DNA from: an uncultured Bacilli bacterium
GTDB lineage: Bacteria > Bacillota_I > Bacilli_A > RF39 > UBA660
NCBI GenBank assembly: GCA_944372545.1
Contig: CALVZO010000031.1
Location: 1 to 40,535, forward strand
Direction of reading: 5' to 3'
Length of the DNA stretch: 40,535 nt
The notes under the pieces were generated by a model that searched no databases, was not told the origin of the DNA, and worked only from the letters and a program-made list of their open reading frames with translations. Below, in pieces: positions 1 through 40,535 of this stretch; the stretch's first letter is position 1, and the number at the start of each line of letters is the position of its first letter. Position numbers and translations under genes: made by a program.

Positions 1-2
1 CA

Positions 3-857
3 ATGAATAAAGATAAATTAGAAACAATTTCAAATTTATTTGATGGTAATGAAATTAGAAGTATTTGGAATAGTGAAAAAGAAGAATATTATTTTAGTGT
101 TATTGATGTTATTAGTGTACTAACAGAAAGCAGTGATCCATCACATTACTGGAGAATGCTAAAATCAAGGATGATTAAAGAAGGAAATGAAACTGTCACA
201 AATTGTGACACTTTCAAATTAAGAGCAAAAGATGGCAAAATGAGAAATACAGATATGCTAGATACAAAAAATATCTTAAGGTTAATCGAATCTGTTCCTT
301 CACCAAAAGCGGAACCATTTAAAATGTGGCTGGCGAATTTAAGAAAAGAAAGAATTGATGAAGTATTTGATCCAGAAATCGCTATTAAGAGGGCAATAGA
401 TTATTACCGAAAAGGTGGATATTCTGATAAATGGATTGAAACAAGATTAAAAGGAATACTAGATAGAAATAAACTAACTGATATATGGAAAGAAGGAGGT
501 ATTACTGAAAATTATGAGTATGGAATACTTACTAATGAAATATATAAAGAATGGTCTGGTATGAAAGCAAGTGAATATAAAATATTTAAAGGGCTGCGTA
601 AAGAATCTTTAAGAGATAATATGTCTGATATAGAGGTTGTTTTAACAGATCTTGGGAAAGTGGCAGCAAGAAAATTTGCTAAAGAGCATAAGCCGTATGG
701 ATTAGAACAAAATAAAAAAATTGCTAAGATGGGTGGACATGTTGCCAAAGTTGCAAAAGATGATATTGAAAAAAATTTAGGTAAATCAGTAATAACAAAA
801 AATAATAAATTGAATTATAAATATATTGATTCGCAAGAAAAAATAGAAAATAAATAA
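3..857 (+). CDS. BRO-N / DinD-like DNA-damage-inducible or antirepressor-type protein
   Basis: The 284-residue protein has a BRO-N-like N-terminus (YYFSVIDVISVL, then KMWLANLRKERIDEVFDPE at about residues 108-126). Its C-terminal half resembles DinD: an LTNEIYKEW segment, a LTDLGKVAARKFAKEH segment, and near residues 240-265 a GGHVAKVAKDDIEKNLGKSV stretch like the DinD tail. BRO-N proteins are often phage antirepressors; DinD in E. coli is SOS-induced and inhibits RecA. Which role applies here is not decidable from sequence. The ATG lies 2 bases from the window edge, so its ribosome binding site and any upstream start cannot be seen. No LexA-type box is visible downstream. It is probably an accessory gene beside the core parE-parC pair. 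Confidence 0.75.
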   Translation: MNKDKLETISNLFDGNEIRSIWNSEKEEYYFSVIDVISVLTESSDPSHYWRMLKSRMIKEGNETVTNCDTFKLRAKDGKMRNTDMLDTKNILRLIESVPSPKAEPFKMWLANLRKERIDEVFDPEIAIKRAIDYYRKGGYSDKWIETRLKGILDRNKLTDIWKEGGITENYEYGILTNEIYKEWSGMKASEYKIFKGLRKESLRDNMSDIEVVLTDLGKVAARKFAKEHKPYGLEQNKKIAKMGGHVAKVAKDDIEKNLGKSVITKNNKLNYKYIDSQEKIENK

Positions 858-912
858 ATCATAAAAAGTAAAATAGATGTAATACTAGTTGTCAAAAAAT
901 GTCTATGTTCTG

Positions 913-939
913 TTGAACTTCTTAAATTGCTATGATAAT
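913..939 (+). promoter_or_regulatory. possible SigA promoter of parE-parC
   Basis: TTGAAC at 913-918 and GATAAT at 934-939 with a 15-bp spacer. The spacer is shorter than the ideal 17, so this is only a candidate. It would give a very short leader before the ATG at 959. Confidence 0.35.
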
Positions 940-958
940 ATTATTATGGTGAATAATT

Positions 959-2866
959 ATGGCAAAATATGATGAATCAGCAATTAAAATACTAGAAGGA
1001 TTAGAAGCAGTTCGAAAAAGACCTGGTATGTATATTGGTAGTACAGATAAAAGAGGACTACATCATTTAGTATGGGAAATTGTTGATAATTCAATAGATG
1101 AAATAATAAATGGTTATGGAAATCATATAAAAATTGTGTTACATAAAGATAACAGCATTACAATTGCAGACAATGGTAGAGGAGTTCCAATTGGTATGCA
1201 TGAAAGTGGAAAATCGACTCCTGAAGTTATTTACACAATTTTACATGCTGGCGGTAAATTTGAAAGTGGAAATTATAAAGTTAGTGGTGGACTTCATGGT
1301 GTAGGTGGTTCAGTAGTTAATGCTTTAAGTAGTAAAATGGACGTTATTATTTATAGAGATGGTGTTATTTCTAATATTCGTTTTAGTGATGGAGGAAAGG
1401 TAGAAAGCCCTCTAAAAACAATTGGTAAAACAAATAAAACTGGAACTATTGTAACATTTTGGCCTGATGCAAATATATTTAAAGGTTTAACTTTTTCTTT
1501 TACAACTATTTGTGAAAGAATGCAAGAAAGCGCATTTTTAATTCCAAATTTAACAATAGAAATAACCGATGAAGATAGTGATAGATATGTCAAATATCAT
1601 TATGAAGAAGGACTTACTGATTTTGTTAAATACATAAATGAAGATAAAAATACCCTTAATAAAGTATTGAATTTTACAGGAAGCAAAAATGATATTGAAG
1701 TAAATGTTGCTTTACAATATACAGATACTTATAATGAAAATATTATTTCATTTGTTAATAATGTTAAAACTAATGATGGTGGTACTCATGAAGTTGGATT
1801 TAAAACGGGGATTACTAAAGCCTTTAATGATTATGTAAAAGCCAATAATTTATTAAAAGGAAAAGATAATACATTTGATGGTAGTGATGTAAGAGAAGGA
1901 ATAAGTGCTGTAATTAATTTAAGAATTCCAGAAAAATTTTTACAATTTGAAGGGCAAACTAAAGGAAAATTAGGAACGCAGGAAGCAAGAAGTATTACAG
2001 AAAGTATAACTTATGAAAATATGCGCTTCTTTTTAGAAGAAAATAAAGAAGTAGCGCTTAATATTGTGGAAAAAGCCATGAAAAGTAAAGTGGCAAGAGA
2101 AGCCGCAAGAAAAGCAAGAGAAGATGCAAGAAATGGTAAAGGTAAAAATAAAATTGAAAAAAATTTATCAGGAAAATTAGCCCCAGCCACTAGTAAAAAT
2201 CCTAAGATAAATGAATTATTTTTAGTCGAAGGAGATAGTGCTGGCGGGTCAGCCAAAAGTGGACGAAACAGAAAATTTCAAGCGATACTTCCTTTAAGAG
2301 GAAAAGTAATTAATGCGGAAAAGACAAGCATATCAGAAATATTAAAAAATGAAGAAATAAATACGATTATTCATACTATTGGTGCTGGCATTGGTGAATA
2401 TTTTGATATAAATGATGCTAATTATGATAAAGTAATAATTATGACTGATGCCGATGTTGATGGCTCACATATTCAAATATTATTACTAACATTTTTCTAT
2501 CGTTTTATGCGCCCTTTAATCGAAGCCGGAAGACTTTATATTGCTAAACCTCCACTTTATAAAATTGATTATGGTAAGAAATGCTTTTATGCTTATTCTG
2601 ATGAAGAAAGATTTAAAATTGTTTCTGAAAATTCTGGTAAACCTGATATTTCCAGAAACAAAGGTTTAGGGGAAATGAATGCTGAAGAGTTATGGGATAC
2701 AACAATGAATCCTGATACTAGAAGTCTAATAAGAGTAAATATTTATGATGTAACTTTAGCAGAAAAAAGAGTTAATGTTTTAATGGGAGATAAAGTTGAA
2801 CCTCGTAAAGAGTGGATTGAAGAAAATATAGTCTTTACCATGGAAGATAGTTATCGTAAGGAATAA
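959..2866 (+). CDS. parE: DNA topoisomerase IV subunit B (ParE)
   Basis: ParE is the ATPase subunit of topoisomerase IV, which decatenates replicated chromosomes. The 635 residues show the GHKL ATPase fold: EIVDNSIDE near residue 40, the ADNGRGVPIG motif, and HAGGKFESGNYKVSGGLHGVG around 97-117 for the ATP lid. The TOPRIM domain follows with LFLVEGDSAGGSAKSGRNR and the metal-binding MTDADVDGSHI. ParE is preferred over GyrB because of GLHHLVWEIVDNSIDE and the MQESAFLIPNLTIEI segment, which match Gram-positive ParE, and because the next gene is ParC-like. GGTG at 949-952 precedes the ATG. The parC start follows the stop by 8 nt, so the two are one operon. Confidence 0.95.
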   Translation: MAKYDESAIKILEGLEAVRKRPGMYIGSTDKRGLHHLVWEIVDNSIDEIINGYGNHIKIVLHKDNSITIADNGRGVPIGMHESGKSTPEVIYTILHAGGKFESGNYKVSGGLHGVGGSVVNALSSKMDVIIYRDGVISNIRFSDGGKVESPLKTIGKTNKTGTIVTFWPDANIFKGLTFSFTTICERMQESAFLIPNLTIEITDEDSDRYVKYHYEEGLTDFVKYINEDKNTLNKVLNFTGSKNDIEVNVALQYTDTYNENIISFVNNVKTNDGGTHEVGFKTGITKAFNDYVKANNLLKGKDNTFDGSDVREGISAVINLRIPEKFLQFEGQTKGKLGTQEARSITESITYENMRFFLEENKEVALNIVEKAMKSKVAREAARKAREDARNGKGKNKIEKNLSGKLAPATSKNPKINELFLVEGDSAGGSAKSGRNRKFQAILPLRGKVINAEKTSISEILKNEEINTIIHTIGAGIGEYFDINDANYDKVIIMTDADVDGSHIQILLLTFFYRFMRPLIEAGRLYIAKPPLYKIDYGKKCFYAYSDEERFKIVSENSGKPDISRNKGLGEMNAEELWDTTMNPDTRSLIRVNIYDVTLAEKRVNVLMGDKVEPRKEWIEENIVFTMEDSYRKE

Positions 2867-2874
2867 GGTGAATT

Positions 2875-5352
2875 ATGGAAAATGTAATTAAAAGAATTGA
2901 AGACTATGCTTTAGAAGAAATAATGGGAACACGTTTTGCTTCTTATGCAAAAGAAATTATTCAAGATAGAGCAATACCTGATGTTAGAGATGGCTTAAAA
3001 CCAGTACAAAGAAGAATTCTTTATGCCATGTATAATGCTGGAAATACTTATGATAAAAAATATTTGAAAAGTGCTGCTACTGTTGGAGATGTTTTAGGTA
3101 AATACCATCCTCATGGTGATAGTTCTGTTTATGATGCAATGGTTAGAATGAGTCAGTGGTGGAAACAAAATGCTCCTTTAATTGATATGAAAGGTAACAA
3201 TGGCTCAATGGACGGAGATCCAGCCGCTGCCTATCGTTATACAGAAGCAAGACTTGCGAAAATAAGCAATGAACTTTTATGTGATTTAGATAAAGAAACA
3301 GTTGAATGGGCACCAAATTTTGATGACCGTTTACTTGAACCAACCGTTTTACCGGCTAAATTTCCTAATCTTTTAGTTAATGGAACAATGGGAATAAGTG
3401 CCGGTTATGCTACAAATATACCTCCCCATAATTTAGGAGAGATAATTGATGCTACAATAAAGAGAATTGAATCTCCCAATTGTTATTTAGATACAATTTT
3501 AGATATCGTAAAAGGTCCAGATTTTCCAATTGGTGGAATTGTCTGTGGGATTGATGGTATAAGAGATGCCTTTAAAACTGGGAAAGGAAAAGTTTTAATT
3601 CGTTCTAAATACGAAATCATTAAAGAAAAAGGAAAAGAAAAAATAATTATTACGGAAATTCCTTTTGATGTTAATAAAGCCTTATTAGTAAACAAAATAG
3701 ATGCAATTAAAATTGATAAAAAAATTGAAGGTATTTTAGAAGTAAGAGATGAATCAGATAGAGAAGGTTTAAGAATAGCAATTGATTTAAAAAGTGGTGC
3801 TAATAGCGAACTTATTTTAAATTATTTACTAAAAAACACTGATTTACAAATATCATATAATTATAATATGGTAGCAATAGTAAATAGAGTACCAAAAACT
3901 TTAGGGATTCTCCCAATTATTGATGCTTATATAGCACATCAAAAAGAAGTTATTTTAAAAAGAACAACATTTGATTTAAAAACAAAAGAAAAAAGACTTC
4001 ATATAGTAGAAGGATTAATTAAATGTATTTCTATAATAGATGATGTAATTAAAGTAATAAGGGCTAGCAAAAATAAAAGTGATGCTGAAAGTAATTTAGT
4101 TATGAAGTTTGCTTTTACACTAGAGCAAGCAAGAGCAATTGTTGTCTTACAACTTTATAGATTAACTAATACTGACATTGTGGCTTTACAAGAAGAGATA
4201 GAATCTTTAAAGAAATTAATTGAAGGACTTCGGGCTATTTTAAGTGATGAAGAAATATTAAAATATGTAATGAAAAAAGAATTAAAATTAATTAAAAAAG
4301 AATATGCTATTCCAAGAAAAACTAAAATTGAAAATGAAATAACTGAAATAAAGATAGATTTGACTAGTATGATACCAAAAGAAAAAGTAGTGGTTATTGT
4401 AACTAATGAAGGTTATGTAAAAAGAGTATCATTAAAATCTCTAAATACATCTCTAGGTGATACATTACTTAAACCAGGCGATTATGTAACTAATTTTTAT
4501 GAAACAACTACTTTAGATAATTTAGTATTATTTACTAATTTAGGTAATTATTTATTTATTCCAGTTTATAAAATATTTGAAACAAAATGGAAAGAAATGG
4601 GAAAACATGTTAGTAATTTAGTCCCTCTTAAAGAGAGCGAAAAGATAATTGCTTCATTTATTTTAGAAGATAAAAAAGTTTTAACTATGTTTACTAAATT
4701 AGGTATGGTAAAACAAGTTTTAATGAAAGACTTAGTTGTAAATAGATATAGTAAAACATTAACAGCGATGATATTAAAAGAAAATGATGAATTAATAAGT
4801 GTTAGTGATAGTAGTGATATGGCGCTAATTGTTACTAATAATGGTTATTATTTAACATATGAAGAAAAAGAAATTCCCGTAGTAGGTCCAAAAGCATCGG
4901 GAGTAAAAGGAATTAATTTAGTGAATGATTTTGTAATCTTTGGCGGTTGTTTTGATAAGAGTGATGAATATCTAAATATTTATACTAATAATAAAACAGC
5001 AAAGAGAGTAAAACTTGAAGAATTAAAACCAATTAGTAGGGCTAAAAAAGGAAATTTAATACTTAAAAAGACAAAAACAGTTACTTATTTAGTAGAGTAT
5101 GCTAATATTACTAATTCAAAAGATATTATTTTAATAAAGAGTGATAGCGAAATAAAAGAAGTTAAGAATAGTGAAATTCCAATTATGGATGTAACAAGTA
5201 CTGGCTCTAATATTACTAAAAATCAAATAGATGATATTGATTTAAAGAAAGAATTAATTCGCATTACCAATGTATTAGAAGAAAATAAAAAAGAAGAAGT
5301 TAAAGATAAACAAATGTCATTTAAAGAATTTAGTAATGAATTTAAAATATAA
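2875..5352 (+). CDS. parC: DNA topoisomerase IV subunit A (ParC)
   Basis: ParC is the DNA breakage-reunion subunit that pairs with ParE. The catalytic tyrosine is Tyr122 in [11 protein letters not shown]. The quinolone-resistance region reads [15 protein letters not shown], with Ser83 and Asp87 in the unmutated, drug-sensitive-type state (GyrA numbering coincides here). The [22 protein letters not shown] stretch and the degenerate GyrA-box equivalent [14 protein letters not shown] support ParC/GrlA over GyrA. The C-terminal beta-pinwheel runs from about residue 495 to 780. A charged tail ends in [12 protein letters not shown]. The start is fixed by AAGGTGAATTATG. The gene ends just before a terminator hairpin at 5360. 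Confidence 0.95.
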
Positions 5353-5359
5353 TAAAATT

Positions 5360-5395
5360 ACCTAGTTATACATAATATATACTAGGTGATTTTTT
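5360..5395 (+). terminator. parC terminator that also holds the ylbD ribosome binding site
   Basis: ACCTAGT (5360-5366) pairs with ACTAGGT (5381-5387) and six T follow at 5390-5395. The GGTG Shine-Dalgarno of the next gene (5385-5388) overlaps the 3' arm, and the U-run is the spacer before the ATG at 5396. Confidence 0.7.
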
Positions 5396-5746
5396 ATGAG
5401 TAAAAAGGATGAATTTAAAGAATTTATAAGAAGTAAACCAGAATTAGTTGAGTATATAAAAAATAAAGATATGACTATGCAAGGCTTTTTTGAAATATTT
5501 GATGTTTATGGTCCTGATGAAAATGCTTGGAAGCCATATATAAGAAGTGAAATAACTAAAAATAAAGAAACGAATTTTAGTGATATAGTAAAAAACATTA
5601 ATATTGATAATTTACAAAAACATATTAATACTGCCCAAAAAGCCTTGGGGGTAGTAGAGGATTTAACTACTAAAAGTAGTAATGTAACAAATATAGCAAA
5701 AGGACCTCTTACAAGTAGACCATTAAATAAATTTTTTGAGGATTAA
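5396..5746 (+). CDS. ylbD: YlbD-like protein (putative coat protein family)
   Basis: This 116-residue protein resembles the YlbD family: an N-terminal DEFKEFIRSKPELVEYIK segment, then a helix and the D-x-x-AWKPY motif around residues 43-49. The B. subtilis family member is annotated as a putative spore coat protein; its biochemical role is not established. The C-terminal half is polar and probably helical (NLQKHINTAQKALGVVEDL). The ylbE-like gene follows without any gap, the same pair as in Bacillus. GGTG at 5385-5388 serves as ribosome binding site inside the upstream terminator. Assignment rests on motif pattern, length and the paired neighbour, not on a search. Confidence 0.65.
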   Translation: MSKKDEFKEFIRSKPELVEYIKNKDMTMQGFFEIFDVYGPDENAWKPYIRSEITKNKETNFSDIVKNINIDNLQKHINTAQKALGVVEDLTTKSSNVTNIAKGPLTSRPLNKFFED

Positions 5747-5968
5747 ATGGAATTTTATTTACAAAATAAGTTAAGAGAAGATAAAAAGTTTAAAAGATAT
5801 TTAGAAGAAAATTCTGCCTTTATAAAATATTTAAATCGTAATCCTGAATACTATAAAGAATTTATGAAAATAATGAAGGAAAAATATAAAGAAAGAGCAA
5901 CAGATAAATTAAGTGATGCCATAAATACAGTAGAAATAGTTAGTTCAATAATTGATACTTTAAAATAA
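5747..5968 (+). CDS. ylbE: YlbE-like protein
   Basis: A 73-residue protein whose centre (EENSAFIKYLNRNPEYYKEF, about 22-41) fits the YlbE-like family pattern of an N-terminal helix, a WYRxLxRNP-like motif and a C-terminal helical tail rich in I, V and T (NTVEIVSSIIDTLK). Function is unknown in the family. The ATG directly follows the ylbD stop, and GAGG at 5737-5740 in the end of ylbD provides the ribosome binding site, so the two are translationally coupled. Its stop codon lies inside the convergent terminator shared with the minus-strand gene downstream. Confidence 0.65.
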   Translation: MEFYLQNKLREDKKFKRYLEENSAFIKYLNRNPEYYKEFMKIMKEKYKERATDKLSDAINTVEIVSSIIDTLK

Positions 5969-6011
5969 AAGATTAATTTTAGAAAATAATTTACTCTAAA
6001 ATTAATCTTTT
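5967..6011. terminator. bidirectional terminator between ylbE and the DUF6512-like gene
   Basis: Perfect 17-bp arms (5967-5983 and 5995-6011) with an 11-nt loop. The outer ends are A-rich and T-rich, so it works in both directions. It overlaps the stop codons of both converging genes. Confidence 0.85.
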
Positions 6012-6538
6012 ATTAAATAATCATTAATTCCATATTTTTCTTCTTCGGTGTCAAAAAATATTTCTAAATGGGGTGTTTTATAAGTTAAGATAATCATTAT
6101 TATATAGATAGTTACTATTCCTACGATACTTAGTAATTTCTCATAAGGAAATTTTTTTGGCATTATAAATTTATAACTTAGATAATTTACAATAACAAAT
6201 GTTAATAATAAAAGAGTAAAAGTAATAAACATAACTTCTCCAAATAAATATCTTAAAGGATAATACATTGCTAAATAAATAGGAATTGCTATGATACTTT
6301 TTATAAAAAGTGGTAAGATAAAACTTTCATAAGAATAGTTAAATTTTTTTAAAATAAAGTATTCAATAATTCCATAAAGTAAAATAGTAGTATAAATCAT
6401 TTTCATATGTTCCCAAATACTTTCATTAACTGGAAATAGAAAAGAAAATAAAGTATTAGGAAATAAGTCATAAAGAAAATGAGTTAAAAAACATAAAGCA
6501 AAAGTAATTAAAGCATTAATAAAAATAATTTTTTTCAT
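6002..6538 (-). CDS. DUF6512-like integral membrane protein
   Basis: The 178-residue protein has five or so hydrophobic segments (about residues 3-22, 45-65, 75-95, 100-122, 137-157). Between the first and second is the motif FPVNESIWEHMKMIY, the hallmark I recognise for the DUF6512 family of small membrane proteins of Firmicutes. Function is unknown. It is a single gene on the minus strand, read from a promoter at 6558-6586, with TAAGGAGAT as ribosome binding site before the ATG at 6536-6538. The acidic C-terminus (DTEEEKYGINDYLIKD) is likely cytoplasmic or extracellular; topology is not certain. Confidence 0.65.
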   Translation of the reverse strand: MKKIIFINALITFALCFLTHFLYDLFPNTLFSFLFPVNESIWEHMKMIYTTILLYGIIEYFILKKFNYSYESFILPLFIKSIIAIPIYLAMYYPLRYLFGEVMFITFTLLLLTFVIVNYLSYKFIMPKKFPYEKLLSIVGIVTIYIIMIILTYKTPHLEIFFDTEEEKYGINDYLIKD

Positions 6539-6557
6539 ATAATCTCCTTAATATTAT

Positions 6558-6586
6558 TTTATAAACAATTTATAAATTTATTCTAA
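6558..6586 (-). promoter_or_regulatory. candidate promoter of the DUF6512-like gene
   Basis: On the minus strand TTAGAA (6581-6586) and TATAAA (6558-6563) are separated by 17 bp. The -35 match is weak and the -10 is good. Confidence 0.4.
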
Positions 6587-6636
6587 TTTATAAGGAGAAA
6601 ATAATTTTTAATATAAAAAAGCAAATAAAAACTATT

Positions 6637-6690
6637 GCTTACTGGCACAATGGTAAAAAGCCTATATAAGGAAAAGGCTATAAGTAAAGC
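6637..6690 (+). other. nested stem-loop in the gap before rlmN
   Basis: An outer stem GCTTAC (6637-6642) with GTAAAGC (6684-6690, one bulged base) encloses an inner stem AGCCT (6659-6663) with AGGCT (6675-6679). A tRNA D-loop-like AATGGTA (6649-6655) lies between, but no T-arm or acceptor follows, so it is not a tRNA. There is no U-run. It could be a small structured RNA or leader element for rlmN, or chance pairing. The rest of the 6541-6809 gap shows nothing I can name. Confidence 0.3.
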
Positions 6691-6809
6691 ACTAAATATT
6701 TACATTATTGTCTTGTTAAAATATACCATATTAAAAAAATAAATCCAATAATTAATAACTTTATTTCTAAAATAATGACTTTTAATAAGAAAATTGGTAA
6801 AATAATAGT

Positions 6810-7820
6810 ATGAAAAATTTAATGGATTTAAATATTTTAGAATTAGAAGATTATTTATTAAGTATTGGAGAGAAAAAATATAAGGCTATCCAAATTTTTG
6901 AATGGTTATATATTCATAAAGTTTATAATATAGATGAATTTACTAATATAAAGAAAGAATTAAGAGATAAATTAAAGAGTGATTTTAATACAGAATTTAT
7001 TAGTATAAAAAGAAAAGAAGAAGGAAGTTATGTTAGCAAATATTTATTTAGTTTGAAAGATTCTAATTTTATTGAGGCTGTTTTAATGGAACATGATTAT
7101 GGCTTAAGTGTTTGTATTTCTAGTCAAGTTGGCTGTAATATGGGGTGCAAATTTTGTGAAAGTGGCCGATTAAAAAAGATTCGTAATTTATCTACTCATG
7201 AAATGGTTGAACAAATTCTTTTAATTGAAGAAGATATTAAGAAAAAAATTAATAGTGTAGTAATAATGGGAATAGGAGAACCTTTTGATAACTATGATAA
7301 TGTAATTAATTTTATTAAAATAATAAATAATCCTAAAGGACTTGCCATTGGTGCAAGACATATCACAGTTTCTACTTGTGGTTTAGTACCTAAAATAGAT
7401 GAATTTAGTAATTTAGATTTACAAGTTAATTTAGCCTTTTCTTTGCATGCTCCGAATGATGCGATAAGAAATAGTATAATGCCTGTCAACAAAGTGTATA
7501 ATATCAGTCAAGTAATGGGGGCAATAAAGAGATATATTAGTAAAACTAATAGACGGGTTACTATTGAATATGTTATGCTTAATATGGTAAATGATAGCGT
7601 AGATAATGCCAAAGAATTAGCAAATCTTTTAAAAGGCTTAAATGTCTATGTTAATTTGATACCTTATAATGAAACAAGTAATTTAGAATTTCATAAAAGT
7701 AAGAGAATAAAAGAATTTAAAGACACATTAATGAAGATGGGCATTAATACTACAGTTAGAAAAGAATTTGGTGATAGTATTAGTGCGGCATGCGGACAAC
7801 TTAGAAGCAAAGAGGTGTAA
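6810..7820 (+). CDS. rlmN: dual-specificity 23S rRNA/tRNA adenine-C2 methyltransferase RlmN
   Basis: RlmN is a radical-SAM enzyme that methylates C2 of A2503 in 23S rRNA and A37 in tRNA. The 336-residue protein is of normal length. The iron-sulfur cluster motif C-x3-C-x2-C is Cys109, Cys113 and Cys116 in GCNMGCKFC. The mechanistic cysteine pair is visible as Cys102 (VCISSQVGC) and Cys328 (AACGQLR), equivalent to E. coli Cys118 and Cys355. GIGEPFDNYDN and SFSLHAPND-type segments (here AFSLHAPND) are also typical. It starts a five-gene operon; prpC begins 2 nt after its stop. No strong Shine-Dalgarno precedes the ATG, only a weak GGTAAA. Confidence 0.95.
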   Translation: MKNLMDLNILELEDYLLSIGEKKYKAIQIFEWLYIHKVYNIDEFTNIKKELRDKLKSDFNTEFISIKRKEEGSYVSKYLFSLKDSNFIEAVLMEHDYGLSVCISSQVGCNMGCKFCESGRLKKIRNLSTHEMVEQILLIEEDIKKKINSVVIMGIGEPFDNYDNVINFIKIINNPKGLAIGARHITVSTCGLVPKIDEFSNLDLQVNLAFSLHAPNDAIRNSIMPVNKVYNISQVMGAIKRYISKTNRRVTIEYVMLNMVNDSVDNAKELANLLKGLNVYVNLIPYNETSNLEFHKSKRIKEFKDTLMKMGINTTVRKEFGDSISAACGQLRSKEV

Positions 7821-7822
7821 AG

Positions 7823-8560
7823 ATGAAATCATGTTATATGACAGATTCCGGAAAAGTAAGAAGTCATAATGAAGATAGTGTTACCATCTTGAAAAACGCA
7901 AGTAACGAATATTTATTAATTGTAGCAGATGGTATGGGTGGACACAGAAAAGGCGAAGTTGCATCTAGTCTAGCAGTATCTCGTTTAGGTAAAAGATTTA
8001 ATGATACTCCAAGTGTTGGTAGTAAACTTGATGCAGTTAATTGGTTAAATGATAATATTAATGAAATAAATGCTGAAATATTAGAATATGGTGAAAATAA
8101 TATTGATTCTAAAGGATTAGGGACAACAGTAGTAGTAGCGCTTTTAACTAATGATTATTTAATATTTGGTAATATTGGTGATTCTTCCGGTTATGTCATA
8201 AAAAATAAAAAATTACATAAAGTAACAAAGGCACATACTTTAGTTAACTTATTAGTTGAAGCCGGTAATTTAACAGAGGAAGAAGCAAAGACACATCCTA
8301 AGAAAAATATTTTAATGAAAGCCTTAGGAGTATCAGAGAAGGCTGAACTTGATATATTTGATGTTGATATGGAAAGTGAAGCAATTCTTTTATGTAGTGA
8401 TGGACTTACAAATATGTTAAGTGATGATCAAATAGAAAAAGTATTAATAAATGATGAATTAGATGAACAAGAAAAAGTAGAAAAATTAATTCGAAAATGT
8501 AATGCTCGAGGCGGAAATGATAATATCTCAATAGCGTACTTGAATAGGGTTGGTGAATAA
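7823..8560 (+). CDS. prpC: PP2C-family serine/threonine phosphatase (PrpC/Stp)
   Basis: This 245-residue PPM phosphatase reverses phosphorylation by the PASTA kinase encoded next. All metal-binding motifs are present: Asp18 in SHNEDSV, Asp36 and Gly37 in VADGMGGH, IGDSSGYVI, the LLCSDGLTNML motif, and GGNDNISI near the C-terminus. It is soluble, without signal or membrane segment. AGAGGTGTAAAG provides the ribosome binding site. It sits 2 nt after rlmN and 2 nt before the kinase gene, the rlmN-prpC-prkC order seen in Bacillus, so phosphatase and kinase are co-produced. Confidence 0.93.
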   Translation: MKSCYMTDSGKVRSHNEDSVTILKNASNEYLLIVADGMGGHRKGEVASSLAVSRLGKRFNDTPSVGSKLDAVNWLNDNINEINAEILEYGENNIDSKGLGTTVVVALLTNDYLIFGNIGDSSGYVIKNKKLHKVTKAHTLVNLLVEAGNLTEEEAKTHPKKNILMKALGVSEKAELDIFDVDMESEAILLCSDGLTNMLSDDQIEKVLINDELDEQEKVEKLIRKCNARGGNDNISIAYLNRVGE

Positions 8561-8562
8561 AA

Positions 8563-10338
8563 ATGGTAATGAAAGGGCAAAAGATTAGTGACCGCTATCA
8601 AATAATTAAAAGTATTGGTGAAGGCGGTATGGCTAATGTTTATTTAGCGTATGATACTATATTGGACCGTAATGTGGCGGTTAAAGTTTTAAGAGGAGAT
8701 TTAGCAACAGATGAAAAATTTGTGCGTCGTTTTCAAAGAGAAGCCTTATCAGCCTCTAGTTTATCTAATCCTAATATAGTTGAAGTCTATGATGTTGGAG
8801 AAGATAATGGCGAATATTATATAGTTATGGAATATATTGAAGGTAAACATTTAAAGACTTTGTTAAAAAAGAGAGGTAAACTTACTGTATCGGAAGCAGT
8901 AGATATTGTAATGCAAATAACTGATGGTTTATCTGTTGCGCATGATTCTTATATAATTCATAGAGATATTAAGCCTCAAAATATAATGATTTTAGAAAAT
9001 GGCTTAGTTAAAATAACTGATTTTGGTATTGCTATGGCTATGAATTCTACTCAACTTACCCAAACTAATTCAGTTATGGGAAGTGTTCATTATCTTCCGC
9101 CAGAACAAGCAAGTGGTAAAGGCTCAACCCTGCAAAGTGATATTTATTCCATTGGTATTTTATTTTATGAATTACTAACTGGTAAATTACCATTTAAAGG
9201 TGAAAATGCGGTAGAAATTGCTTTAAAACATTTAAAAGAACCGCTTCCATCAATTAAAGAAGAGATTCCGAGTATTCCGCAAAGTGTAGAAAATATTATA
9301 ATTAAAGCAACGGCAAAGAATCCTAAAAATAGATATGCTGATGCTAGAGAAATGCATGAAGATTTAAAAACTTGTTTAGACCCAAGAAGAGCAAATGAAC
9401 CAAAAATTAAATTAAAATATCAAGAATTAGATGATACAAAAGCGATAAAGCCAATAAAAGTAGAAGAAAAAAAGAATGATAATAAAAAACAAGTAAATAA
9501 TAATAAAAATAAAAATAATGAAGAAGAAATTATAGCAAAGAAAATAACAGGTGATGATTTGAAAAAACAAAATAAAACATTAATAAGATTAGCATCAGTT
9601 TTTACTGGACTTATTTTAGTAATAACTTTAGTATTTGTATTTATTACTATATCAACAAAGACATCTTCCATTAAAGTACCAGATGTTTCTAATAAAACAG
9701 TAAGTGAAGCGATAAGTATTTTACAAGATGCAGGATTTAGTGTATCAGATGATCAAGAAGGAATTGCTTCAACAGAAGTAGAAATAGGAAAAGTTGTTAG
9801 GACATCTCCTCTTGCAGGAACAGAAAGAAAGAAAGGCTCTACTATTAAAATTTATATATCAACTGGAGATGCAACAATTGAAATTGAAGATTATACTGGT
9901 AAAAATTATTTAGAAGTTAAAGGGGCTTTAGAAGCAAGAGGTTTAGTAGTTAATACAGAAGATGAAGTAATTGATGATCCTGAAACTGAATTTAATGATG
10001 GCGATGTTGTAAGACAATCAGTTGAAGCCGGAGAAAAACTAAGTAAGGGTGAAAATATTACTTTATATGTTGCAAGTATAGGTATAGCATACCCAGATTT
10101 TACTGATGGAACATATACAATTAGTGATGTTGAAGAATTCTGTAATGAAAATAATTTAAAATTAGATATTGTTTATACAATAAGTGATACTAACCTTTCA
10201 GGAACTATTTATGAACAAAGTAGAGAAGCAGGAACTCCAGTAAAAAGTGGAGCAACATTTAGAATTAAAGTATATCAAAATGATACATCTAGTGAAGAAG
10301 AACCGGATGTAGATGTATGTGAAGATGGCTTATGTTAA
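8563..10338 (+). CDS. prkC: PASTA-domain serine/threonine protein kinase (PrkC/Stk)
   Basis: The 591-residue protein is a membrane Ser/Thr kinase that senses muropeptides or lipid II and controls cell-wall, growth and spore-exit processes in Firmicutes. The N-terminal Hanks kinase domain (about 10-275) shows GEGGMANVYLAY, catalytic Lys41 in VAVKVL, HRDIKPQN, DFG and MGSVHYLPPEQA. A lysine/asparagine-rich linker (about 290-335) precedes one membrane helix (about 340-366, LILVITLVFVFITI). Three extracellular PASTA repeats start near residue 371. The tail carries two cysteines (VCEDGLC), unusual for the family. Two ATGs lie at 8563 and 8569; the first is best spaced from GGTG at 8550-8553. The gene overlaps rsgA by 7 nt. 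Confidence 0.95.
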   Translation: MVMKGQKISDRYQIIKSIGEGGMANVYLAYDTILDRNVAVKVLRGDLATDEKFVRRFQREALSASSLSNPNIVEVYDVGEDNGEYYIVMEYIEGKHLKTLLKKRGKLTVSEAVDIVMQITDGLSVAHDSYIIHRDIKPQNIMILENGLVKITDFGIAMAMNSTQLTQTNSVMGSVHYLPPEQASGKGSTLQSDIYSIGILFYELLTGKLPFKGENAVEIALKHLKEPLPSIKEEIPSIPQSVENIIIKATAKNPKNRYADAREMHEDLKTCLDPRRANEPKIKLKYQELDDTKAIKPIKVEEKKNDNKKQVNNNKNKNNEEEIIAKKITGDDLKKQNKTLIRLASVFTGLILVITLVFVFITISTKTSSIKVPDVSNKTVSEAISILQDAGFSVSDDQEGIASTEVEIGKVVRTSPLAGTERKKGSTIKIYISTGDATIEIEDYTGKNYLEVKGALEARGLVVNTEDEVIDDPETEFNDGDVVRQSVEAGEKLSKGENITLYVASIGIAYPDFTDGTYTISDVEEFCNENNLKLDIVYTISDTNLSGTIYEQSREAGTPVKSGATFRIKVYQNDTSSEEEPDVDVCEDGLC

Positions 10339-11168
10339 GTAATGGAATAATTACAAAAGTTAATAGTGATACTTTTACAGTCAAAGTAGATAATAGTTAT
10401 TTAGACTGTAAAGTAAGAGGTAAATTTAGAAATATTAAATTAAAACCAGTCGTAGGAGATAAAGTCTTAGTAGATAAAACTAATAAAACTATAGAAAAAG
10501 TATTAGATAGAGATAATTATTTACTAAGACCTCCTGTTGCTAATATAGATATTGCTATAATTGTTACTAGTTTAGTAGAGCCAAATATAAATATAACTTT
10601 ACTAGATAAATTAATAAGTATTATAACTATTAATAAAATAGAGCCAGTTATATTATTTACTAAATTAGATTTAGGGAAAAAAAGTGATATAAAAAATTTA
10701 AAAGATATTACTAAGTATTATCAAAAAATAGGAATTAAAGTATTTAATAATAAAAATTTAAGAAAAATAAAGAAATATTTAAAAGGAAAAATAGTAACAG
10801 TATGTGGTCAAACTGGGGCAGGTAAATCAACTTTTTTAAATAAATTAGATAAAAGATTAAATTTACAAACTAATGAAATATCTAAATCTTTAGGTAGAGG
10901 AAAACATACAACTAGAATAGTAGAATTATTTGAAATAGATAATTTTTATATAGTAGATACTCCAGGTTTTTCTTCCATTGATATAAATATCTATACTATT
11001 GAGGAAATAAAGAAAAGTTTTATAGAATTTAATAATATTACATGTAAATTTAATAATTGTAATCATTTAAATGAAAAAGGTTGTAAAGTAGTGGAACTTG
11101 TTCATAATAATTTAATTAGAAAATCAAGATATGATAGTTATATAAGATTTATAAAGGAGACTAAATGA
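10332..11168 (+). CDS. rsgA: ribosome small subunit-dependent GTPase RsgA
   Basis: RsgA is a circularly permuted GTPase that checks maturation of the 30S subunit. The order of motifs is the permuted one: OB-fold N-terminus, G4 FTKLD (about 116-120), G1 P-loop GQTGAGKST (about 158-166), G3 DTPGF, then a C-terminal zinc knuckle with CKFNNC, NHLNEKGC (about 236-249). It is 278 residues, slightly short of the usual 290-300. Its ATG overlaps the end of prkC by 7 nt and its UGA overlaps the rpe start (ATGA), so translation is coupled along the operon. Confidence 0.95.
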   Translation: MLSNGIITKVNSDTFTVKVDNSYLDCKVRGKFRNIKLKPVVGDKVLVDKTNKTIEKVLDRDNYLLRPPVANIDIAIIVTSLVEPNINITLLDKLISIITINKIEPVILFTKLDLGKKSDIKNLKDITKYYQKIGIKVFNNKNLRKIKKYLKGKIVTVCGQTGAGKSTFLNKLDKRLNLQTNEISKSLGRGKHTTRIVELFEIDNFYIVDTPGFSSIDINIYTIEEIKKSFIEFNNITCKFNNCNHLNEKGCKVVELVHNNLIRKSRYDSYIRFIKETK

Positions 11169-11791
11169 TTTCAGTAAGTTATTTAAAAAGTATAAATAGT
11201 AAAAAAGATACAATTAATTTAATTGATAAAAGTATTGCTGATTTAATTCATGTTGATTTAATGGACGGAGAGTATGTTTTTGAAAATAATTTAGATATTA
11301 ATGAAATAATAAATGATTTAAAAGATGTATCTAAACCATTAGATATTCATTTAATGGTTAATAGTCCCATTAAATATATAGATATTCTTGCTAAATTAAA
11401 ACCATACATTATAACATTTCATTTAGATTCTTTAGATAATCCAAATGAAGTAATTAATTTAATTAAAGATTATAATATAAAAGTAGGTATTGCTATTAAT
11501 CCTAGTGATAATATAAATATATTAAATAACTATTATGACTTAATTGATTATGTTTTAATTATGAGTGTAAATCCCGGTAAAGGGGGACAATTATTTCAAA
11601 GTGAAGTTTTATCTAAATTAAAGTTACTAGAAAATAAAAATCTATTACTAGGAATAGATGGAGGAATAAATAATAATACAATTAAATATTTACATAATTA
11701 TAAAATAGATATAATAGTAAGTGGTTCATATATTTGTAATAGTAATAACTATAATGAACAAATTAATACACTAAAAAAGAATATGTTATGA
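11165..11791 (+). CDS. rpe: ribulose-phosphate 3-epimerase
   Basis: Rpe interconverts ribulose 5-phosphate and xylulose 5-phosphate in the pentose phosphate pathway. The 208-residue TIM barrel carries the metal and catalytic motifs HVDLMDGEYV, DIHLMV, ITFHLDS, VLIMSVNPGKGGQ, GIDGGI and the phosphate-binding VSGSYI. AAGGAG at 11153-11158 and the ATGA overlap with rsgA fix the start. It closes the rlmN operon; its UGA lies in the terminator loop. A thiN-like thiamine pyrophosphokinase, which often follows in Bacillus, is absent. Confidence 0.93.
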   Translation: MISVSYLKSINSKKDTINLIDKSIADLIHVDLMDGEYVFENNLDINEIINDLKDVSKPLDIHLMVNSPIKYIDILAKLKPYIITFHLDSLDNPNEVINLIKDYNIKVGIAINPSDNINILNNYYDLIDYVLIMSVNPGKGGQLFQSEVLSKLKLLENKNLLLGIDGGINNNTIKYLHNYKIDIIVSGSYICNSNNYNEQINTLKKNML

Positions 11792-11810
11792 GTGAACATG
11801 TTCTTTTTTT
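11773..11810 (+). terminator. terminator of the rlmN-rpe operon
   Basis: A 15-bp stem (11773-11787 with 11795-11809, one G-U wobble) and a 7-nt loop, flanked by runs of A and T, so it can act in both directions. The rpe stop is in the loop. On the minus strand the stop of the XRE remnant is in the stem. Confidence 0.8.
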
Positions 11811-12004
11811 GTTTCACGACTTTGCATAATTGATTTATGATAAGGACTTCTTTCATCAGTTCTATATAATAAATAATCTATACTTGTATTATAAAAATCT
11901 GCTATTTTCTTTAATGTACTAATAGGTATATTAATTTTTTCTAATTCATATTTACTATAATTTGATTGATCTACATGTAAGTATTTTGCAATTAACGCTG
12001 GTGG
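11786..12004 (-). pseudogene. C-terminal remnant of an XRE-family regulator
   Basis: The minus strand reads through 11786-12004 as a Cro/CI-type fragment: ALIAKYLHVDQSNYSKYELE followed by IPISTLKKIADFYNTSIDYLL and a basic tail ending at a TAA at 11786-11788. This covers helices 3 to 5 of an HTH_3 domain and the tail; helices 1 and 2 and any start codon are missing. The break near 11990-12005 is where a plus-strand amidoligase remnant begins, also lacking its N-terminus. The simplest reading is one deletion that removed the 5' ends of two divergent genes and the space between them. Confidence 0.75.
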
Positions 12005-12621
12005 ACATATACATGTTGGAGCCCAAATTTTAGAAGATAGTAAGACTGCATGGTTAAATTTTATAAAATTGTGGTCTGTATATGAAAATGTTATATTTCG
12101 TTTTGAATATGGGGATTTTTTAACTGCTAGACCAAATACGCTTCGATTCTAAATGAAGTATTTTGGCAAGACTATTTAAAATTAAAAAATAATAATGTTT
12201 GTTTAGAAGAAATAATAAGTGTAATTTCTCATAAAAAATATCAAGCAGTTAATTTTAATAATATGTATACTTATAATACTATTGAATTTAGAAGCCCTAA
12301 TGGTACTTTAGATAATATAATATAATATGGCAAAATAATGTGAATTTTTTTGTTAAATTATTAATATATGCTAGAAGTATAAATTATAATGATGATTTAA
12401 TTGAAAAAAGACATTTAACTAATTTAGATAAATATAATGAATTAAAATGGTATGATGAAATATTTTTAGGTCAAGCATTAGAGTTGTGTGATATGATTTT
12501 TACAAATAATCTTGATAAAATTTATTTTTTAAAACAATATTTAAAATCTTTTGAAGTTAGAAAAAATACAAAAGAGTATTCTAAAGGACCTTCTTTAACT
12601 AAAAAGAAGTACATTTATTAA
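12000..12621 (+). pseudogene. degraded amidoligase (Amidoligase_2-like), N-terminally truncated with two frameshifts
   Basis: Three plus-strand frames join into one recognisable amidoligase tail. Frame 1 (12000-about 12136) gives GGHIHVGAQIL, then WLNFIKLWSVYENVIFRFEY and TARP. A missing base in an A-run at 12134-12136 shifts to frame 2, which continues KYASILNEVFW and ends with NTIEFRSPNGTLDNII. Three ATAAT copies at 12312-12326, where two would keep frame, cause the second shift; frame 3 continues WQNNVNFFVKLLIYARS to a stop at 12621. GGHIHVGA and NTIEFRxPNGTL are characteristic of ATP-grasp/COOH-NH2-ligase-type amidoligases. The catalytic N-terminal half is absent. The segment from 12340 could be misread as an intact 93-residue gene. 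Confidence 0.75.
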
Positions 12622-12639
12622 TGTGTACTTCTTATTTTT
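12601..12639. terminator. bidirectional terminator between the amidoligase remnant and pyrG
   Basis: AAGAAGTACA (12604-12613) pairs with TGTACTTCTT (12624-12633); A-run upstream and T-run downstream serve both strands. It terminates pyrG on the minus strand. Confidence 0.8.
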
Positions 12640-14242
12640 ATTTACATTTATTCGCGGCTTCAATAAAACTCATGAATAAAGGATGTGGTTTAGTTGGTCT
12701 ACTTTTAAATTCAGGGTGAAATTGACTAGCAATAAAATGCGGGTGGTTAGGTAATTCAATAATTTCTACTAAATTGGCTTTAGTATTAAAGCCAGAAAAT
12801 ACCATACCTTTACTTTCCAATAATTCTTTATAATTATTATTAAATTCATAACGATGGCGATGTCTTTCTAAAATAATATCTTCCTTATAATCTTTATAGG
12901 CTAGAGTATCTTTAACTAAAGAACACTCATAATTACCAAGTCGTAAAGTTCCACCCATATTAATGATGGCTTTTTGAGATTCCATTAAATCTATAACGGG
13001 ATTTTTACAAAGTGGATTAAATTCCGTTGAATTAGCATCTTCTAAAGAACAAACATTTCTGGCAAATTCAATAACGGCTAGTTGCATGCCTAAACATATT
13101 CCTAAAAATGGTATTTTATTAACTCTAGCATAATTAATGGCTTTAATTTTTCCTTCAATACCCCTAGAACCAAAACCACCAGGAACTAAAATTCCTTTTG
13201 AATTTTTAAATACTTCTTTTAAATTAGCAGATTCTTTTTCTAAAGATTCTGAATCTACCCAATTGATTTTTATTTTTTTATTTACTTTATAACCAGCATG
13301 TTTAAGTGATTCTGCAACAGATATATAAGCATCATGTAATTCAATATATTTACCTACTAAAGATATTTCTAATTCATTATCTAAATTATTAACGGTATTT
13401 ATTAAATCTTCCCAATATTTTAAATTAGCCTTCTTAATTGGCAATTCAAATTGTTTTAAAATAATTTCATCAATATTTTGTTTATAATAATTAATTGGTA
13501 TTTCATATATATTATTGACATCAATTGAATCTATAATATTAGTAACAGGAATAGAGCAGAATAAAGATAATTTGTTTTTTATGGCATCAGTAGTAGAAAA
13601 AGGAGCACGACAAACTAATGCATCTGGACTTATTCCCATATTTCTTAAATCTTTAACACTATTTTGGGTTGGTTTAGTTTTTAATTCTCCCGAACCAAAA
13701 ATATAAGGAATTAAAGTACAATGAACAAAGAAAGTATTATTTTTACCTAATTCATATTGCACTTGTCTTAAGGCTTCGATGAATGCTTGGGACTCAATAT
13801 CGCCAACTGTACCTCCAATTTCTGTAATAACTATATCGGCATTACTAGATACTCCGGCTTCATAAATCTTATTTTTAATTTCATTAGTTATATGCGGTAC
13901 CATTTGGACAGTGGCTCCTAAAAAGTCACCTTTTCGTTCTTTTTCAATAACTGATTTATAAATTTTTCCACTTGTAATATTTGATGTATAGTTTAATTCC
14001 TCATCAATAAATCTTTCATAATGTCCTAAATCTAAATCAGTTTCGCACCCATCATAAGTTACAAATACTTCTCCATGTTGAATTGGATTCATAGTACCTG
14101 GGTCAACATTAAAATAAGGGTCAAACTTTTGCATAAAGACTTTATAACCCCTAGATTTAAGTAGTAGGGCTATACTTGATGCAGTAATTCCCTTACCAAG
14201 TCCCGATACCACACCCCCAGTAACGAATACATATTTAGTCAT
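12638..14242 (-). CDS. pyrG: CTP synthase
   Basis: PyrG makes CTP from UTP, ATP and glutamine. The 534-residue protein has the N-terminal amidoligase domain (VFVTGGVVSGLGKGITASS at about 5-23, then HGEVFVTYDGCETDLDLGHYERF and GGTVGDIES) and the C-terminal class I glutaminase domain with the nucleophile in FLGICLGMQLAV and the His-Glu pair in FHPEFKSRP. The ATG at 14240-14242 follows GGAGGTGATATT, an excellent ribosome binding site. It is a single-gene unit with its own promoter (14303-14331) and a leader terminator (14262-14292), so attenuation by nucleotide supply is likely. Confidence 0.96.
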   Translation of the reverse strand: MTKYVFVTGGVVSGLGKGITASSIALLLKSRGYKVFMQKFDPYFNVDPGTMNPIQHGEVFVTYDGCETDLDLGHYERFIDEELNYTSNITSGKIYKSVIEKERKGDFLGATVQMVPHITNEIKNKIYEAGVSSNADIVITEIGGTVGDIESQAFIEALRQVQYELGKNNTFFVHCTLIPYIFGSGELKTKPTQNSVKDLRNMGISPDALVCRAPFSTTDAIKNKLSLFCSIPVTNIIDSIDVNNIYEIPINYYKQNIDEIILKQFELPIKKANLKYWEDLINTVNNLDNELEISLVGKYIELHDAYISVAESLKHAGYKVNKKIKINWVDSESLEKESANLKEVFKNSKGILVPGGFGSRGIEGKIKAINYARVNKIPFLGICLGMQLAVIEFARNVCSLEDANSTEFNPLCKNPVIDLMESQKAIINMGGTLRLGNYECSLVKDTLAYKDYKEDIILERHRHRYEFNNNYKELLESKGMVFSGFNTKANLVEIIELPNHPHFIASQFHPEFKSRPTKPHPLFMSFIEAANKCK

Positions 14243-14261
14243 AATATCACCTCCACAAAAT

Positions 14262-14292
14262 AAAAAAACTAATAGTATTCGAGAACTATTAG
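14262..14292 (-). terminator. pyrG leader terminator (candidate attenuator)
   Basis: In the transcript CUAAUAGU (14292-14285) pairs with ACUAUUAG (14276-14269), loop UCUCGAAU, followed by seven U (14268-14262), all before the pyrG ribosome binding site. It begins only about 5 nt after the predicted transcription start, so without relief most transcripts would stop at about 35 nt. pyrG of B. subtilis has a leader attenuator controlled by CTP; the same position here supports an analogous control. Confidence 0.75.
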
Positions 14293-14302
14293 GCTCTCTT
14301 TA

Positions 14303-14331
14303 ATTATAGAGTATTCTAAATTACTTAGCAA
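14303..14331 (-). promoter_or_regulatory. SigA promoter of pyrG
   Basis: Minus strand TTGCTA (14326-14331), 17-bp spacer, perfect TATAAT (14303-14308). Start predicted at G 14298-14296, giving a transcript that begins GAGAGCC or GAGCC. Confidence 0.8.
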
Positions 14332-14449
14332 TAATTTTATAATTATTTTGTTAATAACATGACAATTTTTAACAAATTTCACAAATTAGAGATAATCAAT
14401 TTTAAAATACTTAAAATTATGATAAAATGGGTATAGTAAGGTGATTTAG

Positions 14450-16165
14450 ATGACTAGAGAAACATTTTTACTAATAGCAGTGGCTTATTATATGTTTACA
14501 ATGATTATAGTAATAGTGGTTTTATTATTAATGAATAGAAGATATCGTAATAATTTAACCAATGAAATAAATACATTAGAAAGAGAAAAAAATTTAATTA
14601 TTAGTAGTAGTATTTTATCTGAATTAAATAAAGTTGAGGCTTTAATAAATAATGCTGATTTAAAGAAAAAATATGATAATTGGCAAGAGAGATTTATAAG
14701 TATTAGAGATGAAGAAATACCAAAGATTACTGATGAAATAATTGTTTTACAAAATGATTTTAATGAAAGAGATTATAATAAATTAAAAAAAGGTATTAAT
14801 GAAGCCGAACTTAATATTAATTATTTAAAGACTAAAGCCGATTTTTTACTGGAAGAAATTAAAGAAATAACTTTAAGTGAAGAAAGAAATAGAGAAACAA
14901 TTATTAAATTAAAAGCAGATTATAGAGAAATACAAAATATTTATAATAGTAATTTAAGTGATTATGAAATGATTAAAACTCCAATTGAGTTACAATTTGA
15001 AAATGTTGACAAGTTATTTAGTGCCTTTGAAGTAGCAATGGAAAATAATGAATATTTAGAAGTAGGAAGAATTGTTAAAGCAATTGATGATGTTATAGGT
15101 AACTTAAAAATAGTTATTAATGAAACTAAAACAATTGTTAATTTAGGCAGTGTTTTAATACCCAAAAGAATTGCTGATATTAATAACGTTTATCATAAAA
15201 TGAAATTAGAAGGTTATAATTTAGAATATTTAAATATTGAGTATAATATAAAAGAGGCTGATAAAAAAATTCAAGATGTATTTAGTAGATTAAATGTTTT
15301 AAATGTAGTTGACTCTGTCTTTGAATTAAAAACAATGCTAGATTATTTTGATTCTTTATATAATGATTTTGATAAAGAAAGAATTACTAAGAAGTTATAT
15401 GAAGAATATAAAAGAAGTATATTAATAAAGGTAAGTAAATTAGAAAAAATTAATAATGAATTATTTAGAAAAATAGATGATATTAAATATAATTATGATT
15501 TATCTGATGATGAAGTATTAGTAATATCGGAAATTAAAGAAGAATTTAATAATATAAGGGCTAGTTATGACCACATTGTAGAGATGGAGAGAAATAAAAC
15601 TTTAGCCTATTCAAGATTAGAAAAAGAAATGGAAATTATTAATAATAAACTTACTAAGGGAGAAGAGAAGTTAAATAATGCTTTAAGAACTTTAGGAAGT
15701 TTAAAAGAAGATGAATTAAGAGCAAGAGATCAACTTGATGAAATAAAAGATATTTTATCGCAAGCAAAAGAGAAGGTAAGAAGTTATAAATTACCAGTAA
15801 TACCTAAAAATTATTATGTTGAATTAAGTGAAGCCACGATGGCTATTAATGAGATGGTTAAAGAACTTGATAAAAGGCCAATTTCTATTAAAACTCTAAA
15901 TTTAAGAGTAGATACTGCTAGAGATTTAGTTTTAAAAGTATATAATACGATTAATGAAACAATAAAGACTGCAAAGATGGCAGAAACAGCAATAGTTTAT
16001 GGTAATAGATATAGAGTTACAAATAGAGAAGTTGATTTAGGATTAAGTAAAGCCGAAAATTCATTTTATAAAGGTAATTTTAAAAATAGTTTAGAAAACG
16101 CTATTAATGCAATAAATGTAATTGAACCAGGAATTCATAAGAGATTATTAGAAGAATACAAGTAG
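14450..16165 (+). CDS. ezrA: septation ring formation regulator EzrA
   Basis: EzrA is a membrane-anchored coiled-coil protein that limits FtsZ ring assembly and links division with wall synthesis in Firmicutes. The 571-residue protein has one N-terminal membrane helix (about 4-27, extracellular N-terminus) followed by spectrin-like coiled coils over nearly the whole length. The C-terminal third carries the recognisable family pattern: LPVIPKNYYVELSEATMAIN, then AETAIVYGNRYR, and AENSFYKGNFKNSLENAINA close to the end. Family length and position next to nifZ-thiI agree with Bacillus, where ezrA lies in the same neighbourhood. AAGGTGATTTAG precedes the ATG. Confidence 0.9.
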   Translation: MTRETFLLIAVAYYMFTMIIVIVVLLLMNRRYRNNLTNEINTLEREKNLIISSSILSELNKVEALINNADLKKKYDNWQERFISIRDEEIPKITDEIIVLQNDFNERDYNKLKKGINEAELNINYLKTKADFLLEEIKEITLSEERNRETIIKLKADYREIQNIYNSNLSDYEMIKTPIELQFENVDKLFSAFEVAMENNEYLEVGRIVKAIDDVIGNLKIVINETKTIVNLGSVLIPKRIADINNVYHKMKLEGYNLEYLNIEYNIKEADKKIQDVFSRLNVLNVVDSVFELKTMLDYFDSLYNDFDKERITKKLYEEYKRSILIKVSKLEKINNELFRKIDDIKYNYDLSDDEVLVISEIKEEFNNIRASYDHIVEMERNKTLAYSRLEKEMEIINNKLTKGEEKLNNALRTLGSLKEDELRARDQLDEIKDILSQAKEKVRSYKLPVIPKNYYVELSEATMAINEMVKELDKRPISIKTLNLRVDTARDLVLKVYNTINETIKTAKMAETAIVYGNRYRVTNREVDLGLSKAENSFYKGNFKNSLENAINAINVIEPGIHKRLLEEYK

Positions 16166-16182
16166 TTATTGGGAGTGATGCT

Positions 16183-17307
16183 GTGATTTATTTAGATTAT
16201 GAAGATGCAACACCAATGTCACTAGAGGCAATTGATACTTATGTAAAAGTAGCCAAAGATTATATTGGAAATGTTAGTGCTAATAATAAAGAAGGAGAGA
16301 AAAGTAAGAAATTATTTTTAGAAACTACTAAAGAACTTGCTAATATGTTTAATATTTTAGATAGTGAAATTATATACACTAATGGGGGAATTGAAGCAAA
16401 TAATATGGCTTTAGTTGGAGTTGCTATGGAAAATCATAAAAGGGGAAAACATATTATTGTGTCCCGTTTAGAACAAAGTTCAACTTATAAAATATGTGAT
16501 TATTTAGCAAGTATTGGGTTTGAAATTAGTTATGTTAAAAATGATGAAGAAGGATTAATTAGTTTTGATGATTTAAGAAATTTAATTAGGGAAGATACTA
16601 TACTTGTTAGTATTTGCGCTGTTAATGGAAGTGTGGGAGTAAGACAGCCATTAAAAATGTTAAGACAAATTATTAAAAAAGTAAATGAACATACTATATT
16701 TCATTCTGATTTAACTGATGCTCTAGGAAAAACAATTATTAATTTTCGAGATATTGATTTAGGTAGTGTAAGTGCTGATAAAGTATATGGGCCTAAAGGC
16801 ATTGGCTTTTTATATAAAAATAGTTTAGTTAAAATGACTCCCCTTACTTATGGGAATAATAAATATCCTCAATATAAGCCTGATAATCTACCACTTCCTT
16901 TAATCGTAAGTATGAAAGAAGCCATAAAGAATAGTATTAAAGATTTAGATAAAAAAGAGAGATATATTAATTTATTAAATGAAAGAATAGTAAGTAAATT
17001 AAGTAATATTGATGGAATAAAAATTAATAAAACTAAATATTCTATTCCACATATTTTAAATATTAGTTTTGATAAAATATCTAGTGAAACTGTTTGTAAT
17101 ACATTAGGTAATAAAGATATTTTAGTAAGTTGTAATAGTAAAGAAGAAATATCTAGTGCTGTTATGGCTATATATAATGATTTAGAAAGAAGTAAAAGAA
17201 CTTTAAGAATAAGTTTATCACATTTAACAACTGTGTTAGAAATTAATAGATTTTTAGAAATATTTTTGGTAGAATACAATAACTTAATTAATTTAATCGG
17301 GGGATAA
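16183..17307 (+). CDS. divergent cysteine desulfurase-like PLP enzyme (NifZ-type), active site altered
   Basis: The fold and position (between ezrA and thiI) identify a NifZ-type desulfurase, which would supply sulfur to ThiI. The 374-residue protein keeps the start MIYLDYEDATP, GGIEANNMALVGV and the PLP lysine Lys200 in SADKVYGPKG. Several canonical residues are changed, using IscS as reference: PLP-stacking His104 is Gln98 (LEQSS), Gln183 is Asp179 (SDLTDALGK), His205 is Asp199, and the GGGQE-x-G-x-R-x-GT segment is missing. The cysteine loop is shortened to VSCNSKEE, leaving Cys317 as the only candidate nucleophile there. The GTG start has GGGAGTG five bases upstream. It may be slow, specialised or a non-catalytic partner. 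Confidence 0.75.
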   Translation: MIYLDYEDATPMSLEAIDTYVKVAKDYIGNVSANNKEGEKSKKLFLETTKELANMFNILDSEIIYTNGGIEANNMALVGVAMENHKRGKHIIVSRLEQSSTYKICDYLASIGFEISYVKNDEEGLISFDDLRNLIREDTILVSICAVNGSVGVRQPLKMLRQIIKKVNEHTIFHSDLTDALGKTIINFRDIDLGSVSADKVYGPKGIGFLYKNSLVKMTPLTYGNNKYPQYKPDNLPLPLIVSMKEAIKNSIKDLDKKERYINLLNERIVSKLSNIDGIKINKTKYSIPHILNISFDKISSETVCNTLGNKDILVSCNSKEEISSAVMAIYNDLERSKRTLRISLSHLTTVLEINRFLEIFLVEYNNLINLIGG

Positions 17308-17309
17308 AT

Positions 17310-18497
17310 ATGTTAGAAAAAGTAATATTTTTAAAATATGGCGAGTTATCAACTAAGAAAAATAATATTAATTTCTTTTTAAAACAATTAGAAAGTAATA
17401 TTAAATTTATATTGGATAGTGAAGATATAATTCTATATGATTGTGGGAGAATGTTTATCTATCCTAAAAATGATTTTCAAAGTACATTAAGGAAATTACA
17501 AAATGTATTTGGTATTCATGAAATAAATATTGCTTATAAAAGTTTAGATAGAAGTCTTGATGCTTTAGAAGATAATGTTATTAATTTATTAAAAGATAGG
17601 GAATTTACTACTTTTAAAGTTGAAGTTAAAAGAAGTGATAAAAATTATGAATATGACAGTATGAATTTAAGAAAAATAATAGGTAGTTATATTTTAAAAC
17701 ATACAAATAATAAAAAAGTTGATGTCAATAATCCAGAAATAATAGTAAATATTGAAATTAGAAAAAAAGAAGTTTTAATATATTTTGATAAAGTTAAAGG
17801 TATTGGTGGTTATCCAGTTTCTTCTTTAGGTAAAGGACTTCTTATGTTAAGTGGGGGAATTGATTCTCCAGTTGCTGGTTATCTTGCTATGAAAAGAGGA
17901 ATAAAAATAGAAGCAATTTATTTTGAAAGTCCACCTCATACTAGTCAAAATGCCAAAGATAAAGTAGTAGAACTTGCAAGATTACTTTCAATATATAATA
18001 ATGATATTAAATTACATGTAATAAATTTTACTAATATTCAAGAAGCAATTTATAAAAATATTCCGCATGATTACTTAATTACTATTATGAGAAGAATGAT
18101 GTATAGAATAAGTGCTATAGTAGCGGCCAAAGTTAATGCCAAAGTTTTAATAAATGGGGAATCTATTGGTCAAGTTGCAAGTCAAACTTTAACTAGTATG
18201 AAAGTTATAAATGAAGTTGTAAAAATACCTGTTATAAGACCGGTTGCGTGTTTTGATAAATTAGAAATTATTAATCTAGCCAAAAAAATAGGAACCTATG
18301 AAACAAGTATATTGCCTTATGAAGACTGTTGTACAATATTTGTACCAAAACACCCAGTTATAAATCCATTAAGAGAAAAATGTTTAGAGTATGAAAAATT
18401 AATTAATTATGAAGATTTAATATATGAATCGATTAAAAATAAAGAAGTTATTCATATAAAAAATGAAGAGTCTAATACTTATAGTGATTATTTATAA
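17310..18497 (+). CDS. thiI: tRNA 4-thiouridine sulfurtransferase ThiI
   Basis: ThiI adenylates and thiolates U8 of tRNA and, in some bacteria, helps make the thiazole of thiamine. The 395-residue protein has an N-terminal ferredoxin-like and THUMP region (about 1-165) and a PP-loop ATPase domain with LSGGIDSPVAGYLAMKRG (about 180-197), the YFESPPHTSQNAKDKV motif and NGESIGQVASQTL. No rhodanese extension is present, as in Bacillus ThiI, which takes sulfur from NifZ. It starts 2 nt after the desulfurase-like gene, so the pair is coupled. A 10-bp inverted repeat (18474-18483 with 18493-18502) spans its end but has no U-run. Confidence 0.94.
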   Translation: MLEKVIFLKYGELSTKKNNINFFLKQLESNIKFILDSEDIILYDCGRMFIYPKNDFQSTLRKLQNVFGIHEINIAYKSLDRSLDALEDNVINLLKDREFTTFKVEVKRSDKNYEYDSMNLRKIIGSYILKHTNNKKVDVNNPEIIVNIEIRKKEVLIYFDKVKGIGGYPVSSLGKGLLMLSGGIDSPVAGYLAMKRGIKIEAIYFESPPHTSQNAKDKVVELARLLSIYNNDIKLHVINFTNIQEAIYKNIPHDYLITIMRRMMYRISAIVAAKVNAKVLINGESIGQVASQTLTSMKVINEVVKIPVIRPVACFDKLEIINLAKKIGTYETSILPYEDCCTIFVPKHPVINPLREKCLEYEKLINYEDLIYESIKNKEVIHIKNEESNTYSDYL

Positions 18498-18540
18498 GTA
18501 TTAAAAGTATTATTTAAGCCATAATATAAATGGTGATATA

Positions 18541-18696
18541 ATGCTTAAAAATGAAGAATATAATGAAGGCTATTTTAAGAAGAAAATATTAAGTCAATTT
18601 AATGTAAGTGATAATATATTAAGTAGTGATTTAAATAAAAAAATAAATGAAGTATTTAAGAGCAAAAGACATGAGCGAGTGAGTAAAAAAAGATAA
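18541..18696 (+). CDS. hypothetical 51-residue basic protein
   Basis: ATG at 18541 with GGTGAT five bases upstream, the spacing used by neighbouring genes, and a stop at 18694-18696. The protein is lysine-rich and polar (starts MLKNEEYNEGYFKKKI, ends HERVSKKR), with no signal or membrane segment. I do not recognise it. It lies between thiI and ackA and its last codons overlap the terminator at 18673. A real small gene is supported by the ribosome binding site and low-GC Bacilli-like codon use, but conservation is unknown. Confidence 0.5.
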   Translation: MLKNEEYNEGYFKKKILSQFNVSDNILSSDLNKKINEVFKSKRHERVSKKR

Positions 18697-18716
18697 ATTT
18701 TTTCCATCGCTCTTTT
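18673..18716 (+). terminator. terminator before ackA
   Basis: GAGCGA (18673-18678) pairs with TCGCTC (18707-18712); an inner A-run and T-run extend the hairpin, and TTTTATTT follows. Confidence 0.6.
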
Positions 18717-18717
18717 A

Positions 18718-18746
18718 TTTACAAAACTTAAGAAGTACTTTATAAT
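18718..18746 (+). promoter_or_regulatory. SigA promoter of ackA
   Basis: TTTACA (18718-18723), 17-bp spacer, perfect TATAAT (18741-18746). The leader is only about 12 nt before the ATG at 18765. Confidence 0.75.
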
Positions 18747-18764
18747 GGTAATAGAGGTGTGATT

Positions 18765-19943
18765 ATGAATATATTATCTGTAAATGCTGGTAGTTCATCT
18801 TTAAAATTTACTTTAATTGAACTTCCATCAAGAAATGTACTAGCCAGTGGCTTATTTGAAAAAATAGGAATGACTGATAGTATGTACACTATTAAATTTA
18901 ATGGTGAAAAAATAACAAAAACAACTAATTTATATGACCATTCAGTGGCAGTTTCTAAATTAATTGAAGAATTATTAGAAAATAATATAGTAGATAGTTT
19001 AGAAGAAATTGAAGGAGTAGGACATAGAATACTTCATGGAGGAAGTGAATTTACGAAGTCACTTATTTTAAATGAAGATATTTTACAAAGAATTTCTAAA
19101 TATAATGAGTTAGGGCCACTTCATAATCCTGCTAATATTATGGGAGTTAAGGCTTTTATGAAAGTGTTACCTAATGTTTTAAATGTTGGAGTATTTGATA
19201 CAACTTTCCATCAAACAATGGCAGAAGAAGAATATTTATATCCAGTACCTTATGAGTGGTATACTAAATATGGTATTAGAAAATATGGATTCCATGGTAC
19301 AAGTCATCGTTTTATTTATAAGACTATTTCTGAATACTTTAAAAGAGATGATTTAAAAGTTATATCATGTCATATTGGTAATGGTGGTAGTTTGTGTGCT
19401 ATAAATGGAGGAAAAGTAGTTGATACAACAATGGGATTTACTCCTCTTGCGGGAATTATGATGGGAACTCGTTCTGGTGATATTGATCCATCAATTATTC
19501 CTTTTGTCATGAAGAAAACTGGTAAGACTGCAGAAGAAATAGTAAATGATTTAAATAAGAAAAGTGGTTTACTAGGAATAAGTGGAATATCTTCTGATAG
19601 TAGAGATGTTGAAAATGCTTCGAAAGAAGGTAATGAAAGAGCAATTCTTGCCCAAAATATGTATGCGCAAAAAATTGCTAATTTCATAGCGATGTATAAT
19701 AATTTATTAGATGGTGCCGATGTTATAACTTTAACTGCCGGAGTAGGAGAAAATTCTTCTGTAATGCGGAAACTTATTTGTGAAAGAATTAAAAGTTTAG
19801 GAGTTTTAATTGATGAAGAAAGAAACAATTGTCGAGGTGAATTTAAGTTGATAAGCAGTGATAACTCAAAAATACCAGTTTATGTTGTGCCAACAAATGA
19901 AGAGTTAATGATTGCTCTTGATACAATGGAATTAATCAGTTAG
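18765..19943 (+). CDS. ackA: acetate kinase
   Basis: AckA converts acetyl phosphate and ADP to acetate and ATP, the main ATP-yielding fermentation step in such bacteria. Signatures are complete: NILSVNAGSSSLKF at the N-terminus, GHRILHGGSEF, GVFDTTFHQTM, RKYGFHGTSHR, CHIGNGGSL, the FTPLAGIMMGTRSGDIDP segment and LTAGVGENS. I take the ATG at 18765 rather than the GTG at 18759, because that GTG is the end of the GAGGTG ribosome binding site; the protein is then 392 residues. No pta gene is nearby. The nrnA-like gene follows closely and recX overlaps that, forming an ackA-nrnA-recX operon. Confidence 0.95.
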   Translation: MNILSVNAGSSSLKFTLIELPSRNVLASGLFEKIGMTDSMYTIKFNGEKITKTTNLYDHSVAVSKLIEELLENNIVDSLEEIEGVGHRILHGGSEFTKSLILNEDILQRISKYNELGPLHNPANIMGVKAFMKVLPNVLNVGVFDTTFHQTMAEEEYLYPVPYEWYTKYGIRKYGFHGTSHRFIYKTISEYFKRDDLKVISCHIGNGGSLCAINGGKVVDTTMGFTPLAGIMMGTRSGDIDPSIIPFVMKKTGKTAEEIVNDLNKKSGLLGISGISSDSRDVENASKEGNERAILAQNMYAQKIANFIAMYNNLLDGADVITLTAGVGENSSVMRKLICERIKSLGVLIDEERNNCRGEFKLISSDNSKIPVYVVPTNEELMIALDTMELIS

Positions 19944-19946
19944 GGA

Positions 19947-20924
19947 GTGATTATCATTATAAATAAAAGTATATTAAATAAAATTTATAAAACAATAAAA
20001 AAGTATGATGAAATAGTTATTGCTAGACATGTTGGACCAGACCCTGATGCCGTTGCTAGTCAAATTGCTCTAAGAGATTCTATCTTACTTACTTTCCCAA
20101 GTAAAAAAGTATATGCAGTTGGACTAGGAGTATCTAAATTTAAAACTTATGGTCTTCTTGATCATGTAGATTATAGTACTCTTAATAATCCTTTACTTAT
20201 TGTCCTAGATGTGCCTAATATGGCTAGAATTGATGGAATTGAGAATTTACAATATCAAGAAATTTTAAAAATAGACCATCACCCTAAAGAAGATATTAAG
20301 GGAGTAGTTGAATGGGTTGATGAAAAAAAATCTAGTACATGTCAAATGGTTTGCGAATTAATTTTAAATACTCGTTTAAAATTAAATACTAAAATTGCCG
20401 AAAATCTATTTTTAGGAATAGTTTCTGATAGTGAACGTTTTTCTTTAAAAAACACAACTTATGAAACTTTTGATACTGTAAAAAATTTATTAAAGGTTAG
20501 TAAAATAGATTTCACAAGTCTTTATGATATTTTATACACAAGACCATTTATCGAATATAAATTTATCGCATTTATTACAAATAATTTAGTAATTGATGAA
20601 AATAAAATGGGTTATATAAAAATAAGTGATAAAGATTTAAAAGAATATAATGTTGATTTAGCAACTCCTTCTAATTTAATTAATAATTATAATTTTATTA
20701 ATGAATTATTAGTATGGACTTTTATAACTGAAGATGTTAAAAATAAACAATATAAAATAAGCATTCGCAGTAGGGGACCAATTATCAACAAAATTGCTAG
20801 TAATTATAATGGGGGAGGTCATAAGTTTGCGTGTGGTGCCCGAATAAATACAATGGAAGAAGTTGATAATTTATTAAAAGATTTAAGTAAGGCTTGCAAA
20901 TTTTATGAAAATAAAGAGTTATAA
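19947..20924 (+). CDS. nrnA: DHH/DHHA1 phosphoesterase, NrnA-like oligoribonuclease / pAp phosphatase
   Basis: NrnA degrades nanoRNA and dephosphorylates pAp. The protein has the DHH-family order: RHVGPDPDAVASQ (motif I), LIVLDVPNMARID (motif II), KIDHHPKED (motif III), SDSERF (motif IV) and the C-terminal DHHA1 signature GGGHKFACGARI. The start is uncertain. GTG at 19947 is the only conventional start codon near the N-terminus, but it is inside the ribosome binding site GGGAGTG (19943-19949). ATT at 19956 is six bases from that site and may be the true start, giving about 322 residues. It follows ackA by 3 nt and its end overlaps recX by 20 nt. Confidence 0.85.
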   Translation: MIIIINKSILNKIYKTIKKYDEIVIARHVGPDPDAVASQIALRDSILLTFPSKKVYAVGLGVSKFKTYGLLDHVDYSTLNNPLLIVLDVPNMARIDGIENLQYQEILKIDHHPKEDIKGVVEWVDEKKSSTCQMVCELILNTRLKLNTKIAENLFLGIVSDSERFSLKNTTYETFDTVKNLLKVSKIDFTSLYDILYTRPFIEYKFIAFITNNLVIDENKMGYIKISDKDLKEYNVDLATPSNLINNYNFINELLVWTFITEDVKNKQYKISIRSRGPIINKIASNYNGGGHKFACGARINTMEEVDNLLKDLSKACKFYENKEL

Positions 20925-21633
20925 GAAAAAAAGTAATAATTTATATGAAATAACACTAGATAATAATGCTAAAATTAGTTTATATGCTGATGTTATTTTA
21001 AAATATAATTTATTACAAAAAAAGGAAATAAAAAAAGAAGATTTAGAAGAAATAGTAAAAAATAATAAATATTTAGAAAGTTATTATGTTGCAATAAAAT
21101 ATTTAAATAATAAATTAAGAGTAGAAAAAGAAATTAGAAAAAAACTAAGTAATTATGATAAAGAAGTTATAGATTATACAATAGATAGATTACAAAAAGA
21201 AGGTTATTTAAATAATTCTTTATATATAAGAAGTTATGTTAATGATGAAGTAAATCTTAAATTAACTGGTCCAGTAAAAATAAAAAATGATTTATTAAAG
21301 TTAGGATTTAAAGAAATAGAGATAAATAATTATTTAGATACTTTTAGTAATGAAGTATGGCTAGAAAAAATAGAAAAACATATTAAAAAAGCAATAAAAA
21401 ATAATCGTAATTATTCTTCACTTTTTCTAAAAAATAAAATAACAAATGATTTAATAAAAAAAGGCTTTTTAAAAAGTCAGATAAATACAATTATAAATGA
21501 ATATGAATTTAGTGATAATTTAGATATTTATAATAAAGAATATAATAAGTTAAAAAATAAATTAAGTAGTAAATATCAAGGAAGAGATTTAGAACTGCAA
21601 ATAAAAATGAGATTAAAAAAGAAAGGTTTTTAA
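20905..21633 (+). CDS. recX: RecX-family RecA regulator
   Basis: RecX binds RecA filaments and limits recombination. The 242-residue, strongly basic protein consists of repeated three-helix modules typical of the family: ESYYVAIKYLNNKLRVEKEIRKKL, then YTIDRLQKEGYLNNSLYIRSYVNDEV, GPVKIKNDLLKLGFKEIEIN and a final DLELQIKMRLKKKGF-type module. Firmicute RecX is about 260 residues with an N-terminal beta-strand portion, present here (NLYEITLDNNAKISLYADVILKYNL). The ATG at 20905 lies inside the end of the nrnA-like gene, so translation is coupled. No recA is in the window. Confidence 0.85.
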   Translation: MKIKSYKKKSNNLYEITLDNNAKISLYADVILKYNLLQKKEIKKEDLEEIVKNNKYLESYYVAIKYLNNKLRVEKEIRKKLSNYDKEVIDYTIDRLQKEGYLNNSLYIRSYVNDEVNLKLTGPVKIKNDLLKLGFKEIEINNYLDTFSNEVWLEKIEKHIKKAIKNNRNYSSLFLKNKITNDLIKKGFLKSQINTIINEYEFSDNLDIYNKEYNKLKNKLSSKYQGRDLELQIKMRLKKKGF

Positions 21634-21642
21634 AATAAGTAT

Positions 21643-21671
21643 TTGGCAAAATCCAAATAATATGATATTAT
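21643..21671 (+). promoter_or_regulatory. promoter of the first leader element before ttcA
   Basis: TTGGCA (21643-21648), 17-bp spacer, TATTAT (21666-21671). Predicted start at the GG of 21678. Confidence 0.65.
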
Positions 21672-21677
21672 TTTATT

Positions 21678-21739
21678 GGAAAGAAGACCATCTAGGAAAA
21701 CTTTTCACTTAAGTTTTTATGATTTAAGTGATTTTTTTT
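21678..21739 (+). ncRNA. candidate small RNA of about 60 nt (promoter, stem-loop, terminator)
   Basis: From the predicted start the RNA folds as a 5' stem GGAAAG (21678-21683) with CUUUUC (21701-21706, one G-U), then a terminator stem CACTTAA (21706-21712) with TTAAGTG (21724-21730) and eight T (21732-21739). No ORF with a ribosome binding site fits inside. The two stems share base 21706, so they compete slightly. A similar element follows at 21781-21845. It could be an sRNA, or an attenuated first leader of the ttcA gene. Confidence 0.5.
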
Positions 21740-21749
21740 GTTTATAACC

Positions 21750-21791
21750 TTGAATTTATATCTTGAAATAGATAATATTTTATGATAATAT
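21750..21791 (+). promoter_or_regulatory. overlapping promoter candidates for ttcA
   Basis: TTGAAT (21750-21755) with TAATAT (21773-21778) and TTGAAA (21763-21768) with TAATAT (21786-21791), each with a 17-bp spacer. GATAAT at 21784-21789 is an alternative -10. The second pair would start transcription at the GGAAAC of 21798. Confidence 0.5.
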
Positions 21792-21811
21792 TATTTCGGA
21801 AACAAAACCAG

Positions 21812-21845
21812 AAAGCCACTTAAATTAATTAGGTGGTTTTCTTTT
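21812..21845 (+). terminator. leader terminator (attenuator) before ttcA
   Basis: An 11-bp stem (21812-21822 with 21830-21840, two G-U pairs) followed by CTTTT, placed between the promoter candidates and the ttcA ribosome binding site at 21864-21870. Its position implies conditional readthrough. Confidence 0.6.
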
Positions 21846-21876
21846 ACCAAATTTTAATAGTTAGTGAGTGTTATTT

Positions 21877-22695
21877 ATGGAAAAATATAAAGAAATTGAA
21901 AGAAGTATTATAAAAAAATTTCGAAAAGAAGTATGGAGTAAAGTAATAAAAGGAATACAAGAATATGATTTAATTAAAGAAAATGATAATATAATGGTTT
22001 GTATAAGTGGAGGTAAAGATTCCTTTTTAATGGCTAAATGTTTACAAGAATTATTACGTCATGGCAAAATTAAATTTAATTTACATTTTGTTGTTATGGA
22101 CCCTGGTTATAAAAATAGTATTATTGCAAAAATTAAAACAAATGCTAAAACATTAAATGTTCCAATAGAAATATTTCAAACTAATATTTTTGCTATTATA
22201 GAAAAAGGTGCTTCAAAAAGTCCTTGTTATTTATGTGCAAGAATGAGAAGAGGTTACTTATATAGTAAAGCAGAAGAACTAGGTTGTAATAAAATTGCTT
22301 TAGGACACCATTTTGATGATGTCATTGAAACATCTCTTTTATCTATGTTTTATTCATCAGAAATAAAAACTATGTTACCAAAATTACATAGTGATAATTT
22401 TAATGGACTAGAATTAATTAGACCTCTTTATTTAGTAAAAGAAGAGGCAATTAATGCTTGGACTAAATATAATAATCTTGAATTTATTAACTGCGCTTGT
22501 AAATTTACAGAAGAAGAGAATATTAACGATAGTAAAAGAAGAGAAGTTAAAGAGTTAATTAATAAGTTAAGAGAAGTTAATAAAAACATTGATTTTAATA
22601 TTTTTAAAAGTTTAGATAATATCAATTTAGATTATGTTTTAGGGTATCGAAAAAATGATAAATACCATAGTTTTTTAGAAGATTATGACAAATAA
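21877..22695 (+). CDS. TtcA-family tRNA sulfurtransferase / PP-loop ATPase
   Basis: The family thiolates C32 of tRNA (TtcA) or related positions, with an iron-sulfur cluster and ATP activation. The 272-residue protein has the PP-loop CISGGKDSFLMA (about 44-55), PCYLCARMRRG (CxxC, about 111-121), LGHHFDDVIET, and a later cysteine pair in NCACKF. The CxxC plus later cysteine fit the cluster ligands of this family. The exact tRNA position modified in this lineage is unknown, so no symbol is given. I take the ATG at 21877, six bases after GTGAGTG, instead of the GTG inside that site. It is preceded by an unusual tandem leader with two terminators. Confidence 0.8.
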   Translation: MEKYKEIERSIIKKFRKEVWSKVIKGIQEYDLIKENDNIMVCISGGKDSFLMAKCLQELLRHGKIKFNLHFVVMDPGYKNSIIAKIKTNAKTLNVPIEIFQTNIFAIIEKGASKSPCYLCARMRRGYLYSKAEELGCNKIALGHHFDDVIETSLLSMFYSSEIKTMLPKLHSDNFNGLELIRPLYLVKEEAINAWTKYNNLEFINCACKFTEEENINDSKRREVKELINKLREVNKNIDFNIFKSLDNINLDYVLGYRKNDKYHSFLEDYDK

Positions 22696-22726
22696 AAAGA
22701 ATCTTCTTTTTTTATTCAGAAGATTC
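22693..22726 (-). terminator. terminator of prsA, convergent with ttcA
   Basis: GAATCTTCT (22699-22707) pairs with AGAAGATTC (22718-22726). On the minus strand a run of five T (22698-22694) follows. For plus-strand transcripts the T-run is in the loop, so it is mainly a minus-strand terminator. Confidence 0.65.
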
Positions 22727-23731
22727 ACTTTGATTTGCTAAATTGTTTAAATATATTCCATATTGTCTATCAAGTTCGCTATCATTAATTTTTAAATTAT
22801 ATAATTCTCTATAATATTTCATTGCATTTAGAAAAATATCTGTTTCAGTACTTAACATTTCATTTGCTAATGTATCAATTATTTCTTCTTTAATATCATC
22901 TAATTCTTCTTTTTCTTTGGAAGCATTGCGATAAATAATATGATAACCTAATTCAGTAGTAACAATACTTTTACTATATTCACCATCATTTAATTTATAA
23001 GCCGCATCAATTAATTCATCATATTCTTCAGATAAATCACCATAATTAATGTAACCTAAATTACCATCTTTATCTTTAGTAATTTCATCTTTACTATATT
23101 CTTTAACTAAAGATTTAAAAGTTTCTAATTTATTATCAGCATCATTTAATCTTTTAATAATATCATTAGCAATTGTCTTTGCTTCATTTTCTTTTTCAGT
23201 AACTTCATCATCTTCCATATCATCAGTAACATCTGGTGTAATTAAAATATGATAAACCTCAATATCACCTTTAACATCATTTTTGTAATAATCTTCAATA
23301 TCTTTATCAGTTACTTGCATTTTAGCATATTCTTCAACAGCATAAGAAGTCATAAAACTTAAATATAAATATTCTTCATAACCTTCAATACTTGTATAAC
23401 TAGTCTTTGCTTGAATATCACTAAGTAAGTCTTCTTCACTTCCGTATGATTCAATCATTGCATCTATGTAAGAAGATGCATATTCTTTTGCTGTATCAAT
23501 ATAATCAGCATATTCTTTTTCTAAAATATAAGTATCAATTAATTTAATTGTCGCTTCAAGACCGAAATTTTTCTTTAATTCTTCAAATAAATCTTCAGCA
23601 CTTATATGATATTCTTCTTCACCTTTCGTAAATGATACAACGGCTTCTTCACCATTTTGTAGTGTTGGTATTTTTCCACATCCACATAATAATAACAAAC
23701 ATATTAAACTTAATATTAAACTTTTTCTCAT
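22712..23731 (-). CDS. prsA: PrsA-like foldase lipoprotein (PpiC-type peptidyl-prolyl isomerase)
   Basis: PrsA is an extracellular, lipid-anchored chaperone that folds secreted proteins. The 339-residue precursor begins with a lipoprotein signal peptide (MRKSLILSLICLLLLCGCG) whose lipobox LCGC places the modified cysteine near residue 18. A SurA-like N-terminal helical region follows. The parvulin domain spans about 175-275, with EVYHILITPD, GNLGYINYGDLSEE, AAYKLNDGEYSKSIVTTELG and YHIIY. The sequence is very acidic, as usual for PrsA. GGGAGGAAAAA precedes the ATG, and a good promoter lies at 23752-23780. Confidence 0.9.
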   Translation of the reverse strand: MRKSLILSLICLLLLCGCGKIPTLQNGEEAVVSFTKGEEEYHISAEDLFEELKKNFGLEATIKLIDTYILEKEYADYIDTAKEYASSYIDAMIESYGSEEDLLSDIQAKTSYTSIEGYEEYLYLSFMTSYAVEEYAKMQVTDKDIEDYYKNDVKGDIEVYHILITPDVTDDMEDDEVTEKENEAKTIANDIIKRLNDADNKLETFKSLVKEYSKDEITKDKDGNLGYINYGDLSEEYDELIDAAYKLNDGEYSKSIVTTELGYHIIYRNASKEKEELDDIKEEIIDTLANEMLSTETDIFLNAMKYYRELYNLKINDSELDRQYGIYLNNLANQSESSE

Positions 23732-23751
23732 TTTTTCCTCCCAATAGTACT

Positions 23752-23780
23752 ATTATAACAAGAATAGAGCATAAATACAA
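23752..23780 (-). promoter_or_regulatory. SigA promoter of prsA
   Basis: Minus strand TTGTAT (23775-23780), 17-bp spacer, TATAAT (23752-23757). Confidence 0.7.
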
Positions 23781-23794
23781 ACAAATTAAGCACT

Positions 23795-23822
23795 CACACT
23801 TCAAATTATTAACCATAGATTA
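23795..23822 (+). promoter_or_regulatory. SigK-like promoter of the two micropeptide genes
   Basis: AC (23796-23797), 16-bp spacer, CATAGATTA (23814-23822), matching the mother-cell SigK pattern AC-N16-CATAnnnTA. In AT-rich DNA the -10 pattern alone is common, so the paired -35 AC and the downstream YjcZ-like genes are what make it credible. Confidence 0.4.
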
Positions 23823-23853
23823 TAAATGAATAGATATAAAGGAGGAGTGAAAT

Positions 23854-23940
23854 ATGTACTGTGGAAATAATGGAATTGGTGCAGCAATCATTTTAGTATT
23901 ATTTATTTTATTAATTATAATAGTAGGAGCTTATATTTAA
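23854..23940 (+). CDS. YjcZ-like 28-residue membrane micropeptide
   Basis: A very strong ribosome binding site AAAGGAGGA (23838-23846) precedes an ATG that opens a 28-codon gene. The peptide begins MYCGNNGIGAAIIL and continues as one hydrophobic helix (VLFILLIIIVGAYI). A short Gly/Asn-rich start followed by a FxLIVVLFILLIIVG-type helix is the pattern of the YjcZ family, often named sporulation protein YjcZ. Function is unknown. A second micropeptide gene follows after 23 nt and both share the terminator at 24088, so they form a small operon. Confidence 0.7.
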   Translation: MYCGNNGIGAAIILVLFILLIIIVGAYI

Positions 23941-23963
23941 GTTAATAAAAGGAGGTAAATATT

Positions 23964-24086
23964 ATGGCTTGCCAAAAAAATTGTGATAAAGAAAAATCGC
24001 ATAATCCCCAAAATAATTATGTGTTTATAGTATTAATACTATATATATTGTTAGCAATAATCATTGGTGGAAATTTATTTTATTAG
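23964..24086 (+). CDS. 40-residue membrane micropeptide
   Basis: AAAGGAGG (23948-23955) precedes an ATG opening a 40-codon gene. The N-terminal half is polar with two cysteines (ACQKNCDKEKSHNPQNN); the C-terminal half is one membrane helix (VFIVLILYILLAIIIGG). It resembles the preceding YjcZ-like peptide in layout but has a longer cytosolic or external head. I do not recognise a named family for this one. The strong ribosome binding site and shared operon make it a likely real gene, possibly a partner of the first peptide. Confidence 0.6.
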   Translation: MACQKNCDKEKSHNPQNNYVFIVLILYILLAIIIGGNLFY

Positions 24087-24087
24087 G

Positions 24088-24110
24088 AAAGAGGTTAAGC
24101 CTCTTTTTTT
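24088..24110 (+). terminator. terminator of the micropeptide operon
   Basis: AAAGAGG (24088-24094) pairs with CCTCTTT (24100-24106), 5-nt loop, with the T-run to 24110. Confidence 0.85.
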
Positions 24111-24112
24111 AA

Positions 24113-24141
24113 TTTACACTTTTTAGAAGTTATGTTAAAAT
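24113..24141 (+). promoter_or_regulatory. SigA promoter of the acidic repeat protein gene
   Basis: TTTACA (24113-24118), 17-bp spacer, TAAAAT (24136-24141). Confidence 0.6.
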
Positions 24142-24169
24142 AATCTCAATTATTTTTGGTGGGGGTATT

Positions 24170-25258
24170 ATGGACAAATACGAATTAGATTATGAAGATT
24201 ATTGCAATATTAAAAGATTATTTAATTTATATAAAGAAATTGAAGAAGTATATGATGAGTTACTCCAATTAGAATTTGAAAATAAACAAAATACACCGAT
24301 ATATGATCAATTTTTAAGAATGCTAAAAAAGTTTCGAGAAGAAGAAAATGATATTTTAGAGTTTTTAGTAACAAGTAACGAAGCAAATGATGCGATTATT
24401 GAATATATAATTCCAAGTTATCCGGAATTAGAAACAGAAATTGAATTAATAAAAAATGAAGAAATTAACCTTTATAATTTAAGATTATTTAATAAACTTT
24501 TAAATTGGCAAACAGATGATTATGGTTTTGAAGATATTGAAGATATTGAAGATATTGAAGATATTGAAGATATTGAAGATATTGAAGATATTGAAGATAT
24601 TGAAGATATTGAAAATATTGAAAATAATAGTGAAGATGAATTTGAAAACGATGAAAATGCCTTTATTTTTTATGTTTTCAATGTTGTTAAAGATCATGAT
24701 GATGAAGTTGTTTTTGAAAATTCTATGGAAAGTGATTTTTTAAATACTTTTTTAGCCATTATAACTAAAACATTATCTTTATGTGATAATGATACAATTA
24801 CATCAATTTTATTGAAATTTAAGTATCAATTATTATTTGTTTTTAATACTCTTGAAGATACTTATATTGATAAAAATTTTAATTTTGATAAGTTATATAT
24901 TGGTTCAAAAATTACCTCTGAAATTCAAAATCGTGGTATAGATGAATATGAATTTTATATTAATGAATATTTAGATAATTTTTTAAATAATCAAATAATA
25001 TCTTTAATTGATAATTCTGATAATTTAAGTGAAAATATTTCTAAAATTGAAATAACTAAAATTATAGTTAGATCTATTTTATTATTTTTAAAAAGAGAAG
25101 AAGTAACTAAATTTCAAACTTTATTAGATACTATTTTAAGTAATTTTATTGATGATGAAAAAACCAAAAATGAAATACTAAATGATATATTTATAAACTA
25201 TAATACTGATTTAGAATTACCAAATATTTTAACATTTTATCCTAATAGAGGAAGATAA
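24170..25258 (+). CDS. hypothetical acidic protein with a (Glu-Asp-Ile) repeat linker
   Basis: I do not recognise this 362-residue protein. It has no signal peptide or membrane segment and is rich in Glu, Asp, Asn and Ile. An N-terminal helical region (about 1-117) is joined to a C-terminal helical region (about 160-362) by nine perfect Glu-Asp-Ile triplets (about 121-147) plus decayed copies. The linker is coded by a 9-bp tandem repeat. The start is supported by GGTGGGGG upstream of the ATG and by a SigA promoter. It is a single-gene unit between two terminators. The DNA repeat also leaves other frames open on both strands; those are not genes. Confidence 0.7.
   Translation: MDKYELDYEDYCNIKRLFNLYKEIEEVYDELLQLEFENKQNTPIYDQFLRMLKKFREEENDILEFLVTSNEANDAIIEYIIPSYPELETEIELIKNEEINLYNLRLFNKLLNWQTDDYGFEDIEDIEDIEDIEDIEDIEDIEDIEDIENIENNSEDEFENDENAFIFYVFNVVKDHDDEVVFENSMESDFLNTFLAIITKTLSLCDNDTITSILLKFKYQLLFVFNTLEDTYIDKNFNFDKLYIGSKITSEIQNRGIDEYEFYINEYLDNFLNNQIISLIDNSDNLSENISKIEITKIIVRSILLFLKREEVTKFQTLLDTILSNFIDDEKTKNEILNDIFINYNTDLELPNILTFYPNRGR
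24530..24619 (+). repeat. 9-bp tandem repeat GAAGATATT, nine perfect copies plus one variant
   Basis: Copies start every 9 bases from 24530 to 24602; the tenth (24611-24619) has G to A at one position, and GAAAATAAT follows. Copy number can change without breaking the frame, altering the linker by three residues each time. Confidence 0.95.
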
Positions 25259-25261
25259 GCA

Positions 25262-25298
25262 TAAAAAAACTACATTTTATTCAATGTAGAATTTTTTT
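25262..25298. terminator. bidirectional terminator between the repeat protein gene and capA
   Basis: CTACATT (25270-25276) pairs with AATGTAG (25283-25289), A-run before and T-run after, between converging genes. Confidence 0.85.
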
Positions 25299-26508
25299 AT
25301 TCTGTACTAGTGTTTGGAAGTGGGGCAATATTTATATTTTCATTATATTGCTTTAATACTTTACTAAATTCTTCATAAACACTTTCATAATTTTTTAAAT
25401 ATTTTTCTTCCATTTTACTAAAAGGTATAACTAAATATTCTCTTTGGGCTCCACTTGAAGAACGATAAGTATAATTTAAATCAGCCCCAATATTATCTAT
25501 TGTAATAGTAGTTGTATTGTTTTCTGTATCAACAACTTTTGTAATATCTAAAGTAGCAAACATACCAATAACACCAACTTTTCTAACCCAGGCTTCTTCT
25601 GCTCCCATTTGATTAGAAATAAAATTACCAAAAGAGTAGAATACAACAGTATCATCAATCATTTCCCAAGGTTCAATACAATGTGAGTGTGTTCCTAAAA
25701 TAATATCAACACCATTATCTGCTAAAAATTTGGCTTGACTTCTTTGTGTATCTGTTGCGTTTTGTACATACTCACTTCCCCAGTGCATTGCTACAATTAA
25801 AATATCAACTTTATCACGAACAGCAGCAATATCTTCTAAAACTTGTTCTTCGTTCCATACATTAACTATAAATGGCTCATTAGCAAGTTCACTTTTACCT
25901 AATCCATTGGTACCATATGTATAAGATAACATTGTATAAGTTATCCCATTTGCTTCCATTATTTTATAATTAGAACGCGCTTTGCTACTACTAGCCATAC
26001 CGGTTGCTAATACTCCTTCTTGAGATTCCCACCAACTAGCATATTTTTTGGCACTATCGCCACCCATATCCATTGAGTGATTAGTAGCAAGACTAATTAA
26101 ATTAAAACCAGTATCAAGCATATCTTCACCAAACTGACTAGGCCCATTAAATCTAGGATATCCACTATAGGCTTTAGAATCATCAAATATAGTTTCTTGA
26201 TTATAATATTTAATATCATAATCTTTAATTAATTCTTTTGTATAAGTTAGCATATTAGAAAAATCATATGTTCCATTAGTTTTTCCTGCATTATAAACAG
26301 TTGAGTGTAAAAGAGCATCTCCAGTTGCAATTAAACTTGCTTTATAAGTTTTTATTGGATTTTCTTTTTCTTTCTCTTCTTCTTTATTAAAAATTGAATT
26401 GTTATCATCTTTTATAAGCATACTTTTTACTCCCCAAAAACCAACTAATACAATAACAAGAAATATAATTAAGGAAATTCTTTTTGTTTTTCTTTTTAAT
26501 CTTGCCAT
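25297..26508 (-). CDS. CapA-family metallophosphoesterase-like protein, membrane anchored
   Basis: The 403-residue protein has a basic N-terminus and one membrane helix (about 10-30), then a CapA/PgsA-type domain (PGA_cap) of the calcineurin-like fold: SLIATGDALLHSTVY (about 58-72), YYNQETIF, NLISLATNHSMDMG, ILIVAMHWGSEY and DIILGTHSHCIEPWE with FYSFGNFI. CapA proteins take part in poly-gamma-glutamate capsule synthesis, but many stand-alone homologues have unknown substrates; no capB or capC gene is near. The predicted site of action is the outer face of the membrane. Its ATG shares one base with the hit stop (TAATG), so the two are coupled. Confidence 0.88.
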   Translation of the reverse strand: MARLKRKTKRISLIIFLVIVLVGFWGVKSMLIKDDNNSIFNKEEEKEKENPIKTYKASLIATGDALLHSTVYNAGKTNGTYDFSNMLTYTKELIKDYDIKYYNQETIFDDSKAYSGYPRFNGPSQFGEDMLDTGFNLISLATNHSMDMGGDSAKKYASWWESQEGVLATGMASSSKARSNYKIMEANGITYTMLSYTYGTNGLGKSELANEPFIVNVWNEEQVLEDIAAVRDKVDILIVAMHWGSEYVQNATDTQRSQAKFLADNGVDIILGTHSHCIEPWEMIDDTVVFYSFGNFISNQMGAEEAWVRKVGVIGMFATLDITKVVDTENNTTTITIDNIGADLNYTYRSSSGAQREYLVIPFSKMEEKYLKNYESVYEEFSKVLKQYNENINIAPLPNTSTE

Positions 26509-26867
26509 TATTTTAGTACCTCATAAACTTTTGTTACTTCAAGTTCACTTCTTGTTCCATGATTAGGAAGTAAATGCATATGATAATGTTTTATTTTTTG
26601 CGCATTTCCATAATTTACACAAATTGATAATTCTTTTGCATTTAATCTTTCCATAATATGTTTTGTATATTTTTTAGCAATTTCATTAATATGAACAACC
26701 AAATCACTAGGTAAATCCATAAATGTATCATAATGTTTTTTAGGAATTATCAAAGTATGTCCATCAACATTAGGATAAGCGTCCATAATAACCATTACTA
26801 AATCATCTTCATATAATTTCAAAGTTGGCACTTCGCCATTAATAATTTTACAAAATAAACACTCCAT
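26508..26867 (-). CDS. HIT-family nucleotide hydrolase
   Basis: HIT proteins hydrolyse nucleoside phosphoramidates and dinucleotides. The 119-residue protein starts with ECLFCKIINGEVPT, has the DGHTLIIPKKHYDTF segment and ends with the histidine triad in KHYHMHLLP. The first two cysteines of the usual zinc site are present (CLFC), as in bacterial Hit. The cognate substrate is unknown. GGTGG precedes the ATG at 26865-26867, with an extended -10 promoter at 26883-26891. The capA-like gene is coupled downstream by a one-base overlap. Confidence 0.9.
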   Translation of the reverse strand: MECLFCKIINGEVPTLKLYEDDLVMVIMDAYPNVDGHTLIIPKKHYDTFMDLPSDLVVHINEIAKKYTKHIMERLNAKELSICVNYGNAQKIKHYHMHLLPNHGTRSELEVTKVYEVLK

Positions 26868-26882
26868 AATACCACCATCTAA

Positions 26883-26891
26883 ATTGTAACA
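26883..26891 (-). promoter_or_regulatory. extended -10 promoter of hit-capA
   Basis: Minus strand TGT then TACAAT (26888-26883), an extended -10. The -35 region is only T-rich. Confidence 0.45.
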
Positions 26892-26948
26892 GAAATATCA
26901 AAAAATAAAAAGTGGTAAATAAATTTGTATTCATTTTTAGGCATTTCG

Positions 26949-26957
26949 CATAAATTA
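26949..26957 (+). promoter_or_regulatory. SigE/SigK-like -10 element before cotE
   Basis: CATAAATTA fits CATAnnnTA and six of eight bases of the SigE -10. No convincing -35 is found at the right spacing. cotE in B. subtilis is read by SigE and SigK, which is the only reason to propose it. Confidence 0.3.
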
Positions 26958-26976
26958 AATTAGAGGAGTGATAAAT

Positions 26977-27507
26977 TTGTCTAACTTTAGAGAAATTGTA
27001 ACTAAAGCCGTTATTGGAAAAGCAAAAAAAACAAGTGGGGGAAGTTACAAAATAACGACTGATGAAGTACCAAATACTATTTTAGGTTGTTGGGTTATAA
27101 ATCATAGTTTTAATGGTACAAATAATTTAGGAAGTGTTTTAATAAATGGAGCATTCGATATTAATGTTTGGTATTCTTATGATAATGATACAAAAACTGG
27201 CGTTACAACCAAAAGATTTACTTACACCGATAAAATGAATATTCCACTTAAAAACGATAGCATTTTAGATAATAATTCCGAAATAATTGTAAGAAGTTTG
27301 AAACAACCAACAGTTACTAATGTTGATATTGTAGATGGTGTAGTTAATTTAACTATTGAAAAAGAATTGGGTGTAGAAATTGTTGGTAACACTAAAGTTA
27401 AAGTTTCAGTAGAAGATTTTGATGATGACTATGAAGAAGTAATTGATGAAGAAATTGAAAATGAAATAGATAATTTAGAAGAAGACTATTTAGATAAGAA
27501 GGAATAA
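26977..27507 (+). CDS. cotE: outer spore coat morphogenetic protein CotE
   Basis: CotE assembles the outer spore coat. The 176-residue protein matches Bacillus CotE in length and pattern: SNFREIVTKAVIGKAKK, then NTILGCWVINHSFN, INGAFDINVWYSYDNDTKTG and EIVGNTKVKVSVEDF. The tail is acidic (about 150-176), as in CotE. I take TTG at 26977 as start, giving MSNFREI as in CotE and placing GAGGAG eight bases upstream; the upstream GTG at 26968 lies in that site. This is the clearest sporulation gene in the window. It stands alone, divergent from hit-capA. Confidence 0.88.
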   Translation: MSNFREIVTKAVIGKAKKTSGGSYKITTDEVPNTILGCWVINHSFNGTNNLGSVLINGAFDINVWYSYDNDTKTGVTTKRFTYTDKMNIPLKNDSILDNNSEIIVRSLKQPTVTNVDIVDGVVNLTIEKELGVEIVGNTKVKVSVEDFDDDYEEVIDEEIENEIDNLEEDYLDKKE

Positions 27508-27644
27508 TTTAAAGGGCTATCTATTGAAAAAGATAGTAATTTAAGGTATCGTGAATATGGCAAGAGATATTGACATAAAATAAAAAAAGGGAACATTCAG
27601 TTTATCGTGCTTAATTTCTACTCAAAATACATTAAGTTAGATTA
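27508..27644 (+). other. gap after cotE with a short hairpin
   Basis: CTATCT (27517-27522) and AGATAG (27531-27536) form a small stem without a U-run. A TTGACA at about 27573 has no matching -10. I see no gene or named RNA here. Confidence 0.3.
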
Positions 27645-27682
27645 GACATTTAATTCAATGAAGAATTAAGTGTCATTTTTTT
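27645..27682 (+). terminator. terminator downstream of cotE
   Basis: A 12-bp stem (27645-27656 with 27663-27674, one G-U), 6-nt loop, seven T (27676-27682). Confidence 0.8.
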
Positions 27683-27710
27683 ATTGCTTACAAAAAAGCA
27701 AGAAAAAAAT

Positions 27711-27744
27711 ATATACAGTCAACATTTTTTTGTTGACTGTATAT
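27711..27744 (+). repeat. 14-bp perfect inverted repeat over the rpsP -35 box
   Basis: Left arm 27711-27724, loop of six T, right arm 27731-27744. TTGACT, the -35 of rpsP, is in the right arm. It could be an operator or a cruciform; it is followed by AATATT and not by a U-run for either strand. Confidence 0.85.
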
Positions 27745-27761
27745 AATATTAATGGTATACT
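27733..27761 (+). promoter_or_regulatory. SigA promoter of rpsP-khpA
   Basis: TTGACT (27733-27738), 17-bp spacer, TATACT (27756-27761). Confidence 0.8.
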
Positions 27762-27789
27762 TACTTTAGTAAAAAAGGAGGCAGAAATT

Positions 27790-28065
27790 ATGGCAGTTAA
27801 ATTAAGATTAAAAAGAATGGGTTCAAAACAAAAACCATTTTATAGAATAGTTGTGGCTGATTCTCGTAGTTCAAGAGATGGTCGCTTTATCGAAACAATT
27901 GGTACTTATGATCCAATTAAAGGTAGCGATAAAGTAACTATCGATGAAGAAAAAGCATTAACTTGGTTAAAAAATGGGGCAGAACCTACTGATACAGTAA
28001 GAAATATTTTATCACATGCTGGTGTTATGAAAAAACATGCTGATTCAAAAAAGAAAACTAAATAG
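27790..28065 (+). CDS. rpsP: 30S ribosomal protein S16
   Basis: S16 binds 16S rRNA early in 30S assembly. The 91-residue protein is of normal length with the conserved [19 protein letters not shown] start, [15 protein letters not shown] and TIGTYDP, and a lysine-rich tail. AAAAAGGAGGC precedes the ATG. I take this ATG and reject in-frame upstream codons, because the promoter lies between. The khpA start follows after 8 nt. In most Firmicutes rimM, trmD and rplS come next; here the operon stops after khpA at a terminator. Confidence 0.97.
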
Positions 28066-28073
28066 AGGTTTTT

Positions 28074-28319
28074 ATGAATGTAGTAGAATTTGCAGAGTAT
28101 TTAATAAAAAATATTGTCAGAGAACCAGACTTAATTAAAGTATCTTTATTTGAAGCAGATGAAGATATTACTATTTTAGAAATTCTTGTTCCAGAAAGTG
28201 AAATGGGAAGAGTTATTGGTAGAGGTGGTAAAACTTCAACTGCAATTAGAACTTTAATTCAAGCATTCGCAGCAGTTCAAAAAATGCCAAAAGTAAAAAT
28301 CAATATTGATGCATTTTAA
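28074..28319 (+). CDS. khpA: KH-domain RNA-binding protein KhpA
   Basis: KhpA is a small single-KH protein that, with KhpB/Jag, binds RNA and influences cell-wall growth and division. The 81-residue protein carries the KH GxxG loop as IGRGGK (about 52-57) with ILVPESEMGRV before and TAIRTLIQAF after. It starts 8 nt after rpsP, the conserved rpsP-khpA pair. The ribosome binding site is AGAGG at the end of rpsP. Confidence 0.92.
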   Translation: MNVVEFAEYLIKNIVREPDLIKVSLFEADEDITILEILVPESEMGRVIGRGGKTSTAIRTLIQAFAAVQKMPKVKINIDAF

Positions 28320-28345
28320 GGAAGTAGGAAACTATTTCTTTTTTT
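28320..28345 (+). terminator. terminator of rpsP-khpA
   Basis: GAAGTAG (28321-28327), GAAA tetraloop, CTATTTC (28332-28338), seven T (28339-28345). Confidence 0.9.
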
Positions 28346-28390
28346 ATTAATAATTTTTTCTATTTTTAAATACTATTTAATGGTGATAAT

Positions 28391-29008
28391 ATAAAAACTA
28401 TAGGTCTTATATTAAGAGAATTTACGGAAAATGAAAAAGAATTTTTAGGGACAAGAAGAGATTTATTTCAAAAATTATATCAATATGATGTTAATTTATT
28501 AGGCATTCCAATAACAAATGATTTTTATAAAACTAAATCTTTAGTGGATTTATGTGATGGAATTATCTTAAGTGGGGGAGATAATTATACAAAACAAGAT
28601 TTTCTTTTAGTAGATTATCTTTATAAAATAGATAAACCTACTTTAGGAATATGTTTAGGTATGCAAGTAATGGGAATTAATTTTTCTAATTATGTAGAAA
28701 TTAAAGTTAAAAACCATTATAGTTTAGATAAATATGTTCACTATATAACTATTAATGATAATTCAATTCTTAATAAAATCCTAAATAAAAAAAGAATACC
28801 TGTAAATAGTAGACATAATTGTGCCTTAATAAATACAAGGCTAGATATCATAGCAAGAAGTGATGATAAAATAATCGAAGCCATTGAAGATAAAAATAAA
28901 ACATTTTTCTTAGGACTTGCTTGGCACCCAGAGTCATTAAATGATGAATATTCAGAAAAAATATTTGATTATTTCATAAATATAGTAAATAAAAAAACCC
29001 ATTTCTAG
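28391..29008 (+). CDS. class I glutamine amidotransferase-like peptidase (C26, gamma-glutamyl hydrolase type) with AUA start
   Basis: The family removes gamma-glutamyl groups from substrates such as gamma-glutamyl-GABA or folyl-polyglutamate. The protein shows DGIILSGGD, the nucleophile elbow GICLGMQVMG, NSRHN, and the catalytic His-Glu pair in AWHPESL. Family homology starts at IKTIGLILREF, coded from 28391. Between the in-frame TAA at 28367 and a GTG at 28544 there is no ATG, GTG or TTG. GGTG at 28382-28385 lies five bases before ATA at 28391, the exact spacing used by other genes here, so the start codon is AUA, or an ATG lost by mutation. From AUA it is 205 residues. Starting at 28544 would delete the first strand of the fold. 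Confidence 0.75.
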   Translation: MKTIGLILREFTENEKEFLGTRRDLFQKLYQYDVNLLGIPITNDFYKTKSLVDLCDGIILSGGDNYTKQDFLLVDYLYKIDKPTLGICLGMQVMGINFSNYVEIKVKNHYSLDKYVHYITINDNSILNKILNKKRIPVNSRHNCALINTRLDIIARSDDKIIEAIEDKNKTFFLGLAWHPESLNDEYSEKIFDYFINIVNKKTHF

Positions 29009-29025
29009 GTTATTTTAATTTTTTT
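28991..29025. terminator. weak terminator between converging genes
   Basis: AACC (28996-28999) with GGTT (29008-29011), flanked by A-run and T-run, spans the stops at 29008 and 29010. Confidence 0.35.
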
Positions 29026-29174
29026 GCTTCTCTTGCACTAATGATAACAGTTTTACCATCAATTTTTTTCTTTTGTAAGTTTGGCTTTTGAGTCATTTTT
29101 GTTACATTTAAAGCATGACTTCTTAAATTACCACTTAAAGGTTTTTTAGTTGTTATTTTCTTTTTACTTGCCAT
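29010..29174 (-). CDS. rpmB: 50S ribosomal protein L28
   Basis: L28 is a small protein of the large subunit. The 54-residue protein has the family core: GNLRSHALNVTK (about 15-26), then PNLQKKKID and VIISAREAKKLK at the end. It is shorter than the usual 60-64 residues and lacks the cysteine of C+ forms. AAAAAAGGAGGC precedes the ATG at 29172-29174, and a strong promoter lies at 29203-29231. Its stop is one base from the stop of the converging C26 gene. It is isolated, as rpmB often is in Bacilli. Confidence 0.9.
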   Translation of the reverse strand: MASKKKITTKKPLSGNLRSHALNVTKMTQKPNLQKKKIDGKTVIISAREAKKLK

Positions 29175-29202
29175 GACTTTTGCCTCCTTTTTTCACTTAA
29201 AA

Positions 29203-29231
29203 ACTTTACCATATTAGTTATAGTTTGTCAA
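29203..29231 (-). promoter_or_regulatory. SigA promoter of rpmB
   Basis: Minus strand TTGACA (29226-29231), 17-bp spacer, TAAAGT (29203-29208). Confidence 0.8.
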
Positions 29232-29291
29232 TTCCAATTTTGATAAATTTAAAAAAATGGTGGAAATACACCTTTTTTTTAAAAAGTTCAA

Positions 29292-29319
29292 TTGACAAAC
29301 AAAATAATTATAATATAAT
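29292..29319 (+). promoter_or_regulatory. SigA promoter of the DUF4143 ATPase gene (possibly of dnaE-polC as well)
   Basis: TTGACA (29292-29297), 16-bp spacer, perfect TATAAT (29314-29319). Confidence 0.8.
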
Positions 29320-29345
29320 TAAATTAGATAAGGAGTGTATTTCTA

Positions 29346-30599
29346 ATGGAGATAAAAAGAGATTTTTATTTAAACCAGTTAATAAAAAGGAAAGAAAATG
29401 GTCGTATAAAAATTATAACTGGAATAAGAAGATGCGGTAAGTCTTATTTATTAAATCCAATATTTAAAAACTATTTAATTAATGAAGGAATAGATGAAGA
29501 ACATATTATAAATTTAGATTTGGATTATTTTGAAAATAAAAAGTATCACGATCCAAGTGCTTTATTTGAGTATGTAATGAATAAGAGAAAAGATAATAAA
29601 ATGTATTATGTTTTATTAGATGAAATTCAAGAAGTAGAAGATTTTGAAAGTGTGTTAAATAGTTTTTTAGGCAAAGATAATCTTGATGTCTATGTAACTG
29701 GCTCAAATTCAAGATTCTTATCTAATGATATTAAAACTGAATTTAGAGGTAGAGGAGATGAAATAAGAGTATATCCTTTATCATTTAAAGAATTTAGTGA
29801 TGCACTAAATAACAAAGATGAAAGTACTTGGAATGAGTATGTTACTTATGGTGGCATGCCTTATATTTTATCATTAAATTCAAATGAAGAAAAAAGTAAA
29901 TATTTAAAAGATTTTTTTTCTAATACATATTTAAAAGATATTTTAGAAAGAAATAATATTTATAAAAATGAAATATTAGATAAAACTGTCGATATTTTAT
30001 CATCATCAGTGGGTTCTTTAACTAATCCTAAAAAAATTGCCGATACTTTTGTTAGTAATGGCATAAAAGATATAGCACCCAAAACCATTTCAACTTATAT
30101 AAATTATTTATTAGATTCATTTTTGATTGAAAAATCAGAAAGATATGATATAAAGGGGAAAAAATATATTTCTACGCCATCAAAATATTATTTTGTTGAT
30201 GTTGGACTTCGAAATGCAAGACTAAATTTCCGCCAAATTGAACAAAAATATTTAATGGAAAATATTATTTATAATGAATTATTAAGAAGAGGTTTTAACG
30301 TTGATGTTGGTATTGTAGAGCAATATTCCAAAGATAATAATGATGTTACTATAAAAAAACAATTAGAAATAGATTTTGTATGTAATCAAGGAAGTAAAAG
30401 ATATTATATACAATCTGCTCTTAATATAGATGAAGATAGTAAGAAGAGTCAAGAATTAAGACCACTTCTAAATGTCAAAGATTTTTTCAAAAAAATAATT
30501 GTTGTTAAAGATGATATAGTACCTTGGCATACTGAAGATGGAGTTTTAATTATTGGAATTAAAGAATTTTTATTAAATGAAAATAGTTTAGATTTATAA
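29346..30599 (+). CDS. AAA-family ATPase with DUF4143
   Basis: The 417-residue protein has an AAA_14 domain with the Walker A ITGIRRCGKSYLL (about 24-36), Walker B YVLLDEIQEV and the sensor-like VTGSNSRFLS, followed by GRGDEIRVYPLSFKEF. The C-terminal DUF4143 region includes YFVDVGLRNARLN and a restriction-endonuclease-like core with EIDFVCNQGSKRYYIQ. The family is widespread, often mobile, and its function is unsettled. The ATG follows AAGGAGTGTATTTCTA. It has a strong promoter, and dnaE starts 17 nt after its stop with no terminator, so it may share a transcript with both replicase genes. Confidence 0.9.
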   Translation: MEIKRDFYLNQLIKRKENGRIKIITGIRRCGKSYLLNPIFKNYLINEGIDEEHIINLDLDYFENKKYHDPSALFEYVMNKRKDNKMYYVLLDEIQEVEDFESVLNSFLGKDNLDVYVTGSNSRFLSNDIKTEFRGRGDEIRVYPLSFKEFSDALNNKDESTWNEYVTYGGMPYILSLNSNEEKSKYLKDFFSNTYLKDILERNNIYKNEILDKTVDILSSSVGSLTNPKKIADTFVSNGIKDIAPKTISTYINYLLDSFLIEKSERYDIKGKKYISTPSKYYFVDVGLRNARLNFRQIEQKYLMENIIYNELLRRGFNVDVGIVEQYSKDNNDVTIKKQLEIDFVCNQGSKRYYIQSALNIDEDSKKSQELRPLLNVKDFFKKIIVVKDDIVPWHTEDGVLIIGIKEFLLNENSLDL

Positions 30600-30616
30600 A
30601 AAAAGAGAGGCTAATT

Positions 30617-33478
30617 ATGTATATTCCTATAAAAGTTACAACGGATTATTCATTATTAAAAAGTTTAATTAAAGTTAAAGATTTAATTAATTTTTGTCAT
30701 GCCAATAATATATCTAGTTGTGCAATATGTGATAATAATCTATTTGGAAGTATAGAATTTTACATATTAGCAAAAAAAAACAATATTAAGCCAATTATCG
30801 GAATAGAGGTAACTATCAATAATTATATAATATATTTATATGCAAGAAATTATGATGGTTATAAAAATTTACTTAAAATAAATACAATAGTCAGTGAAAG
30901 AAATTTAAGTATTTTAGAATTAAAAAAATATAGTTATAATTTAATATGTGTTATTCCTTATAAAAGTATAAATATATATAATGAAATGAATTTTTTTGAA
31001 TATTTATATTTAAGTTATGAAAATAAAGATGAATTACAAAATATATTAATTAAAACTAATAACGTTATTTATTTAAATGTTATAAGAGTATTTAATAAAA
31101 ATGATTTAAAATATTTAACTTATTTAGATAAAATAAATGGTATAGAAAATAGTAATTACTTAAATAATTATTTTAATTATGATAATTTAGATGATTTTGA
31201 TTTAAATGCATTAGATAAATTTAATAATTTAATTAATATAGAAATACCTTTTAATACAAGATATATTCCTAAATATAGAGAAGATGTTGACTCTTATCTT
31301 TTTATTACTAATTTAGCCAAAAAAGGTTTATATAAAAGATTAAATGGAAAGTTAAATAAAACATATATAGATAGATTAAATTATGAATTAGAAGTTATAA
31401 AGAATATGAATTTTATTGATTATTTTCTTATTGTTTATGACTATGTTTTATATGCCAAAAAAAATAATATTTTAGTAGGACCGGGAAGAGGTAGTGCGGC
31501 TGGTTCTTTAGTAAGTTATTGTTTAGGTATTACAGATATTGACCCTATTAAATATAATTTATTATTTGAAAGATTTTTAAATCCAGAAAGAGTATCAATG
31601 CCCGATATTGATATTGATTTTGATAATACCAAAAGAGAACAAGTAATAAATTATGTTAAAGAAAAGTATGGTATATATAATGTATCTGGAGGTATGACTT
31701 ATACAACTTTAAAAACAAGATTAGTTTTAAGAGAAGTAGGTAAATTATTAGAAATTGATGATAATTTACTAAATAAATTCTTAAAAGTTATTAATAGAAA
31801 TTTATCTCTAAAAGATAATTTAAAAGTAAAGGTAGTTAATGATTATTTAAAAAGTTATAATAATTTAAAAAAGGTATATGAAGTTAGTTTAAAATTAGAA
31901 GGACTTAAGAAGAATATTAGTACTCATGCTGCTGGTATTGTTATTGGTGATAGAGTACTTGATGAAATAATTCCTATTTATAAAAATAATGATGATTATT
32001 TATGTGGAATTGGATTAGAATATTTAGAGAATATTGGTTTATTAAAAATGGATTTTTTAGCCTTAAAAAACTTAAGTACTATAAGTAATATAATTAAGAA
32101 TATTAAAGGATTTAATTTAAATGATATACCTCTTAATGATAGTATGGTTTATAAATTATTTCAAAATGGAGATACTTCCGGAATATTTCAATTTGAAACA
32201 AATACTTTTAAAAGTATGTTAATAAAATATAAACCAACTAATTTTGAGGAACTAGTAGCGTCAATTGCTTTAGTAAGACCTGGACCAAGCGTAGAATTAT
32301 CGACTTATATTAAAAGAAAAAATGGGCAAGAGAAAATTACTTATTATGATTCCAAGATAAAAGATATATTAGAAGAAACTTATGGTGTAATAGTATATCA
32401 AGAACAAGTTATAAGTATTTTAGTTAAAGTTGCAAATTTTACTTATGCAGAAGCAGATAATATCAGAAGAGCAATGAGTAAGAAAAATATTAATATAATA
32501 AAGGAAGCAAAACTTAAGTTTTTAGAAAATGCGACTAAAAATGGATATGATATAAATACTAGTCAAAATATATTTAATCATATATTAAAATTTGCTGAAT
32601 ATGGATTTAATAAAGCCCATTCTGTATCTTATGCAACAGTTTCTTACCAAATGGCTTATTTAAAAGTACATTATCATCATTTATTTATTTTTGAATTATT
32701 AAATAATTCACTAGGTAATATAATAGATATTAAAAAATATTTAAATGAATTAAAAAAAGATAATTTAGTTATAAATGAAGTAGATATAAATAAGTCTAGT
32801 AAAGAATTTATATTAGATAAAAATAATGTATATTTACCATTTAATTTAATAAGGGGTACTAAAGATGAAGTAATAAATAAGTTACTTACAGAAAGAAATA
32901 ATAATAAATTTAGTGATATTTATGATTTTTTTGCAAGAACTAGTAGTTTTTTAACTAAATTTGATTATACAACTTTAATTAATGCAAATACTTTAAGAGT
33001 ATTTAATTATAATCAAAAAACTCTTATTAATAATTTAGATAGTTTAATTAATTATGGTAAATTATATCAAGATATGGGAAGTGTTACTTTAAAGCCTAAA
33101 TTAGATATATATGAAGATGAGTTAGATAACAAAAGATTAAATGAATTAAATAGTTATGGATTTTATATTAGTAATCACCCTGCTAGTAAATATTTAGATA
33201 ATTGTGTAAAATTAGATAGTATTAATAATTATCTCTTTAAAAATATTGTTTGTTATGTTTTAATAGAGAGTATTAAGAAAATTAAAACGAAGAAAAATGA
33301 AGATATGGCATTTATAAGTGGAAGTGATGAAACGGGAGTAAGTGATTTTACTGTATTTCCCAATAAATTTTATTTAATAAATGATGTAGAAGTTAATAAT
33401 GTAGTTAAAGTATGGTGTACAGTAACTAAAAGATATGATAAATTAAGTTTAGTAATTAATAACATTATAAAGGAGTAA
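30617..33478 (+). CDS. dnaE: DNA polymerase III subunit alpha DnaE (short form, degenerate PHP domain)
   Basis: In bacteria that also have PolC, DnaE extends RNA primers on the lagging strand. The 953-residue protein has the C-family polymerase core: GPGRGSAAGSLVSYCLG (about 288-304), the catalytic aspartates in MPDIDIDF (about 327-334) and the third in LKMDFLALKNL. A fingers segment (ATVSYQMAYLK) and an OB domain (about 860-950) follow. The N-terminal PHP domain keeps the fold but has lost metal ligands: the usual HxHSxYSLL reads VTTDYSLL and the TDH motif reads CDNN. Proofreading by PHP is therefore unlikely. GAGAGGC precedes the ATG. polC starts 2 nt after its stop. Confidence 0.93.
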   Translation: MYIPIKVTTDYSLLKSLIKVKDLINFCHANNISSCAICDNNLFGSIEFYILAKKNNIKPIIGIEVTINNYIIYLYARNYDGYKNLLKINTIVSERNLSILELKKYSYNLICVIPYKSINIYNEMNFFEYLYLSYENKDELQNILIKTNNVIYLNVIRVFNKNDLKYLTYLDKINGIENSNYLNNYFNYDNLDDFDLNALDKFNNLINIEIPFNTRYIPKYREDVDSYLFITNLAKKGLYKRLNGKLNKTYIDRLNYELEVIKNMNFIDYFLIVYDYVLYAKKNNILVGPGRGSAAGSLVSYCLGITDIDPIKYNLLFERFLNPERVSMPDIDIDFDNTKREQVINYVKEKYGIYNVSGGMTYTTLKTRLVLREVGKLLEIDDNLLNKFLKVINRNLSLKDNLKVKVVNDYLKSYNNLKKVYEVSLKLEGLKKNISTHAAGIVIGDRVLDEIIPIYKNNDDYLCGIGLEYLENIGLLKMDFLALKNLSTISNIIKNIKGFNLNDIPLNDSMVYKLFQNGDTSGIFQFETNTFKSMLIKYKPTNFEELVASIALVRPGPSVELSTYIKRKNGQEKITYYDSKIKDILEETYGVIVYQEQVISILVKVANFTYAEADNIRRAMSKKNINIIKEAKLKFLENATKNGYDINTSQNIFNHILKFAEYGFNKAHSVSYATVSYQMAYLKVHYHHLFIFELLNNSLGNIIDIKKYLNELKKDNLVINEVDINKSSKEFILDKNNVYLPFNLIRGTKDEVINKLLTERNNNKFSDIYDFFARTSSFLTKFDYTTLINANTLRVFNYNQKTLINNLDSLINYGKLYQDMGSVTLKPKLDIYEDELDNKRLNELNSYGFYISNHPASKYLDNCVKLDSINNYLFKNIVCYVLIESIKKIKTKKNEDMAFISGSDETGVSDFTVFPNKFYLINDVEVNNVVKVWCTVTKRYDKLSLVINNIIKE

Positions 33479-33480
33479 CA

Positions 33481-36400
33481 ATGGAAGATTTAAGAAGATT
33501 TTTTAAAAGTATTAATTTTGAATATAAAAATGTATTTGATAATACAGTTATTGAAAAAGTAGTATATAAAAAAAGTGATAAATTATATAATGTTTATTTA
33601 AAAAGTAAAGAAGTTATTGATTATGATATAATTAATGAATTATTTCAATGTGGAAAAAAGATGATTAATGGGGAATTTCCTTGTTATATTACAATTAATT
33701 ATGAAAATATAATAGATAAAGATATTGAAGAATATATTAAAAGAATTATTAGTAATGTTGTATTTGAACACCCTTCTTTAATGGGGCTTGAAAATAGTTT
33801 TAAAGAATTAAAAGATAATACTATTTATTTAGAAGTAGGGAGTATCGGTGAAAAGAAAGCCTTAAGTAATTATAGTGAATATATAATATCTAATTTAAGT
33901 AATTTTGGTATTGGTACTTATGAAGTAGAGATTTTAATAAATGATAGTTTAAAAGAAGAAATTAAAAAAGAAATTGAAGATACGAAAAAAGTTAAATTAG
34001 AGAAAAAAGAAGAAAGTCCAGTTATTTTTGGGTTTCATAAAGATGGGGAAGTTACTAAAATAAAAAATATAGTGGGGGAAGTTAAAAATCTCATTATTGA
34101 AGGTTATGTTTTTGGTATTGATAATAGTGTGAGAAAAGGACAAAAAGGGACCGCTTATATTATTAATTTAAAAGTAAGTGATAAGACTGATAGTTTTTTA
34201 GTAAAGTTTGTTAGATTTAATGAAGAAGAATATAATCAAATATTAAAGAATTTAAAAGTAGGTAATTGGTATCGTATAGTAGGTAATGTTGAGATGGATA
34301 ATTACTTAAGACAAATGATTTTAACTGGTCGGAGTATTGAAAAAATCCCAAGTAAAGATATAGTTATTAAAGATGAAGAAGAAGAAAAAAGAATTGAATT
34401 ACATACACATACTATGATGAGTGCGATGGACGGAGTAATTGATGCTAAAAAATTAGTTAAATATGCTCATAGTTTAGGACATAAAGCCGTTGCAGTTACT
34501 GATCATGACTGTTTGCAAGCCTATCCTGATTTATATCATACTGTTTGTGATATTAATAAAGGAATAGAAAATGAAGAAGATAAGTTTAAAGTAATTTATG
34601 GAGCAGAACTTAGTATTGTTAATAATGAAAATGATTTAATTCATAATTTAAAAGATTATAATTTATTAGAGACTGAGTTTGTTGTTTTCGATACAGAAAC
34701 TACTGGATTTACACCATATACTGACCAAATGATTGAAATTGGGGCCGTAAAAATAAAAAATGGTGAGATTACAGGGAGATTTGATGAACTTATTAATCCC
34801 GGAAGAAAATTACCTAGAAAAATAGTAGAACTTACAAATATAACTGATGAAATGTTAAGTGATAAAGATACCGAAGAAAATGTTGTTAAAAGATTTATGG
34901 AATTTATTAAAGATGCTCCTTTAGTTGCCCATAATGCTAAATTTGATATTGGTTTTATAAGTGCTTCTTATAATAAATATAATTTAGGAGAATTTACAAA
35001 TACAGTAATTGACACAATGAGTATGGCAAGATTACTATATCCTAATTGGAAAAATCATAAACTATCAACATTAGTAAAACAATTAGAAGTTCCTTGGGAC
35101 GAAGATTCTCACCATCGTGGAGATTATGATAGTGAAGGAACTGCAATTGCATTTTATAAAATGTGTAAAACTTTAGATAATCGTAATATTGAAACTACTA
35201 CTAAATTATATAATTCAATAGATTTAGAAGAGTTATTAAAGTTTTCTCGACCTTTTCATATGTCTGTGTTAGTTCAAAATAAAGTGGGCTTAAAAAATTT
35301 ATTTAAGATAATTAGTTACGCTAATACAAAATATTTGTTTAAAGGAGATCAACCGAAACTTCCAAGAGATGAATTAAATAATCACAGAGAAGGTTTACTT
35401 TTTGGAAGTGGTTGTGTTAATGGCGAAATATTTACTTCGGCATTTACTAAAGAAGATGAAGAACTTGCTAAAATGATGCAATATTATGATTATGTTGAAG
35501 TACAGCCTCCAGAAGCCTATATGCATTTAACGCAAATGGATTCTAGTCCAATAGATAGTATGGCTGATATTTTAACTCATATTAAAAAAATTGTAAGAGT
35601 AGCAGAAGAAGCGGGTGTTTTAGTTTGTGCAACCGGAGATGTCCATCATTTAAGAAAAGAAGATAAAATATATAGAGAGATTATTGTTACTCAAAGATTT
35701 AATGGTAAACTTCACCCTTTAAATAGAAGAGATGTAAGTGTTCCTGATATGCATTTTTATACAACAAGAGAAATGCTTGATGCCTTTAATTTTTTAGGAG
35801 AAGAAAAGGCTAAAGAAATTGTTATAACTAATCCAAGTATTATTGCTAGTAAAACCGAAATTGTCGAAGTTATTATCGAAACTGGGGGAGTACCATTTTC
35901 TCCAAAAATTGAAAATTCCGCTCAAATTGTGGAAGACATGGTTTATAGTAAAGCCAAAGAGTGGTATGGCGACCCACTTCCTGATAATATAAGAGAAAGA
36001 ATTGAACAAGAATTAAAAGGTATTATTGGTGGGGGATTTGATGTTATTTATTTAATTGCCCAAAAGTTAGTAAAAAAGAGTAATGATGATGGCTTTTTAG
36101 TCGGATCGCGTGGTTCAGTAGGATCTTCTTTTGTTGCTACTATGATGGGGATAACTGAAGTTAATCCTCTTCCTTCTCATTATCGTTGTCCAAATTGTAA
36201 ACATAGTATTTTTAAAAATGATAAGGGGGAAGATTTAGCAATTGAATATGGTATTGGTTTTGATCTTCCCGATAAATTATGTCCAAAATGTAATACTAAA
36301 ATGATTAAAGATGGGGAAGATATGCCATTTGCTACCTTCCTTGGATTTAATGCTGATAAAGTACCCGATATCGATTTAAATTTTTCTGATTTAAATCAAG

Positions 36401-37806
36401 CCGCAGCGCATGAGTATACAAAAGTATTATTCGGAGAAGATAATGTTTATAGAGCGGGGACTATCGGAACAGTAGCAGAAAAAACTGCTTATGGTTTTGT
36501 TAAAGGTTATTGTGAAGATAAAAATATAATCATGAGAAATTTAGAAGTTGAAAGACTTGCATCAGGTTGTGTTGGTGTAAAAAGAACAACCGGTCAACAC
36601 CCAGGTGGTATCGTAGTTATTCCGGGTTATATGGACGTCTTTGATTTTACGCCTTATCAATATCCAGCCGAAGATGTAAATGCTGCTTGGCGAACTACAC
36701 ATTTTGATTATCATGCCATTGATCAAGATGTTTTAAAACTAGATATTTTAGGTCATACAGACCCAACTCAATTAAGAATGTTACAAGATTTAACCGGAAT
36801 TGATGTAAAAACTGTTCCTTTTGATGATAAAGAAACAATGGGCTTATTTTTATCTCCAGAGCCTCTTGGAGTTACGAAAGAAGAGATTATGAACGATACT
36901 GGTACTCTAGGAGTTCCTGAATTTGGTACCGGATTTACAATTGGAATGCTTAGAGATACTAAGCCAACAACTTTTGGCGAACTTATTAAAATTTCTGGGT
37001 TATCTCATGGTACGGACGTATGGCTTGGTAATGCCCAAGAATTAATAAGAAAAGGAATAGTACCTTTTAAAGAGGTTATTGGGTGTCGTGATGACATTAT
37101 GGTTTTCTTAATTCAAGCCGGTATGGAGCCATTAAAAGCCTTCAAAATAATGGAATTTGTTAGAAAAGGTAAAGCAAGTAAAGAGCCAGATACTTGGGCA
37201 AAACATAAGGAGACAATGGAAAATGCTGGTATTCCGGACTGGTATATTGATTCTTGTCAAAAAATAAAATATATGTTTCCAAAAGCCCATGCGGCGGCTT
37301 ATGTAATGAGTGCTTTTCGGATTGCTTGGTTTAAAGTACACCGTCCTGCTGAATATTATGCATCTTATTTTTCTACTCGTTTTGATGATTTTGAAATTGA
37401 AACAATGATTAAAGGCTATGATGCAATAAGATCAAGAATTAACGAAATACTAAGTAAAGGCTATGATGCTACTAGTAAAGAAACATCTCTTTTAGAAACA
37501 TTAAAACTAGCCTTAGAAGCAACTGCTAGAGGCTTTGTATTTGGAAATATTGATATAAAGAAAAGTGATGCTAAAAACTATGTAATAGGAGAAGATGGTA
37601 AAACATTAATCTCACCATTTAGAACATTAGATGGACTAGGAGATGCAGTTGCCAGTCAAATAGTAGAAGAAAGAAATAAAAAAGAATTTTACTGTATTGA
37701 AGACTTTCAAAATAGAGGTAAAGTAAATGTTTCTACCATGGATAAACTTAGAAGTTTAGGAGTTTTTGATGGTATGCCTGAATCAGCACAATTAAGTTTA
37801 TTTTAA
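33481..37806 (+). CDS. polC: DNA polymerase III PolC-type alpha subunit with proofreading exonuclease
   Basis: PolC is the main replicase of low-GC Gram-positives. The 1441-residue protein has the full domain order: N-terminal OB region (about 190-290), PHP domain beginning IELHTHTMMSAMDG (about 303), a DEDD exonuclease inserted in it (VFDTETTGF at about 402, HNAKFDIGF, HHRGDYDSEGTA), then the rest of PHP, the polymerase with VGSRGSVGSSF (about 875), a four-cysteine zinc finger (CPNC and CPKC, about 902-940) and the catalytic VPDIDLNF (about 960). LKLDILGH holds the third aspartate. The PHP here keeps its histidines, unlike DnaE. AAAGGAGTAAC precedes the ATG. Confidence 0.97.
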   Translation: MEDLRRFFKSINFEYKNVFDNTVIEKVVYKKSDKLYNVYLKSKEVIDYDIINELFQCGKKMINGEFPCYITINYENIIDKDIEEYIKRIISNVVFEHPSLMGLENSFKELKDNTIYLEVGSIGEKKALSNYSEYIISNLSNFGIGTYEVEILINDSLKEEIKKEIEDTKKVKLEKKEESPVIFGFHKDGEVTKIKNIVGEVKNLIIEGYVFGIDNSVRKGQKGTAYIINLKVSDKTDSFLVKFVRFNEEEYNQILKNLKVGNWYRIVGNVEMDNYLRQMILTGRSIEKIPSKDIVIKDEEEEKRIELHTHTMMSAMDGVIDAKKLVKYAHSLGHKAVAVTDHDCLQAYPDLYHTVCDINKGIENEEDKFKVIYGAELSIVNNENDLIHNLKDYNLLETEFVVFDTETTGFTPYTDQMIEIGAVKIKNGEITGRFDELINPGRKLPRKIVELTNITDEMLSDKDTEENVVKRFMEFIKDAPLVAHNAKFDIGFISASYNKYNLGEFTNTVIDTMSMARLLYPNWKNHKLSTLVKQLEVPWDEDSHHRGDYDSEGTAIAFYKMCKTLDNRNIETTTKLYNSIDLEELLKFSRPFHMSVLVQNKVGLKNLFKIISYANTKYLFKGDQPKLPRDELNNHREGLLFGSGCVNGEIFTSAFTKEDEELAKMMQYYDYVEVQPPEAYMHLTQMDSSPIDSMADILTHIKKIVRVAEEAGVLVCATGDVHHLRKEDKIYREIIVTQRFNGKLHPLNRRDVSVPDMHFYTTREMLDAFNFLGEEKAKEIVITNPSIIASKTEIVEVIIETGGVPFSPKIENSAQIVEDMVYSKAKEWYGDPLPDNIRERIEQELKGIIGGGFDVIYLIAQKLVKKSNDDGFLVGSRGSVGSSFVATMMGITEVNPLPSHYRCPNCKHSIFKNDKGEDLAIEYGIGFDLPDKLCPKCNTKMIKDGEDMPFATFLGFNADKVPDIDLNFSDLNQAAAHEYTKVLFGEDNVYRAGTIGTVAEKTAYGFVKGYCEDKNIIMRNLEVERLASGCVGVKRTTGQHPGGIVVIPGYMDVFDFTPYQYPAEDVNAAWRTTHFDYHAIDQDVLKLDILGHTDPTQLRMLQDLTGIDVKTVPFDDKETMGLFLSPEPLGVTKEEIMNDTGTLGVPEFGTGFTIGMLRDTKPTTFGELIKISGLSHGTDVWLGNAQELIRKGIVPFKEVIGCRDDIMVFLIQAGMEPLKAFKIMEFVRKGKASKEPDTWAKHKETMENAGIPDWYIDSCQKIKYMFPKAHAAAYVMSAFRIAWFKVHRPAEYYASYFSTRFDDFEIETMIKGYDAIRSRINEILSKGYDATSKETSLLETLKLALEATARGFVFGNIDIKKSDAKNYVIGEDGKTLISPFRTLDGLGDAVASQIVEERNKKEFYCIEDFQNRGKVNVSTMDKLRSLGVFDGMPESAQLSLF

Positions 37807-37873
37807 AAGGTGTTCACGATAATTATACTTAAATATTTTATACGATTTTTCAAAAAATAAAGAAAGTTATATC

Positions 37874-37903
37874 TTGCGTATTTTTATAAATTAGGTATAT
37901 AAT
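37874..37903 (+). promoter_or_regulatory. promoter of the structured RNA
   Basis: TTGCGT (37874-37879), 18-bp spacer, perfect TATAAT (37898-37903). Start predicted at G 37910, exactly the first base of hairpin 1. Confidence 0.7.
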
Positions 37904-37909
37904 ATAAAT

Positions 37910-38051
37910 GAACAAGAAGAAACAAAAATTTATTTTCTGTTTGTTCAAAAGGACATAAAAAAGAGACATTTATTCTCGTTGCTAAATGCTCTTTAGTCCA
38001 ATTTGATTGGTTTGGAGCATCTATTCATTGTTGAGTAGATACTCTTTTTTA
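37910..38051 (+). ncRNA. candidate structured RNA of about 140 nt between polC and ku
   Basis: The predicted transcript folds into three hairpins. Hairpin 1: GAACAA (37910-37915) with TTGTTC (37941-37946), with inner pairs AGAAA and TTTCT. Hairpin 2: GGAC (37951-37954) with GTCC (37996-37999), AAAGAG (37960-37965) with CTCTTT (37989-37994) and CATTTA (37967-37972) with TAAATG (37983-37988). Hairpin 3 is a terminator: GAG and ATCTA (38015-38023) with TAGAT and CTC (38036-38044) and six T. CCAAT (37998-38002) with ATTGG (38006-38010) is an extra or competing stem. No ORF with a ribosome binding site fits. It matches no RNA family that I recognise (not 6S, SRP, tmRNA, T-box or a known riboswitch core). 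Confidence 0.6.
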
Positions 38052-38094
38052 TTGTAAATAAGAATAATTTAGAACTAAAAAATGAAATATAAAA

Positions 38095-38124
38095 GATTAG
38101 TTTTCTTTATTTTGGAACATATTA
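38095..38124 (+). promoter_or_regulatory. SigG-like promoter candidate of ku
   Basis: GATTA (38095-38099), 18-bp spacer, CATATTA (38118-38124), close to the forespore SigG pattern GHATR-N17-18-CATnhTA. A start near 38131 would leave little of the ribosome binding site, which weakens it. Confidence 0.25.
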
Positions 38125-38138
38125 TAAATGGTGATGTT

Positions 38139-38894
38139 ATGAATTATCAAACAGCAATATCTTTTGGTCTTGTTCATATTCCAGTACTTATGAATAATGC
38201 TATTAAAAATAACGATGTATCTTTTAATTTACTTCATAAGAAATGTAAAGAAAGATTAGAGTATATAAGATATTGTCCTCATTGTAAAACTAAAGTTAAA
38301 AATGATGAAATAGAAAAAGGTTATGAATATAAAAAAGATGATTATGTAACTTTTACTGATAATGATTTTGCTAAATTAAAAAGTGAAAATGATAAAATAA
38401 TTGAAATAATATCTTTTGTTGATATTAATGAAATAGATCCGATATATTATGAAAAAAGTTATACTTTAACTCCTAATAATAGTAGTAAAGCCTTTAATTT
38501 ATTTAAATGGGCTTTAAGAAAAAGTAAGAAAGTTGCTATTGCTAAGACTATTTTAAGAAATAAATTATATTATGTAGTTATAAGATTTGGTTATGAAAAT
38601 ATAATTATGGATACACTATATTATGAAGAAGAAATAAAATTGCAAAGAGAGAAAATGGTTAAAGATTTTTCTGATAATGAACTTAATATGGCTTTAAAAT
38701 TAATTAAAGCAATGAGTGCTAAATTTACTCCCGAAGAATATATAGATGAGTATCAAAATAATTTAAAAATGGCTATCGATAAAAAAATTAAAAGGAAAGA
38801 TATTAAAAAGATTAAAAGTAAAAAGAAAAGAAATATTAATGATTTAATGACTGCTTTAGAAGAGTCTTTAAAGGAACAAAATGAACGAAAATAA
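38139..38894 (+). CDS. ku: bacterial Ku protein (NHEJ)
   Basis: Ku binds DNA double-strand ends and recruits LigD for non-homologous end joining. The 251-residue protein begins MNYQTAISFGLVHIPV, matching the family start (xxISFGLVxIPV), then FNLLHKKCKERL, YIRYCPHCK and KGYEYKKDDYV, with a basic C-terminus. I take the ATG at 38139, after GGTG at 38130-38133; the open frame upstream to 38082 adds residues not found in Ku. The ligase gene overlaps its end by 14 nt. Because a terminator sits at 38015-38050, it needs its own promoter or readthrough of the upstream RNA. Confidence 0.93.
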   Translation: MNYQTAISFGLVHIPVLMNNAIKNNDVSFNLLHKKCKERLEYIRYCPHCKTKVKNDEIEKGYEYKKDDYVTFTDNDFAKLKSENDKIIEIISFVDINEIDPIYYEKSYTLTPNNSSKAFNLFKWALRKSKKVAIAKTILRNKLYYVVIRFGYENIIMDTLYYEEEIKLQREKMVKDFSDNELNMALKLIKAMSAKFTPEEYIDEYQNNLKMAIDKKIKRKDIKKIKSKKKRNINDLMTALEESLKEQNERK

Positions 38895-39753
38895 ATTTTC
38901 AAAATTAAAACCGATGTTATTAAAAGAAATAAAAGAACCCTTTAATAATAGTAATTATTTATATGAATTAAAATTTGATGGAACAAGAACTTTAATATAT
39001 ATAGAAAATAATAATATTTTAATTAAAAGTAGAAGAAATGTTATTTTAAATGATGTGTATCCAGAATTATTAGAAATAAAAAATATTACTAAAGATAAAT
39101 GTATATTTGATGGTGAAATTATCTTAACTATTAATGGAGTACCTAATTTTTCTAAATTACAAGAAAGGGCTAAATTAAAAAATAAATATAAAATAAAATA
39201 TATGGAAGATAATTACCCAGTTACTTTTGTTTGTTATGATATTTTATATAAAAATAAAGATTTAACTAATTTAACTTTAATAGAAAGAAAAAATATACTA
39301 AATAAATTTAAAGATACTAATGTATTTATAAAATCTATTGTTTATAATGATGGTATTAATTTATTTAAGTTAGTAAAATTAAATAATTTAGAAGGAATAG
39401 TAGCCAAAGAAAAAACAAGTATTTATAAATATGGTATTAGAACTAGTAGTTGGCTTAAAATAAAAAATTTAAAAATAGAAGAATTTTTAATATGTGGTTA
39501 TATAAAAAATTTAAATAATACTATAAGTATAATTTTAGGCGAGTTTAAAAATAATAAATATTATTATGTTGGTAAAGTAGTATTATCTAATAAACATGAA
39601 TTATATGAAAAAATAATTAAAGAAAAAAATATATCTAATTATTTAGAAAATTATAATAATAATCAAGTTAATTTTATAAAAGTAAAATATAAAATAAATG
39701 TAAAATATATGGAAAGAACTAAAAATAATCATTTAAGAAATCCCCATATATAG
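38881..39753 (+). CDS. ligD: ATP-dependent DNA ligase (LigD ligase domain only)
   Basis: The 290-residue protein contains only the ligase module of LigD: adenylation motif I with the lysine in ELKFDGTRTL (about 31-40), motif III FDGEIIL, motif IV LEGIVAKEKTS, motif V SWLKIKN, and an OB-fold tail with EEFLICGYIKN. The polymerase/primase and phosphoesterase domains found in many LigD proteins are absent, and no separate genes for them are in the window. It overlaps ku by 14 nt, so both are made together as a minimal two-gene end-joining system. It stops inside a long bidirectional terminator. Confidence 0.92.
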   Translation: MNENKFSKLKPMLLKEIKEPFNNSNYLYELKFDGTRTLIYIENNNILIKSRRNVILNDVYPELLEIKNITKDKCIFDGEIILTINGVPNFSKLQERAKLKNKYKIKYMEDNYPVTFVCYDILYKNKDLTNLTLIERKNILNKFKDTNVFIKSIVYNDGINLFKLVKLNNLEGIVAKEKTSIYKYGIRTSSWLKIKNLKIEEFLICGYIKNLNNTISIILGEFKNNKYYYVGKVVLSNKHELYEKIIKEKNISNYLENYNNNQVNFIKVKYKINVKYMERTKNNHLRNPHI

Positions 39754-39797
39754 AATATAAAAATCAGTCATTATTATTTGACTGATTTTTATATTCT
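39752..39797. terminator. bidirectional terminator between ligD and the XRE gene
   Basis: Perfect 19-bp arms (39752-39770 with 39779-39797), loop of 8 nt; the stem contains an A5/T5 tract. It overlaps both stop codons. Confidence 0.85.
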
Positions 39798-40018
39798 ACT
39801 ATATCTATTAATACACAATTTAAATAATTACATAATCTTGCTAAAACAATAATATCTAATTTAACTAAATCACCAGTCATTAATCTTTTAATGATTTTAA
39901 AATCAGTATTAGTATCACGCATTAATTTATTAATACTAATATTATTATTCTTTAGAATACTCTCTAATTTAAATAAATAATACCTATTTTCGAGATTAAT
40001 CTTTTTAATACAAGACAT
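39764..40018 (-). CDS. small XRE-family transcriptional regulator
   Basis: The 84-residue protein is a stand-alone Cro/CI-type helix-turn-helix: LFKLESILKNNNISINKLMRDTNTDFKIIKRLMTG, then KLDIIVLARLCNYLNCVLIDIVEY, the tail pattern of short YozG-like regulators. I take the ATG at 40016-40018, six bases after AGAAGGG, rather than the TTG at 40024. It faces away from the partial gene at 40199 and could regulate it from the shared gap, which contains TAAATAC and GTATTTA repeats (about 40127 and 40159). The target is not known. Confidence 0.85.
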   Translation of the reverse strand: MSCIKKINLENRYYLFKLESILKNNNISINKLMRDTNTDFKIIKRLMTGDLVKLDIIVLARLCNYLNCVLIDIVEYKNQSNNND

Positions 40019-40198
40019 ATGCAACCCTTCTTTAAATTCATCGAGATAAATTTTATGTAACTATCGGCTATATAACCAATAGGTTTTATAATAAATACTA
40101 GTTATAATTTATTTGATAATAGTTGTAAATACCGAATATATTAAGAATAAAAAATATTAGTATTTACCATAATTGAATTAGCAAAAGAGGGTAAGTCT

Positions 40199-40535
40199 AT
40201 GAATAAAAAAACTATAAAAAATTATTTAATTATAACCTTAGTATTAGTAGAAGTAATATCTCTTTTTCTTACAATAAAATCTTTTTCAAATAAAGATATA
40301 AATATGATTAAAGAAAGTATATATAAATTATTAAATGAATATTACTACGGTAAAAAAGATGGAGCAGATAGCGGTTATTGTTATGGTTACAAAGCAAGTG
40401 CAAAAAACCAATGTGATTATACAACAAAAGGAATATCAAGTAGTAGTACAGACTATTATGGAAAAATGGTAAGAAACGTATATTGGAATACAGGAGCAAG
40501 TGAATATGATGCAACTGCAAGCGCAGTATATACAA
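40199..40535 (+). CDS. secreted or membrane-anchored protein, truncated by the window end
   Basis: An ATG at 40199 after AAAGAGGGTAAG opens a frame that runs without a stop to the end of the window (112 residues seen). The N-terminus is a signal peptide or membrane anchor (KNYLIITLVLVEVISLFLTI, about 8-27). The rest is rich in Tyr, Ser, Lys and Gly (SGYCYGYKASAKNQCDYTTK) with two cysteines, typical of an extracellular domain. I do not recognise the family. The opposite-strand open frame here is a shadow. It is divergent from the small XRE gene. Confidence 0.65.
   Translation, partial: MNKKTIKNYLIITLVLVEVISLFLTIKSFSNKDINMIKESIYKLLNEYYYGKKDGADSGYCYGYKASAKNQCDYTTKGISSSSTDYYGKMVRNVYWNTGASEYDATASAVYT

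Follow-up and report, generated by a model that had tools for sequence, protein, structure and literature searches.

A family of small structured RNAs facing convergent hydrophobic peptide genes in gut Bacilli, with a probable orphan type I antitoxin copy between polC and ku

The window, that is, the whole stretch of 40,535 nucleotides analysed here, comes from an uncultured Bacilli bacterium and carries a small non-coding element in the gap between polC and ku, together with a related element further upstream. The gene beside ku (38881-39753) encodes a ligase in which the polymerase and phosphoesterase domains of LigD were not found. The features of the locus are as follows.

27554-27682, plus strand: second putative orphan antitoxin RNA, B/C-type (L214), matched by covariance model R3 (E 2.5e-8)
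33481-37806, plus strand: polC, the upstream neighbour, recognised by its Pfam domains
37874-37879, plus strand: -35 box TTGCGT, read from the sequence
37898-37903, plus strand: -10 box TATAAT, read from the sequence, after an 18-nt spacer following the -35 box
37874-37903, plus strand: promoter as a whole, from the sequence and the homologues
37910-38051, plus strand: putative orphan type I antitoxin RNA (A-type) of about 142 nt, from matches to covariance models R1, R2 and R3, with the toxin ORF absent downstream
37910-37946, plus strand: hairpin 1, from folds; A-type relatives keep its position and differ in stem sequence
37950-37962, plus strand: AGGAC segment and A-rich tract, with a presumed function, from alignments, toxin-strand sequences and duplex predictions
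37951-37999, plus strand: hairpin 2 (GGAC:GUCC, GAG:CUC, CAUUUA:UAAAUG), from covariation
38015-38050, plus strand: hairpin 3 and U-run, the predicted antitoxin terminator, from covariation
38052-38138, minus strand: place expected for the toxin gene, with no start-to-stop hydrophobic ORF and no ribosome-binding site left
38139-38894, plus strand: ku, the downstream neighbour (PF02735, E 3.6e-43)
38881-39753, plus strand: ATP-dependent DNA ligase, LigD-type ligase domain only (PF01068, E 1.7e-28)

A preliminary description had placed a promoter, three hairpins, a U-run and a transcription start at 37910 in this gap, and these coordinates were confirmed. The G at 37910 is the first base of hairpin 1, the stem of hairpin 3 spans 38015-38044 and the U-run follows at 38045-38050; the promoter and the hairpins are shared by relatives. 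The interval was also said to contain no ORF, which held at a threshold of at least 60 amino acids. The RNA folded at -35.7 kcal/mol against a shuffle mean of -23.1 (z -3.56, with 0 of 200 shuffles as low), and the stem of hairpin 1 beat 200 of 200 shuffles. Since the arms of hairpins 2 and 3 are repeats of one another, the minimum-free-energy fold merged the two into a single long hairpin; what is conserved is the form described earlier, with the two hairpins separate. A generic promoter scan of the window did not list the promoter at 37874-37903 because its -35 box matches in only three of six positions, and a generic terminator scan reported no terminator at hairpin 3 because its stem has a C-A mismatch. 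A permissive Rfam covariance-model search returned no match in the window. On its own, the window sequence, with its weak signals, makes a case for an RNA gene that is suggestive only.

When 38 genus genomes were searched at the DNA level, true homologues were identified in G036 (two copies), G033, G006 and G032. The element is nearly palindromic and matches on both strands, and the homologues were oriented by their promoter. Common to them were a TATAAT-like box, a hairpin 1 of variable sequence, an (A)GGAC/A-tract/GAG segment and hairpins 2 and 3, with TTAGTATATAATATTA or a similar sequence at the place of the window promoter and a U-run in nearly all oriented copies. A -10 hexamer with at least five of six matches was located upstream of 44 of 53 homologues, where random positions predict about 20. 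In folds, the hairpin 1 stem read GAACAAG/UUUGUUC in the window and GAAGAAA/UUUCUUC in three relatives (L005, L053 and L002). The covariance model R1, built from five sequences with the window among them, scored this training member at 121 bits and found members in 22 of 145 family genomes and in 21 of the 38 genus genomes.

The members are of two sub-types, A, to which the window copy belongs, and B/C, and their covariation was judged against slid and shuffled controls. The MAFFT alignment of 22 A-type sequences had 86.4% of cells paired and 15 of 26 pairs changed on both sides, with slid controls paired at 42% at most; for 27 B/C-type sequences the values were 93.5% and 18 of 22, with slid controls at 41% at most. 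Hairpin 2 was 96% paired in the A-type (helix 3, double changes in three of six pairs) and 98.6% paired in the B/C-type (helix 2, five of eight), and hairpin 3 had double changes in 11 of 13 A-type pairs (helices 4 and 5) and in 10 of 10 B/C-type pairs. The A-tract, taken as at least six A in 8 nt, was present in 27 of 27 B/C-type and 21 of 22 A-type sequences. The calibrated E-values of the covariance searches are rough: R2, whose training set includes the window copy, matched the window RNA at E 3.8e-13, and R3, the B/C model built without that copy, matched it at E 2.1e-4 in a search of the window. Separately built A and B/C models recovered each other's members, window included. As far as sequence comparison reaches, these data establish the window RNA as a real RNA gene, which may be transcribed. 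The stand-alone structured RNA with its own promoter and terminator proposed in the preliminary description is supported by the homologues and by the covariation, including the 15 double-changed A-type pairs, which are the kind of evidence it had named; the RNA is also undescribed, as had been stated, in that no Rfam family matches it.

The position directly upstream of ku had led to the proposal that the RNA either binds bacterial Ku as a partner or acts as a leader, with its terminator controlling ku-ligD. The gene ku was found in 33 of the 38 genus genomes, but the RNA was present at one of the 30 ku loci examined, the window's alone. Among the 29 loci without it are those of the closest relatives by Ku (77% identity), G003 and G001, which both keep the polC-ku adjacency; their polC-ku gaps, 62 bp long in G003 and about 310 bp in G001, where a different small ORF lies, gave no RNA match. 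The other RNA copies occupy unrelated intergenic sites away from ku, and because the homologues adjoin unrelated genes and often face a convergent gene, the RNA is not a leader. Both forms of the ku proposal are therefore contradicted and a Ku-linked role is extremely improbable; ku appears not to be functionally tied to the RNA, and their adjacency would be a matter of chance, the RNA being a remnant at a random intergenic site. For small RNA genes adjacent to repair genes, synteny should be checked before any functional connection is made.

Two other clues from position were pursued and dropped. The arms of hairpins 2 and 3 could pair alternatively (UAGAUGCUC:GAGCAUCUA in L053), as in a cis-acting leader or attenuator, yet the next gene is often convergent or distant. 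A recurring neighbour gene was sought, and only one group of related ATPase-type proteins recurred, at five loci, three of which resemble one site in close species. Separately, the polC-ku gap of G001 (L082, G001:C15) was seen to hold a hydrophobic ORF of 27 residues that has a ribosome-binding site (MKNKNQTIGITMLLVVILFLTAALFSI), the RNA being absent.

Comparison of the copies revealed a second component. Downstream of most of them, the opposite strand carries a tiny hydrophobic ORF of 19-33 residues, and the 3' end of the RNA runs over the stop codon of this ORF. With the stop required to lie within 45 nt of the RNA end, 71 of the 91 loci with enough flank, which include related copies and are not all independent, carried such an ORF, and 58 also had a Shine-Dalgarno-like site; 1154 random-position controls gave 91 ORFs (8%), four of them with such a site (0.35%). 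A few of the 71 (e.g. L002 and L062) are probably chance ORFs, in line with the control rate. Examples of the peptides are MDYLVILIIALVMIAYILNKD (L052), MEYLIILVIILVIIDKMTNKKD (L051), MNKKDFLILSLIILIFLLILLLFIVLI (L060) and MRKSEKYLCTIIILLIIVILIILIKIVPTV (L044). TATAAT-like boxes lie upstream of both the RNA and, by inspection, the peptide ORF, forming convergent promoters. In a reciprocal test, the DNA pattern of the A-type toxin start was searched in named genomes with the RNA model unused, and 19 of 56 places had the RNA on the opposite strand, convergent and 61-86 nt away; some of the remaining places, for instance in Flavobacterium, lie in unrelated phyla and are plainly due to chance. The method of this test is independent of the earlier searches, and its material overlaps in part with theirs, some genomes being the same. 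The carriers were metagenome-assembled genomes, mostly from gut, labelled Bacilli, Tenericutes, Erysipelotrichaceae or similar.

Searches of the peptides against Pfam and NCBIfam profiles gave nothing above cut-off, and a PHROGs search gave only hits at E 0.07-0.22 to an uncharacterised family. The conserved Trp and the PXXXG signature of Fst are absent from typical peptides. The A, B and C peptides are dissimilar to each other, and a common origin of the three is unproven. Phage-borne modules were also sought and set aside: 14 viral contigs matched the toxin-start pattern, none with the RNA, and the C-toxin pattern found nothing. In A-type toxin genes (e.g. L029, L052, L054 and L072), the first ATG comes right after the Shine-Dalgarno site and the toxin start about 16-19 nt further on in another frame, an offset that could possibly reflect translational coupling or a decoy start.

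Read from sequence, the layout of the complete modules is that of a putative type I toxin-antitoxin module of the par/Fst kind, in which the peptides would be toxic and the RNA would repress them. One of two facing promoters would give the RNA of about 120-145 nt and the other an mRNA for the hydrophobic peptide of about 19-33 residues. The transcripts would run into each other, giving the toxin mRNA a 3' end complementary to hairpins 3 and 2 of the RNA, and the ribosome-binding site and first start codon of the toxin would be complementary to the segment between hairpins 1 and 2 (AUAGGAC in the A-type). Most likely, the AUAGGAC segment and the shared terminator hairpins would let the RNA pair with the toxin mRNA, forming a duplex that would block translation and be exposed to RNase. 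The toxin mRNA leader would hide its own Shine-Dalgarno site, leaving uncontrolled transcripts initially silent.

Several features of the complete modules bear on this scheme. Hairpin 3 overlaps the end of the convergent ORF, and, as a peculiarity of these modules, antitoxin hairpin 2 recurs as a copy at the 5' end of the toxin mRNA. AUAGGAC is, in many A-type modules, a repeat of the DNA strand spanning the toxin Shine-Dalgarno site and start codon (CATAGGACCACCTCC, GGAGGUGGUCCUAUG). The CATAGGAC repeat was likewise seen in many of them, cognate pairs being not clearly better than non-cognate ones; in duplex predictions of the antitoxin 5' part against the toxin start region, the permutation p for a cognate advantage was 0.15 in the A-type and 0.02 in the B/C-type. 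A motif common to the family members may explain this weak preference. The Shine-Dalgarno site was paired in the minimum-free-energy fold of four of four toxin leaders, whose overall stability only sometimes beat shuffles.

As for termination, antitoxin terminators were found in the module loci. Hairpin 3 was also considered as the toxin mRNA terminator and dropped, there being no clear U-run after it on the toxin strand, and a generic scan for a toxin mRNA terminator found one only at hairpin 1 of L052. On the toxin strand, the reversed hairpin 2 is followed by a T-run, the complement of the conserved A-tract; this combination, a second peculiarity, is probably the toxin mRNA terminator, a role that either it or the reversed hairpin 1 may serve.

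The genome assembly to which the window belongs (about 90% complete) contains five antitoxin loci. An intact pair with the peptide MKKKDLFITFLILIIILYIVSLMILCIKK occurs at G000:C35:2970-3092. At L212 (G000:C10:15275-15392) the toxin frame is intact with ATC where relatives start with ATG or GTG, and this toxin is possibly inactivated. The other three loci are toxin-less: C2:27799-27917, window 27554-27682 and window 37910-38051. The RNA at 27554-27682 is closely followed by a small ribosomal-protein-like ORF, which starts at 27790, and no toxin ORF was found beside the RNA. An R2 search of this genome yielded no A-type locus besides the window's, and no A-type toxin was found. The window RNA is therefore best read as a putative orphan type I antitoxin. 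We put the probability that the element at 37910-38051 is the antitoxin RNA of a type I module whose toxin gene was lost at roughly 0.87.

The many dispersed copies, some in tandem clusters, and the missing ORF in some of them would also fit a dispersed non-coding small RNA or small mobile repeat that is free of any toxin, with the small ORFs as antisense by-products. This is very improbable, since the peptide sequence is conserved and the ORFs have ribosome-binding sites and a TATAAT of their own upstream, lie mostly outside the RNA and occur together with a Shine-Dalgarno site at 58 of 91 loci against 4 of 1154 controls. A different question is whether the orphan antitoxin was kept after toxin loss to silence in trans the toxin mRNAs of mobile DNA (anti-addiction) or of paralogous modules, which would be a claim added to the orphan-antitoxin reading and no alternative to it. 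The window copy has kept its promoter, three hairpins and U-run intact and its divergent hairpin 1 still pairs, the RNA is also kept in other toxin-less copies (L053 and L005), and the start-codon-pairing motif is common to the family, with non-cognate duplexes nearly as stable as cognate ones. But a recent loss of the toxin would look no different, the assembly that includes the window yielded no A-type toxin, and one terminator pair is broken (C-A), so a trans role seems rather unlikely. Equally tentative is the broader view of a large uncatalogued type I class, with several modules per genome in reduced-genome gut Bacilli, whose orphans, two of them in the window, would act as trans-acting immunity.

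The family is widespread in the order. R3 matched 36 of the 38 genus genomes, with up to 20 matches each, a few weak ones being antisense duplicates, and some in tandem clusters; it also matched 214 of 288 sampled genomes of the order, and among the genomes sampled at class level a single one from outside the family matched. The carrier genomes are about 1-1.5 Mb in size, with several to about 20 matches each. Clusters of three to five antitoxin copies were observed at G010:C17 3780-5918, G036:C46 151-1009, G032:C6 18946-25483 and G021:C7 11925-13468, with copies in some cases about 370 nt apart. A permissive Rfam search of seven module loci gave no match, and a search of the open-access literature for RF39 with toxin-antitoxin returned no paper. 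Judged by Rfam, Pfam, NCBIfam and open-access papers, the module family is previously uncatalogued. A lone RNA of unclear role is thereby placed in a module family whose proposed mechanism can be tested. This raises the questions of why so many putative toxins under RNA control are present in the small genomes of uncultured gut bacteria, and whether antitoxins that have lost their toxin confer immunity.

Two further observations were made in the module loci. A sub-threshold Rfam hit to ssNA-helicase RNA lay at L044 2460-2501 on the minus strand (41.2 bits against a cut-off of 41.5). L007 (1501-1620) and L008 (G031:C68, G007:C44) carry a small RNA-like element of another kind, which has the same -10 region (TTAGTATATAATATAAATAAGGAGACGAAAAATCG...) and its own terminator and may belong to a further small RNA or toxin-antitoxin family.

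Among known systems, the txpA/RatA, bsrG/SR4, yonT/SR6 and C. difficile RCd modules consist of a toxin mRNA and an antisense RNA that overlap at their 3' ends. The present modules have a similar predicted 3'-end overlap. Ibs toxins are enterobacterial and have a different RNA partner; the present peptides are likewise tiny and hydrophobic, with a weak Pfam hit to Ibs (E 1.2) that is below cut-off and does not make them members by score. For yonT/SR6, the overlap of toxin mRNA and antisense RNA at the 3' ends is described in PMC5848175. Unlike the Gram-positive convergent modules, the module loci here have no Rfam match. The closest resemblance is to par of pAD1, whose toxin mRNA and antitoxin arise from convergent promoters and overlap at the terminator, with a second pairing over the translation start through direct repeats and a toxin leader that hides the Shine-Dalgarno site (PMC7472228). 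As in par/Fst, the modules described here have convergent promoters, a small RNA antitoxin, a hydrophobic peptide of about 30 residues and a Shine-Dalgarno site predicted to be hidden in the toxin leader; the transcripts would also overlap in the terminator region, and many A-type modules have a segment repeated at the translation start that may serve for pairing. They differ in a three-hairpin antitoxin of 120-145 nt, against about 40 nt for RNA II (PMC7472228), in a toxin leader with a copy of antitoxin hairpin 2, and in peptides that lack the tryptophan and PXXXG signatures and match no Pfam or NCBIfam family. As in type I systems in general, the family joins the genes of an RNA and a hydrophobic peptide into an antisense unit, of which the window copy retains the RNA.
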